Of a DNA stretch of 64,000 nucleotides, positions 1 to 64,000 are shown piece after piece. Each line of letters begins with the position of its first letter. Within the stretch, counting starts at the first letter, position 1. The notes below the pieces were generated by a model, which was given only the letters and a program-made list of their open reading frames with translations, was not told the origin of the DNA and made no database searches. This DNA comes from Nocardioides sp. (lineage in GTDB: Bacteria; Actinomycetota; Actinomycetes; Propionibacteriales; Nocardioidaceae), in NCBI RefSeq assembly GCF_029937575.1, contig NZ_JAPYPS010000007.1, positions 55,481 through 119,480 on the forward strand. Direction: 5' to 3'. The position numbers and the translations under genes were made by a program.

Positions 1-2
1 GC

Positions 3-743
3 TACGTGATGAACGACGTCGACAAGATCGGCGGCATCCCCGTCGTGATGAAGGCGCTCCTCGACGCCGGCCTGATGCACGGCGACTGCCTGACGGTGAC
101 CGGGAGGACGATGGCGGAGAACCTCGAGGCGCTGGCGCCGCCGGCGCTCGACGACGACGTCATCCGCAAGCTCGACCGCCCGATCCACGCCACCGGCGGC
201 CTGACGATCCTCACCGGGTCGTTGGCGCCCGAGGGTGCGGTGGTGAAGTCGGCCGGGTTCGACGAGTCGGTCTTCACCGGCACGGCCCGCGTCTTCGACG
301 GCGAGCGCGCCGCGATGGATGCCCTCACCGAGGGAAAGATCGGCGCCGGCGACGTCGTCGTCATCCGCTACGAGGGCCCCAAGGGTGGGCCCGGCATGCG
401 CGAGATGCTCGCGATCACGGGTGCCATCAAGGGCGCCGGCCTCGGCAAGGACGTCCTGCTGCTGACCGACGGTCGCTTCTCCGGCGGTACGACGGGCCTG
501 TGCGTCGGCCACATCGCCCCCGAGGCGGCCGACGGGGGACCCGTCGCGTTCGTGCGCGACGGCGACCAGATCACCCTCGACGTCCTCAACCGCTCCCTCG
601 AGGTCGAGCCGGCCGAAGGCTCCCAGGACTGGGAGGCGCGCAAGGTCGGCTGGGAGCCGCGGCCCCCGAAGTACACCAAGGGCGTGCTCGGCAAGTACGC
701 CCGCACCGTGACGTCCGCCGCGCACGGTGCGGTGACCGGCTGA
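3..743 (+). CDS. ilvD: Dihydroxy-acid dehydratase, C-terminal part (gene begins before the window)
   Basis: Frame open from the window edge; [40 protein letters not shown] and [34 protein letters not shown] are typical IlvD C-terminal motifs. Confidence 0.95.
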
Positions 744-779
744 GCGCCCGGTGAGCACGGTGAGCACGGTGAGCACCGG

Positions 780-1805
780 GTGACGACGGCACCGTTCGCT
801 CGCTCCCGCGGTGCCGCTCTCGCGCTGGTGGGGGTGGTCGCGCTGCTCGTCCTGGCCGCCGGGGTCGGGTTCTTCGAGGACTCCTCCGCGCCCGCAGATC
901 CTTCGGCGGGCCCGACGGGGACCAGCTCACCCGGGACGGCGCCCACGGGCGAGCCCGGCGAGCCCGGCGAGCCCGTCGAGCCTCCTGGACCCGCAGAGCC
1001 GCGGACCCGGCGTACCCCCAACCCGCCACCGGCCCCCGGCGAGGGCATCTTCGGGCGCAACCGCACCCTGGTCGCCTACTACGGCGCCGCCGGGACCGGC
1101 GCCCTCGGCGTGCTGGGGGAGGGGCCGCCGGACCAGGAGATCGGTCGGCTCGAGCGGGCTGCCGCTGCCTTCGAGCGCCCCGACCGGCCGGTGCAGATCG
1201 TCTACGAGCTGATCGTGACGATCGCGGACGCCACCCCGGGGCCGGACGGCGACTACAGCCACGACGTGCCCCGGCGTGACGTCGAGCGCTACCTCAAGGC
1301 GGCTCGCCGACACGACGCCATGCTGCTGCTCGACATCCAGCCCGGCCGGGCCTCGTTCCCCGAGGTCGCCAAGCGGTGGGCGTGGGCGCTCGAAGACCCC
1401 CGTGTCGGCCTCGCCCTCGACCCGGAGTGGCGGATGGCGCGCGGCGACGTCCCGGGTCGGGTGATCGGCTCGGTCGACGCCTCCGAGGTCAACAAGACAT
1501 CGCTGTGGCTGGCCAAGCTGGTGCGCCGCGAGCGGTTGCCGCAGAAGCTCTTCGTGCTGCACCAGTTCCGCACCAGCATGATCGAGCGGATCGACCGGGT
1601 CGCCGTACGCCGCCGGCTGGCCACCGTGCAGCACGTCGACGGCTTCGGCACCCAGCAGCAGAAGATGGCGACGTACGACGCCGTCCTGCGGCCACAGAAG
1701 TTCCACCCCGGCTTCAAGCTGTTCTACGACGAGGACGTCGGGCTGATGGCGCCCGCGCGAGTGCTGAAGGTCCGCCCCCGGGTGCGGTTCGTCAGCTATC
1801 AGTAG
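780..1805 (+). CDS. Hypothetical secreted protein, N-terminal signal/TM segment, Pro/Gly/Glu-rich linker, possible glycosidase-like barrel
   Basis: ORF with N-terminal hydrophobic segment, GEPGEPGEP linker, globular C-terminal part. Confidence 0.7.
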   Translation: MTTAPFARSRGAALALVGVVALLVLAAGVGFFEDSSAPADPSAGPTGTSSPGTAPTGEPGEPGEPVEPPGPAEPRTRRTPNPPPAPGEGIFGRNRTLVAYYGAAGTGALGVLGEGPPDQEIGRLERAAAAFERPDRPVQIVYELIVTIADATPGPDGDYSHDVPRRDVERYLKAARRHDAMLLLDIQPGRASFPEVAKRWAWALEDPRVGLALDPEWRMARGDVPGRVIGSVDASEVNKTSLWLAKLVRRERLPQKLFVLHQFRTSMIERIDRVAVRRRLATVQHVDGFGTQQQKMATYDAVLRPQKFHPGFKLFYDEDVGLMAPARVLKVRPRVRFVSYQ

Positions 1806-1873
1806 CGGCCTCATCGTCGCCGCAGTCCACGCGGATCGCGTCAGGCCGCGCGCCTCGGCTCGGTCGGGGGCAA

Positions 1874-1925
1874 CGGGTCGTGTGCCTGAGAACGGTCCAT
1901 GAGTCGCTCCCAGGCACACGACCCG
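1874..1925. terminator. Perfect 15-bp inverted repeat with 22-nt loop between convergent genes; probable bidirectional terminator
   Basis: CGGGTCGTGTGCCTG ... CAGGCACACGACCCG. Confidence 0.6.
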
Positions 1926-1957
1926 ACCCGGGAGGGTGCCCTGCGCGGACCACCCGG

Positions 1958-2371
1958 TCACTGCACCAGCAGGCAGAAGGGGTGGCCTGCGGGGTCGGCG
2001 AGCACGTAGAGCGGCTCGTCGTGGTCCTGCGCGCGGTCGTGGAGCAGTCGGGCACCCAGCTCCTCGGCCCGTCGGCGGTGCCGCTCGAGCTCCTCGACAC
2101 TGCTGACCGTGAAGTCCAGGTGCATCTGCAGGGGCACGTCCTCGGCCGGCCAGGTCGGCGCCGTGGTGTCGCGCTTCTCCTGCACCGCCAGCACCCGGCG
2201 GCCGTCGTCGTCGAGCAGGACGAGCCAGTCCGCGTCGTCGGGGGCGCCGTCGCCCGGCGGCTCCTCGCCGTCGCGGTAGTGCAGGCCGAGGAGCACGCGG
2301 TAGAACTCCGCGAGCCTCCGACAGTCGCGCGCATCGATCGCGGTGTGCAGCAGCCTGGGGTGGTCGGGCAT
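1958..2371 (-). CDS. VOC (glyoxalase/bleomycin resistance) family protein
   Basis: MPDHPRLLHTAIDARDCRRLAEFYRVLLGLHYRDG... and MHLDFTVSSVEELERHRRRAEELGARLL; likely start is the internal Met. Confidence 0.8.
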   Translation of the reverse strand: MPDHPRLLHTAIDARDCRRLAEFYRVLLGLHYRDGEEPPGDGAPDDADWLVLLDDDGRRVLAVQEKRDTTAPTWPAEDVPLQMHLDFTVSSVEELERHRRRAEELGARLLHDRAQDHDEPLYVLADPAGHPFCLLVQ

Positions 2372-2414
2372 CGGGTCACCTTTCGTCGGTCCGTGGTCGA
2401 GGTGGTTGTTCGGG

Positions 2415-2481
2415 TCACCGGGTTTCGACACGCTCGGTCACGGGCTCGTTCCTCGCCCGTGCTCGCTGCTCAACCACCGAC
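2415..2481. repeat. Dispersed ~65 bp repeat, copy 1 (GTCACCGGGTTTCGACACGCTCGGTC...GCTCGCTGCTCAACCACCGA)
   Basis: Reverse complement closely matches 39671-39736. Confidence 0.7.
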
Positions 2482-2482
2482 G

Positions 2483-2512
2483 ATCACGCCCTCGCGAGCT
2501 CGGGCGTGATCA
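2483..2512 (-). terminator. Hairpin overlapping the stop codon of the GNAT gene
   Basis: GATCACGCCC-TCGCGAGCTC-GGGCGTGATC, perfect 10-bp arms. Confidence 0.5.
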
Positions 2513-3709
2513 GAAGTAGTCGCGCACGTGCAGCGGACGACCGCCCAGGAGCGCGTCGAGCACCCGGTCGTGGGTGTCGGGGCCGGCGAGGTGGTCGAGC
2601 ATCCGCAGGTTGGCGCATGACTGCGCGCCGGCGAAGACGAGGGCGAGCCCCTGCGTGGTGAACGTCGGGACGTCGCCGGCCACGGCCACCCGTCCGCACG
2701 TCGCGGTGCCGTTGCTGACAGTGATGCGGAAACCGCCGTCGGCGCGTCCGAGCCGGTCGCCCGCGACGGCGAGGTCGATCTCGATGTCGCCCAGCCCGGG
2801 CAGCGTCGGTGCCGCCACCGTGAGGGCGCCGGCGAGGTCGCTGACGCGCAGCATGTAGGGGTGACGCGCCACGACGCGCCAGGTGGCGGAGGGGAGGACC
2901 AGCCGCGCGGGGTCGTGACCCGACGACGAGAGCCGGGACCGCCCGGCGACCGAGGAGAACGACCCGAACATCCGCCACAGGGCGCGGTAGCCGTCCAGCG
3001 AGGCCGCGAGCAGGTCGTGCACCTCCAGCACGGAGGTGGCCGGGTCGTAGTCGGCGCCGCGGTCCCACGTGGCGTAGCCGACCACCTGGTCGTCGGCGTC
3101 CACGGCCAGGCTGACTGCCGTGGCTTCGTCGAGGAGCTCGGCGTCCGTGGTGGCGAACCGGGGGCCGGTGCGGGTGAGCGGGCCGTTCTGCGCCGCTGCC
3201 CACCGGTCGTAGAGCGCCCGGACGGCGGGGACGTCCTCGACGCGGGCCCGTCGGGTGCGCGTCGCCGTCGGTGGTCGCACCCCGCTCAGCTCGGCGGTGG
3301 CGACCTCGACGGTGTCGAGGCTGGTCACGACCTCGTAGCCGAGCGAGCGATAGATGCCGTTGGCGGTCGGGTACAGCGTCGAGAGCACCTCGCCCCGTTC
3401 GGCCGCGGCGCCGAGCGCGGCCTCGAAGAGCGGCTGCAGCAGCCCCGCCCCCCGACGCTCGGGGGCGACGGTGACCCCGGCGATCCCACACGTGGGCACC
3501 CGGCGCCCGTGCCACCAGGACTCGTAGGTGTGCCCCACGACCCGGGCGACGAGTTCGCCGTCGTCGACGGCACCCCACACGTCCCGACCCTGAGGCAGCG
3601 AGGTCGGGGCCTCGGGCGGGGTGGCCGGGTACGGCGGCGTACCGAACGCCTCGGCGCCCAGCCGGAACTGCGCCGCATGGTCGTCGAGGGTCAGGGTGCG
3701 GATGTCCAC
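2510..3709 (-). CDS. GNAT family N-acetyltransferase, Eis-like
   Basis: MDIRTLTLDDHAAQFRLGAEAFG...; IAGVTVAPERRGAGLLQPLFEAAL acetyl-CoA binding motif; ~400 aa with SCP2-like C-terminus as in Eis. Confidence 0.85.
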   Translation of the reverse strand: MDIRTLTLDDHAAQFRLGAEAFGTPPYPATPPEAPTSLPQGRDVWGAVDDGELVARVVGHTYESWWHGRRVPTCGIAGVTVAPERRGAGLLQPLFEAALGAAAERGEVLSTLYPTANGIYRSLGYEVVTSLDTVEVATAELSGVRPPTATRTRRARVEDVPAVRALYDRWAAAQNGPLTRTGPRFATTDAELLDEATAVSLAVDADDQVVGYATWDRGADYDPATSVLEVHDLLAASLDGYRALWRMFGSFSSVAGRSRLSSSGHDPARLVLPSATWRVVARHPYMLRVSDLAGALTVAAPTLPGLGDIEIDLAVAGDRLGRADGGFRITVSNGTATCGRVAVAGDVPTFTTQGLALVFAGAQSCANLRMLDHLAGPDTHDRVLDALLGGRPLHVRDYF

Positions 3710-3741
3710 GCCGCAACCGTAGGGCCGCGGCGAGCCGTCGG

Positions 3742-5292
3742 CTACCAGGTGTCGACGGTGCGCCCGCTGCCGCGAAGCCGTCCATGACGAGCGGCGGCGT
3801 CCAGCAGGCGCACCAGGACCCCGCGCGTCTGAGCCGGGTCGATCACGTCGTCGATCTCGAAGTGCCGCGCGACGTTGAGCGCCGTCGAGTGCTGCTGGGC
3901 GTACGCCGTGAGCTCGCGCACCTGCGCCTCACGCTCCTCGGGGTCCGCGATCGCCTCGAGCTCGCGTCGCATCGAGAGTCGTACGGCACCCTCCAGGCCC
4001 ATCGCCCCCAGGTGGGCGCCCGGCCAGGCGAGGGTCATCAGCGGCTCGTGGGTGCTGCCGCCGAGCATCGCCTGCGCGCCCAGTCCGTACCCACGACGCA
4101 GCACCACACCGATGAGCGGCACCTCCATCGCCGCCGCGGCGACCAGCAGCCGGGAGGTGTGGCGGACCAGGCCGGTGCGCTCGGCCTCGGCGCCGACCAT
4201 CATCCCCGGGGTGTCGACCAGGGAGACGACGGGGAAGCCCCACGCGTCGCAGAGCTGGAGGAACCGCGCCGCCTTGTCGCCGGCGTCAGCCGTGATGGCG
4301 CCGGCCATGTGGCGGGTGTCGTTGGCGAGGAAGCCGACGCTGCGCCCCTCGATGCGTCCCAGGGCGGTGTACACCTCGGGGGCGAACGCGGCGCGGAGCA
4401 CCGTCACCGAGTCGACGTCAGCGATGGCCTCGAGGATCGGCTCCACGGCGTACGACGTGCGCTCGCCGTCGGGCACCGCGTCGCGCAGGCCGACCTGCTC
4501 GGCCTCGCTCGGCGCCGACCAGTCCTCCTCGCGCCCCAGGAAGTAGCCGACGAGTGCGCGGGCGGCGTCCACGGCCTCGCCGTCCTCGACGGCCAGGTCG
4601 ACGACCCCGTTGGCCGTCATCACGTCGAGCGGACCGACGTCGGCCGCGGCCACCTCACCTAGCCCGCCGCCCGCGATCATCGCCGGCCCGCCCATGCCCA
4701 GCGACGCCTGGGGCGTCGCCACGATCAGGTCCGAGCACCCGGCGATGACGGCGTTGCCGGCGAAGCAGTTGTCCTCGACGACCGCGATCCGCGGCACCTT
4801 CCCCGACAGCCGGGCCCACGCGGCGAACGTCGTGACGTCGAGCGCGGAGACGAGCGGGATGTCGGTGTCCCCAGGTCGCCCGCCGCCGCCGGCGGCGAAG
4901 AACACGGTGGGCAGGGCCAGCCGCCCGATGACGTCGAGGAGCCGGTCGGTCTTGCGGTGCCCGCGCATGCCCTGGGTGCCGGCCATCACGAGGTAGTCGT
5001 AGGACAGCACCGCGACCTGGTGCCCGTCGATGGTGGCCAGGCCGCCGACGATGCCGTCGGCGACGGTGCGGTCCAGCAGGTCGTCGTCCGAGCGCTTGTC
5101 GGACTGGGCGGCGGTGACGAACCGGCCGTACTCCACGAAGCTGCCCGCGTCGACCAACGCCCCGATCTGCTCACGCGCAGTGCGGCCGCCCCGCGCGTGC
5201 AGCTTCTCGACCGCCTCGGGTCGCGCGGCGTCCTCGGTGAGCGCCTTCCGGGCGAGGACCTCGAGCAGCGCTGGCCTGATATCCGATGGCAT
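3742..5292 (-). CDS. Acyl-CoA carboxylase carboxyltransferase subunit
   Basis: AVEKLHARGGRTAREQIGALVDAGSFVEYG; DTPGMMVGAEAE; RRGYGLGAQAMLGG crotonase-fold carboxyltransferase motifs. Confidence 0.88.
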   Translation of the reverse strand: MPSDIRPALLEVLARKALTEDAARPEAVEKLHARGGRTAREQIGALVDAGSFVEYGRFVTAAQSDKRSDDDLLDRTVADGIVGGLATIDGHQVAVLSYDYLVMAGTQGMRGHRKTDRLLDVIGRLALPTVFFAAGGGGRPGDTDIPLVSALDVTTFAAWARLSGKVPRIAVVEDNCFAGNAVIAGCSDLIVATPQASLGMGGPAMIAGGGLGEVAAADVGPLDVMTANGVVDLAVEDGEAVDAARALVGYFLGREEDWSAPSEAEQVGLRDAVPDGERTSYAVEPILEAIADVDSVTVLRAAFAPEVYTALGRIEGRSVGFLANDTRHMAGAITADAGDKAARFLQLCDAWGFPVVSLVDTPGMMVGAEAERTGLVRHTSRLLVAAAAMEVPLIGVVLRRGYGLGAQAMLGGSTHEPLMTLAWPGAHLGAMGLEGAVRLSMRRELEAIADPEEREAQVRELTAYAQQHSTALNVARHFEIDDVIDPAQTRGVLVRLLDAAARHGRLRGSGRTVDTW

Positions 5293-5375
5293 GGGCGCGA
5301 GTGTAGGAGGAGGATCCGGGCGCGGTCCCTCACCTGGTCGCGTTCTGCGTGCAGGCTCGCCCGTAGGCTCGGCTG

Positions 5376-6584
5376 GTGACTGTCTGCACCGCTGCTGATC
5401 TCGACCTCGCCGACCCGCTGGCGGCGCACCGTGACCTCTTCGTCGGCACCGAGACCCCGCTGGTCTACCTCGACGGCAACTCCCTGGGTCGGCCGCTGCG
5501 CACCACGCCCGAGCGCCTGCGCGCCTTCGTCGAGGAGGAGTGGGCCGGTCGGCTGATCCGCGGCTGGGACGAGCGCTGGATGGACCTGCCCGAGGTGCTC
5601 GGCGATGCGATCGGAGCCCAGATCCTCGGTGCCTCCACGGGTCAGACGATCGTGGGCGACTCCACGACCGTGCTGCTCTACAAGCTGATGCGAGCCGCGG
5701 TGGCGCTGCGCCCGGGTCGCACCGAGATCGTGATGGACCGCGACAACTTCCCCACGGACCGGTACGTCGCCGACGGCGTCGCCCGCGAGTGCGGGCTGAC
5801 CCTGCGCTGGATCGACGTCGACACCGCCGCGGGGGTCACTGCCGAGCAGCTCGCCGCGGTCGTGGGGGAGCAGACCGCGCTCGTCTCGCTGAGCCACGTC
5901 GCCTACCGATCGGCGTGGATCGCCGACGCGGGCGCGCTGACCCGGATCGCCCACGACGCCGGGGCCCTGGTCCTGTGGGACCTGTCCCACTCGGCCGGCT
6001 CGGTGCCGATGGCGCTGGACGACTGGGACGTCGACCTCGCGGTCGGCTGCACCTACAAGTACCTCAACGGCGGTCCCGGCTCGCCGGCGTTCGCCTTCGT
6101 CGCGGAGCGACTGCTCGACGACGTCGTTCAGCCGATCCAGGGGTGGCTCGGGGCGGCGGACCCGTTCCTGATGGGACCGACGTACCACCCGGCCGACGGC
6201 ATCCGGCGCATCCTGTCGGGCACCCCGCCCGTGGTCGGGATGCTCGCGCTGCAGGACATGCTCCAGCTCCTCTCGCGGGTCGGCATGGTCGCGGTGCGGG
6301 AGAAGTCGATCGGCCTGACGAGCTACGCCGTGGACCGGGCGGCCGAGCTGCTGCCCGAGGTGGCGCTGGCCTCACCCGCCGAGGCCTCGCTGCGCGGCGG
6401 GCACGTCACGTTCACGCACCCGTTGATGGGCGAGGTCACCGCGGCGCTGTGGGAGCGCGACGTGATCCCCGACTACCGCGACCCCCACGGCCTGCGCCTC
6501 GGGCTCTCGCCGCTGTCCACGTCGTACGACGAGGTCGAGCGGGGGCTGCAGGCGGTGCGAGAGGTGCTCGACTCCCTTGGCTGA
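5376..6584 (+). CDS. kynU: Kynureninase-like class V aminotransferase fold enzyme
   Basis: VYLDGNSLGRPLRTTPERL; DLSHSAGSVPMALDDWDVDLAVGCTYKYLNGGPGSPAF (PLP lysine region of kynureninase). Confidence 0.85.
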   Translation: MTVCTAADLDLADPLAAHRDLFVGTETPLVYLDGNSLGRPLRTTPERLRAFVEEEWAGRLIRGWDERWMDLPEVLGDAIGAQILGASTGQTIVGDSTTVLLYKLMRAAVALRPGRTEIVMDRDNFPTDRYVADGVARECGLTLRWIDVDTAAGVTAEQLAAVVGEQTALVSLSHVAYRSAWIADAGALTRIAHDAGALVLWDLSHSAGSVPMALDDWDVDLAVGCTYKYLNGGPGSPAFAFVAERLLDDVVQPIQGWLGAADPFLMGPTYHPADGIRRILSGTPPVVGMLALQDMLQLLSRVGMVAVREKSIGLTSYAVDRAAELLPEVALASPAEASLRGGHVTFTHPLMGEVTAALWERDVIPDYRDPHGLRLGLSPLSTSYDEVERGLQAVREVLDSLG

Positions 6585-7830
6585 GAAGTCCCGCGCCCGA
6601 TCGGCCGAGGTCGCCAGGGTTCCGATCCCGGCCGAGATCAAGGTCCTCGTCGCCTCCGCCTTCGTGATCGCGATCGGCTTCGGCCTGGTCTCGCCGGTCC
6701 TGCCGGCCTATGCGCGCAGCTTCGACGTCGGCGTCGCCGCGGCGTCGTTCGTGGTCTCGATCTTCGCGATGTTCCGCCTCGCCTTCGCACCGGTCGGCGG
6801 CGCGCTGGTCAAGCGGCTGGGGGAGCGACCGGTCTACCTGACCGGCCTCACGCTCGTGGCCGCATCGTCGTTGGCCACGGCCTTCGCGCAGTCCTACTAC
6901 CAGCTGCTGATCTTCCGGGGGCTCGGCGGGATCGGCTCGACGATGTTCACGATCTCGGCGATGGCGCTGCTCGTGCGGCTCGCGCCGCCCACGATCCGCG
7001 GACGCGTCTCCTCGGCGTACGCGTCCTCCTTCCTCATCGGCGGGATGGTCGGGCCGCTCGTGGGGGGCGCCCTGGCGGGCTTCGGCCTGCGGGTGCCGTT
7101 CGTCGCCTACGCCGTCGCGCTGATGGCGGCCGCCGCGGTGGTCGGGATCCGGCTGTCCGGGGCGCGGTTGCGTCCCACGGGGTCCGGGCCGCCGGCACCG
7201 CCGATGCTGCTGCGCGAGGCCCTGGCGATCCCCGCCTACCGCGCCGCACTCGGCTCGGCCTTCGCCAACGGGTGGTGCAACTTCGGCGTCCGGGTCGCCG
7301 TGATCCCGCAGTTCGCGCTCGTGGTCCGCGACGACACGTGGGTCGCCGGTGTCGCGCTCGCTCTCGCAGCCCTCGGTACGGCGGCCACCCTGCAGGTCGC
7401 GGGTCGACTCGCCGACACCCTCGGACGCCGGCCCCTGGTGATCGTGGGGCTGCTCGCCACGGGGCTCACGTTGGGGCTGATCGGCCTCAGCGGCAACCTC
7501 GTGGTGCTGCTGCTCCTCTCGGCGCTGTCCGGTCTGGGCGCCGGCCTGGTCAACCCAGGCAACCAGGCCACGGTGGCCGACGTCATCGGCGCCGAGCGCT
7601 CGGGCGGCACCGTGCTGAGCACCTTCCAGATGGCGCAGGACGCGGGGGCGATCCTCGGGCCGGTGCTGGTCGGCGTCGTCGCCGACCAGGTCGGCTTCGG
7701 GTGGGCCTTCGCCGTCACCGGCCTCGTCAGCCTGCTCGCCGTACTCCCGTGGTTGGTGGCCCAGGAGACGCTCCAGCGGGAGGCGCCTGGCGCGGCTAGT
7801 GCACCTGACCCACTGCCGACGTCGGAGTGA
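6577..7830 (+). CDS. MFS transporter
   Basis: About 12 hydrophobic segments; GLGGIGSTMFTISAMALLVRLAPPTIRGRVSSAYASSFLIGGMVGPLVGG. Confidence 0.9.
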   Translation: MAEKSRARSAEVARVPIPAEIKVLVASAFVIAIGFGLVSPVLPAYARSFDVGVAAASFVVSIFAMFRLAFAPVGGALVKRLGERPVYLTGLTLVAASSLATAFAQSYYQLLIFRGLGGIGSTMFTISAMALLVRLAPPTIRGRVSSAYASSFLIGGMVGPLVGGALAGFGLRVPFVAYAVALMAAAAVVGIRLSGARLRPTGSGPPAPPMLLREALAIPAYRAALGSAFANGWCNFGVRVAVIPQFALVVRDDTWVAGVALALAALGTAATLQVAGRLADTLGRRPLVIVGLLATGLTLGLIGLSGNLVVLLLLSALSGLGAGLVNPGNQATVADVIGAERSGGTVLSTFQMAQDAGAILGPVLVGVVADQVGFGWAFAVTGLVSLLAVLPWLVAQETLQREAPGAASAPDPLPTSE

Positions 7831-8215
7831 ACCGCGCGACCAGTCGCTTCTCCTCGACCATCGCTGCGCGGTACTCGTCCCAGTCGTCGTGCGGCCGGCC
7901 GGCGACCTTCTCGTACAGCTCGCACAGGGCGTCGCTGGTGGCGTCGCCCGGCTCGGTCGTGATGGGAGACAGCTCGACGGTGCCGTCCAGCGACACGTAG
8001 GACCACGACGAGGGCTCGGTGAGGTGGAGCACGATGCGGGGGTCGCGTCGCATGTTGGCGGTCTTGGCCCGGTCGTCGGTCAGCGAGATCTCGAAGGTGT
8101 CGCCGTCGAGGGCGTAGACCACGTCCGAGGACTGCGGGCGTCCGTCCTTGCGGATCGTGATGATGACCGCGTGCTTGCGGCCGGCTGCCCACGCGGTGGC
8201 GTCGGAGAGGTCCAT
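7796..8215 (-). CDS. PPOX class (pyridoxamine 5'-phosphate oxidase-like / F420-dependent) protein
   Basis: HAVIITIRKDGRPQSSDVVYALDGDTFEISLTDDRAKTANMRRDPRIVLHL. Confidence 0.85.
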   Translation of the reverse strand: MDLSDATAWAAGRKHAVIITIRKDGRPQSSDVVYALDGDTFEISLTDDRAKTANMRRDPRIVLHLTEPSSWSYVSLDGTVELSPITTEPGDATSDALCELYEKVAGRPHDDWDEYRAAMVEEKRLVARFTPTSAVGQVH

Positions 8216-8240
8216 GACCCGACTCTGCCACTCCGACGGT

Positions 8241-8336
8241 CGCGCCGTTCACCGGCTGGCCGGTGAACGCCGCACTGGGACGATGTCCGGACATCGTCCA
8301 GGTGCACCGTTTGTCGGCCAGCCGGTGAACGGCGCG
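8241..8336. repeat. 96-bp imperfect palindrome with a perfect 22-bp core
   Basis: CGCGCCGTTCACCGGCTGGCC...GGACGATGTCCGGACATCGTCC...GGCCAGCCGGTGAACGGCGCG, centred at 8288/8289. Confidence 0.8.
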
Positions 8337-8337
8337 C

Positions 8338-8386
8338 CACGGCGACCCCTCACGGCGACCCCTCACGGCGCGCCACGGCGACCCCT
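8338..8386. repeat. Short direct repeats of CACGGCGACCCCT (two tandem, one offset)
   Basis: Read directly at 8338-8350, 8351-8363, 8374-8386. Confidence 0.75.
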
Positions 8387-8403
8387 CTCGGTCGCGACGG
8401 AGG

Positions 8404-9045
8404 TCAGTCTGCCCCGGGGCGGGGAGCGAGTCTGCGGTCGAGCCCGGCCGCGACAGCGAAGAGCACCAGGAAGAGCAGCGTCACCCCGACGCTCGCCACG
8501 ACGACAGCCGCGGCGCCGTCCTCGCGGTGGTCGAGGAAGGGGTAGGGGTACCAGCCGGAGAGCGCGCCGACCGACAGGGTCACGCCGAGCCACGCGACGG
8601 GCCACGCCAGTGCCCAGCCCACCTCGCGATGGGTGATGCGGGGTCGTGGTCCGAAGGCGACCCAGCCGGCCAGCGCCAGGACCGGCACCACGATGTGGAG
8701 GAGCTTGTCGGCGGCCCAGTCGGCCCCGTCGAGGTCGAGCAACGGGCGCAGCAGGAGGAAGTGGACCAGCCCCGTGACCGTGATGCCGACGACGCCGGCG
8801 AGTCGCAGCACCCGCCAGGTGCGGGTGTCGCGGGTGGGATCGAGGGCGAGCGTGACGGACGCGATCGCGACCAGGACGTTGCTCTGCACGGTGAAGTAGG
8901 CGACGAAGCGGGCGAGCCGCAGGCCCAGCGCCGGCGGCTCGACCTCGTCGAGCACCTGGCCACCGCGGATCACCAGCACGAGCTGGAGGACCACGGCGAC
9001 GATCGCGACCGTCGCGGTCAGCGCATGGAACCGTCTGGCCGTCAT
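8404..9045 (-). CDS. Pr6Pr family multi-pass membrane protein
   Basis: MTARRFHALTATVAIVAVVLQLVLVIRGG...FVAYFTVQSNVLVAIASVTLAL...GWYPYPFLD; start chosen at Met 9045, which overlaps the upstream stop as ATGA. Confidence 0.75.
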   Translation of the reverse strand: MTARRFHALTATVAIVAVVLQLVLVIRGGQVLDEVEPPALGLRLARFVAYFTVQSNVLVAIASVTLALDPTRDTRTWRVLRLAGVVGITVTGLVHFLLLRPLLDLDGADWAADKLLHIVVPVLALAGWVAFGPRPRITHREVGWALAWPVAWLGVTLSVGALSGWYPYPFLDHREDGAAAVVVASVGVTLLFLVLFAVAAGLDRRLAPRPGAD

Positions 9046-9248
9046 CGGCCGACCGGTCGTACGTCGACCTCGTGGGCGAGCGTGATCGCCTGACCGGAGA
9101 CCGGGTTCATGTGCGCAGGACCACCGGGGATGACCGCGTCGATGGTGGCGCCGGCCAACGCTCGAGCCCGCCGCGGGCCCGTCGTCGCACGGCCCCGGCC
9201 GTGCGTCACCACGACGACGGGTGCTGTCCACTGCGCGTGCGGGCTCAT
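9042..9248 (-). CDS. Hypothetical small protein, translationally coupled to the Pr6Pr gene
   Basis: 68-aa ORF with 4-nt ATGA overlap to the downstream start; no family recognised. Confidence 0.4.
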   Translation of the reverse strand: MSPHAQWTAPVVVVTHGRGRATTGPRRARALAGATIDAVIPGGPAHMNPVSGQAITLAHEVDVRPVGR

Positions 9249-9484
9249 CTTGGCGACCCGCTCGTCCGCGGTGTGCGGGTCGGTCTCCAGTCGACCACGA
9301 GAGCGCAGGGCACCTCGCAGATCCGGCGGGACGTGCGCACGCTACGTGTCATGGCCCGAGGATAGGGGTGTGGCGGCGCGGTGAGAGGTCGTGCCTGTCG
9401 GTGACCTGTGGCAGTGTCGACGTGATGGACCAACGGCTCGGAGATCGTCACCGATCCAGGACCGATCGGACGGAAGGTGTTGCC

Positions 9485-10165
9485 ATGACCATCAGCGACG
9501 ACGACAAGGTGATCCTCGACGGACCCGCGATCGAGGCCGAGGGACTGACCGACTGGCGGGTGCTGCTCGGGGTCCTGCACGGCCGCTTCGAGACCGGGGA
9601 CTTCAACGCGGGAGTCACCCTGGTCCAGGCGATCGGCGCCGCGGCCGACGAGATGAACCACCACCCCGACGTCGACCTCACCTATCCCCGCGTGGACGTA
9701 CGCCTCTCGAGTCACGACGTCGGCGGCGTCACCCGGCGCGACGTCGTGCTGGCGCGCGCGATCAGCGAGATGGCCGGCCGCCTGGGAGCGACGTCGGCGC
9801 CGGGCGGGACGTCGGCCCTCGAGCTCGCCCTCGACACCCACGACCCGGCCGAGATCGCGCCCTTCTGGGCCGCGGTGCTCGGCTACGACCTCGTCGAGCC
9901 CGACCATGGGACCGACCTGGTCGACCCGTTCGGGAGCGGCCCGACGATCTGGTTCCAGCGCTGCGAGGAGCACCCGGTCCCGCACCAGCGCTGGCACCTC
10001 GACCTCCGCGTCCCGCCGGAGGTGGTCGAGGAGCGGATCGCGGCGGCGATCGAGGCCGGCGGTTCGCTCGTCAGCGCCGCGGAGGCGCCGCGCTTCTGGG
10101 TCCTCGCCGACGCCCAGGGCAACCAGGTCTGCCTCACGACGTGGCAGGGCCGCACGCATGCGTAG
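9485..10165 (+). CDS. Pterin-4a-carbinolamine dehydratase-like domain fused to a VOC/glyoxalase-like domain
   Basis: N-term W..L.....FETGDFNAGVTLVQAIGAAADEMNHHPDVDLTYPRVDVRLSSHDVGGVTRRDVVLARAISE (PCD); C-term ALDTHDPAEIAPFWAAVLGYDL...WHLDLRVP...VLADAQGNQVCL (VOC). Confidence 0.85.
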   Translation: MTISDDDKVILDGPAIEAEGLTDWRVLLGVLHGRFETGDFNAGVTLVQAIGAAADEMNHHPDVDLTYPRVDVRLSSHDVGGVTRRDVVLARAISEMAGRLGATSAPGGTSALELALDTHDPAEIAPFWAAVLGYDLVEPDHGTDLVDPFGSGPTIWFQRCEEHPVPHQRWHLDLRVPPEVVEERIAAAIEAGGSLVSAAEAPRFWVLADAQGNQVCLTTWQGRTHA

Positions 10166-10184
10166 TCGTCCGTAGGCTCGACAC

Positions 10185-11042
10185 GTGAGCGAGGCGACGA
10201 GCAACGAGACGATGACGGGCCGCACGGTCCTGGTGACCGGCGCGAGCGACGGGATCGGGGCCGAGGCCGCGCGGACGCTGGCGAGCCGGGGCGCGACGGT
10301 GCACGTCACCGGTCGGTCGGCGGACAAGCTCCGGCCTGTGGCCGAGGCGGTCGGGACCGAGCCGCTCGTCGCCGACTTCTCGCGCCTCGACGACGTACGA
10401 CGGCTCGCCGAGCAGGTAGGGGAGCGGGTCGAGCGCCTGGACGTGCTGCTCAACAACGCCGGGGGGACCTTCTCGCCGAAGCACGTCACGCACGACGGGC
10501 ACGAGCCCAACTTCCAGGTCAACCACCTCGCGCCCTTCCTGCTGACCAACCTGCTGCGCCCCCAGCTCGCGGCGGCCGGCTCGTCGCTGGTCGTCAACAC
10601 TTCCAGCATCGCCAACCTGATGGGCAAGGTCGTGCTCGACGACCTCGACTACGAGCGCCGTCGCGCGCTCGAGTTCCCGGCCTACGGGACCGGCAAGCTG
10701 ATGAACATCGTCTTCACCCGCGGCATCTCCCAGCGGTGGTCCGACGACGGCATCGTCTCGGTCGCCGTGCACCCCGGCCCGGTCGGCAGCTCCTTCGGCC
10801 GGGACTCCTGGCTGGTCGGCCTGCTCTACCGCTCGCCGCTGAAGCGGTTGGCCACCATCAGCGTCCCCGACGGAGCCGCGCCGCTGGTCATGCTGGCCGA
10901 GCGCGGGCAGGACCCCGACCTCGACGGTCGCTACTTCAGCCGCTTCAACCCGAGAGGTCTCGAGCACAGGCAGGCACGTGACCAGCAGATCATCGACGGG
11001 TTGTGGGAGCGCTCGGCGGCACTCGTCGAGCTGACCACATGA
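10185..11042 (+). CDS. SDR family oxidoreductase (retinol dehydrogenase-like)
   Basis: VLVTGASDGIGAEAARTLASRGATVHVTGR; LLNNAGG; YGTGKL. Confidence 0.9.
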   Translation: MSEATSNETMTGRTVLVTGASDGIGAEAARTLASRGATVHVTGRSADKLRPVAEAVGTEPLVADFSRLDDVRRLAEQVGERVERLDVLLNNAGGTFSPKHVTHDGHEPNFQVNHLAPFLLTNLLRPQLAAAGSSLVVNTSSIANLMGKVVLDDLDYERRRALEFPAYGTGKLMNIVFTRGISQRWSDDGIVSVAVHPGPVGSSFGRDSWLVGLLYRSPLKRLATISVPDGAAPLVMLAERGQDPDLDGRYFSRFNPRGLEHRQARDQQIIDGLWERSAALVELTT

Positions 11043-11120
11043 CGGGACTCGGATCCCACGATGTGGGATCGTGCCACACTCGGCTGTGGCTCCGGGGAGT
11101 CAAGGGCTACGCTGACTGAC

Positions 11121-11162
11121 GTGTTCCAGGACCTTGTTGTACGCACGCGACGCGCCAGCTGA
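11121..11162 (+). CDS. Putative ilvB attenuator leader peptide [13 protein letters not shown] (GTG start)
   Basis: GTG TTC CAG GAC CTT GTT GTA CGC ACG CGA CGC GCC AGC TGA; Leu-Val-Val run; TACGCT -10-like box at 11108-11113 would make it nearly leaderless. Confidence 0.65.
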
Positions 11163-11213
11163 CCAGTCAGCCAGCGCGTCACCCCTCGTTGCCTCACGGC
11201 CGGGGGGTTTTTT
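11149..11213 (+). promoter_or_regulatory. ilvB attenuator: hairpin (11149-11180) followed by intrinsic terminator (11181-11213)
   Basis: GACGCGC-CA-GCTGAC-CA-GTCAGC-CA-GCGCGTC; then ACCCC...GCC TCAC GGC...GGGGT with TTTTTT. Confidence 0.75.
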
Positions 11214-11256
11214 GTTGCCCGAGTCGCACCAGCACCGCACACGAAGGAAGTACGAC

Positions 11257-12998
11257 ATGAGCGAAGAGATGACAGGCGCCCAGAGCCTGATCAAGTCGCT
11301 GGAAGCAGCCGGGACGGAGACCATCTTCGGGATCCCCGGCGGCGCTATCCTTCCGGCCTACGACCCCCTCATGGACTCCTCGATCCGGCACATCCTCGTA
11401 CGCCACGAGCAGGGCGCCGGCCACGCGGCTCAGGGCTACGCCTCGGCGACCGGCCGCGTCGGCGTCTGCATGGCGACCTCGGGTCCGGGCGCGACCAACC
11501 TGGTGACGCCGATCGCCGACGCGCACATGGACTCGGTGCCGATGGTGGCCGTGACCGGGCAGGTGGGTGCCTCGATGATCGGCACCGACGCCTTCCAGGA
11601 GGCCGACATCCGCGGCATCACGATGCCGATCACCAAGCACAACTTCCTCGTCACCGACCCCGCCGACATTCCGCGAACCGTGGCCGAGGCGTTCCACATC
11701 GCCTCGACCGGCCGCCCGGGTCCGGTGCTCGTGGACGTCGCCAAGTCGGCGCTGCAGGCCGACACGACCTTCGACTGGCCGACCGAGCTCCACCTGCCCG
11801 GCTACCGCCCCGTGACCCGCCCGCACGCCAAGCAGATCCGCGAGGCCACCCGGCTGATCCTCGAGTCGCGCCGCCCCGTGCTGTACGTCGGCGGCGGTGT
11901 CATCCGCGCGGCGGCGTCCAAGGAGCTGGCCGCCCTGGCCGCGCTGACCGGCATGCCGGTGGTCACCACCCTCATGGCGCGCGGGGCGTTCCCCGACAGC
12001 CATCCGCAGCACCTCGGCATGCCCGGCATGCACGGCACGGTCGCCGCCGTGGCGGGCCTGCAGCGCAGCGACCTGATCATCAGCCTCGGCGCCCGCTTCG
12101 ACGACCGTGTGACCGGCAACCTGGACTCCTTCGCGCCCGGCGCCAAGGTGATCCACGCCGACATCGACCCGGCCGAGATCGGCAAGAACCGCCACGCCGA
12201 CGTGCCGATCGTGGGCGATGTCCGCGAGGTGCTCGTCGACCTGGTGAAGACGCTGCAGACGGAGTCGGACGCCGGGCACACCGGTGACTTCGAGGCCTGG
12301 GTCGAGTTCTTGTCCGGCGTGAAGGCGACGTACCCCCTCGGCTACGACAAGCCCGCCGACGGCGCGCTGTCGCCGCAGTACGTCATCGAGCGTCTCGGCT
12401 CGATCTCCGGGCCCGACACGATCTACACCGCCGGGGTCGGGCAGCACCAGATGTGGGCGGCCCACTACGTCGGCTACGAGAAGCCGCGCACGTGGATCAA
12501 CTCCGGCGGCCTCGGCACGATGGGCTTCGCCGTGCCCGGCGCGATGGGCGCCAAGGTCGGCTGCCCCGACCAGACGGTGTGGGCGATCGACGGCGACGGC
12601 TGCTTCCAGATGACCAACCAGGAGCTGGCCACCTGCGCGATCAACGACATCCCGATCAAGGTCGCGGTGATCAACAACGAGTCGCTCGGCATGGTGCGCC
12701 AGTGGCAGACGCTCTTCTACAACGAGCGCTACTCCAACACCGACCTGCACAGCAAGCGGATCCCCGACTTCGTCAAGCTCGCAGAGGCCTACGGCTGCGT
12801 GGGTCTGGCCTGCGAGAGGCCCGAGGACGTCGATGCCACGATCGAGAAGGCGATGGGCATCAACGACGTCCCCGTCGTCGTGGACTTCCGGGTCCACCGC
12901 GACGCGATGGTGTGGCCGATGGTCGCCGCCGGCACGAGCAACGACGAGATCAAGTACGCGCGCGACCTCGCGCCCCAGTTCGACGAGGATGACCTCTG

Positions 12999-12999
<1 letters not shown>
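11257..12999 (+). CDS. ilvB: Acetolactate synthase large subunit
   Basis: [20 protein letters not shown]; ThDP motif [33 protein letters not shown]; start at ATG 11257 after GAAGGA. Confidence 0.96.
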
Positions 13000-14664
<1,665 letters not shown>

Positions 14665-14678
14665 TCGACAACGGCACC

Positions 14679-14723
14679 CAGCACGCCGCCCCGTCAGAGA
14701 CTGTCTGACGGGGCGGCGTGCTG
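14679..14723. terminator. Perfect 20-bp stem hairpin downstream of ilvC, convergent with the ABC permease gene
   Basis: CAGCACGCCGCCCCGTCAGA-GACTG-TCTGACGGGGCGGCGTGCTG. Confidence 0.85.
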
Positions 14724-14732
14724 TCGTGGGGA

Positions 14733-15542
14733 CTACTTGACCTCGGAGCGCAGCACCAGCCGCAGTCCGACCGCGAGAGGCAGCACCAGCCAGACGAGGC
14801 CGGAGACCCCCAGGTTGGCCCACTGCTCGGCGCTGGGGACCTGGTCGAAGAGCTGCCCCTGGGCGTAGTTGAAGTCGACCCACGGCTGCAGGTCGGCGAA
14901 CCACTCCTGGGTGCTGGCCAGCAGCATCGTCAGCGAGCTCAGCACGAACTGGTAGACGAAGTAGGCCACGATCGCGGCCGGCGAGTTGCGCACGAGCAGG
15001 CCGAGCATGAAGCCGATGAACATGTTGAGCACGGTGGCGAGGGTGATCATGGTGAACTGGAGCGCGCTCAGGTTCCACACGGTGTCGACGCCGGCGATCG
15101 AGGACCCGACCACGTTGCCGAGCGCCCCGATGGCGGCGACCATCACCATGGCCACGACTCCGATGCCCAGCGTGCACGCCGCCTTCGCGGCGATCACCCG
15201 ACCACGGTTCGGGACGAAGGTGAAGGTGGTCAGCCCGGTGCGCTGACTCCACTCGCTGGTGATCGAGAGCATCGCGATGACCGGGAGGATCACGGTCATC
15301 GGGATGCCGATCGCAGCCGCGAAGGTGTCATAGGTCAGTGCGTCGTCGCCGCCCCAGAGGATCACGGCCCCGGTCGCCAACGTGGCCAGGATGCCGACCG
15401 AGGCGAGCAGCCAGAAGCCGGAGCGGGTGTCGAACATCTTGCGCAGCTCGACCGAGACGAGCCGCGAGAACGGGATCGGGTCGTAGGTGCGTGGGGCGGT
15501 GGTCTCGGCGGTGGCCGAGGGCTGGGTGAGGGTGGCACTCAT
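14733..15542 (-). CDS. ABC transporter permease (ABC-2 type)
   Basis: MSATLTQPS...FSRLVSVELRKMFDTRSGFWLL...; multiple TM segments; adjacent ATPase. Confidence 0.85.
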   Translation of the reverse strand: MSATLTQPSATAETTAPRTYDPIPFSRLVSVELRKMFDTRSGFWLLASVGILATLATGAVILWGGDDALTYDTFAAAIGIPMTVILPVIAMLSITSEWSQRTGLTTFTFVPNRGRVIAAKAACTLGIGVVAMVMVAAIGALGNVVGSSIAGVDTVWNLSALQFTMITLATVLNMFIGFMLGLLVRNSPAAIVAYFVYQFVLSSLTMLLASTQEWFADLQPWVDFNYAQGQLFDQVPSAEQWANLGVSGLVWLVLPLAVGLRLVLRSEVK

Positions 15543-16462
15543 GCTGCTGCTCCGTTCGGGAGGGGGGTCGGGGTGGGCTGCTCGCGCTGGGTGTCGGCGG
15601 TGAGCTCGAGGAACATGTCCTCGAGCCCGGCTCCGTCGGCTCCGCGCAGCTCGGTCAGCGGTACGCCGGCGTCGAGGGCGAGTCGGCCGACGAGCTCGGC
15701 CTCGGCCTCGACGCGCAGGCCGCCGTCGACGTGGGTGAACTCGATGGCTGAGTCGACGAGCGCCCGGGCCAGCGGCCGGACGTCCGCCGTACGCACCAGG
15801 GTGCCGGCGCCCGCGAGCAGGTCGGCCTTGGTCCCGTCGGCCACGATCCGACCGTTTCCGATCACGACGAGGTCGTCGGCGACGACCTCGATCTCGTGGA
15901 GCAGGTGGGAGGAGAGCAGGACGGTCCCGCCGCGGTTGGCGTAGTCGCGCAGCAGGTCGCGCATCCATCGGATGCCGGCGGGGTCCAAGCCGTTGGCGGG
16001 CTCGTCGAGGATCAGGACCTCGGGGTCGCCGATCAGGGCGACGGCGAGCCCGAGGCGCTGGCGCATGCCGAGGGAGTAGTTGCGCACCCGGCGACGGGAC
16101 TCCTCCTCCGACAGGCTGACCTTGGCCAGCATCGCGTCCACCCGGTCGGCGGGCAGCCCGAGGGTGCGCTGGGCGATCGTGAGGATCTCACGGCCGCTGC
16201 GGCCGGCGTGCTGGGCGGAGGCGTCGAGGAGCACGCCGACCTGGCGGGCGGGGTTGGGCAGCTCTGAGAAGCTCTTGCCGCACACGGTGGCCGATCCGGA
16301 GCCGGGGGCGGTGAGGCCGACGAGGATCCGCATGGTCGTGGACTTGCCGGCGCCGTTGGGGCCGAGGAAGCCAGTGACCCGCCCGGGCCGGGCGGTGAAG
16401 GAGACGTCGTCGACGGCGGTGAAGGAGCCGTAGGTCCTGGTCAGGTGGTCGATGGTGATCAT
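15539..16462 (-). CDS. ABC transporter ATP-binding protein
   Basis: MITIDHLTRTYGSFTAVDDVSFTARPGRVTGFLGPNGAGKSTTMRIL; LGMRQRLGLAVALIGDPEVLILDEPANGLDP. Confidence 0.93.
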   Translation of the reverse strand: MITIDHLTRTYGSFTAVDDVSFTARPGRVTGFLGPNGAGKSTTMRILVGLTAPGSGSATVCGKSFSELPNPARQVGVLLDASAQHAGRSGREILTIAQRTLGLPADRVDAMLAKVSLSEEESRRRVRNYSLGMRQRLGLAVALIGDPEVLILDEPANGLDPAGIRWMRDLLRDYANRGGTVLLSSHLLHEIEVVADDLVVIGNGRIVADGTKADLLAGAGTLVRTADVRPLARALVDSAIEFTHVDGGLRVEAEAELVGRLALDAGVPLTELRGADGAGLEDMFLELTADTQREQPTPTPLPNGAAA

Positions 16463-16540
16463 GGCTCCACCCTCGCCCGACGGCGGCCGCCGCCACATCG
16501 GGGAGAGTGCTGAGTCGGACCCTGGTCCACCACCCCCGGC

Positions 16541-16563
16541 GACCCTGAGACCGGCTCAGGGTC
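16541..16563. promoter_or_regulatory. Perfect 9-bp inverted repeat in the divergent intergenic region (candidate operator)
   Basis: GACCCTGAG-ACCGG-CTCAGGGTC. Confidence 0.4.
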
Positions 16564-16600
16564 GGGGAACAGAACGAGCACCGTCGGCGCTGGACCCGGT

Positions 16601-17302
16601 ATGCGCATCGAGATCTGGTCCGACGTCGTCTGCCCCTGGTGCTACATCGGCAAGCGCCGACTCGAGGAGGCGCTGGCGACCTTCCCGCACCGCGACGAGG
16701 TCGAGATCGTGTGGCGCTCCTTCGAGCTCGACCCGACCGCGCCCCAGGTCGCCACGGAGAGCATCGCCTCCGCCCTGGGTCGCAAGTATGGCGGGGGAGA
16801 GGCTGCCGGGCGCCAGATGGTCGAGCAGATGCAGGGTGTTGCCCAGGAGGTCGGCCTCGACTTCTCCGGCTACCCCGAGGCCAAGCGGGTCAGCACGGTC
16901 GACGCCCACCGCGTGCTCCACGCCGCCGGCGAGCTCCGCGGCGACCTCAAGGAGGCGCTGCTGCGCGCCTACTTCGTCGAGGTCCGCAACGTCGCCGACC
17001 ACGACGAGCTGGTCGCGATCGCCACGAGCGTCGGCCTCGCCGAGGACGACGTACGTCGTGTCCTCGGCTCGGACGAGCACCGCGCCGACGTGGAGGCCGA
17101 CGTCGAGGCGGCCCGCGACCTCGGGGCCGGGGGAGTGCCGTTCTTCGTCATCGACCGTCGCTTCGGCATCAGCGGCGCCCAGCCGGTCGAGGTCTTCACC
17201 CAGGCCCTCGAGCAGGCCCACGCTGCGGCGAGCCCGCTCATCACCGTGGGCGCCGCCGACTCCGGCGAGGGCGCGGTCTGCGGGCCGGACGGCTGCTCCT
17301 GA
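16601..17302 (+). CDS. DsbA family oxidoreductase (FrnE-like)
   Basis: MRIEIWSDVVCPWCYIGKRRLEEAL with CPWC motif; GAGGVPFFVIDRRFGISGAQP. Confidence 0.9.
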   Translation: MRIEIWSDVVCPWCYIGKRRLEEALATFPHRDEVEIVWRSFELDPTAPQVATESIASALGRKYGGGEAAGRQMVEQMQGVAQEVGLDFSGYPEAKRVSTVDAHRVLHAAGELRGDLKEALLRAYFVEVRNVADHDELVAIATSVGLAEDDVRRVLGSDEHRADVEADVEAARDLGAGGVPFFVIDRRFGISGAQPVEVFTQALEQAHAAASPLITVGAADSGEGAVCGPDGCS

Positions 17303-17319
17303 GGCGAGCCACGCCTAAG

Positions 17320-17338
17320 ATTGGTTAGCCAGACCTAA
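17320..17338. promoter_or_regulatory. IdeR/DtxR-like iron box upstream of efeU
   Basis: ATTGGTTAGCCAGACCTAA, 15/19 to TTAGGTTAGCCTAACCTAA by eye. Confidence 0.75.
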
Positions 17339-17362
17339 CTTGCTGGGGTAGTCTCACCGCTC

Positions 17363-18235
17363 GTGCTCGCGAACTATCTGATCGGCCTCCGAGAGGGCCT
17401 CGAGGCCGCCCTGGTGGTGAGCATCCTGGTGGCCTACCTGGTCAAGTCCGACCGGCGCCACTTCCTGCGTTTCATCTGGACCGGTGTCGCGATCGCGGTC
17501 GCAGTGAGTCTCGGCTTCGGTGCCGCACTCACCTACGGTCCGCGCGGCCTCACCTTCGAGGCACAGGAGCTCATCGGAGGGTCGCTGTCGATCGTCGCGG
17601 TCGGCTTCGTGACCTGGATGATCTTCTGGATGGCCCGCGCCGCCCGCTCGATGGGCGGCGAGCTGCGCGGTCGGGTCGATGACGCAGCAGCGAGCAGCCC
17701 CTGGTCCCTGGTCGTCGTCGCGGTCCTCGCCGTCGGCCGCGAGGGCCTCGAGACCGCGTTGTTCCTGTGGTCGGCGACCCAGGCAGCCACCCGCGACGCG
17801 GCCGGCATCGCCCCGCCGACCTGGGAGCCGTTGCTCGGGGCCGCGCTCGGCATCGCCACGGCCGTGGTGCTGGGCTACCTCATCTACCGTGGCGCGATCT
17901 CGCTCAACCTGTCGGTCTTTTTCACCTGGACCGGCGGCTTCCTGATCATCGTCGCCGGGGGCGTGCTCGCCTACGGCATCCACGACCTGCAGGAGGCCGG
18001 CTTCCTGCCGGGGCTCTACACCTACGCCTTCGACGTCTCCGGGACCATCGACGTCAACGCCTGGTACGGCGCACTGCTCAAGGGCGTCTTCAACTTCTCG
18101 CCGGCCACGACCGTGCTCGAGGCGATCGCGTGGGTGGGCTACGTCGTGCCCGCCATGACCCTCTTCCTTCTCGGGGTACGCCGCCGGTCCTCGCCGGCGC
18201 CTACCAGCACCCCCGCCACGCCCGTGTCGTCCTGA
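17363..18235 (+). CDS. efeU: Iron uptake permease EfeU/FTR1 family
   Basis: GLREGLEAALVVSILVAYLVKSDRR and VGREGLETALFLW (two REGLE motifs). Confidence 0.93.
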   Translation: MLANYLIGLREGLEAALVVSILVAYLVKSDRRHFLRFIWTGVAIAVAVSLGFGAALTYGPRGLTFEAQELIGGSLSIVAVGFVTWMIFWMARAARSMGGELRGRVDDAAASSPWSLVVVAVLAVGREGLETALFLWSATQAATRDAAGIAPPTWEPLLGAALGIATAVVLGYLIYRGAISLNLSVFFTWTGGFLIIVAGGVLAYGIHDLQEAGFLPGLYTYAFDVSGTIDVNAWYGALLKGVFNFSPATTVLEAIAWVGYVVPAMTLFLLGVRRRSSPAPTSTPATPVSS

Positions 18236-18267
18236 CCACGGCTCCATCCAGCAAAGGAATCTTCTTG

Positions 18268-19437
18268 ATGCGCACCACCCTGCTTGCCGCAGCCCTGCTG
18301 ACGGTGCCGGTCCTGGCCGCCTGCACGAGCAACACGACCACCGAGGACGGCGGCTCGGCCGACGCCGCCCGCGACTTCACGGTCAACTCCTCCGACGACG
18401 CCTGCGAGGTCTCGGCCGGTGAGGCTCCGGCCGGCACGCTCTCCTTCGACGTCACCAACACCGGCTCGCAGGTCACCGAGTTCTACCTGTTGGCCGACGA
18501 CGGGCTGCGCATCGTCGGCGAGGTCGAGAACATCGGCCCCAACGTCAACCGTAAGCTGACGGTCAACGCACCGGCCGGCGAGTACTTCACCGCGTGCAAG
18601 CCCGGCATGGTCGGGGAGGGGTTGCGCTCCGGCTTCACCGTGACCGAGTCCGACGACGCGCCCGAGCTGACCGCCAGCGACCAGGAGCTGGTCGACCAGG
18701 CACTGACCAACTACGCGGGCTACGTCAAGGACCAGACGGCCCAGCTCCTGGCCAAGACCCAGGAGTTCGTGGAGCTCTACAAGGCCGGCGACTCCGACGA
18801 CGAGGCCCGCGCGCTCTACCCCGACGCCCGCACGCACTGGGAGCGCACGGAGACGGTCGCCGAGTCGTTCGGTGACCTCGACCCCGAGATGGACCTGCGC
18901 GAGGCCGACCTCGAGCCGGGCCAGGAGTGGACCGGCTGGCACAAGATCGAGAAGGACCTGTGGCCCGCCGAGGCGCAGAAGTACCGGGCCCTGACTCCCG
19001 AGGAGCGTGCCTTCTTCGCCGACGACCTGCTGGCCAACACCGAGGAGCTCAACTCCCGCGTGCAGGACCTCGAGTACACGATCGACGACATCGCCAACGG
19101 CTCGCGCGGCCTGCTCGAGGAGGTCGCTGTCGGCAAGGTCACCGGCGAGGAGGAGTTCTGGTCGCACACCGACCTCTGGGACTTCCAGGCCAACGTCGAC
19201 GGTGCCCGAGTAGCGTTCGAGGGTGTGAAGCCGATCGTGGAGCAGAACGACCCCGACCTCGCAGACACGCTCACCGAGCGGTTCGACGAGCTGCAGGTCC
19301 TCCTCGACGCCCAGCGCGACGGTGACGGCTTCGTGCTGTACACCGACCTGAGCCAGGACGAGATCAAGGCGTTCTCCGACTCCGTCAACGCTCTCTCCGA
19401 GCCGCTGTCGATGCTGACCGCGGCGGTCGTGGCCTGA
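18268..19437 (+). CDS. efeO: Iron uptake lipoprotein EfeO
   Basis: Lipobox LTVPVLAACTSN; cupredoxin-like N-term; YKAGDSDDEARALYPDARTHWERTETVAESFGDLDPEMD (EfeM/EfeO motif). Confidence 0.93.
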   Translation: MRTTLLAAALLTVPVLAACTSNTTTEDGGSADAARDFTVNSSDDACEVSAGEAPAGTLSFDVTNTGSQVTEFYLLADDGLRIVGEVENIGPNVNRKLTVNAPAGEYFTACKPGMVGEGLRSGFTVTESDDAPELTASDQELVDQALTNYAGYVKDQTAQLLAKTQEFVELYKAGDSDDEARALYPDARTHWERTETVAESFGDLDPEMDLREADLEPGQEWTGWHKIEKDLWPAEAQKYRALTPEERAFFADDLLANTEELNSRVQDLEYTIDDIANGSRGLLEEVAVGKVTGEEEFWSHTDLWDFQANVDGARVAFEGVKPIVEQNDPDLADTLTERFDELQVLLDAQRDGDGFVLYTDLSQDEIKAFSDSVNALSEPLSMLTAAVVA

Positions 19438-19461
19438 TCGTCGGCAGATGAGCACCTCGTC

Positions 19462-20718
19462 ATGACACCTCGCGTCTCGCGTCGCGGACTCCTCGGCGGC
19501 GGCCTCGCCGCCGCCGGGGCGGCGGGCGCGTTCACCGTCGGTCGGCTGACCGACGAGGCAGCCGCGCAGGTGGCGCTCGACCGGTCCTACGACTTCCGCG
19601 GCGCGCACCAGGCCGGGATCCTGACGCCCGCTCAGGACCGGCTCCACTTCGCTGCCTTCGACGTCACCACCGACGACCGCGACGAGCTCGTCTCGTTGCT
19701 GCAGGACTGGACCGCGGCCGCCGAGCGGATGACCGCGGGTGGGTCGGCCGGCGAGGTCGGTCCGGTCGAGGGCAACCCGGCGCTGCCCCCCGACGACACG
19801 GGGGAGGCCATCGGGCTCCCCGCCTCGGGGCTGACCATCACGTTCGGCTTCGGTCCCGGACTCTTCACCGACGCCGACGGCGACGACCGTTTCGGCCTCG
19901 CCGATCGTCAGCCTCAGGCGCTGCAGCGGCTTCCGCACTTCCCGGCCGACCAGCTGGTGCCGGAGCAGTCCTTCGGGGACCTGTGCATCCAGGCCTGCGC
20001 CGACGATCCCCAGGTCGCCGTCCACGCGATCCGCAACCTCGCCAGGATCGGGTTCGGGCGCGCCGCCGTGCGCTGGTCCCAGCTCGGCTTCGGCCGCACA
20101 TCGTCCACGTCGACGTCCCAGGACACCCCGCGCAACCTGTTCGGCTTCAAGGACGGCACCGCCAACCTGAAGGCGGAGGAGAACGGCGCCGCCGACCAGC
20201 ACGTCTGGGTGTCGGCCGAGGACGACCCCCAGGCGGCTTGGCTGGCCGGCGGTTCCTACCTCGTGTCGCGACGGATGAACATGACGATCGAGGTCTGGGA
20301 CCGCCAACCGCTCGTCGACCAGGAGCAGTTCGTCGGTCGCACCAAGGGCGAGGGTGCTCCCTTGACGGGCGGGGGCGAGTTCGACGAGCCCGACTTCGAG
20401 GCCGTCACCGGCACGTCTCCGACGATGGCCGTCGACTCGCACGTGCGCATCGTCCACCCCGACTTCCACGACGGCGCCCGGATGCTGCGCCGTGGCTACA
20501 ACTTCGTCGACGGGACCGACGCCCTCGGCGGTCTCAACGCCGGGCTCTTCTTCATCGCCTACGTGCGCGATCCCCGCACGCACTTCATCCCCATCCAGAA
20601 CGCGATGGCCAAGAACGACGCGCTGATGGAGTACCTCAAGGTCACCGGGTCGGCCCTCTTCGCGGTGCCGGCGGGTGTCGCCCCGGGGGAGTACGTCGGC
20701 CAGGCGCTCTTCGCCTGA
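19462..20718 (+). CDS. efeB: Deferrochelatase/peroxidase EfeB (Dyp-type, Tat signal)
   Basis: SRRGLLGGGLAAAGAAGA Tat-like signal; NLFGFKDGTANLKAEE (GXXDG motif). Confidence 0.93.
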   Translation: MTPRVSRRGLLGGGLAAAGAAGAFTVGRLTDEAAAQVALDRSYDFRGAHQAGILTPAQDRLHFAAFDVTTDDRDELVSLLQDWTAAAERMTAGGSAGEVGPVEGNPALPPDDTGEAIGLPASGLTITFGFGPGLFTDADGDDRFGLADRQPQALQRLPHFPADQLVPEQSFGDLCIQACADDPQVAVHAIRNLARIGFGRAAVRWSQLGFGRTSSTSTSQDTPRNLFGFKDGTANLKAEENGAADQHVWVSAEDDPQAAWLAGGSYLVSRRMNMTIEVWDRQPLVDQEQFVGRTKGEGAPLTGGGEFDEPDFEAVTGTSPTMAVDSHVRIVHPDFHDGARMLRRGYNFVDGTDALGGLNAGLFFIAYVRDPRTHFIPIQNAMAKNDALMEYLKVTGSALFAVPAGVAPGEYVGQALFA

Positions 20719-20890
20719 GCCGACTCGGGACCGACGGCGGCGGTGCCGCAGGCCGTATGGACGAGTCCGGCCGTCGGCCCGTCGCTGGACCACCGACGTC
20801 CGGGTTGCCGGTCTCGGATACCGTGACGACCCGCACAGTGTCGTGCGTACGTGCCCCGTTCGCGCCCTCTTCGACTCCCGAGGAACCGCT

Positions 20891-22537
20891 GTGACTTCTG
20901 CTCCCGGATCGGCTGCGCCCACGATCGCGGTGGACCCCGCGCCCCCAGCCACGCGCCGCGCCGTCGTCCTGATCGCCGAAGAGCTCAGCCCCGCCACCGT
21001 GGAGGCGCTCGGACCGGACTTCGAGATTCGGCACTGCGACGGTGCTGATCGCGAGGCCTTCCTGGCTGCGGTGGCCGAGGTCGACGCGCTCCTGGTGCGC
21101 TCGGCGACCAAGGTCGACGCCGAGGCGTTGGGCGTCGCGAAGCGGTTGCGCGTGGTCGCTCGGGCCGGCGTGGGCCTGGACAACGTCGACGTCCGCACGG
21201 CGACGATGTCCGGCGTGATGGTCGTCAACGCGCCGACGTCCAACATCGTCTCGGCCGCCGAGCTCGCGGTGGCGCTGATGCTGGCCGCGGCCCGCCACCT
21301 CTCACCCGCCCACGCGGCGCTGCGCGAGGGCCAGTGGATGCGGACGCGCTACACCGGCATCGAGCTGTACGAGAAGACCGTGGGCATCGTCGGTCTCGGC
21401 CGGATCGGGGTCCTGGTCGCCCAGCGGCTCGCGGCCTTCGGGATGAACGTCATCGCCTACGACCCCTACGTCCAGGCCGGCAAGGCTGCGCAGGCCGGCG
21501 TCCGGCTCGTCGACCTCGACACCTTGCTCGCGGAGTGCGACTTCATGTCGGTGCACCTGCCCAAGACCCCCGAGACGCTGGGGCTGATCGGTGCCGACCA
21601 GCTCGCCGCGGTCAAGCCCGGCCTCGTGCTCGTCAACGCGGCCCGCGGGGGCATCGTCGACGAGGCGGCGTTGTACGACGCCCTGGTAGCGGGCACCGTC
21701 GCCGCTGCGGGTCTCGACGTCTTCGCCAGCGAGCCCTGCACCGACAGTCCGCTCCTGACGCTCGAGAACGTCGTCGCGACGCCACACCTCGGTGCCTCGA
21801 CCGAGGAGGCCCAGGAGAAGGCAGGCATCGCGGTCGCCAAGTCGGTGCGGCTCGCGTTGTCCGGCGAGCTGGTGCCGGACGCGGTCAACGTGCAGGGCGG
21901 GGTGATCGCCGAGGAGGTCCGCCCGGGTATCCCGCTGACCGAGAAGCTCGGCCGGATCTTCACCGGCGTCGCCGGCGAGGTGGCCCAGCAGATCGACGTC
22001 GAGGTCCGGGGCGAGATCACTGCCTTCGACGTCAAGGTGCTCGAGCTCGCTGCGCTCAAGGGGGTCTTCACCGACGTGATCGAGGACGCGGTCTCCTACG
22101 TCAACGCTCCGTTGCTGGCAGCCGAGCGCGGCACCGCCGTACGGCTCGTGGCGGAGACCGAGAGCCCCGACCACCGCAACCTGATCACCCTGCGCGGCAC
22201 CCTGCCCGACGGGTCGCAGGTGTCGGTCAGCGGCACCCTGGTCGGCATCAACCAGCGTGAGCGGCTGGTCGAGGTCAACGGCTACGACATCGACCTGGAG
22301 CCGACCGACCACCTGGCCTTCTTCACCTACGACGACCGTCCCGGCATGGTCGGCACGATCGGGCAGGTCCTGGGCAGCGCCGGAGTGAACATCGCCGGGA
22401 TGCAGGTCTCGCGCAACGCCAAGGGCGGCGAGGCCCTGGTGGCGGTCTCGGTCGACTCGGTCATCTCGCCCGAGGTGCTGGCCGAGATCGAGTCGGCGAT
22501 GAGCGCGCACTCGGCGCGTGCTGTCGACCTCGTCTGA
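20891..22537 (+). CDS. serA: D-3-phosphoglycerate dehydrogenase
   Basis: ARAGVGLDNVDVRTATMSGVMVVNAPTSNIVSAAEL; VGIVGLGRIGVLVAQRL; C-terminal ACT domain. Confidence 0.95.
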   Translation: MTSAPGSAAPTIAVDPAPPATRRAVVLIAEELSPATVEALGPDFEIRHCDGADREAFLAAVAEVDALLVRSATKVDAEALGVAKRLRVVARAGVGLDNVDVRTATMSGVMVVNAPTSNIVSAAELAVALMLAAARHLSPAHAALREGQWMRTRYTGIELYEKTVGIVGLGRIGVLVAQRLAAFGMNVIAYDPYVQAGKAAQAGVRLVDLDTLLAECDFMSVHLPKTPETLGLIGADQLAAVKPGLVLVNAARGGIVDEAALYDALVAGTVAAAGLDVFASEPCTDSPLLTLENVVATPHLGASTEEAQEKAGIAVAKSVRLALSGELVPDAVNVQGGVIAEEVRPGIPLTEKLGRIFTGVAGEVAQQIDVEVRGEITAFDVKVLELAALKGVFTDVIEDAVSYVNAPLLAAERGTAVRLVAETESPDHRNLITLRGTLPDGSQVSVSGTLVGINQRERLVEVNGYDIDLEPTDHLAFFTYDDRPGMVGTIGQVLGSAGVNIAGMQVSRNAKGGEALVAVSVDSVISPEVLAEIESAMSAHSARAVDLV

Positions 22538-22584
22538 GGGACCGATGCGTCCGCCATCGACCGAGCCATGATCTCCTCGTCGAC

Positions 22585-23541
22585 ATGACAGCGCTCCAGC
22601 GGCGGGCCGACCTGCGAGCCGCCACCCCGGTCGGCTTCCTCGTCGGCGTCGCCCTGCTTCTTGCCGGATGCAGCGATCGAGCGGCTGACCAGGCGTCGCC
22701 TGCGACGACCGCACGCCCGGAGACGTCATCGATCCCCAGCACTGGTGCTGCTCCCGACACGGACTCTGCCCCGGCGGAGCCCGACCCTCGGACGCGTGTC
22801 GAGGTCTCGGTGCGGCGGATCCTCGAGGCCGGTGTCGGTCAGTCGCTCACCCTGGTGCGACTCGGCTCCAGCTCCGTGCGCCGACAGACGGTGTACGACG
22901 TCTCTCGACCGAGAGCACCGCGCTACCGCGAGCAGGTCGAGAGCCGCGTGGAGGGTTTCGACGTCGTGCGCCTGCAGATCGTCTCCACCCGAGCCGCCAC
23001 GTGGTCGCGGCCCTACGAGAGGCCCGTCGGGTACTCCGGCTGCTGGCTCGAGACGACGGCCGCCGAGCTGAACGAGGCATCGGGGTCGGCGGGTCTCGGT
23101 GGAGCAGCGAGCAGCGTGGCCGTCGTGGCCAGCCTCGAGGGCGATGTGGCAGCCGCGGACGGCGATGTGGTCGGGAGCGTCGACCTGGCCGCTGTCGTCG
23201 CGTCACTGGGTCGGGGACCGGCCGCGAGACTCGGTATCGATCTGGACGTCGACAGCCGCGTGCCTGCTCGGGTCGGGTTCAAGGGAGACCAAGTCTACAG
23301 GGTCACGATCGCGATGCAGGACCTCGTCGCCGCCGCGGACGAGGCCGGAGGCAGGATTCCCGACGAGCTCGTCGGAGCGGAGCTGCCAGGTGCCGAAGTC
23401 GAGTTCGTCTACACACCGACGCCCCTCGGATCCGTCACGATCGATCTTCCTGAGCCTGGCGAGGTCGCCGAAGTGGGCGCTTCGGCTCCGGCCTCGGAGG
23501 TGGAGGCAGCGTTGGCTGCCTGTGCCGCGAGACAACCTTGA
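22585..23541 (+). CDS. Hypothetical lipoprotein
   Basis: Lipobox LLLAGCSDRA, no recognised domain. Confidence 0.7.
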   Translation: MTALQRRADLRAATPVGFLVGVALLLAGCSDRAADQASPATTARPETSSIPSTGAAPDTDSAPAEPDPRTRVEVSVRRILEAGVGQSLTLVRLGSSSVRRQTVYDVSRPRAPRYREQVESRVEGFDVVRLQIVSTRAATWSRPYERPVGYSGCWLETTAAELNEASGSAGLGGAASSVAVVASLEGDVAAADGDVVGSVDLAAVVASLGRGPAARLGIDLDVDSRVPARVGFKGDQVYRVTIAMQDLVAAADEAGGRIPDELVGAELPGAEVEFVYTPTPLGSVTIDLPEPGEVAEVGASAPASEVEAALAACAARQP

Positions 23542-23721
23542 TGAGCGCGCCCTCCGCCCGCGTCGTCACCCATCCCGAGCCACTCCGACAGCGACGTCGG
23601 TCCACGGCTCGGTGACCGCAGACTCTCCGGGCACCCACCGCTCGGCCACCGTTCGGTGACGGTGATCCACGAATCGTCCCGATGCGGCCGGATCGGGACG
23701 ACGCTCACCTACGCTCCGCCC

Positions 23722-24948
23722 ATGAACCGTCGGACCTCCCTACCCGTCGCGCTGTGCGCCCTGCTCGTCACCGGACTTCCGTTCGTCGGCACGCCCGCGG
23801 GCTCGGCCGCGCAGGGGCGGGCCGAGAACCGGATGTTCTTCACGTGGGGCACGCGACTGGGCGGTCCGTCGCTGGACGACACCGCCTCGGACGTGGCCGT
23901 GCACAAGGACGCCACCTACCTGGTGGGCACCCAGCGAGGCAGTGGCGCGGGCCGCGTGGTGGTGTCGAGGTACGACGACGCCAAGGGCAAGCGGGATTGG
24001 AAGCGGCTGGTGCGGACACCGACCGACGACGAGGCAGCCGGCGTGAGCGCGGGCGCGTTCGGGGCGGTCGTCCTGGCCGACACCGCGGCCGGCTTCTGGG
24101 TACGTCGCTTCTCCCCGAAGGGCGAGCTCGTGTGGTCGCGCCCGTCGACTGACTTCGAGGGGCTCGGAGCGGCCTCGGGGCTGGGGATCGAGGTCATCCG
24201 CCGCACCGTGGTCGTGGTCGGGGCGGCCGAGGGAGCCAGCAGCCGCGGTGGGGACGCGCGGATGATCGCTCGACTCTCCCTGAAGGACGGCGCCGCCGAC
24301 GGGTTCACCGTCGACACCGCGGGTGCGGACAGTGCGTGGACCGAGGCGGCCCGGATCGGGACCGATCTCGCGGTGGTCGGCAGCGTCACCAAGCCCGGCA
24401 ACGGCGACACCCGGATGATGGTGCGCCGGATCAACCCGCTGACACTCGTACGGCGCTGGTCGCGCTCGATCAACACTCCCGGACCCGACGTCCCCGGCGG
24501 GATCGCGGTGGACGGCAAGCGGCTCTACGTGTCGGGCTCGGTGACCGACGGGGACAGCGGATCGGACTTCTACGTGCGCGCCTTCCGCGGCAACGGCAAG
24601 CCGCTGTGGTCGCGCGCGGCCGGCACGAGCGGAGAGGATCCGGCCGCCACCGTCGCAGCGACGCCCGACGGGCCGATCGTGGTCGGCACCCTCACCCCCG
24701 GCGGCGACGCGAACGCAGCGGGGGAGCCGGGCGCGAGCCAGGTACGGATCTACCGCTACGAGAAGCACGGCAAGCTCCAGGAGACCCGCTCCATCGACGG
24801 GGGTCGATTCGACGGCGTCGACGGGGTGGACTGGAACTTCTACGGCCTCAAGGTCGCCGGGACCACGAGCTCGAGGCTCTACGGCACGGCGACCGGCACC
24901 CTCGACATGTTCCTGGCGAAGTTCGCGGTCGTGATCAAGCGGAAGTAG
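23722..24948 (+). CDS. Secreted protein, probable beta-propeller repeats
   Basis: Signal peptide MNRRTSLPVALCALLVTGLPFVGTPAGSAA; repeated G/W-rich blades such as KPLWSRAAGTSGEDPAATV. Confidence 0.7.
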   Translation: MNRRTSLPVALCALLVTGLPFVGTPAGSAAQGRAENRMFFTWGTRLGGPSLDDTASDVAVHKDATYLVGTQRGSGAGRVVVSRYDDAKGKRDWKRLVRTPTDDEAAGVSAGAFGAVVLADTAAGFWVRRFSPKGELVWSRPSTDFEGLGAASGLGIEVIRRTVVVVGAAEGASSRGGDARMIARLSLKDGAADGFTVDTAGADSAWTEAARIGTDLAVVGSVTKPGNGDTRMMVRRINPLTLVRRWSRSINTPGPDVPGGIAVDGKRLYVSGSVTDGDSGSDFYVRAFRGNGKPLWSRAAGTSGEDPAATVAATPDGPIVVGTLTPGGDANAAGEPGASQVRIYRYEKHGKLQETRSIDGGRFDGVDGVDWNFYGLKVAGTTSSRLYGTATGTLDMFLAKFAVVIKRK

Positions 24949-24954
24949 GGGACG

Positions 24955-26400
24955 TCAGGCGACCATCACGCGTCGCGGGCGGGAGGCGTCGGCGGCACCG
25001 CGTACGGCGACCACCTCCCATGCGGCGGCGAGGCGGCGTACGGCCTCGGTGAGGTCGTCGGCCGGACGCGTCCAGGGGATCCGCACGAACCGGTCGAGGC
25101 CGCCCTCGGCCGCGAACGCCGGGCCGGGGGCGATGAAGACGCCCGCCCGGTCGGCCTCGGCGACCAGGGCCGTCGCCGACGCCGACGGCAGCTGGCACCA
25201 CACGGCGAGCCCGCCCGAGGGCCGCAACCAGCGCCAGCCGGGCAGCTGCTCCGCGAGTGCGCCGAGCAGGGCGTCGCGCTGCTCACGCAGCCGAGCGCGG
25301 TGAGCGGTCAGGAGTGGCGCAGGGTCGGCCAGCAGCCGGGTGAGCACGAGCTGCTCCATCACCGGGGCGCCCAGGTCGAGGCCCAGGCGCGCCCGGGTCA
25401 GAGCCTCCATCCGCTCGCGTGGTGCGCGGATCCAACCGAGCCGCAGGCCGCCCCACGTGCTCTTGCTGGCGCTGCCGATCGTGATCGTCGAGGAGGAGTG
25501 CGACGCGAACGGCAGGGGCATCTCCTGCCCGTCGAGGGCCAGGGCCTGGTGGGCCTCGTCGACGACGGCGACCGTGCCGGAGCGACGCAGGTGGCGGGCG
25601 TACTGGGCACGCTGCTCGTCGCTCATCAGGTGCCCGGTCGGGTTCTGGAAGTCGGGGATCAGGTAGGCCAGGGTCGGTGCCACCTCACGCAGCGCCGTGC
25701 CGACGGCGCCGAGGTCCCAGCCCTCCGGGTCGACGGGTGAGCCGACGAGGCGGGCGCCGGAGTTGCGGATCGCCTGGGTCGCGTTGGGGTAGACCGGCGA
25801 CTCCACGAGCACCCGGTCACGGGGACCGGTGAAGGCGGTCGCGACGATCGAGGCCGCCGTGAGCGCTCCGGGAGTGACCATGACCTGGTCGGGATCGGTG
25901 CGCAGGCCGCGCTTCTCGTACGACGCGGCGATCGCCTCTTGCAGGGCTGGCAGCCCGACGGGGAAGTAGCCATGACCTCCGAGGTAGGCGGGCAGCTCGG
26001 CCGCCGCGTCGGCGTAGGCCGCGGCCACTCCGGGAGGAGCCGAGGCAGCGGCACAGCCGAGGTCGATCGCGTCGATGGCGTCGGGGCGGGGGAGCAGCGC
26101 TCGGTCGCGCACCTGCTGGCGACCGCCGGGCACCCGGGCGAAGGTGCCGGCACCCTGACGAGCCTCGGCGTACCCCGTCTCGCGCAGCACGGCGTAGGCA
26201 CGGGTCACCGTGGTCCGGGAGACTGCCAGCGCCTCGGTGAGCTCGCGCTCGCTCGGCAGCCGGGTGTCGTAGGGGATCCGGCCGTCCCCGACGAGGAGGC
26301 TCAACGCCTCCGCCAGCCCGGCGTAGGCAGGAGCCCGGTCGAACGGCCCGACCAGTGCGGCGACTCGGGCCGCACTGATGGTGCGGGTGGGCATGCTCAT
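24955..26400 (-). CDS. MocR-type regulator (GntR HTH fused to class I aminotransferase fold)
   Basis: YDTRLPSERELTEALAVSRTTVTRAYAVLRETGYAEARQGAGTF (wHTH); VDEAHQALALDGQEMPLPFASHSSSTITIGSASKSTWGGLRLGW (PLP region). Confidence 0.92.
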   Translation of the reverse strand: MSMPTRTISAARVAALVGPFDRAPAYAGLAEALSLLVGDGRIPYDTRLPSERELTEALAVSRTTVTRAYAVLRETGYAEARQGAGTFARVPGGRQQVRDRALLPRPDAIDAIDLGCAAASAPPGVAAAYADAAAELPAYLGGHGYFPVGLPALQEAIAASYEKRGLRTDPDQVMVTPGALTAASIVATAFTGPRDRVLVESPVYPNATQAIRNSGARLVGSPVDPEGWDLGAVGTALREVAPTLAYLIPDFQNPTGHLMSDEQRAQYARHLRRSGTVAVVDEAHQALALDGQEMPLPFASHSSSTITIGSASKSTWGGLRLGWIRAPRERMEALTRARLGLDLGAPVMEQLVLTRLLADPAPLLTAHRARLREQRDALLGALAEQLPGWRWLRPSGGLAVWCQLPSASATALVAEADRAGVFIAPGPAFAAEGGLDRFVRIPWTRPADDLTEAVRRLAAAWEVVAVRGAADASRPRRVMVA

Positions 26401-26418
26401 GCAGGCCAGTCAATCACG

Positions 26419-26443
26419 ATTGGCTATGTAGTCCAATGCCAAT
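26419..26443. promoter_or_regulatory. Candidate MocR operator in the divergent mocR-yczE intergenic region
   Basis: ATTGGC-N13-GCCAAT with an internal ATTGG...CCAAT; locally AT-rich. Confidence 0.35.
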
Positions 26444-26461
26444 TGCTCGGACACTGGACCC

Positions 26462-27133
26462 GTGACCGAGACCGCCACCACCGCCACGACCCACGCCGCG
26501 CCTGCCCTCCTGGACCTCGGGCCCGTCGCCCAGCTGCGCGCAGGGCGACTGCCTCGACGCCTGGCGCAGCTGATGGTCGGCCTGGTGCTGTACGGCGCGT
26601 CCCTGGCGATGATGGTGCGTGGCGACCTGGGGCTGGCGCCCTGGGACGTGCTCCACTCCGGCCTCATCCAGCACGTGCCGCTGTCCCTCGGTCAGGCCGT
26701 GGTCGTGATGAGCTTCGTGGTGCTGCTGCTGTGGATCCCGCTCAAGGAGGTGCCGGGCATCGCGACGATCGCCAACGCGCTGGTCGTCGGTCTCGCCGCC
26801 GACGCCACGCTCGCCGTCCTGGATCGGCCCGAGGCGCTGTGGGCCGAGGCCGCGCTCACCGTCGGGGGCGTCCTGCTCTGCGGCTTCGCCACGGCGCTCT
26901 ACATCGGCGCCCAGCTCGGCCGAGGACCGCGCGACGGCTTGATGACCGGACTGCACCGGCGCACCGGCCTCTCGATCCGCCTGGTCCGGACCGGGCTCGA
27001 GGTCGTCGTCGTGCTCATCGGCCTCGCCCTCGGGGGAGTGGCCGGACTCGGCACCGTGCTCTTCGCTCTCGCGATCGGTCCGGTCGCGCAGGCCCTGATG
27101 CCGCGCTTCCTGGTGGAGCTGCCCGAACGATGA
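26462..27133 (+). CDS. YczE/YyaS/YitT-family membrane protein
   Basis: LMVGLVLYGASLAMMVRGDLGLAPWDVLHSGLIQHVPLSLGQAVV; RGPRDGLMTGLHRRTGLSIRLVR; divergent to a mocR gene as typical for yczE. Confidence 0.88.
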   Translation: MTETATTATTHAAPALLDLGPVAQLRAGRLPRRLAQLMVGLVLYGASLAMMVRGDLGLAPWDVLHSGLIQHVPLSLGQAVVVMSFVVLLLWIPLKEVPGIATIANALVVGLAADATLAVLDRPEALWAEAALTVGGVLLCGFATALYIGAQLGRGPRDGLMTGLHRRTGLSIRLVRTGLEVVVVLIGLALGGVAGLGTVLFALAIGPVAQALMPRFLVELPER

Positions 27134-27247
27134 TCCACGATGGCCGGTCCCGCGATGCCTCCGTCGCGGCTGTCGGTCGAGATGGGTAGTCTCCCCACAG
27201 CGCTACCCGGCGTGTCCCATCTCACCCGACCCCACGGTGGAGGAACG

Positions 27248-28486
27248 ATGACCACATCCGATGGAGCCGCTGCCGAGCCGATGCCGCTCGCACCCCCCGA
27301 CCCCGTGGTCACCCTGACAGCCCCCGAGCCGCCGGCCGTGGTGCTCGATACCCAGGCCCCCAAGATGGCGCCCCCGGTCTCGGCCGAGGCGCTGCCGGAG
27401 CTCGACGCCAAGGTGGACAGCTTCATGACGGCTCTGGGCGCCACCCAGGCCGGCAGCCCGGAGTTCGCCGCCCAGGCGGAGAACGTCCGCACCATGGGTG
27501 ACGCCGAGATCCGCAAGGCGGCCGAGACCTCCAACCGGATGCTCGACCGACCGGTCACCGCACTCAAGGAGGGCGGGCTCGCCGAGGGCTCGACCGTCGG
27601 CAAGACCCTCCTCGAGCTCCGCCGTACCGTCGAGGACCTCGACCCGAGCCAGGCCACCGGCGCCAAGCGCTGGCTGGACCTGTTGCCCTTCGGCGACAAG
27701 ATCACCGACTACTTCCGCAAGTACCAGTCGGCCCAGACCCAGCTCAACGGCATCCTGCACAGCCTGCGCAACGGTCAGGACGAGCTGACCAAGGACAACG
27801 TCGCCCTCAACCTGGAGAAGACCAACCTCTGGGCCACCATGGGTCGCCTCAACCAGTACGTCTACGTCGCCGAGCGCCTCGACGCCAAGCTGTCCGCCAA
27901 GATCGCCGAGCTCGAGCTCAGCGACCCCGACACCGCCCGGACCCTGAGCCAGGACGTCCTGTTCTACGTGCGCCAGAAGCACCAGGACCTGCTCACCCAG
28001 CTGGCGGTGTCGATCCAGAGCTACCTGGCGATCGACATCATCATCAAGAACAACATCGAGCTGATCAAGGGTGTCGACCGCGCCTCGACGACGACGGTCT
28101 CCGCGCTGCGCACGGCGGTCATCGTCGCGCAGGCGCTGGGCAACCAGAAGCTCGTCCTCGACCAGATCTCGGCGCTCAACACCACGACCTCGGGGATGAT
28201 CCAGCGCACCTCGGAGATGCTCAAGGACAACTCCGCGGCGATCCAGGAGCAGGCCGCGTCCTCGACCATCGGCATCGAGCAGCTGCAGGCCGCGTTCGCC
28301 AACATCTACGCCACGATGGACTCGATCGACGAGTTCAAGCTCAAGGCGCTGGACAACATGTCGGCCACGATCGGGGTCCTCGAGCACGAGGTCGACAAGT
28401 CGAAGTCCTACCTGGACCGCGTGCAGCAGCACGACGCCCGCAACGCCCAGGGCACCCTCGACCTGTCCGGCCAGCCGCTCAACTGA
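27248..28486 (+). CDS. TelA/KlaA family (toxic anion resistance) protein
   Basis: GAKRWLDLLPFGDKITDYFRKYQSAQTQLNGILHSLRNGQDELTKDNVALNLEK; DVLFYVRQKHQDLLTQLAVSIQSYLAIDIIIKNNIELIKGVDRASTTTVSALRTAVIVAQAL. Confidence 0.92.
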   Translation: MTTSDGAAAEPMPLAPPDPVVTLTAPEPPAVVLDTQAPKMAPPVSAEALPELDAKVDSFMTALGATQAGSPEFAAQAENVRTMGDAEIRKAAETSNRMLDRPVTALKEGGLAEGSTVGKTLLELRRTVEDLDPSQATGAKRWLDLLPFGDKITDYFRKYQSAQTQLNGILHSLRNGQDELTKDNVALNLEKTNLWATMGRLNQYVYVAERLDAKLSAKIAELELSDPDTARTLSQDVLFYVRQKHQDLLTQLAVSIQSYLAIDIIIKNNIELIKGVDRASTTTVSALRTAVIVAQALGNQKLVLDQISALNTTTSGMIQRTSEMLKDNSAAIQEQAASSTIGIEQLQAAFANIYATMDSIDEFKLKALDNMSATIGVLEHEVDKSKSYLDRVQQHDARNAQGTLDLSGQPLN

Positions 28487-28529
28487 TCCGCGTCGCTGCG
28501 GCGACCCCCGGTCGAGGAACGGACGTGAA

Positions 28530-29045
28530 GTGGGGCTGAAGCAATGGTGGAGCCGTCGACGCGGATCCGGCTCGGAGACCACGACCGTGCCCGCGCCACC
28601 GACCGAGCAGGACATCCTGGCTGCCCTCAACAGGGTCAACGCGATGCTCACCGAGGGCAACGCGCCGCCGATCGTGACCTCGCGGGTCGTGCGGATCGCC
28701 CGCGCGATCAACGACACGCTGCCGCGGCTGCGCAACCTGGGGCTCGGCAGCATGGAGGGCTACTCGGTGGTCGCGACCGCGACGACCTATCTGCCCGAGG
28801 CGGTCGGGGGCTACCTGCGCCTGCCGCGCGAGTGGGCCGACACCCGGCCGATCGACGGCTACAAGACGTCCCTGATGGTCCTCATCGAGCAGCTCGAGCT
28901 GCTCGCCTCGACGATGGACAAGATCCTCGACGCGGCCAACCGGGCCGATGCGCAGGCCCTGCTCGCGCACGGCATGTTCCTGGAGGCGAAGTTCGGACAC
29001 TCTGCCGGCGGCGGCCCCGACCTGCAGCTGGGCAGCCCGACGTGA
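28530..29045 (+). CDS. Small helical protein in the position occupied by XpaC next to TelA
   Basis: 171 aa, helical; LPRLRNLGLGSMEGYSVVATATTYLPEAVGGYLRLPREW; role from position only. Confidence 0.6.
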   Translation: MGLKQWWSRRRGSGSETTTVPAPPTEQDILAALNRVNAMLTEGNAPPIVTSRVVRIARAINDTLPRLRNLGLGSMEGYSVVATATTYLPEAVGGYLRLPREWADTRPIDGYKTSLMVLIEQLELLASTMDKILDAANRADAQALLAHGMFLEAKFGHSAGGGPDLQLGSPT

Positions 29046-29073
29046 ACCCCCTGCGCCCACCTAGGAGTACGAC

Positions 29074-30657
29074 GTGAGCACCACCGACACGCTGGCCACC
29101 GCCCTGGCCGCGCTCGAGCAGGTCGCCGCCGAGGCGGGGGTCCACCCGACGACCGCCCGTCGCGAGGGGGAGGCGCTCGCCGCCGCCGTCGCCGAGCCGT
29201 CGAAGGGCGCCTTCGTCGACTGGTGCACCGAGACGGGACGGTCCGCCTCGGCCGAGGAGTTCTTCGAGGCCGCCTCACGGGGTCGCCGCTACCGCTCGGC
29301 GCCGACCGCCTCGATGAGCGGCCTGGCCGCCGTCGGAGCGGCCACGGCCCCGTCGTACGCCGCAGCACTGGGCGACGTCGCCCTGGCCGCCGCCGCGCTC
29401 GGCACTCCCGATCCTCGGGCGACCGGCAACGCCGCCACCGCTGCTGCCGCGCAGCTGGGGGAGTCGCCGGTGGTGCGCCCACCGGTGCCGACCCTGGGTG
29501 ACGAGGTCACCTCCTCGCTCGTGCAGCAGCTCTCGGTCGTGCAGCGCAAGCTGGCCGGCCTGGACCTGGCGGGGCTGACGGGTCCGCCCGGCCGGCCTGG
29601 TCAGGCACACCCGGTGCCCACCGAGGGAGTCGACCCCTCGGGCGAGCCCCGCGACCAGGCGCCGGTGGCCACGCAGCCACCTCCCGACGGCATGCCCGAG
29701 CCGGAGGAGGAGCCCGAACCCGACGTGCCCGCCAAGAGCGTGGAGGAGCTGCTCGCCGAGCTCGACGCCCTCGTCGGGCTCGACGACGTGAAGGCCGAGA
29801 TCCACCGGCAGGCAGCGGTCCTGCGCGTGGAGGGTCTGCGTCGCGACGCCGGTCTGAAGTCGCCGACCATCACGCGCCACCTGATCTTCAACGGCAACCC
29901 CGGCACCGGCAAGACGACGGTCGCCCGCCTCGTCGCCGGGATCTACCGCGCGCTAGGTCTGCTCTCGAAGGGCCAGCTCGTCGAGGTCGACCGCTCCGAG
30001 CTCGTGGCCGGCTACCTCGGTCAGACCGCGATGAAGACCGCCGAGGTGGTCGAGTCCGCGGCCGGCGGGGTGCTGTTCATCGACGAGGCCTACTCGCTCT
30101 CCGGCGACCAGTACGGCCAGGAGGCGATCGACACCCTGGTCAAGGAGATGGAGGACCGGCGCGACGACCTGGTCGTCATCGTGGCCGGCTACCCGGTCCC
30201 GATGATGGTCTTCATCGGTCAGAACCCGGGCCTGGAGAGCCGTTTCCGCACCACCATCGACTTCTTGGACTACACCGACGACGAGCTCGTCGAGATCTTC
30301 GCGCTGATGGCCGGCGGGGCCGAGTACGACGTGGACGAGCCGATCCTCCAGCGGCTGCGCGAGGTGCTCTCCGGGGTCGAGCGGGGGCCGACCTTCGGCA
30401 ACGCCCGCTACGTGCGCAACATCCTCGAGGCCGCGATCGGGCACCACGCGTGGCGGCTGCGCGACATCGCCGAGCCCACGCTGGAGGAGCTGCGGCTGCT
30501 CGACGTCGAGGACCTCGCCGCGCCACCGGCGCCGGAGGAGAGCACCGACGCGCTCGGCCCGGACGGCGAGCTCGTGGCGCCCGGCGACGCCGAGGAGATT
30601 GCGCTCGTCGACATCGGGGAAGAAGACCCCGCACCCCACCAGCAGGAGTCCCCGTGA
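29074..30657 (+). CDS. AAA+ ATPase of CbbX/SpoVK type with N-terminal extension
   Basis: [68 protein letters not shown] (Walker A); [11 protein letters not shown] (Walker B). Confidence 0.92.
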
Positions 30658-31877
30658 GCCAGCAGGCGCCCCACCCCCAGCCGGCCGCGGACTTCGGCGA
30701 GGACGTCCCGCGGCTCCTCAACCGCCTCCAGGTGGCGGCGGTGGCCCTCTGCGTGCTGTTCGGGGTGCTGGCCGCGCTCTTCCAGGTCCTCTCGTGGCAG
30801 GCCAACGGCCGCGCGGCGGACAACACCGACCAGGTGGTGCGGGTCCAGGAGATCCAGACCTCGCTGCTGCGGGCCGACGCGATCGCCACGACGGCCTTCC
30901 TCGTCGGCGGCCTCGAGCCGCCCGAGGCGCGCGCGGCCTACGACGCCGCGGTCGACGACGTGCTGCGACTGATCACCGACGCCGCCGACGCCCAACCGGC
31001 CGACCGGCGGGTGCTCGCCGACCTCAACGTGGAGGTGCGCTCCTACACCACGGGCGTCGCCCAGGCTCGCGACTACAACCGACAGAACCTCGTCATCGGC
31101 ATCGCCTACCTCAACTCCGCCGGTGATGCGCTGCGTGAGGATGCCCTGCCCATCGTGCAGGCGCTCGTCGATGCCAACTCCGATCGCGCCCTCGACGAGA
31201 TGGACGGGCAGAGCCCGATCCTGCTGCTCCTCGTCGGGGTCCTGGCGGTCGGGGGGCTCGTGCTCGTCAACCGGGAGATCTCGCGTCGCTTCCACCGGCG
31301 GATCAACGTCGGGGTCGTCGGTGCCGCGGCCGGGATCGGCCTGCTGACGCTGGTCATCGCCGTGTACGCCGGCACCAAGTCCGGCTCCAACGCCGACACG
31401 CGCGACGGGGCCTACGACACCGCCGTCTCGGAGGCCTCGGCACGCACCGCCGCCAACGACGCCAAGGCGCAGGAGAGCCAGGGGCTGATCAACCGGGGCT
31501 CGGGGGCCCAGTACGAAGAGCTGTTCGCGGTGGCCGCCCAGACGGTCGAGGAGAACGCCTCTCCCGCGACGCTGCGTCTGTGGCGCGACTACGTGGTCGA
31601 GCACCAGGAGGTGCGTGACCTCGACGACCGCGGCAGCTGGGACGACGCCGTGGCGCTGGCCACGAGCAGCGACGCGGGCGACCCCACCGCAGCCCTCGAC
31701 GCCGTCGACGCGGCCGCCGAGCAGGTCGTGACCGACGCGGCCGCCGAGGCTGCCGACTCGTTCGGCTCGGGCGGCGTCGTGGCGCTCGCGCTCGCCGTCC
31801 TCACCCTGCTCGGGGGGCTGGTGGCCGCGGCCGCTGCCACCTGGGGCATCAACCAGCGACGTCGGGAGTACTCATGA
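30654..31877 (+). CDS. Membrane protein with tandem extracytoplasmic helical regions, GlnX-like
   Basis: Four hydrophobic segments bracketing two helical domains (4-TM layout); directly upstream of a GlnH-like SBP and a PknG-like kinase as in mycobacterial glnX-glnH-pknG. Confidence 0.7.
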
Positions 31878-32845
31878 AGCGCCCCTCGCCCTCCGGTCGC
31901 CTCGCCCGGCGCCGTACCTGGACGGGTCCCGTGGTCGCGCTGCTGCTCGTGCTCGCTGCCTGCGGCTACGACGAGACCACGGTGCCCAGCCCGGACCCGG
32001 CAACCGTCGAAGCCGGCGGTGACGACGGACCGTCGTGCACGAACGACGGCTCCCAGGTCCGCTCGTACGCGCCGGAGGGAGACGTCCTCGGCGGAGACGC
32101 GGTGGCGCGGATCCGCAAGCGCGGCAGGCTCGTCGCCGGCGTGGCCGCCGACACGTTCCTGCTCGGCTCGCGCGACCCGAGCGACGGCCAGATCAAGGGC
32201 TTCGACATCGACATGGCCACCGCCATCGCGGACAGGATCTTCGCACCGGCCACGGGCAAGCTCGAGCTGCGCGTGATCACCGCGGCGGAGCGGATACCCC
32301 TGCTCGAGGACGGCACGATCGACATCGTCGCGCGCAACATGACCGTCAACTGCGACCGGTGGCAGCAGATCGCGTTCTCCGCGATCTACTACGACGCCGG
32401 CCAGAAGGTGCTCGTCGGGCGCGACTCCGGCATCGAGGACATCGCCGGCCTCGCGGACAAGCGGATCTGTGCCCCAGGAGGCACGACCAGCATCCAGAAC
32501 ATCCAGACCATCCAGCCGGAGGCGATCCCGGTCACAGCGGGAGACAACTCGGCCTGCATGGTCCTCTTCCAGAACGGCGAGGCCGACGGGGTCAGCACCG
32601 ACGACACCGTGCTGGCAGGGCTGGCCGCGCAGGACCCGTACGCCGTCGTGCTCGACACCGACTTCCTCACCGCCGAGCCCTACGGCATCGGAGTCAACGC
32701 CGACGACGTGGATCTGGTGCAGCTCATCAACGTGGTCCTCGAGGAGATGCGCGCCGACGGCCGGTGGCAGGACTCCTACGACCGCTGGCTTCGGCCCTCC
32801 CTCCAGGTGCCGGGCAAGCAGCCCAGGCCGCAGTACGGGCGCTGA
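31874..32845 (+). CDS. Glutamate/aspartate-type solute-binding lipoprotein, GlnH-like
   Basis: Lipobox LLLVLAACGYD; KRGRLVAGVAADTFLLGSRDPSDGQIKGFDIDMATAIADRIF (SBP family 3). Confidence 0.88.
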   Translation: MKRPSPSGRLARRRTWTGPVVALLLVLAACGYDETTVPSPDPATVEAGGDDGPSCTNDGSQVRSYAPEGDVLGGDAVARIRKRGRLVAGVAADTFLLGSRDPSDGQIKGFDIDMATAIADRIFAPATGKLELRVITAAERIPLLEDGTIDIVARNMTVNCDRWQQIAFSAIYYDAGQKVLVGRDSGIEDIAGLADKRICAPGGTTSIQNIQTIQPEAIPVTAGDNSACMVLFQNGEADGVSTDDTVLAGLAAQDPYAVVLDTDFLTAEPYGIGVNADDVDLVQLINVVLEEMRADGRWQDSYDRWLRPSLQVPGKQPRPQYGR

Positions 32846-32851
32846 ACGCCC

Positions 32852-34000
32852 GTGACCGACACCTCCCCGACGATCACGGCGCCCGGGGCGCCCGGTGGGC
32901 TCGGCCAGGCGCCGCAGCCCTTCGCCATCCGCGAGTACCTCGATGCCCTCGAGGCCTGGGTGCGTGGACGCCGCCACGAGCTCGACCAGCTCGACTCGGC
33001 GGCACTGACGTCGGGTCGCGGGCGAGAGATCAGCGCGGACATCGCGCTGTCCCTGGCCCTGTGGAAGGCGGTCGCCGACCGCTACCAGCAGATGTTCGCC
33101 ACCTGGGACGGCGGCCGGGTCCTGGGCCCCGAGCGCGACAAGATCGCCGCCCTGATCTGGGGTCGCCTCGAGGCGGGGGGAGACCTGGCCGGCGTCCGCG
33201 GCATGGCGGTCACCGTGCCGGAGGCGTGCAAGCTCTCCGATGCTCTCGCCGCGCAGCTGCGCACCAAGCTGGCCCTGAGCCCCGGGGCAGGCCGGTCGGC
33301 GGCCCGGATCAAGGACCTGCGCGCCCAGTGCGAGCGACTGCGCGACCAGGTCGCGCTCGAGCCCGAGGTCGGTCGCGACGCGATCGTCGACCGCTTGGCC
33401 AACCTGATGGCACGACTCGACGACGTCACCACCCGAGCCGGTCGGGGCGCCGACGTCGGAGGCCTCCTCGGGCCCCTCGAGCAGGAGGCGGCCGTCTTCG
33501 AGCGTGACCTCATCGTGGGCAACGCGCGTCGTCGCGGCGCCCGTGAGCAGGTGGCCGCGGCGCGCTCCCTGCTCGCCGACCTCACGACCCGCGCCGCGGC
33601 GTTGCGTGAGCTGTCGCGGCGCTGCATCGCCACGGTCGACCCGGCGCCGCGCTACGCCGTACCCGACCTGGCGGCGCTGGGCCCGGTGCCCAACACCCCC
33701 GACGAGATCGGGCCCTACCTCGACCGGCTCAACCGGGTCGCGCAGGCACTCGCCATCGCCGACACCGCCTACTCCGAAGCCCTCACCGAGCACGCCGACC
33801 TTCTCGGGCTCCTCGACGCCTACGCCGCCAAGGCACGAGCCATCGGGATCGGCGACCGCGACGACCTGATGACCAGCGAGCGCCGCGCGCGAGAGGTGCT
33901 GGGGCGCAGACCCGCCCCGATGAGCGTCTGCCGCGCCCTGGTGACGGCCTACCAGACGTGGCTCACCCAGTTCGACCCTGCTGCTAAGGACCTTTCATGA
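32852..34000 (+). CDS. Hypothetical coiled-coil/helical protein
   Basis: 382 aa, mostly heptad-like helices; flanked by the SBP and kinase genes; stop overlaps kinase ATGA. Confidence 0.65.
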   Translation: MTDTSPTITAPGAPGGLGQAPQPFAIREYLDALEAWVRGRRHELDQLDSAALTSGRGREISADIALSLALWKAVADRYQQMFATWDGGRVLGPERDKIAALIWGRLEAGGDLAGVRGMAVTVPEACKLSDALAAQLRTKLALSPGAGRSAARIKDLRAQCERLRDQVALEPEVGRDAIVDRLANLMARLDDVTTRAGRGADVGGLLGPLEQEAAVFERDLIVGNARRRGAREQVAAARSLLADLTTRAAALRELSRRCIATVDPAPRYAVPDLAALGPVPNTPDEIGPYLDRLNRVAQALAIADTAYSEALTEHADLLGLLDAYAAKARAIGIGDRDDLMTSERRAREVLGRRPAPMSVCRALVTAYQTWLTQFDPAAKDLS

Positions 34001-36381
34001 GCACCTGCACCCAGCCCGGTTGCACCGGCGAGATCCAAGACGGCTACTGCAACGTGTGTGGCATGGCCGGCGCCACCGGGGCCCCGGCCGCCTCGTCGCC
34101 GGGCTCCGCTCCGGCGGCCGCGGCGAGCGGGGGTCCGCCCGCAGCCGACGGCTCCGCCTGCACTCAGCCGGGTTGTGGGGGCTCCATCGAGTACGGCTAC
34201 TGCAACACCTGCGGCATGGCGGCCGCGCCGTCGACGGGGGCCGCGACCGGCGCAGGCGGCCCGCAGGGCTCGGTGGCCGCCGTGGGCGACGAGGTGTCCG
34301 TGGCGACCTCGGCCAGCCGTGTGCAGTCCGCCGCCTTCGGCTCCGAGCGCGCCGCCGCCGGTTCCCTGGCCACACGCCGAGCGCGCTCCGGCTCGCAACG
34401 GCTGCGCGCGGCACGGATCGGCGCCGGTCTGACCAGCGTGCCACCGGCGCCTCCCGTCGACCCGTCGAAGGCGATCAACCCCCACCCCGAGGTCCCCGAG
34501 TCCAAGCGCAGCTGCTCCAAGTGCGGCAACGCGATCGGCCGCAGTCGCGACGGCGTACCCGGGCGCACCGAGGGGTTCTGTCCCCAGTGTGGCCAGGAGT
34601 ACTCCTTCACCCCCAAGCTCCAGCCCGGAGACATCGTCGCCGGCCAGTACGAGATGGTCGGCTGCCTGGCCCACGGCGGTCTGGGCTGGATCTACCTCGC
34701 CAAGGACAACAACGTCTCGGACCGGTGGGTGGTGCTCAAGGGCCTGCTCAACTCCGGCGACCCCGACGCGCTGGCCGCGGCGATCGCCGAGCAGCAGTTC
34801 CTCGCCCAGGTCGAGCACCCGCTGATCGTCGAGATCTACAACTTCGTCACTCACGAGGGCGCCGGGTACATCGTGATGGAGTACGTCGGCGGGCAGTCCC
34901 TCAAGCAGGTCCTGAAGGAGCGGATGCGCGCCAACGGTGGGGCCTACGACCCACTGCCGATCGACCAGGCGCTGGCCTACCTGATCGAGGTGCTGCCGGC
35001 CTTCCAGTATCTCCACGACCTCGGCCTGGTCTACTGCGACTTCAAGCCCGACAACATGATCCAGGTCGGCGACGCGATGAAGCTGATCGACCTCGGAGGC
35101 GTGCGACGCATCGACGACCTCGAGTCGGCGATCTACGGCACGATCGGCTACCAGGCGCCGGAGGTCGCCCAGGTCGGCCCGAGCATCGCCTCGGACATCT
35201 ACACGATCGGGCGCACGCTGCTCGTGCTGTGCATGGAGTTCCGTGGCTACCAGGGCACCTACCTGCACTCCCTGCCGCCGGTGGAGTCCACCCCGCTCTT
35301 CGCCCAGAACGACTCGCTCTACTGGCTCATCGCGAAGTGCTGCGAGCCCGACCCCGCCGACCGCTTCGCCTCGGCCGACGAGCTGCGCACGCAGATGCTC
35401 GGCGTGCTGCGCGAGGAGATCGGCGAGCGCACCATCGGCACGGCGGCCACGTCGGTGGCCTCGGTGCTGTTCGAGGCGCCGAGCACCTCCCGCTCGGTCC
35501 TCGAGTGGTCCCAGCTGCCCGACCTGCGCGACGACACCACCGACCCGCAGCACGCGTGGCTGTCCGGAGTGGGCGCCGAGGATCCCGCCGTACGGCTCAA
35601 GATGCTGACCGACGAGGCGCCCGAGCAGTCGCCCGAGGTGCGTCTGGCCCGGGGCTACGCCGCTCTCGACCTGGCCGACGTCACGACCGTCCACGCGATC
35701 GCCGCGGAGATGCTCGCCGAGGACCCGTGGGAGTGGCGGGCCCTGTGGATCGACGGACTGGCCTCGATGCAGGACCGTGACTGGGAGGGTGCGAAGGCGT
35801 CGTTCAACGCGGTCTACCAGCAGGTGCCGGGCGAGCTGGCCCCCAAGCTCGCCCTGGCCGTGGCGTGCGAGCGAGGCGGCCTGCCGCAGGTCGCCGAGCG
35901 GCTCTACATCACCTGCGCCTCGACCGACGCCGCCTACATCGCGGCCGCCGCCTTCGGGGTGGCCCGGATCCGGGCCGAGCGCCGCGACGCCGCGGCCGCC
36001 GTGGAGGCCCTCGACTGGGTGCCGCGCACGAGCCGCGGCTACCCCGAGAGCCGCCAGCTTCGTGCCGAGGTGCTGCTGGGTCAGGGCTCCTCCGACCTCG
36101 CGGTCCTGGACCAGGCGATGCGCTCCATCGAGTCGGCGTCCATGGACCCGGCGACCCAGGGGCGCTACACCGTGCGGATCCTCGAGCAGGGGCTCGCCAT
36201 CGTGCAGGCCGGAGGCGGCACGAAGAAGGCCAAGATCGGTTCGTACGACGCCGACGAGGCCGGCCTGCGCACCGGTCTCGAGCGCGGCTACCGGCTGCTC
36301 GCCCGCGACGCCCAGGCACTGCCCGAGCGGATCGAGCTCGTCAACCGGGCCAACGCGGTGCGTGTCTGGAGTTTGACATGA
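33997..36381 (+). CDS. PknG-like serine/threonine protein kinase with N-terminal zinc ribbons and C-terminal TPR-like region
   Basis: CTQPGCTGEIQDGYCNVCG, CTQPGCGGSIEYGYCNTCG, CSKCGNAIGRSRDGVPGRTEGFCPQCGQ; kinase VVLKGLLN, LVYCDFKPDNMIQVGDAMKLIDLGGVRR as in PknG. Confidence 0.9.
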   Translation: MSTCTQPGCTGEIQDGYCNVCGMAGATGAPAASSPGSAPAAAASGGPPAADGSACTQPGCGGSIEYGYCNTCGMAAAPSTGAATGAGGPQGSVAAVGDEVSVATSASRVQSAAFGSERAAAGSLATRRARSGSQRLRAARIGAGLTSVPPAPPVDPSKAINPHPEVPESKRSCSKCGNAIGRSRDGVPGRTEGFCPQCGQEYSFTPKLQPGDIVAGQYEMVGCLAHGGLGWIYLAKDNNVSDRWVVLKGLLNSGDPDALAAAIAEQQFLAQVEHPLIVEIYNFVTHEGAGYIVMEYVGGQSLKQVLKERMRANGGAYDPLPIDQALAYLIEVLPAFQYLHDLGLVYCDFKPDNMIQVGDAMKLIDLGGVRRIDDLESAIYGTIGYQAPEVAQVGPSIASDIYTIGRTLLVLCMEFRGYQGTYLHSLPPVESTPLFAQNDSLYWLIAKCCEPDPADRFASADELRTQMLGVLREEIGERTIGTAATSVASVLFEAPSTSRSVLEWSQLPDLRDDTTDPQHAWLSGVGAEDPAVRLKMLTDEAPEQSPEVRLARGYAALDLADVTTVHAIAAEMLAEDPWEWRALWIDGLASMQDRDWEGAKASFNAVYQQVPGELAPKLALAVACERGGLPQVAERLYITCASTDAAYIAAAAFGVARIRAERRDAAAAVEALDWVPRTSRGYPESRQLRAEVLLGQGSSDLAVLDQAMRSIESASMDPATQGRYTVRILEQGLAIVQAGGGTKKAKIGSYDADEAGLRTGLERGYRLLARDAQALPERIELVNRANAVRVWSLT

Positions 36382-37553
36382 GCACCCCCTCCAGCTGCCC
36401 CGCCTGCGGGGAGGTGCTCCCCGAGGGCGCGGTCTTCTGCGAGGCCTGCGGCTCGAAGGTCACCGGCCCGAGCTCCGTGGGCACTGGGGACGTGGACGTC
36501 GCTGCTGAGCCGGCACCGTTCGAGGAGCTCGGCAGCGGCCCCATCAGCGCCCCGACACGCATCACGCCGCTCGCGGGCTCCCCGGGTTTCTCGGGCGCCT
36601 CGGGGTCGGGCGCCGCCGGCGACCGCCCGTGTCTCGCGTGCGGCGCCGAGGTCGACGCCGACGGCTACTGCACCTCGTGTGGCACCAAGCAGCCCAGCGA
36701 GCGCGATCACTTCCGCGAGACCCCCGCCTCGTGGGTGGCGGGGGTCTGTGACCGGGGCATCGTCCACTCCGGCAACGAGGACGCGATGGCGCTGCTGGCT
36801 GACGAACCGGCCGGATCCCGTGCCGTGCTCGTGGTCCTCGACGGCGTCTCCAGCTCCATCGATTCCGACGTCGCCTCCTTGGCCGGCGCGCGCGCGGCGC
36901 GGGAGACCCTGCGCACCCCGCTCCCACGAGGGATGGGCACCGACCAGGGGCGCGACGCTGCCGTGGCTGCCGCCTTCGCCCACACGATCGAGGCAGCCAA
37001 CGGCGCCATCGTGGAGACCACCGCCGCGGACTCCGACTCCCCTGCGTCGGCGACGTTCTCGGTAGCGGTCGTGGAGGGCAACCGGCTCAGCGTCGCCAAC
37101 ATCGGCGACTCCCGCGTCTACTGGGTCCCCGATGTCGGCGAGGCGCTCCAGGTGACCGTCGACGACTCGGCTGCCCAGCAGCTGATGGAGGCGGGGATGG
37201 ACCGCGAGGCCGCCGAGAACGGACCGCAGGGGCATGCGATCACCCGCTGGCTGGGGCGCGACGCCCCGGACCTGACACCGCGCGTGGCCGCGCTCGACCT
37301 GACCGGTCCCGGCTGGGTGCTGAACTGCTCCGACGGGCTGTGGAACTACATCTCCGAGCCCAGCGCGATCACCGAGCAGGTCCGGGCGGTCGAGGCCACC
37401 GGGGCCACGGCACCGCTCGACGTGGCGCTGGGCCTGACGGCGTACGCCAACGCCTGCGGCGGTCGCGACAACATCACCGTGACCCTGGCGAGGATCGACG
37501 CACCCGTGCCCGCGACCGGGCAGAATCCTGTACCGACGAACGAGATCGACTGA
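36378..37553 (+). CDS. PP2C-family Ser/Thr phosphatase with two N-terminal zinc ribbons
   Basis: CPACGEVLPEGAVFCEACGSK, CLACGAEVDADGYCTSCGTK; RGIVHSGNEDAMALL...VVLDGVSSS...SVANIGDSRVYW...NCSDGLWNY...GGRDNITVTL. Confidence 0.92.
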   Translation: MSTPSSCPACGEVLPEGAVFCEACGSKVTGPSSVGTGDVDVAAEPAPFEELGSGPISAPTRITPLAGSPGFSGASGSGAAGDRPCLACGAEVDADGYCTSCGTKQPSERDHFRETPASWVAGVCDRGIVHSGNEDAMALLADEPAGSRAVLVVLDGVSSSIDSDVASLAGARAARETLRTPLPRGMGTDQGRDAAVAAAFAHTIEAANGAIVETTAADSDSPASATFSVAVVEGNRLSVANIGDSRVYWVPDVGEALQVTVDDSAAQQLMEAGMDREAAENGPQGHAITRWLGRDAPDLTPRVAALDLTGPGWVLNCSDGLWNYISEPSAITEQVRAVEATGATAPLDVALGLTAYANACGGRDNITVTLARIDAPVPATGQNPVPTNEID

Positions 37554-37564
37554 GAGGCAGACCC

Positions 37565-38842
37565 ATGGCCGAGTTCACCGCAAGCGTCTTCCAGAACGAG
37601 TACCTGCCCGACGGGGGGACCGACGTCAACGCGATCGTCACGGTGACCTGCGCAGGTGCCGGCACCGCCGGCCAGACCGGCGGGGGAGCCGCGGGCGAGA
37701 TCATCATCGTCGACACCTCCGGATCGATGGGCCCGCAGACGATGGCGGCGGCCAAGCAGGCGGCGACCGCGGCGCTCAACGAGATCGTCGACGGCACGTG
37801 GTTCGCCGTGATCGCCGGCTCCGACCGGGCGATGCTGGCCTATCCGGCGGTCTCCTCGGGCCCCGGCCTGGTCCAGATGAGTGCCCAGACCCGCTCCCAG
37901 GCGCAGCAGGCCGTGAGCCGGTTCGTCGGCAGCGGTGGTACGGCGATCTCCACCTGGCTCGACCTCGCCGGTCAGCTGTTCGGCTCGGTGCCGCAGGTCA
38001 CCCAGCGCCACGCGATCCTGCTCACCGACGGCGAGAACCGTGAGCGCGACGACACGTTCGAGGCGGCCATCGCCCGGGCGACGGGCTACTTCCAGTGCGA
38101 CTGCCGCGGCGCCGGCACCGACTGGCAGGTCGACGAGATCCGGCGGATCTCCCAAGCGCTGCTCGGCACCGTCGACATCATCCCCGAGCCCGGCCAGATG
38201 GAGACCCAGTTCCGCGAGATGATGCGGACCTCGATGTCGCGGGGTGTCGCCGAGGCTCAGCTGCGCGTCTGGTCGCCCCAGGGCGCCCAGGTGCTCTTCG
38301 TGCGTCAGGTCTCGCCGACCGTCGAGGACCTCACCGACCGCCGGGTCGTGATCAACCCCCTGACCGGCGGCTACCCCACGGGTGCCTGGTCCGACGAGTC
38401 GCGCGACTACCACGTCGCGGTCCGCGTGGCCGCCAAGGCGATCGGCCAGGAGCAGCTGGCCGCCCGGGTCATGCTCGCGGTCGGGGACGACGTGCTCGCG
38501 CAGGCGCTGGTGAAGGCGACCTGGTCCGGCAACTCCGAGCTGACCGCCAAGATCGACCAGCAGGTCGCCCACTACACAGGGCAGACCGAGCTCGCCGCGA
38601 TGATCCAGGAGGGCTTGGCCGCCAAGGCGTCGGGTGACGAGGCCACCGCGACCACCAAGCTCGGCAGGGCGGTGCAGCTCGCTGCCGAGACCGGCAACGA
38701 CGAGGCCACGTCCAAGCTCAAGAAGGTGGTCGACGTCCAGAACGAGCGTGAGGGCACCGTGCGCCTCAAGGCGGCCATCAACAAGGCCGACGAGATGGCG
38801 CTCGACACCGCCTCGACCAAGACCACCCGGATCAAGAAGTAA
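37565..38842 (+). CDS. VWA domain protein (MIDAS)
   Basis: EIIIVDTSGSMGPQTMAAAKQAATAAL (DxSxS); GGTAISTWLDLAGQLF. Confidence 0.9.
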   Translation: MAEFTASVFQNEYLPDGGTDVNAIVTVTCAGAGTAGQTGGGAAGEIIIVDTSGSMGPQTMAAAKQAATAALNEIVDGTWFAVIAGSDRAMLAYPAVSSGPGLVQMSAQTRSQAQQAVSRFVGSGGTAISTWLDLAGQLFGSVPQVTQRHAILLTDGENRERDDTFEAAIARATGYFQCDCRGAGTDWQVDEIRRISQALLGTVDIIPEPGQMETQFREMMRTSMSRGVAEAQLRVWSPQGAQVLFVRQVSPTVEDLTDRRVVINPLTGGYPTGAWSDESRDYHVAVRVAAKAIGQEQLAARVMLAVGDDVLAQALVKATWSGNSELTAKIDQQVAHYTGQTELAAMIQEGLAAKASGDEATATTKLGRAVQLAAETGNDEATSKLKKVVDVQNEREGTVRLKAAINKADEMALDTASTKTTRIKK

Positions 38843-38852
38843 GGCAGCAGCC

Positions 38853-39644
38853 ATGAAGTGTCCTGCCGGTCACGAGACCACCGCCACCGACTACTGCGAC
38901 ACGTGCGGCCTGGCGATGGATGCTCCGGCGCCGTCGGCTCCGGTCGACGACGCGCCGGCGAGCGCGGCCGCGCCTGCTGCTGCCTCGGGGGACGCCTGCC
39001 CCAACTGCTCCATCCCGGCTCCGCCCAACGCCCTGTTCTGCGAGAACTGCGGCTACGACTTCACCACGGGGGCGCTCCCACGCCCACCCGAGCCCGCGTC
39101 CTCGCTGGACCTCTCCGCGGGGTCCGGGGCCGGGCCCGGCGGCCCCGGTGACCTTGGCGACACCGCGGACGGCACGAGCGCGCCGGCCGTCGACGTACCC
39201 GGCGCAGCTGCCGACCTCAACCCGTCGCCGGCCCTCGACGACGCCTGGGTCGCGGAGATCTGGATCGACCCCGACTGGTACGCCGACCAGCAGAGTCCCG
39301 ACCCGCTGCCGTCTCCCGGGCTGCCCGCGGTCGTCGCGCTGCGGCACACGTCGGTGCTGATCGGACGCTCCTCGCGCAGCCGCAACATCGACCCCGGCAT
39401 CGAGCTCGACTCCGACTCCGGGGTCAGCCGTCGCCACGCCCAGCTGACCACCGACGGCTCCCGCTGGTTCGTCGAGGACCTCGGCTCCTCCAACGGCACC
39501 TACGTGGGTGGGGGCCTCGGCTCCCTGCCGACCACGGCGATCCCGGTGGGGCAGAAGACCGAGGTCGCCGGCGACGACCGCGTCTACCTCGGCGCCTGGA
39601 CGCGGATCGTGATCCGCAAGGCGCAGCCGGGTGAGGTGAGCTGA
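38853..39644 (+). CDS. FHA domain protein with N-terminal zinc-ribbon-like motifs
   Basis: CPAGHETTATDYCDTCGLAM and CPNCSIPAPPNALFCENCGYDF; VLIGRSSRSRNIDPGIELDSDSGVSRRHAQLTTDGSRWFVEDLGSSNGTYVGG. Confidence 0.92.
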   Translation: MKCPAGHETTATDYCDTCGLAMDAPAPSAPVDDAPASAAAPAAASGDACPNCSIPAPPNALFCENCGYDFTTGALPRPPEPASSLDLSAGSGAGPGGPGDLGDTADGTSAPAVDVPGAAADLNPSPALDDAWVAEIWIDPDWYADQQSPDPLPSPGLPAVVALRHTSVLIGRSSRSRNIDPGIELDSDSGVSRRHAQLTTDGSRWFVEDLGSSNGTYVGGGLGSLPTTAIPVGQKTEVAGDDRVYLGAWTRIVIRKAQPGEVS

Positions 39645-39670
39645 GCGAGCAACGAGCTCAGGTCGCCTCA

Positions 39671-39850
39671 TCGGTGGTTGAGCAGCGAGCGCCGGCCGAG
39701 GGACGAGGCCGCGACCGAGCGTGTCGAAACCCGGTGACGTGCCTGGCGGCGGTGACCCCAGTTCCCGCAGTCCCAGCCGTAGACGGTCGGCTCACCGCGT
39801 TTCGACTCGCGGTCCCGACCTCGTTCCTCGGTCGGGCGCTCGCTCAACGT
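39671..39850. repeat. Dispersed repeat copy 2 (39671-39736) plus a diverged inverted copy (about 39789-39850)
   Basis: TCGGTGGTTGAGCAGCGAGCGCCGGCCGAGGGACGAGGCCGCGACCGAGCGTGTCGAAACCCGGTGAC, and CTCACCGCGTTTCGACTCGCGGTCCCGACCTCGTTCCTCGGTCGGGCGCTCGCTCAACG. Confidence 0.7.
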
Positions 39851-39908
39851 GCGCGATGGACGCTGCCGGCTCCTTCGTCGCCGACAGCTATCGCTTCGTC
39901 GCCGCCAG

Positions 39909-40478
39909 CTAGCGCTTGGTCGCGATGAGGGTCGAGGCGTCGGGGGCGACCATCACCTCGACGGTGGTGAACCGCTCGTCGGTCAGCCACTGCTCGCGCA
40001 GCACGTCGACGCGACCGTAGGCGATCGGCGGCCAGCTCTCGCAGGGGGTGAAGTCGTCGAGGACCACGATGCCGCCGTCCTCGACGAGGTCGGCCACCGC
40101 GTCGACGCCCACCTCGCCGGGCTGCCCGGAGTCGAGGAACAGCAGCGAGAAGGGGCCCTTGTCCATCAGGGTCGACCAGTTGGCGGCGAGGACCTCCACG
40201 AGCGGGTCGTCGTCGAAGATCTCAGTCGCGGCACGCGCCAGCTTGGGGTCGAGCTCGGCGGTGACGATCTGGGCCTTCTCCCCGCGAACCCCCGAGCGCA
40301 GCCACGCCGTACCGACCCCGCAGCCGGTCCCGAACTCGGCCATCGTCCCGTCACGGGTGGCGGCGAGCATGGCGAGGAGTCGTCCGGTCTCGTTGCGACA
40401 GAACGACACGTAGCCGGCACGCCGGGAGACGGCGAAGGCGCGCTCGACCACGGGGGGAAGATCGGGGGAGGCGCTCAT
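39909..40478 (-). CDS. Class I SAM-dependent (O-)methyltransferase
   Basis: MAEFGTGCGVGTAWLRSGV; IVTAELDPKLARAATEIF; FLDSGQPGEVGVDAVADLVEDGGIVVLDDF. Confidence 0.85.
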   Translation of the reverse strand: MSASPDLPPVVERAFAVSRRAGYVSFCRNETGRLLAMLAATRDGTMAEFGTGCGVGTAWLRSGVRGEKAQIVTAELDPKLARAATEIFDDDPLVEVLAANWSTLMDKGPFSLLFLDSGQPGEVGVDAVADLVEDGGIVVLDDFTPCESWPPIAYGRVDVLREQWLTDERFTTVEVMVAPDASTLIATKR

Positions 40479-40588
40479 GGGAGGAGTCTTTCCCCGCGTC
40501 TTTCATCGCAAGACTCCCGTCTCGCCATCCGAACACTTCGGGAAAGACGGTGGTCGACCGAGGCCTCCGGTCGTAGGCTCAGCGCACC

Positions 40589-40642
40589 ATGCGGAGCGTA
40601 CTCGTACTTATTGAGCGCCGCGACGAGGCCCAGCAGACCTGA
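40589..40642 (+). CDS. Putative BCAA leader peptide MRSVLVLIERRDEAQQT upstream of leuB
   Basis: ATG CGG AGC GTA CTC GTA CTT ATT GAG ... TGA; five consecutive BCAA codons V-L-V-L-I, mostly codons rare in this GC-rich genome; TAGGCT -10-like box at 40574-40579. Confidence 0.7.
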   Translation: MRSVLVLIERRDEAQQT

Positions 40643-40669
40643 TCTGCTCGTGAGGCCCCCTCGTCGCGG
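40618..40669 (+). promoter_or_regulatory. Hairpin overlapping the leader peptide end, candidate attenuation structure
   Basis: CCGCGACGAG...CTCGTCGCGG outer stem, inner AGCAGA-CCTGA-TCTGCT; no U-tract follows. Confidence 0.6.
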
Positions 40670-40963
40670 TGTCAGTCCCGCGCACCCGGGCTCTTCGGCT
40701 CTCACACTCAGCTCCTCGGCACCGCCTGCTGATCGTTGATCGATCGAGCGCAGGTCGTGGTCGTAGATGTCTCCGCGGCGGCACGCTCTCAGCACGTGCG
40801 CGACCCGCATCCCTGACGGTCCAGTCCCGACGTGTGATCCGCGTCGGTCGGTCCCACCGCGGGGTCATCTCCGGACACGGCAGCAGGCCGCCGGAGCACC
40901 ACCCACCGGGTCGGGCGCACGCCCGTACCGACCAGCACGCTGGACCAACCGAAGGAGAGCGAC

Positions 40964-41101
40964 ATGTACGACCTGTATCCCGACTGGGGCCCCGCGAAGC
41001 ACCGCGCCGAGGAGGCTCGGATGGGCGCCACCAACAACCCCGCCCTGCAGGCGGCCCTCGACCTGCGAGACAACGGCGGCCAGCGCCCCGACGACAACTA
41101 A
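40964..41101 (+). CDS. Small protein, 45 aa ([45 protein letters not shown])
   Basis: ATG preceded by GAAGGAGAGCGAC (good RBS), stop TAA 27 nt before leuB ATG; below the length cutoff of the ORF track. Confidence 0.65.
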
Positions 41102-41127
41102 CGTTTCCCCACGTGAACCAGACCGCC

Positions 41128-42222
41128 ATGAGCACTTCGACCACTCCCACCACGGACTCGTCCGACCAGACGAGCACCGTCCGCCTCGCCGTCATCCCCG
41201 GCGACGGAATCGGTCAGGAGGTGACCGCCGAGGCCCTCAAGGTGCTCGAGGTCGTGGCCCCCGACGGAGTGACGTTCGAGCAGACTCGCTACGACCTCGG
41301 TGCCGAGCGCTACCTCGCGACCGGCGAGGTGCTGCCCGACTCGGTGCTCGCCGAGATCCGGGACCACGACGCGATCCTGCTCGGTGCCGTCGGCGGCAAG
41401 CCCAACGACCCGAACCTACCTCCGGGGATCCTGGAGCGCGGCCTGCTGCTGCGCCTGCGGTTCGAGCTCGACCACTACGTCAACCTCCGCCCCTCGCGGA
41501 TCTTCCCGGGCGTCGCCTCACCCTTGGCGAACCCCGGTGAGGTCGACTTCGTCGTCGTCCGTGAGGGCACCGAAGGCCCCTACACGGGCAACGGTGGAGC
41601 GCTGCGGGTCGGCACCCCTCACGAGGTCGCCACCGAGGTCTCGGTCAACACCGCCTTCGGCGTGGAGCGTGTCGTGCGCGACGCCTTCGCCCGTGCCCAG
41701 CGTCGCCCGCGCCAGCAGCTCACCCTGGTCCACAAGACCAACGTGCTGGTCAACGCCGGCTCGGTGTGGTGGCGGATCACCCAGGCCGTGGCGGAGGAGT
41801 TCCCCGAGGTCACCGTCGACTACATGCACATCGACGCGGCGATGATCCACATGACGGTCAACCCGTCGCGCTTCGACGTGATCGTCACCGACAACCTCTT
41901 CGGCGACATCATCACCGACCTCGCCGGCGCGATCAGCGGCGGCATCGGCCTGGCGGCCTCCGGCAACATCAACCCGGACCGGACCGCCCCGAGCATGTTC
42001 GAGCCGGTCCACGGCTCGGCGCCGGACATCGCCGGCCAGCTCAAGGCAGACCCGACGGCAGCGATCCTGTCGGTCTCCCTGCTCCTGGACCACCTCGGAC
42101 ACCCCGACGCGGCCGCGGCCGTCGAGGCAGCGGCCATCGCCGACCTCGCCGACCGTGATGCCTCCATCGCCCGCTCCACGCCGGAGATCGGCGACGCCAT
42201 CGCCGCGCGAGTAGGCGGCTGA
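41128..42222 (+). CDS. leuB: 3-isopropylmalate dehydrogenase
   Basis: [54 protein letters not shown]. Confidence 0.95.
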
Positions 42223-42242
42223 CCGCCCGCACCCCTCACTCA

Positions 42243-42288
42243 CGACGGCCGGGCCACGCAACAGCGTGACCCGGCCGTCGCCTCTTTT
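42243..42288 (+). terminator. Intrinsic terminator after leuB
   Basis: CGACGGCCGGGCCACGC-AACA-GCGTGACCCGGCCGTCG then CCTCTTTT. Confidence 0.85.
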
Positions 42289-42316
42289 AGTAGGAAGTCC
42301 CACTAACGTGACCCTC

Positions 42317-43393
42317 ATGCAGATCAGCACCACGCTCACCACGACGCCCACCTCCGACGAGCGGCTGGCCGAGATCCTGGCCAACCCCGGCTTCGGAACC
42401 CACTTCACCGACCACATGTTCACGGTCGAGTGGACCCCGGACGAGGGTTGGCACGACGCTCGCATCGAGCCCTACGGGCCGCTCACGCTGGATCCGGCGA
42501 CGGCGGTGCTGCACTACGCGCAGGAGACCTTCGAGGGGATGAAGGCCTACCGGCACCCCGACGGCTCGGTGTGGTCGTTCCGTCCCGAGCAGAACGGCGC
42601 CCGGATGCTCCGCTCCAGCCACCGCCTCGCCCTGCCGGAGCTGCCGGTCGAGGACTTCGTCCAGGCCGTCGACGCGCTCGTCGAGGTCGACCGACGCTGG
42701 GTGCCGGACGCGACCACGGGGGAGAAGAGCCTCTACCTGCGCCCGTTCATGATCGCGACCGAGGCGTTCCTCGGCGTACGACCCAGCCAGCACGTGACGT
42801 TCATGGTGATCGCCAGCCCGGCCGGCGCCTACTTCAAGGGCGGCGTGAAGCCGGTCAGCCTGTGGCTCACCGAGGAGTACACCCGTGCCGGTCGCGGCGG
42901 CATGGGTGCGGCGAAGACCGGCGGCAACTACGCCAGCTCGCTGGTCGCCCAGCAGGAGGCGACGTCGCACGGCTGCGACCAGGTCGTCTTCCTCGACGCC
43001 CAGGAGGGCCGCTACATCGAGGAGCTCGGTGGGATGAACCTCTTCTTCGTCCATGCCGACGGCCACATCGTCACCCCGGGCACCGGCACGATCCTGGAGG
43101 GCATCACCCGCGCCAGCATCCTCGAGCTGGCGCAGAAGATGGGCCACCGGGTCGAGGAGCGACGCTTCTCCATCGACGAGTGGCGCGAGGGCGTCGCGAG
43201 CGGCGAGATCACCGAGATCTTCGCCTGCGGGACGGCTGCGGTCATCACACCCGTGGGCGAGCTGCGCTGGGACGGCGGATCGGTGCCGAGCGTGCCGGCC
43301 GGTGACGTCGCGGAGCGGATCCGCGCCCAGCTGGTCGACCTCCAGTTCGGTCGCGCCGAGGACGGGTTCGACTGGATGCACCGCATCGTCTGA
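42317..43393 (+). CDS. ilvE: Branched-chain amino acid aminotransferase
   Basis: VLHYAQETFEGMKAYRHPDGSVWSFRPEQNGARM; AAKTGGNYASSLVAQQEA; ELGGMNLFFV. Confidence 0.95.
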   Translation: MQISTTLTTTPTSDERLAEILANPGFGTHFTDHMFTVEWTPDEGWHDARIEPYGPLTLDPATAVLHYAQETFEGMKAYRHPDGSVWSFRPEQNGARMLRSSHRLALPELPVEDFVQAVDALVEVDRRWVPDATTGEKSLYLRPFMIATEAFLGVRPSQHVTFMVIASPAGAYFKGGVKPVSLWLTEEYTRAGRGGMGAAKTGGNYASSLVAQQEATSHGCDQVVFLDAQEGRYIEELGGMNLFFVHADGHIVTPGTGTILEGITRASILELAQKMGHRVEERRFSIDEWREGVASGEITEIFACGTAAVITPVGELRWDGGSVPSVPAGDVAERIRAQLVDLQFGRAEDGFDWMHRIV

Positions 43394-43424
43394 CCCCCAC
43401 GACGACGCCGGCGTGCGTTACGAC

Positions 43425-43443
43425 GCAGGTGAGGCTAACCTCA
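43425..43443. promoter_or_regulatory. IdeR/DtxR-like iron box upstream of the FecCD operon
   Basis: GCAGGTGAGGCTAACCTCA, about 15/19 to TTAGGTTAGGCTAACCTAA by eye. Confidence 0.65.
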
Positions 43444-43444
43444 G

Positions 43445-44515
43445 TTGGTGTCCTCGACCCTGCGCACCCGCGCCACCCGCGCGACCGGAGCGTCCGGCCC
43501 GGCCCCGGTCGGTGGGGCGACGAGCCGCGGGGCGCTGGTGGTGCTGGCGTTGCTCGTGCTCCTGGCGCTCGCCCTGACGGCGAGCCTGGTGTGGGGCGCT
43601 CGCGACGTGTCGCTCGCCCAGGTCTGGGCCGCGCTGGTCGACCCCGTCGCCGGTGACAACGACCACCTCGTGGTCCGTGACCTGCGCGTGCCGCGCACCC
43701 TCGTCGGTCTCGTGGGCGGTGCGGCACTGGGAGTCGCGGGGGCGCTGATGCAGGGGGTGACCCGCAACCCGATCGCGGATCCCGGGCTGCTCGGCATCAA
43801 CTCGGGCGCCTCGCTGGCTGTCTTGGTCGCCATCTCCGGGCTCGGGGTCACCTCGGTCACCGGCTACCTGTGGTTCGCCTTCGCCGGCGCGGCGATCGCC
43901 GCCGTCGTCGTGTACGGCGCCGCCGCGCTGGGCTGGGAGGGCGTCACGCCGGTCAAGCTCGCCCTCGTGGGCGCCGCCTTCACCGCCACCGCGACGTCGC
44001 TGATCACCGTCGTGCTGCTCTCCGACACCCAGGCGCTCGACGACTACCGCTTCTGGCAGGTGGGGTCGCTGGCCAACCGGCCCCTCGACGTGCTCACGAC
44101 CGTGCTCCCCTTCGTGGTGGTCGGCCTGGTGCTGGCCCTGGCCGCGGGCCGGGTGCTCAACGCCCTCGCACTCGGGGACGACGTCGCCCGGGGGCTGGGC
44201 CAGGACGTCACCCGCGGTCGGCTGCTGGTGGTGCTCGCGGTGGTGCTGCTGTGCGGATCGGCCGTCTCCATGGTGGGACCCATCGCCTTCGTCGGCCTCG
44301 CCGTCCCGCACCTGGCGCGCGTGCTGATCGGGCTCGACTACCGATGGATCGTGGTGGTCTCGGCGCTGCTCGGGCCGGTGCTGCTGCTGGCCGCAGACGT
44401 CGTCGGCCGTCTCGTCGTACGCCCCGGTGAGCTCGAGGCCGGACTGATCGTCGCGGTCGTCGGGGCCCCGGTGCTGCTGCTGATCGTGCGCCGCTCGCGG
44501 GCGGTGGCGGCATGA
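43445..44515 (+). CDS. FecCD-family siderophore ABC transporter permease
   Basis: RDLRVPRTLVGLVGGAALGVAGALMQGVTRNPIADPGLLGINSGASLAV. Confidence 0.93.
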   Translation: MVSSTLRTRATRATGASGPAPVGGATSRGALVVLALLVLLALALTASLVWGARDVSLAQVWAALVDPVAGDNDHLVVRDLRVPRTLVGLVGGAALGVAGALMQGVTRNPIADPGLLGINSGASLAVLVAISGLGVTSVTGYLWFAFAGAAIAAVVVYGAAALGWEGVTPVKLALVGAAFTATATSLITVVLLSDTQALDDYRFWQVGSLANRPLDVLTTVLPFVVVGLVLALAAGRVLNALALGDDVARGLGQDVTRGRLLVVLAVVLLCGSAVSMVGPIAFVGLAVPHLARVLIGLDYRWIVVVSALLGPVLLLAADVVGRLVVRPGELEAGLIVAVVGAPVLLLIVRRSRAVAA

Positions 44516-45586
44516 CCCCGCAGGTGCTGGCCGACGGTCTCCCGACCCTGACCCCGGCGCGCCACGAGGCCGCCGCGACCGGCCTGCGTCGCTCGCGCAG
44601 GCGCCGGCGTGCCCGACGTGCGAGCGTCCTGACGGTGCTGGTCGTGCTCGCCGGCGCGCTGTCGGTGAGTGCGCTGATGATGGGCCAGTTCCCGCTCACC
44701 GCCGGCCAGGTGCTCGGTGCGCTCATGGGTGCCGACGAGGGCTCGGCTCGGTTCATCGTCGTCGAGCTCCGACTGCCGCGGCTGCTGCTGGGCATCCTCG
44801 TCGGTGTCGCCTTCGGGCTCGCCGGGGCGCTGTTCCAGTCGGTGCTGAGCAACCCGTTGGCCAGCCCCGACATCATCGGCATCTCGCAGGGCGCGAGCGC
44901 CGGTGCCGTCGCGGCACTGCTCCTGGGTGGCCTCAGTGGCGCAGCGGTCTCGGGAGCCGCGCTCGCCGGCGGATCGCTGGTCGGGGTGCTGCTGTACGCC
45001 GTGGCCTGGCGCGGTGGCATGACCGGTCACCGCTTCGTGCTCTCCGGCATCGGGGTGGCCTACGTGTGCGCTGCGGTGGTGGGCTACCTGCTGACCCGCA
45101 GCGAGGTCCAGCAGGCCCAGGTCGCGCTGCGGTGGATGGCAGGCAGCCTGGCTCAGGCCGAGTGGTCGCTGGTGCAGGTTCTTGCTCTCGCGTTGGCCGT
45201 GCTGGTGCCGCTGGTCGCCCTCGTCGCGCGCCGTCTCGACCTGCTCCTGCTCGGCGACGACCAGGCCGGCAGCCTCGGGCTGCGCCCCGAGCTCGTGCGC
45301 GCCGGCGTCGTCGCCCTGGGTGTGGCCCTGGCGTGCGCGGCGACCGCCGCCGCGGGGCCGGTCGCGTTCGTGGCGTTCGTGGCCGCCCCGGTGGCGCGCC
45401 GGCTCCTGGCCGACGGGACCCTGGCGCTGGCCGAGGCGGCCCTCGTGGGCGTGGTGCTCGTGGTGGGCGCCGACCTGTTCGCCCAGCACCTACTGCCTGC
45501 AGACCTCTCGGTGCCCGTCGGTGTCGTGACCGGAGCGATCGGCGGGCCCTACCTGATCTGGCTGATGGCCACCGGAGGCACGCGCC

Positions 45587-45594
<8 letters not shown>
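44512..45594 (+). CDS. FecCD-family siderophore ABC transporter permease
   Basis: VELRLPRLLLGILVGVAFGLAGALFQSVLSNPLASPDIIGISQGASAGAV. Confidence 0.93.
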
Positions 45595-46456
<862 letters not shown>

Positions 46457-46496
46457 CCTAATAACCGATCGGCTCGACCGGTCCGTACTGTGAGGA

Positions 46497-47564
46497 GTGG
46501 ACGTGTCGTCCCTTCGCCGAAGGACCTCCCGGTCCCGCCAGACCCGCCTGTCCAGCCTGGCTCTCCCGCTCGCGATGAGTGTGCTCGCCCTGTCCTTGGC
46601 CGCCTGCGGCAGCGAGGACAGCACCGAGGACTCCCAGACCGACGACACCACCAGCTCTGAGTCGGAGTTCGAGCCGGTGAGCGTCGAGCACACCTTCGGC
46701 AGCACCGACATCTCCGAGCAGCCCGAGCGGGTCGTCACGTGGGGCTGGGGCACGCCCGACGCCGTGCTCGCCCTCGGCGTGGTCCCGGTGGCCATGGAGA
46801 AGCTCGTCTACGGCGCCTCCGAGGAGGGCTTCATGCCCTGGCAGGAGCAGGCCTTCGAGGAGCTGGGCGCCGAGCAGCCCACGACGCTCACCCCCGGCGA
46901 GGCGCCGCCCTTCGAGGAGATCGCCGCCGCGGCTCCCGACGTCATCCTGGCCAACTACTCCGGCATCACCGAGGCCGACTACGACCGGCTCACCCAGATC
47001 GCCCCGACCGTCGCGTATCCCGACGAGCCGTGGTCGACCCCGTGGCGTGACGTCATCACGACCGTGGGTGACGTGCTGGGGCAGGGCGAGGAAGCCGATC
47101 AGCTGCTCGCCGACATCGACGGCGAGGTGGCCGCCGCCGCCGAGGCGCACCCCGAGTTCGACGGCACCACGATCGCTGCGGTCGCCATCGACCCCGGTGC
47201 CTTCTACGTCTACAGCGCCGCGGACCCGCGGGTGCAGTTCCTCGAGGACCTCGGCTTCACCGTGGCCCCCAGCGTCGACGAGCTCGACACCGGGGAGAGC
47301 ACCTTCTTCTACACGCTCAGCACCGAGAACGTCGACCAGCTGACCTCTGACGTGCTGCTCTCCTACGCCGCCACCCAGGACCGCGCCGACGAGATCGCCG
47401 CGGACCCGACGTACCAGGTGATGGAGCAGTTCCAGGACGACCGGGTGGCCACGGTCTCCGGTGAGGACATCGTCTCCTCGGTCTCGCCGCCGACCGCGCT
47501 GTCGCTCTCGTACAGCCTCGACACCTTCGTGGAGGCGCTGGCCGGCGCCGTCTCCGCCGAGTAG
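46497..47564 (+). CDS. Iron-siderophore ABC transporter substrate-binding lipoprotein
   Basis: Lipobox SLAACGSED; EHTFGSTDISEQPERVVTWGWGTPDAVLALGVVPVAM. Confidence 0.92.
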   Translation: MDVSSLRRRTSRSRQTRLSSLALPLAMSVLALSLAACGSEDSTEDSQTDDTTSSESEFEPVSVEHTFGSTDISEQPERVVTWGWGTPDAVLALGVVPVAMEKLVYGASEEGFMPWQEQAFEELGAEQPTTLTPGEAPPFEEIAAAAPDVILANYSGITEADYDRLTQIAPTVAYPDEPWSTPWRDVITTVGDVLGQGEEADQLLADIDGEVAAAAEAHPEFDGTTIAAVAIDPGAFYVYSAADPRVQFLEDLGFTVAPSVDELDTGESTFFYTLSTENVDQLTSDVLLSYAATQDRADEIAADPTYQVMEQFQDDRVATVSGEDIVSSVSPPTALSLSYSLDTFVEALAGAVSAE

Positions 47565-47589
47565 GGCGCGCGGTCGGTAGCCTCGTGGG

Positions 47590-49323
47590 GTGAGCACCAC
47601 GCCGAGCAGCGACGCCCTCGTCACCGTGGGCGGTTACACGCTGCTGGCCAAGATCGGCGAGGGCGGGATGGGCGTGGTGCACCTCGCGCGGCGGCCCGGC
47701 GGTGACCGGGTGGCGCTGAAGGTGCTGCGCCCCCACATCGTCGGCGACGACGAGGCGCGCAGCCGGCTGGCCCGCGAGGTGAGCTCGCTGTCGCGGATCC
47801 GGAGCCGCTGGGTGGCCGAGATCGTCGACGCCGACCCCTGGGCGCCGGTGCCGTACGTCGCCACCCGCTACGTCCCCGGGCTGTCGCTGCACGACCACGT
47901 CGCCCACGAGGGCGTGATCGAGGGCAGCGACCTGCTGTGGTTCGCCGCCTGCCTCGCCGAGGGACTCTCGTCGGTGCACGGCGTCGGCGTCCTGCACCGC
48001 GACGTCAAGCCGTCCAACGTGCTGATGGAGGGCCGCACCCCGATCCTGATCGACTTCGGCCTGGCGCGCGTCGCCGACGACCCGCGCCTCACCCACACCG
48101 GGTGGTTGCTCGGCACCCCCGGCTACCTGGCCCCCGAGATCCTCTACGGCGAGGACGCCACGGCTGCCTCCGACGTGCACTCGTGGGCGGCCACCGTCGC
48201 GTTCGCGGCCACCGGGCGCTCGCCGTTCGGCCGGGGTCCGTCGATGGCGATCATGGATCGCGTGCGCCGCGGCCAGCACGACCTCTCCGGGTTGACGGGG
48301 ACTCTGCACGGGGTCGTCGTCGCCGCGCTGGACCCCGAGCCGCACCGCCGCCCGAGCCTCGAGTCGATCCTGGCCTGGCTCCGCCCCCAGACCACCCGGC
48401 CCTCGCCGGTCCTCGCCCCGGCTCCCGTGCCCGGACCGGGTCCGTCCGCCCGGGACGACGAGCCGGACCCGTTCGCGGCGACGATGGCGCTGTTCGCCCC
48501 GTCGTACGACGACGGGCCCGGCAGTGCGCCGGCGGCACCCACCCTCGTCGAGCCCCGGGCGCCCGGCGGCACCCGGCTGATGCCGACCGAGGCGCGGCCG
48601 TGGCCGGCCCCGTCACCGGCCCCATCACCGGCCCCGTCACCGGCCCCGTCACCTGAGTCCGCCGCTCCGACCCTCGCCCCGTGGCCGGGCGCGGCGCCGT
48701 ACCCGCCGCCGGGTGTCGACGGCGCCGGCCGGGAGGTCGCGTGGGAGGTGCCGGCAGAGCGGGTCGCGCTGGGCGAGCGCCTGCGCCGCCTCGTCATGGT
48801 GCTGGCGGGCGCGAGTGCGGTCGGTGCGGCGTGCGCCGCCGTACCCTGGCTCGCCGTCGCGGTCCTGGTGATCGCCGTCTGGCTGCTGCGCTCGGGTTCC
48901 CTGGCCGCCAGCGGTGTCGAGGCGCGCCGTCAGACCCGCGGCCGCAAGTGGTACGACGGGGTCCAGCTGCTCCTGCACACCCCCTGGCACCTCGTGCAGT
49001 CCATCGGCGGGACCGTGCTGCTCGTGCTCTGGAGCGCCGGGCTCGCGGCGGCCGTCGGCCTGGTCTGCTACGCCGTCAACGCCCCCCTGGCCTGGTCGCT
49101 CTTCGGCAGCGGCGTCGTCCTCGCGCTCTCGCTGTGGTGGGGGCCGGGTGGACGTCGCGTCCGCTCCCCGCTCGGGCGAGTCGTCACGCCGGCGAGCCGC
49201 ACGGTCGGGTGGTGGCTGATCGCGGTCACGGTGCTGCTGCTCGCGGCCGGTGGCGCCGGTGGTTGGGTGGCCGCCAACGACGTGTCCTGGACGCCGGGCA
49301 CCGGCGTGCCGTTCGAGCGCTGA
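47590..49323 (+). CDS. Serine/threonine protein kinase with Pro-rich linker and C-terminal TM region
   Basis: LLAKIGEGGMGVVHLARRPGGDRVALKVL; VLHRDVKPSNVLMEGRTPILIDFGLAR; PAPSPAPSPAPS repeat; C-terminal hydrophobic segments. Confidence 0.93.
   Translation: MSTTPSSDALVTVGGYTLLAKIGEGGMGVVHLARRPGGDRVALKVLRPHIVGDDEARSRLAREVSSLSRIRSRWVAEIVDADPWAPVPYVATRYVPGLSLHDHVAHEGVIEGSDLLWFAACLAEGLSSVHGVGVLHRDVKPSNVLMEGRTPILIDFGLARVADDPRLTHTGWLLGTPGYLAPEILYGEDATAASDVHSWAATVAFAATGRSPFGRGPSMAIMDRVRRGQHDLSGLTGTLHGVVVAALDPEPHRRPSLESILAWLRPQTTRPSPVLAPAPVPGPGPSARDDEPDPFAATMALFAPSYDDGPGSAPAAPTLVEPRAPGGTRLMPTEARPWPAPSPAPSPAPSPAPSPESAAPTLAPWPGAAPYPPPGVDGAGREVAWEVPAERVALGERLRRLVMVLAGASAVGAACAAVPWLAVAVLVIAVWLLRSGSLAASGVEARRQTRGRKWYDGVQLLLHTPWHLVQSIGGTVLLVLWSAGLAAAVGLVCYAVNAPLAWSLFGSGVVLALSLWWGPGGRRVRSPLGRVVTPASRTVGWWLIAVTVLLLAAGGAGGWVAANDVSWTPGTGVPFER
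48604..48655 (+). repeat. 12-bp in-frame tandem repeat (CCGGCCCCGTCA), about 4 copies, encoding PAPS
   Basis: ccggccccgtcaccggccccatcaccggccccgtcaccggccccgtcacc. Confidence 0.85.
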
Positions 49324-49423
49324 GCGCTCACTCGTCGCGCGAGCGCGGCCCCGGACGGCATCCGCACGCGGCCGGATCGTGGGACGTGCGCCACACCGGG
49401 CGCAGGCATGGCACCATGGAGGC

Positions 49424-49453
49424 ATGCAGCACCGCGTCATCATCATTCGCTAG
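49424..49453 (+). CDS. Putative cimA leader peptide MQHRVIIIR
   Basis: ATG CAG CAC CGC GTC ATC ATC ATT CGC TAG preceded by GGAGGC; stop abuts the first attenuator hairpin. Confidence 0.8.
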   Translation: MQHRVIIIR

Positions 49454-49507
49454 CGCATCGAGCACCCGCTCGATGCGCCAACCTCTCGTCCGACGAGAGG
49501 TTTTTTT
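49453..49507 (+). promoter_or_regulatory. cimA attenuator: 10-bp stem hairpin followed by intrinsic terminator
   Basis: GCGCATCGAG-CACCCG-CTCGATGCGC, then ACCTCTCGT-CCG-ACGAGAGGT with T7. Confidence 0.9.
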
Positions 49508-49549
49508 GTTGCCCCAGACCTGCGAACCAGATCGAAGTGAGAGTCACTG

Positions 49550-51142
49550 ATGGACCTGCACGGCGCCTTCCACGTCTACGACACCACCCTGCGCGACGGC
49601 GCGCAGCAGGAGGGTCTCAACCTCTCGGTCGCCGACAAGCTGTCCATCGCGCGCCAGCTCGACGGCCTCGGGGTGGGCTACATCGAGGGCGGCTGGCCGG
49701 GCGCCAACCCGAAGGACACCGAGTTCTTCCGCCGGGCGAGCAGCGAGCTGGACCTGCGCCACGCCAAGCTCGCCGCCTTCGGCTCGACGCGCAAGGCCGG
49801 CGTACGCGCCGCCGACGACCCCCAGGTCGCGGCCCTGCGTGACAGCGGCGCCTCCGTGGTGACGCTGGTCGCCAAGTCGCACGACCGCCACGTCGAGCTC
49901 GCGTTGCGCACGACGCTCGAGGAGAACCTCGAGATGATCCGCGACACCGTCTCCCACCTGCGCGAGGAGGGGCAGCAGGTCTTCCTCGACGCCGAGCACT
50001 TCTTCGACGGCTACCGCCGCAACCGCGACTACGCACTCGAGGTCCTGCGCGCGGCGTACGGCGCCGGTGCCGAGGTGATCGCACTGTGCGACACCAACGG
50101 CGGGATGCTCCCCACGTGGGTCTCCGACGTGGTGCACGACGTCATCGAGACAACCGAGGTGCGCGTCGGCATCCACTGCCACAACGACACCGGCTGCGCG
50201 GTGGCCAACACGCTGGCCGCCGTCGACGCCGGGGCGACGCACGTCCAGGGCTGCATCAACGGGTACGGCGAGCGCACCGGCAACGCCGACCTGGTCACGG
50301 TCGTGGCCAACCTCCAGCTCAAGCTCGACCACCAGGTCCTGCCCGAGGGGCTGCTGAGCGAGTCGACCCGGATCGCGCACGCGGTCGCCGAGGTCACCAA
50401 CGTCCCGCCCGCCTCGCGCCAGCCCTACGTCGGCACCTCGGCGTTCGCGCACAAGGCCGGCCTGCACGCCAGCGCCATCAAGGTCGACCCCAACCTCTAC
50501 CAGCACATGGACCCGGTGGGCGTCGGCAACGACATGCGCCTGCTCGTCTCCGACATGGCCGGGCGGGCCTCGATCGAGCTGAAGGGCCGCGAGCTCGGCT
50601 TCGACCTGTCCGGGGACAAGCAGCTCGTCGCCCGGGTGACCGCCCGGGTGAAGGAGATGGAGCAGCGGGGCTACACGTTCGAGGCGGCCGACGCCTCCTT
50701 CGAGCTGCTCCTGGTCGAGGAGGTCGAGGGGCACCGCCCGTCGTACTTCGACGTGGAGTCCTGGCGCGTGATCACCGAGACGCTCACCCACCGCGCCGAG
50801 TCGGAGGAGGCCGTCTCCGAGGCGACCGTCAAGCTTCGCGCCGCAGGAGTGCGCTACGTCGTCACCGGCGAGGGCAACGGTCCGGTCAACGCGCTCGACT
50901 CCGCGCTGCGTTCCGCGATCGTGCAGGCCTACCCGGGCGTGGCGAAGTTCGAGCTGATCGACTACAAGGTGCGGATCCTCGACCAGGGCCACGGCACCGA
51001 CGCCATCACCCGCGTCCTGATCGAGACCACCGACGGAGCCTCGTCGTGGATCACCGTGGGCGTCGGCCACAACGTCATCGAGGCCTCGTGGGGAGCGCTG
51101 GTCGACGGCCTGACCTACGGGTTGCGGCGCCAGCAGCTGTGA
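49550..51142 (+). CDS. cimA: Citramalate synthase
   Basis: [97 protein letters not shown]. Confidence 0.93.
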
Positions 51143-51185
51143 ATGACGGACGAGCCCGGACTCGTCCTCGTGCCACGATGAGCGG

Positions 51186-51560
51186 ATGAGCTCTCCGCCG
51201 CCGGCGCCGCCGGCGCCGCCGGCGCCGCCGACGGCGGCGCGTCCGGCCCGACCTGCCGACATGACGGTGACGGTCGTGCTGATCGTCCTGCTCGGGCTCG
51301 GCGGGCTGCTGTCGTTGACCTTCGGGCTGTTCTTCCTGATGGCGGGCGCCAACTGCGCTGACAGCGCCTGCACCGACCGGGTCGGCCTGGCGGTCCTGCT
51401 CATCGAGCTGGCCCCGGTCGTGGCCTGGGCGCCCACGACCGCATGGGCCGTCGTGCGGATGGCGCGCCGCAAGGTCGCGTTCTGGGTGCCGCTCCTCGCC
51501 CTTCCCATCTACGTCGCCGTCGTCGCGGGCGGAGTGGCGGTCCTGGGCACCGTGATGTGA
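51186..51560 (+). CDS. Small membrane protein, Pro/Ala-rich N-terminus
   Basis: SSPPPAPPAPPAPPTAARPA followed by hydrophobic segments. Confidence 0.65.
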   Translation: MSSPPPAPPAPPAPPTAARPARPADMTVTVVLIVLLGLGGLLSLTFGLFFLMAGANCADSACTDRVGLAVLLIELAPVVAWAPTTAWAVVRMARRKVAFWVPLLALPIYVAVVAGGVAVLGTVM

Positions 51561-51573
51561 CTACCCTCGTGCC

Positions 51574-52992
51574 ATGGCCGCGCTCCACGACCTGACCGCT
51601 CTCGAGCAGGGCGCGCTGATCGCCTCCGGTGAGCTGACGTCGCTCGAGCTCACGGAGCACTACCTGGAGCGCACCGCGCGGCTCGACGACGTCGGTGCCT
51701 TCGTCACCGTGACGGCCGATCGTGCCCGGGACCAGGCTCGCGACGCCGACGCGCCCCGCGGATCGGACTGGGCCGGCGCCAAGCAGCCGCTGTACGGCGT
51801 ACCGACGGCGATCAAGGACCTCAACCTCACCGCCGGGGTGCGCACGACCTTCGGCTCGGCCGCCTTCGACGACTTCGTCCCCGAGGTCTCCGACGCCGTG
51901 ACGGAGGCGATCGAGTGGTCGCGGATGCCGAGCCTGGGCAAGACGAGCACGCCGGAGTTCGGCTCGCCCTGCTACACCGAGCCGGAGGGACGACCGCCCG
52001 CGGTGACACCCTGGGACCGCACCCGGATGGCGGGGGGCTCCTCCGGTGGCGCCGCCGCTGCGGTTGCCGCCGGGCTCGTGCCGGTCGCGCAGGGCTCCGA
52101 CGGCGGCGGTTCGATCCGGATCCCGGCGTCGTGCTGCGGCCTCGTCGGGCTGAAGCCCTCACGCGGGCGGATCAGCGGCGCCCCGATGTACGGCGACCCC
52201 GTCGGCCTCTCCACGGCCGGGACGCTGGCCCGCACCGTGCGCGACGCGGCCGCGTTGCTCGACGTACTGGCCGGTCGTCGCGCGGGCGACCCATCGTGGG
52301 CCCAGCCGCCGACGGGGCCGTTCCTCGCCGCGTGCGACCGCGCTCCGGGTCGGTTGCGGGTGGCCCGGTTCATCACGCCGGTGATCTCCGACGCGCCCGT
52401 GGACCCGGAGTGCGTCGAGGCCTACGAGGACGCCTCCCGGCTGCTGGAGAGGCTGGGCCACGACGTCGTCGACGTGCCCGTGCCGCTGTCGGAGGAGGCG
52501 GTGCCGGTCTTCGAGACCTGCTGGGCCGTGCTGACAGCGCTCTCAGCGGCGCCACCGGACCGCGAGCACCTCCTCCGTCCGCTGACCCGCTGGCTGTCGG
52601 AGCGCGGACGCGCGGTGACCGGACCGGAGTTCGGGCTCGCGATCGGCGCGATGCGTCGGTTCGCCGCGGCTGCTCTCGAGGCCCTGGAGCCGTACGACGC
52701 CGTGCTGACGCCCACCCTGGCGGCGCCGCCGTTGCTCGTCGGCGAGCTCCGTGACGACGCCGACCCGGCCCGCGACTTCGAGGCCCAGAAGGCCTTCACC
52801 CCGTGGACATCGGCCTGGAACGTCACCGGCATGCCGGCGGTCAACCTGCCGCTGCACCGGACCCCGAGCGGTCTGCCGGTCGGGGTGATGCTGGCCGCGC
52901 GTCCCGCCGAGGAGGAGCTGTTGCTCTCCCTGGCGGCCCAGGTGGAGACGGCCGCACCGTGGCACGACCGGAGGCCACCGGGATGGACGTGA
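51574..52992 (+). CDS. Amidase (amidase signature family)
   Basis: GVPTAIKDLNLTAGVRTTFGS; MAGGSSGGAAAAVAAGLVPVAQGSDGGGSIRIPASCCGLVGLKPSRGRIS. Confidence 0.94.
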   Translation: MAALHDLTALEQGALIASGELTSLELTEHYLERTARLDDVGAFVTVTADRARDQARDADAPRGSDWAGAKQPLYGVPTAIKDLNLTAGVRTTFGSAAFDDFVPEVSDAVTEAIEWSRMPSLGKTSTPEFGSPCYTEPEGRPPAVTPWDRTRMAGGSSGGAAAAVAAGLVPVAQGSDGGGSIRIPASCCGLVGLKPSRGRISGAPMYGDPVGLSTAGTLARTVRDAAALLDVLAGRRAGDPSWAQPPTGPFLAACDRAPGRLRVARFITPVISDAPVDPECVEAYEDASRLLERLGHDVVDVPVPLSEEAVPVFETCWAVLTALSAAPPDREHLLRPLTRWLSERGRAVTGPEFGLAIGAMRRFAAAALEALEPYDAVLTPTLAAPPLLVGELRDDADPARDFEAQKAFTPWTSAWNVTGMPAVNLPLHRTPSGLPVGVMLAARPAEEELLLSLAAQVETAAPWHDRRPPGWT

Positions 52993-53046
52993 GCTCGGTC
53001 CACGCTCCACGTGCTGCGGAGCTCCTCGGGCGTGGTCCAGCCTAGG

Positions 53047-53117
53047 TCGGGACGGTCCCTGACGAAATGGCCCCTCGACGGTCCGATCAGGGGCCATTTC
53101 GTCAGGGACTATCCCGA
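53047..53117. terminator. Long inverted repeat between the convergent amidase and bioD genes
   Basis: TCGGGA-cg-GTCCCTGACGAAATGGCCCCT-N13-AGGGGCCATTTCGTCAGGGAC-ta-TCCCGA; 21-bp perfect core stem. Confidence 0.75.
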
Positions 53118-53795
53118 GAACCAGCCGGGAGCCGCCGCCACGAACGCGCTCGGCTCGAGGTCGCCGGCGCCCTCGGGCAGCACGGCCTGCAGCGGTACGC
53201 CGGTCCCGCGCGGCAGGTCGGTCCGGTTGCAGGTCTCGGCGAGGCCGGGGGAGTCGGGCCAGGACCCGATGACCAGCGAGACCGGCTCGATGCCGCGCGA
53301 GCGCAGGGCGCCGACGGTGAGCTCGGTGTGGTTGAGGGTGCCGAGGCCGGCGGCGCAGACGATGACGACCTCGACCGGCGTCATCGCGCCCAGGAGCGCG
53401 GCGAGGTCGGCGATCGTGCCGCCTTCGTGGTCCAGGCGCACCAGCAGCCCGCCGGCGCCCTCCACGATGACGGTGTCGTAGCCCGAGGCGAGGTCCAGGA
53501 TCGCGGCGGCGTGCTCGGCCACGGTCGGCAGCGGCAGCCCGGCGCGGCGGGCGGCGGTGTCGGGCGCGAGGGGCTCGGGCAGGGTGACCAGGGTCCGGGT
53601 GTCGCACCCGGTGAGCCGTGCCACCACGTCGGCGTCGCCCTCCTCGCCGCTGTCGCCCGACTCGTCGGCCACGATCCCGGTCTGCGCGGGCTTCACGACC
53701 AGCACCCGCCCGTCGGCGGTGCACGCGAGGGCAGCCGTTGCGATCGTCTTGCCGACGTCGGTGGAGGTGCCGGTGACGACGACGAGACGGGTCAC
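53109..53795 (-). CDS. bioD: Dethiobiotin synthase
   Basis: VTRLVVVTGTSTDVGKTIATAALACTADGRVLVVKPAQTG; VIVEGAGGLLVRL. Confidence 0.93.
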   Translation of the reverse strand: MTRLVVVTGTSTDVGKTIATAALACTADGRVLVVKPAQTGIVADESGDSGEEGDADVVARLTGCDTRTLVTLPEPLAPDTAARRAGLPLPTVAEHAAAILDLASGYDTVIVEGAGGLLVRLDHEGGTIADLAALLGAMTPVEVVIVCAAGLGTLNHTELTVGALRSRGIEPVSLVIGSWPDSPGLAETCNRTDLPRGTGVPLQAVLPEGAGDLEPSAFVAAAPGWFSG

Positions 53796-54928
53796 TGGTG
53801 CTCCTTGGCCACGGCCACCAGCACCTCGACCGCGCGCGACCACTCCTCGTCGGAGAGCCCGGCGTTGACCGTGATCCGCAGCCGCGAGATCCCGTCGGGC
53901 ACTGACGGCGGGCGGAAGCAGCCGACCCGGACGCCCTGCTCGGCGGCGGCCGCCTGAGCGGCGACGGCCGCCTGCGGAGACGGCATCGGGACCGACAGCA
54001 CAGCGCCGACGCTCGGCGGGACGCCGAGGGCAGCGGCGAGGTCGGCCACGCGTGCCTGCACGATCCCGGGCAGACCGGGCTCGGCGACCAGGACCTCCAG
54101 CGCGGCCAGCGCGCCGGCCGCCGCGGCCGGCGCGAGGCCGGTGTCGAAGATGAACGGCCGCGCCGCGTTGACCAGGTGCTCGATGATCGCCGGGTCGCCC
54201 AGGACCGCGCCGCCCTGGCTGCCGAGCGACTTCGACAGCGTCGCGGTCACGATGACGTGCGGCTGCCAGGCCAGGCCGGCCGCGTGCACGAGTCCGGGGC
54301 CGTGGACGCCCACCCCGTGCGCCTCGTCGACCACGAGTAGGGCGCTGGCCACCTCGCAGATGTCGGCGAGCTCGGGGAGGGGTGCGGCGTCGCCGAGCAC
54401 GGAGTAGACCGACTCCGCGAGCACCAGGATCCGCTGCCCGGCGCCCGCGGTGACGGCACGACGTACGGCCTCGACGTCGTTGTGCGCGACCACCGTCAGG
54501 GAGGCCCGCGACAGCCGGACGGCGTCGATCAGGGAGGCGTGGATGTGGGCGTCGGAGACCACCAAGGTGTCGCGGTCGGCGAGGGCTGCCACCAGCCCGA
54601 GGTTGGCGTGGTAGCCGGTGGAGAAACACAGTGCGGCTGGCTGGCCGAGGTAGGCGGCGAGGGCTCCCTCCAACGACGCGTGCAGGTCGAGGGTGCCGGT
54701 GACCAGGCGCGAGGCACCGGACCCGGCCCCCCACACCCGGGCTGCCGCGGCGGCCGCAGCCGTGACGCGCGGGTCGCGGGTCAGCCCGAGGTAGTCGTTG
54801 CCGGCCAGGTCGAGGGTCGCGTCGTCGGCGGCGCGTGGCCGCAGCGAGCGCTCCAAGCCGGCCGTACGGCGGGCCTCGGCCTGCTCGGCCAACCAGGCGG
54901 ACCAGTCGGACCCGGGCGACGCGGCCAT
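53792..54928 (-). CDS. bioF: 8-amino-7-oxononanoate synthase
   Basis: LDLAGNDYLGLTRDPRV; GAGSGASRLVTGTLDLHASLEGALAAYLG; LVVDEAHGVGVHGPG. Confidence 0.93.
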   Translation of the reverse strand: MAASPGSDWSAWLAEQAEARRTAGLERSLRPRAADDATLDLAGNDYLGLTRDPRVTAAAAAAARVWGAGSGASRLVTGTLDLHASLEGALAAYLGQPAALCFSTGYHANLGLVAALADRDTLVVSDAHIHASLIDAVRLSRASLTVVAHNDVEAVRRAVTAGAGQRILVLAESVYSVLGDAAPLPELADICEVASALLVVDEAHGVGVHGPGLVHAAGLAWQPHVIVTATLSKSLGSQGGAVLGDPAIIEHLVNAARPFIFDTGLAPAAAAGALAALEVLVAEPGLPGIVQARVADLAAALGVPPSVGAVLSVPMPSPQAAVAAQAAAAEQGVRVGCFRPPSVPDGISRLRITVNAGLSDEEWSRAVEVLVAVAKEHQ

Positions 54929-56208
54929 CAGGCGACCTCGACCGCGGCGGCGATCGCGGCGCAGATCTGGGCCACGTCCCGCTCGGTGGAGACGTACGGC
55001 GGCATCGTGTAGATCAGGTCGCGGAACGGTCGCAGCCACACGCCGTGCGACGCCGCCGCGTCGGTCGCGGCGACCACGTCGACGTCGTGGTCGAGCTGGA
55101 CCACACCGACGCCGCCGATGGTGCGGACGTCGCTCACACCGGCAGCCTCGTGAAGCGACGCGAGCCCGCCGACCAGGCCGGCGTGCAGACCGGCGACCTG
55201 CGCGCGCCAGTCGCTGGCGACGAGCAGGTCGAGGCTGGCCAGTGCGACGGTGCAGGCCAGGGCGTTGCCCATGAAGGTCGGCCCGTGCATCAGCACGCCG
55301 GACTCCGAGCCGGAGATGCCGCGCGCCACCCGGTCGGTGCACACGACCGCGGCCAGCGAGAGGTAGCCGCCGGTGAGCGCCTTGCCGAGACACATGATGT
55401 CCGGCACCACGTCGGCGGCCTCGCCGGCGAAGAGCGTCCCGGTGCGACCGAAGCCGGTCGCGATCTCGTCGAAGATCAGCAGCAGGCCGTGCTCGTCGGC
55501 GACCTCGCGCATCACCCGGAGGCAGTCGTCGTCGTAGATCCACATGCCGCCGGCGCCCTGGAGCACGGGCTCGACGATGATCGCCGCGATCTCGTGAGCG
55601 TGCTCGGCGGCGACCGCTGCGAAGTCGTCCGCCCAGGCCTGCACGTCACCGTCGGGTGCCGGTGGGCGCGGCGCGAAGACCTGCTGGGCCAGCACGCCGC
55701 TCCACATCGTGTGCATCCCACCGTCGGGGTCGCACACGCTCATCGCGCCGAAGGTGTCGCCGTGGTAGCCGCCGCGCACCGTCAGCATGCGGGTGCGCTC
55801 GGGCCGCCCGGCGCCGCGCTGCCACTGCAGCGCCATCTTGAGCGCGACCTCGACCGACACCGAGCCCGAGTCGGCGAGGAAGACCCGCTCCAACGGGGCC
55901 GGGGTGATCTCCACCAGCCGTTGGGCCAGCCGGATCGCCGGGGCGTTGGTGAGCCCGCCGAACATCACGTGCGCGAAGTCGACCGAGCGCACCGCCGACT
56001 CCATCGCGGGGTGGCCGTAGCCGTGGATCGCAGCCCACCACGACGACATGCCGTCGACGAGCTCCGCCCCGTCGTCCAGGCGCAGGCGCACTCCCGAGGC
56101 GCCGGTGACCATCCGCACCGGCGTCGGGTCGGTCATCGACGTGTAGGGGTGCCAGACGTGCTCGCGGTCGAAGGCGAGCAGTGCGTCGGTCGGGGGCGTG
56201 GCTGTCAC
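54928..56208 (-). CDS. bioA: Adenosylmethionine-8-amino-7-oxononanoate aminotransferase
   Basis: [67 protein letters not shown] start at 56208 chosen. Confidence 0.92.
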
Positions 56209-56248
56209 AGGGGCTGGGGCGGTCCGGGTGGGGTGCGGCTGACGCGGG

Positions 56249-57313
56249 TCAGGCGTTGGGTACGGCGGTCGTGCCGGCGCCGCGGCGGCGCTTCTCGGGG
56301 TCACGCGAGACGGCAGCCGTCTCCTCGGCGTCCGGCTGGGCGCCGAGGACCACGAACCCGTTGTCGCGGATCAGCTCGAGGTCGGCCTCGGCGGCCTGCC
56401 CCTCGGAGGTGAGGTAGTCGCCGAGGAAGATCGAGTTGGCGACGTGCAGGGCCATCGCCTGCAGGGAGCGCAGGTGCATCTCGCGGCCGCCGGCGATCCG
56501 GATCTCGCGGTCGGGGCAGACGAAGCGCGCCATCGCGAGGATCTTCACGCAGCGGGCCGGGGTGAGCTCCCAGGTGTTCTCGAACGGCGTGCCGTCGAAG
56601 GGCATCAGGAAGTTGACCGGGATCGAGTCGGACTCCATCTCGCGCAGCGCGAAGAGGGCCTCGACGAGCTGCTCGTCGCTCTCCCCGAGGCCGGCGATCA
56701 GGCCGCTGCACGGGGACAGCCCGGCGGACTTGGCCTTCCCGACGGTGTCGACGCGATCGGCGTAGGTGTGGGTCTGCACGATCTTGTCGTGGTGGGACTC
56801 GGCGGTGTTGATGTTGTGGTTGTAGGCATCGACGCCGGCGTCGCGCAGGCGCTCGGCCTGGCCGTCCTTGAGCAGTCCGAGGCAGGCGCAGATCTCCACG
56901 TCGGGGTGCTCGGACTTGATCGAGCCGACCATGTCGGCGACGCGGTCGACGTCCTTGTTGGTGGGGCCGCGGCCGCTGGAGACCATGCAGACCCTGGTGG
57001 CGCCGCCCTTGAGGCCGGCGGCGGCCTGCTCGAGGGCCTCGTCGGTGTTGAGCCACTTGTACTTCAGGATGTCGGCGGTGGAGCCGAGGGCCTGGGAGCA
57101 GTAGTTGCAGTTCTCCGGGCACAGCCCGGACTTCAGGTTGACGAGGTAGTTGACCTTGACGGTGTTGCCGAAGTGCTCGCGGCGCAGGCGTCCGGCGGCG
57201 GCGACGACCTCGATCAGCTCGTCGTCGTGGGCCCGCAGGACCGCGAGTGCGTCGTCCTCGGTCGCCGGTTTGCCGTCCAGGATGCTGGTGGCGAGCTGGT
57301 CGTAGGCGGTCAT
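56249..57313 (-). CDS. bioB: Biotin synthase
   Basis: [32 protein letters not shown] (radical SAM CxxxCxxC). Confidence 0.95.
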
Positions 57314-57461
57314 GAGCGCTCCTGCGTGCTGGTCCTGGGGGTGGTGGGCATCGGTGCTCAGTATGCCGACCGGCGGCAGCCGGCACGGGAGTGGTCCAGG
57401 GGATGTCGGCGCGACGGCGGCGTGAGGTCAGCAGGCCGCGAGAGAGCTGCGCCCTTGACGC

Positions 57462-58073
57462 TCACGCCTCGCCTCCGACGTCGACGAGCGTGCCGCGCAG
57501 CTCGGCGAGCAGCACGGCCCCCGCCAGGTCGATGCGGGTGCTGCCCAGGGTGGCGGTGTCCAGGTCGACCCCGGCGAGGCCGGCGCCGCGAAGGTCGGCG
57601 GAGCGGAGGTCGGCCTGGCGCACCGTCGCATGGTCCAGACGCGTGTCGCGCAGCACGGCGTCGGTGAGCTTCGCCATGGAGAGGTCTGCCTCGCGCAGGT
57701 CGAGGCGCGACAGGTCCAGCCGGTTGAGGTCGGCACCCCGCAGGCTCACCCCGAGCCACTGCCCGCCGCGCACCGTCATCGGACGCAGCGTGCACCGGGA
57801 GAAGGACGAGCCGGTGAGCTTGCAGCCGTCCCACGTGGTGTCGAAGAGATTGGCGCCCTCGAAGGTGCAGGCGACGAACGCCGACGCCACATGGGTCGAG
57901 GAGTTGAGCCGACAGCTGCGGAACGTGCAGTCCTCGAGGTGCGCGCCGGCGGTGGTGACCTCGCTGAGGTCGACGTCGACGAACGTGACCCCGACGAAGC
58001 GGGAGTCCTGCAGGTCGTCGCCGTACCAGTCCTCGCCGCGGATGGTGTCGCCTTCGCGCTCGATCCGGGTCAC
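57462..58073 (-). CDS. Pentapeptide repeat protein
   Basis: LRGADLNRLDLSRLDLREADLSMAKLTDAVLRDTRLDHATVRQADLRSADLRGAGLAGVDL; GTG start at 58073. Confidence 0.88.
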   Translation of the reverse strand: MTRIEREGDTIRGEDWYGDDLQDSRFVGVTFVDVDLSEVTTAGAHLEDCTFRSCRLNSSTHVASAFVACTFEGANLFDTTWDGCKLTGSSFSRCTLRPMTVRGGQWLGVSLRGADLNRLDLSRLDLREADLSMAKLTDAVLRDTRLDHATVRQADLRSADLRGAGLAGVDLDTATLGSTRIDLAGAVLLAELRGTLVDVGGEA

Positions 58074-58193
58074 CCCGCAAAGCCTGGCACACGCGCCGAC
58101 GGCGTGACCCCGGCGATCGGTCCGATGAGGTCCACTAGGCTCCTGCCCGATGAAGGCATGGACGAGCACGAGCAGCCGCGGACCGGGAGCGAC

Positions 58194-59096
58194 ATGACGG
58201 CCCGCGTCATCGACCCCGGGACCCTCGCCCAGGCCTTCCGGACCGAGGTGTCGGCCGACGTCGTCCGGCTGTCCGCCGAGCGCGGTCGCCCGCTGCGCAT
58301 CCTCGGGCTGCTGAGCCAGGCCGAGGGCCCCGCCCACACCTACGCCACCTGGGCACAGAGGGGCGGGGCCGCCGTCGGGATCGACGTCGAACTCAGCCAC
58401 GTGGCTGAGCGGGAAGCCGCCGCGGCCGTCGCGGCCGCCAACGCCGACCCGGAGGTCGACGGGATCTTCTGCTACTACCCCCTGGCGGGTCCGGTCGACG
58501 ACCCGTGGCTGCGCGAGCTCGTCGACCCACGCAAGGACGTCGAGGGCATGCACTCGTTCTGGAGTCGGATGCTCTACGAGAACCGTCGTGAGCTCGACAC
58601 CGGATCGCGCGCGATCCTGCCCTGCACCCCGTTGGCCATCCTCAAGCTGCTCGGCGAGGCCGGCCTCGGCGGGACCGCGGCCCAAGCGCCGCTGGAGGGC
58701 GTGGTCGTGGTCGTGATCAACCGCAGCGAGGTCGTCGGGCGACCCCTGGCCGCGATGCTCGCCAACGACGGCGCCGAGGTCGTCTCGCTCGACGTGTCGA
58801 GCACGCAGCTGTTCGAGCCCGCGATCGGCCGCCATGCCCACGGTGTGCGCGACAGCGACGAGGACCGCAGGTCCGCCCTCGCCCGCGCCGACGTCGTCAT
58901 CACCGGAGTGCCCTCGCGGTCCTTCCCCCTGGTGGGGGCCGACGAGATCGCCCCCGGCGCCATCTGCGTGAACTTCAGCCAGTTCCGCAACTTCGACGAC
59001 TCGGTGCAGGACAAGGCCTCGGTGTTCATCCCGCGGGTGGGGCCGATGACGGTGACGATGGCCATGCGCAACCTCGTGCGTCTGGCCGGGCTCTAG
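58194..59096 (+). CDS. Methylenetetrahydrofolate dehydrogenase, FolD superfamily, resembling the eukaryotic MTD1 type
   Basis: GIFCYYPLAGPVDD; DPRKDVEGMHSFW; ILPCTPLAILKLL; VVVVINRSEVVGRPLAAMLANDGAEVVSLDV; DVVITGVPSRSF; ICVNFS. Confidence 0.82.
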   Translation: MTARVIDPGTLAQAFRTEVSADVVRLSAERGRPLRILGLLSQAEGPAHTYATWAQRGGAAVGIDVELSHVAEREAAAAVAAANADPEVDGIFCYYPLAGPVDDPWLRELVDPRKDVEGMHSFWSRMLYENRRELDTGSRAILPCTPLAILKLLGEAGLGGTAAQAPLEGVVVVVINRSEVVGRPLAAMLANDGAEVVSLDVSSTQLFEPAIGRHAHGVRDSDEDRRSALARADVVITGVPSRSFPLVGADEIAPGAICVNFSQFRNFDDSVQDKASVFIPRVGPMTVTMAMRNLVRLAGL

Positions 59097-59130
59097 CCGT
59101 ACCAAGCCGGGCGCCCCCGCGTCGCCGGAC

Positions 59131-60036
59131 TCAGCGCAGCAGCCGCTCGCACTCCTCGATCAGCCGCGCCCGCAACGGCGCGCCCCGGCCGGCGAAGGCC
59201 GACTGGGCCTCGGCATACACCCGCTTGCCCTCGGCGGTTTCGATCCGGACCGGATCGAAGGGCTCGCCGTCGACCTCCAGCCCCGTCAGGTCGTACGGCG
59301 CTGCTCGCATGTCGAGCACCCGGATCTCGCGGGCGAGCTCGAAGCAGTCGGCGACGAGGTCGGAGCTGATCATGGGGGTCAGCCGGAAGGCGTGCTTGTA
59401 GAGGTCCATGCCGGCGTGCAGGCAGCCCGGCTGCTCGAAGGAGGCGCGGTCGTCGCGGCGGGGGGAGAGGGTGTTGAGCGGGCGCGCCGGAGCGGTGAAG
59501 AACCGGAAGGCGTCGAAGTGCGAGCACGCGATCCGGTGCGACTCCACGACCTCGTCGGTGCCCTCGGCCCCGAGTCTCAGCGGCCAGTCGGCGTGACGGG
59601 TCTCGTCCTCCTCGAGCCGGTAGACCATCGCCCACTCGTGCAGCCCGAAGCAGCCGGTGTGCGCCGGCCGCGCGGCCGTGGCGGTGAGCAGTCGGTGCAG
59701 CGCGGTGACCAGCGGCCGCTGCGAGTCGACGTACGCCGGGTCGACGCGTGCGCCGTCGCCGGTCGCCGTGTAGCCCTTCAGGGGGGCGTAGTCGTCGGCA
59801 CCGCCGAGCAGCTCGACGTCGACGCCGGGGTGCCAGCGCCGCAGCTGGGCGGGCCGCTGGGAGTAGTAGGTGAAGAGGAAGTCGTGGACGGGGTGCTTGA
59901 CCTGGGCATCGCGACGCTCGAGGTGCGGGCGGATGAACGTGTCGACCCGCTCCGCGTGGGCGCGCGCTCGGGTCCGCCAGGTGGCCTCGTCGAGCGCCCC
60001 GACTCGGGCCGTCGGCGCCACGGGCTCAGTCGACAC
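59131..60036 (-). CDS. Protein usually annotated as 3-methyladenine DNA glycosylase-like
   Basis: HLERRDAQVKHPVHDFLFTYYSQRPAQLRRWHPGVDVEL; GCFGLHEWAMVYR; function not certain. Confidence 0.65.
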   Translation of the reverse strand: MSTEPVAPTARVGALDEATWRTRARAHAERVDTFIRPHLERRDAQVKHPVHDFLFTYYSQRPAQLRRWHPGVDVELLGGADDYAPLKGYTATGDGARVDPAYVDSQRPLVTALHRLLTATAARPAHTGCFGLHEWAMVYRLEEDETRHADWPLRLGAEGTDEVVESHRIACSHFDAFRFFTAPARPLNTLSPRRDDRASFEQPGCLHAGMDLYKHAFRLTPMISSDLVADCFELAREIRVLDMRAAPYDLTGLEVDGEPFDPVRIETAEGKRVYAEAQSAFAGRGAPLRARLIEECERLLR

Positions 60037-60187
60037 GTTGCACCTCGTGCACGATCTCGACCGGGGCGAACCCGAAATTGACGTCGGCGCGGTGCTCGTG
60101 ATGGACCGACGCCGGCTCCACGTCGTGCCACGCGGCCAGGGCGACGTCGTCGTGGACGTCGACGGGGGCGATGGCGAGCGCGGTCAT
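60026..60187 (-). CDS. Small 53-aa ORF (MTALAIAPVDVHDDVALAAWHDVEPASVHHEHRADVNFGFAPVEIVHEVQRVD), possible remnant or small protein
   Basis: Complete ORF overlapping the next start by 11 nt; below the length cutoff of the ORF track. Confidence 0.4.
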   Translation of the reverse strand: MTALAIAPVDVHDDVALAAWHDVEPASVHHEHRADVNFGFAPVEIVHEVQRVD

Positions 60188-60328
60188 GGCCACCACTCAA
60201 CCCGTGGAGCCCGGTCCGGGCAAACGAGACATCGCGCAGCGGCGACGCAGCGACGACGCAGCAGGGGCCCAGGAGGACTGACCGACCGGAGGAGTCGCTG
60301 TGACACACCCGCTCGCTAGGGTCGGGGG

Positions 60329-61138
60329 GTGCGTATCGCGAGATTCACCACCGGTGACGAACCCAGCTACGGCGTCCTCTCGGGCGAGCTCGACGCCTTC
60401 GGGCAGCCAGAGGAAGGCGCGGTCCTCGTCGCCCTTGCCGGCGACCCGATGTACGTGGGCCTGAAGCTCCTCGAGCAGGAGCACCAGCTCGCCGACGTAC
60501 GACTCTTGGCGCCGGTGCTGCCGCGCAGCAAGGTGGTCGGGATCGGGCGCAACTACGCCGCACACGCCGCCGAGCTGGGCAACGATGTACCGGCCGAGCC
60601 GCTGATGTTCCTCAAGCCCAACACCAGCGTCGCCGGTCCGGGCGACCCGATCTTCTACCCGCCGCAGACCCAGAACCTCCACTACGAGGGCGAGTTGGCC
60701 GTCGTGATCGGCCGGATCTGCCGCGACGTCCCGGCCGAGCAGGCGACCGACGTGATCTACGGCTACACGATCGGCAACGACGTGACCGCCCGCGACCTGC
60801 AGAAGTCCGACGTCCAGTTCACCCGCGCCAAGGGGTTCGACTCCTTCTGCCCGCTCGGTCCCTGGATCGAGACCGACCTCGACCCCCAGCACTTCATCGA
60901 CGGGGTGCAGGTCCAGACGCACCTCAACGGTGAGGTCGTCCAGGACGGCTCCACGGCCGACATGATCTTCGACATCCCTGCGCTGATCGCGCACGTGTCC
61001 AGCGTGATGACGCTCCTGCCCGGGGACGTCATCCTCACCGGCACCCCCGAGGGTGTCGGTCCGATGGAGGTCGGTGACGAGGTCGAGATCTCGATCGCCG
61101 GTCTCGGATCCCTCACGAACAAGGTGGCACGACGTTGA
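60329..61138 (+). CDS. Fumarylacetoacetate hydrolase family protein
   Basis: [66 protein letters not shown]. Confidence 0.94.
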
Positions 61139-62637
61139 GCACCCCGACGACCTTCTCGACCCCGACACCCGACACCAAGCCGGTCCGGGTGCGGATGGCG
61201 CCAAGCCCGACCGGCAGCCCGCACGTCGGGTTGGTCCGCACGGCCCTGTTCAACTGGGCCTTCGCCCGTCACCACGGCGGCACCTTCGTCTTCCGGATCG
61301 AGGACACCGACACGGCCCGCAACACCCAGGAGTCCTACGACGGACTGCTGGACCTGTTCGGCTGGCTGGGCCTCGACTGGGACGAGGGTCCCGGTGTCGG
61401 CGGTCCCTACGGGCCCTACCGCCAGTCCGAGCGTGGCGACCTCTACCGCGACGCGCTGGCCCGGCTCACGGAGGCGGGGTACACCTATCCCTGCTACTGC
61501 ACCAACGACGAGGTCGTCGCCCGGCACCAGGCCTCCGGCTCCAAGCGCCAGGGCTACGACCGCTTCTGCCGCACGCTGACCCCCGAGCAGGTCGACGCCT
61601 TCGAGGCCGAGGGTCGCGCCGCCGTCACCCGCTTCACGATGCCCGACGGCCCGATCGTCTTCGACGACCTCGTGCGCGGCCAGGTGAAGTTCGACAGCCG
61701 CGACGTGCCCGACTACGCGTTGGCGCGCGCCAACGGCGACCCGCTGTACCCGTTGGTCAACCCCGTCGACGACGCACTGATGGAGATCACCCACGTGCTG
61801 CGTGGAGAGGACCTGCTCTCCAGCACGCCACGCCAGATCCCCCTGTACGCCGCGCTGGCCGAGGTCGGCATCGGCTCGGGGGCCCCGGCCTTCGGACACC
61901 TGCCCTACGTGATGGGGCAGGGCAACAAGAAGCTCTCCAAGCGCGACCCCGAGGCCGACGCCCTGGGCTACCGCCGCTCCGGCTTCATCCCCGAGGGGCT
62001 GCTCAACTACCTGGCGCTCCTCGGATGGTCGATCTCGGGCGACCGCGACATCTTCTCGCTCGAGGAGATGGTGGAGGCCTTCGACATCAAGGACGTCAAC
62101 CCCAACCCGGCCCGCTTCGACCTCAAGAAGGCCGACGCCATCAACACCTCGCAGATGCGGCTGCTGCCGTTGCAGGAGATCTCCCACCGGGTGCTGCCGT
62201 TCCTCAAGGAGGCCGGCGTCGTCTCCGACCCGGTGAGCGACGCGGACGCCCAGCTGCTCGAGCTGGCGATGCCGTTGATCGCCGAGCGCATCAACAAGCT
62301 CGCCGAGGCGCCCGACATGCTCGGCTTCCTCTTCGTCGACGAGTCCGACTTCGTGCTCGACGAGGCCGACGCGGCCAAGCTGCTCGACGAGGCCGGGCTC
62401 GAGGTCGTGCAGGCGGCGTACGACGCCGTGGAGCCGCTCGAGGCCTGGTCCACCGACATGATCCAGGCGGCGCTGCAGCGGGCGCTCGTGGAGGAGCGGG
62501 GGCTCAAGCCCCGGGTCGCCTTCGGAGCGGTGCGCGTGGCCGTCACGGGCCGGCGGATCTCTCCGCCGCTCTTCGAGTCGATGGAGCTCTTGGGGCGCGA
62601 GCGCAGCCTCTCGCGGCTCCAGAACGCGCTGGGCTGA
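61135..62637 (+). CDS. gltX: Glutamyl-tRNA synthetase
   Basis: [49 protein letters not shown] signature. Confidence 0.96.
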
Positions 62638-62643
62638 CCTCGG

Positions 62644-63693
62644 ATGAGCGACCCGGAGCAGCCGTCCTACGGTCCTCCGCCGACCGGGGCGCCCTACGGG
62701 GCTCCTGTCGCCGTCTCGCCCGGGCCGGACGCCGAGGAGGTCGGCGGGCTGGAGTACCACCGGATCTACCGCGCGGGCCGGCGCGGCTGGGGCTGGTACA
62801 TCGGCGGGATCGCGACTCTGGGCGTCTTCTTCCTGCTGGTCAACGTCATCATCGTGATCGTCGGCTCGATCGCCATCCTGGTGGCCACCGGTACGCCGTT
62901 GGACGAGCTGGGTGACCGGTTGACGGCCCTGGCCGACACGGGCGACGTCACGCCATCGGTGCTGCTGTTCCTCAACGCCGTGCTGATCCTCACGATCCCG
63001 GCCGCGTGGTTCTGCACCCGCGTCTTCCACGACATCAAGCCGCGCTGGCTCGCCTCGGTGGCGCCCCGCATCAGGTGGAAGTGGCTGCTGATCTCTTTCG
63101 GCCCGGCGCTGGTTGCCTTGGTGGTCGCCATCTTCCTGGGGGCGCTGCTGCCCGGCGCCGAGAACGAGGACGTGACCGGGGGCGCCAACGCCTTCACCGA
63201 CACCACCCGTGACTTCCTGCTCGTGATCGTGCTGCTCACCCCGCTGCAGGCCGTGGCCGAGGAGTACGCGTTCCGGGGGTACCTGACGCAGGCGTTCGGC
63301 AGCCTGGTGCGGGATCCCGTGAAGGCGCGCTACCTCGCAGTGATCGGTCCGGCCGCCCTGTTCGCCGCAGCACACGGAGGGCAGAGCCTGCCGGTCTTCT
63401 TCGACCGACTCGCCTTCGGTCTGGTTGCCGGCGTCCTGGTGATCGCCACCGGCGGTCTGGAGGCGGCGATCGCCTACCACGTGCTCAACAACCTGCTGGC
63501 CTTCGGCATCGCGCTCTTCTTCGGCGACATGACCCAGGCCCTGAACCCGGGGGAGGGGAGCTGGTGGGACATGGTCGTGAGCACCGCCAAGTCGGGCATC
63601 TTCGTCGTCCTGACCATCTCCCTGGCCCGCAGGATGGGCTTGCAGACGCGGACGACACCGGGCGTTTTGGAGCCGCCCCGAAGCCCCGTGTAG
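62644..63693 (+). CDS. CPBP family intramembrane glutamic endopeptidase
   Basis: PLQAVAEEYAFRGYLTQAFG (EExxxR); ALFAAAHGG; ALYHVLNN-like AIAYHVLNN. Confidence 0.9.
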   Translation: MSDPEQPSYGPPPTGAPYGAPVAVSPGPDAEEVGGLEYHRIYRAGRRGWGWYIGGIATLGVFFLLVNVIIVIVGSIAILVATGTPLDELGDRLTALADTGDVTPSVLLFLNAVLILTIPAAWFCTRVFHDIKPRWLASVAPRIRWKWLLISFGPALVALVVAIFLGALLPGAENEDVTGGANAFTDTTRDFLLVIVLLTPLQAVAEEYAFRGYLTQAFGSLVRDPVKARYLAVIGPAALFAAAHGGQSLPVFFDRLAFGLVAGVLVIATGGLEAAIAYHVLNNLLAFGIALFFGDMTQALNPGEGSWWDMVVSTAKSGIFVVLTISLARRMGLQTRTTPGVLEPPRSPV

Positions 63694-63743
63694 TGTTTCT
63701 CCTCGGTCCTCCGGAGCGCTTCCGAGTGGTGTCGGAGAGGCCA

Positions 63744-63766
63744 AGCTCTACTGATCCAGTAGAGCT
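63744..63766. promoter_or_regulatory. Perfect 10-bp stem hairpin immediately 5' of tRNA-Gln
   Basis: AGCTCTACTG-ATC-CAGTAGAGCT. Confidence 0.55.
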
Positions 63767-63768
63767 AG

Positions 63769-63840
63769 TGGGATATGGTGTAATTGGCAACACGACTGGT
63801 TCTGGTCCAGTTATTCTAGGTTCGAGTCCTAGTATCCCAG
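63769..63840 (+). tRNA. tRNA-Gln (anticodon CUG)
   Basis: TGGGATA acceptor pairs TATCCCA; anticodon arm ACTGG-TTCTGGT-CCAGT; T arm CTAGG-TTCGAGT-CCTAG. Confidence 0.95.
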
Positions 63841-63925
63841 CGAGTTGTGCGGCCCCGATCTTCAACAGGGGCCCACGATTTGTGGCAGTGGCCCAGCGTT
63901 GGCTAGTCTCTGTCAGGTTGTTCAG

Positions 63926-63998
63926 GCCCCCGTTGTGTAGCGGCCTAGCACGCCGCCCTCTCACGGCGGTAGCGCCGGTTCGAATCCGGTCGGGGGTA
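63926..63998 (+). tRNA. tRNA-Glu (anticodon CUC)
   Basis: GCCCCCG acceptor with CGGGGGT; anticodon arm CCGCC-CTCTCAC-GGCGG; T arm GCCGG-TTCGAAT-CCGGT. Confidence 0.95.
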
Positions 63999-64000
63999 CA

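Follow-up and report, generated by a model that had tools for sequence, protein, structure and literature searches.

Why should a TelA protein, a PknG-type kinase with its receptor and an AAA+ ATPase be encoded together in one run of ten genes, and do they serve one function? In mycobacteria and Corynebacterium, PknG is driven by GlnX and GlnH (PMC6069109, PMC9769921). TelA homologs are involved in nisin and tellurite envelope stress in Listeria (PMC12791056) and in the stress of membrane-protein overproduction in L. lactis (PMC3139573). The window analyzed here, a stretch of 64,000 nt from Nocardioides sp., contains ten plus-strand open reading frames with coding-like codon usage between positions 27248 and 39644, preceded by a leader:

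27134..27247, plus strand: leader, probable single operon promoter, with a recurrent -10-like element (TAGTCT)
27248..28486, plus strand: TelA, toxic anion resistance family, 412 aa (PF05816, 1.7e-92)
28530..29045, plus strand: small helical TelA partner, 171 aa (no Pfam family)
29074..30657, plus strand: CbbX/SpoVK/EccA-type AAA+ ATPase, 527 aa (PF00004 and PF17866; TIGR02881, 273 bits)
30654..31877, plus strand: GlnX-like membrane protein, 407 aa (NF058618, 2.3e-67 over 387 aa)
31874..32845, plus strand: GlnH-like solute-binding lipoprotein, 323 aa (SBP_bac_3)
32852..34000, plus strand: helical coiled-coil protein, 382 aa (no Pfam family over cut-off)
33997..36381, plus strand: PknG with two zinc ribbons, rubredoxin, kinase and TPR, 794 aa (PF16919, PF00069, PF16918)
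36378..37553, plus strand: zinc-ribbon PP2C phosphatase, 391 aa (PF13672, DZR)
37565..38842, plus strand: VWA protein with a VWA_3_C domain, 425 aa (PF13519 and PF18571)
38853..39644, plus strand: double zinc-ribbon FHA protein, 263 aa (PF00498, 1.9e-12)

The original prediction described ten co-directional genes joined by four 4-nt overlaps, and all four were found exactly as described (30654-30657, 31874-31877, 33997-34000 and 36378-36381); its domain assignments (TelA, AAA+, GlnX, GlnH, PknG, PP2C, VWA and FHA) were supported by profile matches. Genomes of Nocardioides, Kribbella, Granulicoccus, Terrabacter, Cellulomonas and Paraoerskovia carry the ten genes in this same order, and the 4-nt overlaps reappear there (coiled coil/PknG in 29/39 loci, AAA/GlnX in 25/39, GlnX/GlnH in 23/31). 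Since gene order is kept in many genomes and the overlaps recur, the island is more than a chance neighborhood. Compared with the regions upstream of glnX and pknG, the region upstream of telA is the sole place with a recurrent -10-like element, which was present within 150 nt 5' of telA in 34 of 55 loci as against 1/58 for glnX and 0/67 for pknG, the pattern having been picked from the same data. A generic scan for sigma-70 promoters and terminators gave no result. A candidate tRNA-Gln at 27927-28012 was rejected as being without Rfam support and falling inside telA, and an origin as a mobile element was rejected as neither a boundary repeat nor an integrase was picked out. In Nocardioides the island adjoins leuB and ilvE, with serA upstream; its neighbors differ in other genera.

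In the order, 149 genomes were compared: 69 carry both TelA and PknG, 78 carry neither, and one genome departs from this pattern in each direction (Fisher p 1.6e-40, a value that carries no phylogeny correction and ignores shared ancestry); in 67 of the 69 genomes the two genes are about 7-9.5 kb apart. Nocardioides congeners either possess the whole island or have its flanking genes adjacent to each other, and the island is patchy within the genus; at least five gains or losses are required on the genus tree, itself weak and poorly supported. In gene trees the island AAA proteins form one clade and the VWA proteins another, PknG very nearly does so (with low support), and 54 of 56 TelA proteins group together, a pattern that favors essentially one assembly. 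The ten genes behave as one evolutionary unit, kept or lost together across several families of soil-dwelling actinobacteria, which suggests that they encode one undescribed signaling machine. It had been stated in advance that linkage confined to very close strains, with the TelA, AAA and VWA genes unlinked elsewhere, would count against such a machine. Outside this lineage TelA is indeed mostly unlinked to PknG, but the linkage is not limited to close strains, since the island spans several families.

Within this unit two modules are joined, i.e., TelA-small partner-AAA and GlnX-GlnH-coiled coil-PknG-PP2C-VWA-FHA, and their boundary is bridged by the conserved AAA/GlnX overlap (-4 nt in 25/39 loci). 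The second module is widespread in Actinomycetes, and TelA-small-AAA sits elsewhere in other families, mostly adjoining TerD or SBP-VWA genes. Neither module needs the other, because they live apart outside this lineage. In the first module, the small protein adjoins TelA in most TelA loci unlinked to PknG and occupies the position of XpaC in Firmicutes. No Pfam family (including PF10112) was matched in 18 relatives, an hhalign comparison with the XpaC profile gave E 0.022 and a probability of 2%, and a fold search with its AF2 model (pLDDT 82) found no significant PDB match. The AAA+ protein carries its own N-terminal domain followed by an AAA region and lid of the SpoVK/EccA/CbbX kind, and its Walker A and B motifs are invariant (48/48). 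Assignment as the type VII secretion protein EccA was rejected (230 bits against an equivalog cut-off of 467, the AAA region alone being matched).

The core of the second module was predicted to correspond to the mycobacterial GlnX-GlnH-PknG system, and family matches together with gene order support this homology; this part of the island is already known. GlnX, with four TM-like segments by hydropathy, matches NF058618 over its full length but below threshold (228 bits, cut-off 250), and scores 57 bits against the equivalog NF041460 (cut-off 780). GlnH has the lipobox LAAC in its translation and M. tuberculosis GlnH as its best solved relatives (6H2T/6H1U, E about 8e-60). Three side-chain contacts to Asp/Glu in the mycobacterial protein, R147, T162 and W232 (PMC6069109), were compared: R147 is kept, T162 is replaced by N in 40/47 TelA-linked loci, and W232 is replaced by H, D or N. 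In eight otherwise similar loci glnH is cleanly deleted. The proposed sensing of Asp/Glu by GlnH was thus not supported, and the input is uncertain because GlnH is dispensable; the ligand is probably an amino acid or a similar small molecule on the extracytoplasmic side. The coiled-coil protein (AF2 model pLDDT 92.5, fold search without a significant PDB match) has weakly similar counterparts in the same slot upstream of PknG in other families.

The signaling proteins themselves retain their key residues. PknG, whose best PDB match is PknG 2PZI (1.4e-135), has the catalytic K/D/D and rubredoxin Cys residues invariant in 54/54 proteins, and the metal-binding motif residues of PP2C (51/51), the MIDAS of the VWA protein (52/52) and the G-R/S-R/N-G residues of FHA (38/38) are likewise invariant; zinc ribbons are common to kinase, phosphatase and the FHA reader. 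The classic output of PknG is metabolic, through OdhI/GarA. The island FHA protein is distinct from GarA/OdhI: it scores 30.6 bits with the OdhI model (cut-off 200), and the true ortholog (G000:C59, 174 bits) lies elsewhere in the genome. GarA is present in 20/20 genomes tested, PknG-less ones included, and its N-terminal acceptor motif, partly changed, is similar with and without PknG. A GarA-like phosphorylation site (N-terminal ETT, compare the ETTS acceptor of OdhI/GarA) considered in the island FHA protein was rejected: in the loci examined the N-terminal region forms a zinc ribbon, and the ETT is not conserved.

Four known systems resemble parts of the island. With the GlnX-GlnH-PknG module (PMC6069109, PMC8546545, PMC9769921) it shares the three families, their order, their adjacent and co-directional arrangement (although here a further gene separates glnH from pknG) and the rubredoxin-kinase-TPR architecture of PknG. 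It differs in several respects: coiled-coil, PP2C, VWA and FHA proteins are added; the GlnH pocket is changed or GlnH is absent; GlnX falls below the NCBI subfamily cut-off; and the FHA partner is not OdhI/GarA. An actinobacterial triad of Zn-ribbon kinase, PP2C and standalone vWA, found beside GAP1-N2 conflict systems (PMC7159879), has its equivalent here in an adjacent zinc-ribbon kinase and PP2C, both with intact catalytic residues, and a standalone VWA, but in the island the kinase role falls to PknG, which has GlnX/GlnH as a receptor of its own, TelA-small-AAA is attached, and no GAP1-N2 partner was recognized in the island. From the Ter system (TelA, TerD, TerF; PMC7824862) the island has TelA, a VWA protein and an ATPase, and in other families the relatives of its TelA-small pair are neighbors of TerD, but by Pfam the ten proteins include no TerB, TerC, TerD or nucleotide-signal enzymes. 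The XpaC-TelA operon of Firmicutes (PMC12791056, PMC3139573) also sets TelA beside a small helical partner and has an envelope-stress link; the island small protein differs in having no XpaC Pfam match, and the kinase and AAA are additions. Literature searches (TelA with PknG; TerY with PP2C) found no description of the ten-gene combination. The TerY-P triad, reportedly treated by Anantharaman in 2012, could be compared with the kinase-PP2C-vWA triad.

We propose, with a probability of about 0.4, that the operon encodes one signaling machine in which a ligand-gated kinase/phosphatase switch acts on a TelA/AAA/VWA complex under the membrane. The GlnX receptor, usually with the lipoprotein GlnH, would sense an extracytoplasmic ligand and control cytosolic PknG; PknG and the local PP2C would set the phosphorylation of proteins from the same operon, and the zinc-ribbon FHA protein would read the mark. 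As output, the VWA protein, the CbbX/EccA-type AAA+, TelA and the small protein beside it might form a sub-membrane complex that is assembled or remodeled for envelope-stress tolerance. Weighing against this reading are the separate existence of the two modules outside the lineage, the metabolic nature of the classic PknG output (OdhI/GarA) and the dispensability of GlnH. More tentatively, PknG may not serve the GarA/OdhI switch here, and may instead directly control this Ter-type assembly through the local phosphatase and FHA protein.

It is rather unlikely that two functions merely share one transcript, with PknG acting on GarA/OdhI and the 2-oxoglutarate node and TelA-small-AAA being an independent envelope-stress cassette fixed upstream. 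A GarA/OdhI ortholog elsewhere in the genome and the separation of the modules in other families agree with such an arrangement, but the modules would not then be expected to overlap translationally or to be inherited in an almost strictly all-or-nothing way, the PP2C, VWA and zinc-ribbon FHA encoded in the island would be left without a role, and GarA occurs, with a similar acceptor motif, irrespective of PknG. A patchy Ter-like island that senses phage, bacteriocin or xenobiotic attack on the envelope and blocks entry under the membrane would fit its uneven occurrence within the genus, the placing of TelA and TerF-VWA among the proposed sub-membrane parts of Ter systems (PMC7824862) and the occurrence of kinase-PP2C-vWA triads beside conflict systems (PMC7159879). 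The island nevertheless has no toxin or nuclease, PADLOC gave generic kinase and AAA domain matches alone and no system-specific model, and a conserved chromosomal site with largely vertical clades is not a mobile context, which makes a defensive role distinctly improbable. Least probable of all is nutrient-gated housekeeping control, e.g., of cell-wall or amino-acid metabolism, with the CbbX/SpoVK-like AAA+ serving, as CbbX does, to activate an enzyme: the leuB, ilvE and serA neighbors in Nocardioides would suit it, but they are replaced in other genera, and the conserved ten include no metabolic enzyme.

Work on PknG has treated it as a kinase of metabolism and virulence with a single main output, and TelA is a stress protein of wide occurrence. 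The findings suggest that the mycobacterial three-gene GlnX-GlnH-PknG operon represents a variant of a larger module present in other Actinomycetes. If PknG does control the Ter-type assembly directly, an extracytoplasmic solute would gate envelope remodeling by reversible Ser/Thr phosphorylation. A conserved operon tying PknG to TelA, together with a phosphatase, a reader, a VWA protein and an AAA+, offers a genetically tractable route to the role of TelA and to other outputs of PknG-type kinases.

The ten open reading frames of the island lie on a common strand with four 4-nt overlaps, all as described in the original prediction, and form two modules, TelA-small protein-AAA+ and GlnX-GlnH-coiled coil-PknG-PP2C-VWA-FHA:

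27248-39644 (+): the ten-gene island
28530-29045 (+): small 171-aa partner of TelA
32852-34000 (+): 382-aa coiled-coil protein upstream of PknG

Pfam and NCBIfam assigned TelA, an AAA+ protein of the CbbX/SpoVK/EccA type, a GlnX-family membrane protein (228 bits, slightly below the NCBI cut-off of 250), an SBP_bac_3 lipoprotein (GlnH), a complete PknG (rubredoxin, kinase and TPR), a zinc-ribbon PP2C phosphatase, a VWA protein and a zinc-ribbon FHA reader. The small and 382-aa proteins were assigned no family in these databases; AlphaFold predicts helical structures for the two (pLDDT 82 and 92.5, respectively), and their models had no significant fold match in PDB. A tRNA-Gln called by ARAGORN inside telA (27927-28012, minus strand) had no Rfam support and is probably a false positive.

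In an order-level census of 149 genomes, with TelA counted only above 250 bits, TelA and PknG were both present in 69 and both absent from 78, the exceptions being one genome with PknG alone (G260) and one with TelA alone (G161) (Fisher p = 1.6e-40, a value that ignores phylogeny). The two genes were on one contig, ~7-9.5 kb apart, in 67 of the 69. All ten genes were found in order in 27 of 40 further loci, 25 of them without an interrupting gene; of the remaining loci, eight lack glnH, four have VWA/FHA displaced or missing, and one is itself a second PknG copy. A contig scan with the AAA+ profile, which gives a lower bound, found the ten genes in at least six named species, i.e., Nocardioides immobilis, Terrabacter tumescens, Granulicoccus phenolivorans, Kribbella albertanoniae, Cellulomonas phragmiteti and Paraoerskovia sediminicola (pknG split in two by the gene caller); the contigs from a Dermatophilaceae and a Friedmanniella MAG are truncated.

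PknG_TPR and TelA were also located independently in 148 genomes of the class and their neighbourhoods read. The modules are fused in the genus of the window; G010, a genome from a different family, also has them fused, with one additional ORF. A phylum survey of 297 genomes added no linked case. Families f16, f17, f15 and f4 are taken to be Micromonosporaceae-, Streptomyces-, Pseudonocardiaceae- and Mycobacteriaceae-like; f16 and f17 carry the complete second module, f15 the order PknG-PP2C-VWA-FHA-GlnX-GlnH, and f4 GlnX-GlnH-PknG only, the arrangement known for mycobacteria. In all four TelA is unlinked to PknG and is usually adjoined by the small protein, then by TerD or by an SBP and an SBP-VWA fusion. 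TerD-like genes adjoin TelA, a classic Ter association, at L084, L085, L090 and L091 (PF02342 confirmed for L084 and L090), three of which also have the small protein. In two Acidimicrobiia MAG loci (L124, L144) an SBP-VWA family match lies downstream of a related AAA+ gene, separated from it in L124 by an SBP-like gene; this recalls the TelA-SBP-VWA loci of other families. Some f16/f17 genomes have a second type of PknG_TPR (L071, L072, L074, L075, L096), which has a VWA gene as partner and no recognised PP2C.

The island of many congeners is flanked on one side by a membrane-protein gene (26462-27133 in the window) and on the other by a methyltransferase-leuB-ilvE block. The flanking genes are adjacent in 7 of 15 island-less congeners; the others have different genes at the site, or the methyltransferase was not found. 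Island-less loci L208, L209 and L214 carry a different three-gene set there (~500/225/490 aa). A second Ser/Thr kinase gene lies downstream in the window (47590-49323), near leuB/ilvE and transport genes, and several congeners also have kinase-like genes near ilvE. Island VWA sequences form one clade (support 0.75), as do island AAA+ sequences (0.99, including the TelA-AAA pair of genome G069 and a truncated contig); 54 of 56 island TelA sequences fall into a single clade together with G069, and the island PknG clade includes two TelA-less relatives (0.44, low). On a tree of 34 loci with weak support, at least five changes between presence and absence are required. These clades, flanks and tree fit an island that was put together essentially once and was then inherited and lost as a block.

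The -4 overlap recurs at most gene junctions across loci, including the AAA/GlnX module boundary (25/39 loci). In 34/55 loci a -10-like TAGNNT lies no more than 150 nt upstream of telA, and it precedes glnX in 1/58 and pknG in 0/67; because the pattern was derived from the same sequences, this candidate element is suggestive only.

The closest PDB relative of island GlnH is M. tuberculosis GlnH, whose ligand-contact residues are listed in PMC6069109. The backbone contacts to the amino acid (164 S or T, R169, D250) and R147 are conserved, but T162 is Asn in 40/47 TelA-linked loci and nearly all have His, Asp or Asn in place of W232, so that an amino-acid-like ligand is plausible and the Asp/Glu sensing originally predicted is unsupported as a specificity. 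In the eight loci without glnH, glnX abuts the coiled-coil gene (4-nt overlap in 6/8), which suggests that the receptor can work without GlnH, or with another lipoprotein.

Conserved motifs include the PknG kinase Lys/Asp/Asp and rubredoxin cysteines (54/54), the PP2C metal motif (51/51), the VWA MIDAS (52/52), the AAA+ Walker motifs (48/48) and FHA G-R/S-R/N-G (38/38, with the histidine after Ser-Arg in 31/38); judged by these residues, all island enzymes and readers look active. Zinc ribbons, two in PknG and others in PP2C and FHA, are possibly a common docking module. The island FHA protein was considered as GarA/OdhI and rejected as a distinct protein, the true ortholog being encoded elsewhere in the same genome. 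GarA/OdhI orthologs occur in 20/20 genomes tested, irrespective of PknG, with similar N-terminal acceptor regions in genomes with and without it. In Listeria (PMC12791056) and Lactococcus (PMC3139573), TelA together with XpaC is either induced under envelope stress or protective against it; sub-membrane structures have been proposed for TelA and TerF-VWA (PMC7824862), and a triad of Zn-ribbon kinase, PP2C and vWA has been reported from actinobacterial conflict loci (PMC7159879). Every island component belongs to a known kind; no description of the fixed ten-gene combination was found in the literature searched. Together, the presence of GarA irrespective of PknG, the distinct island FHA protein and the TelA, TerF and triad literature favour, tentatively (probability about 0.4), a phospho-switch whose target would be a TelA/AAA/VWA complex located at the membrane.
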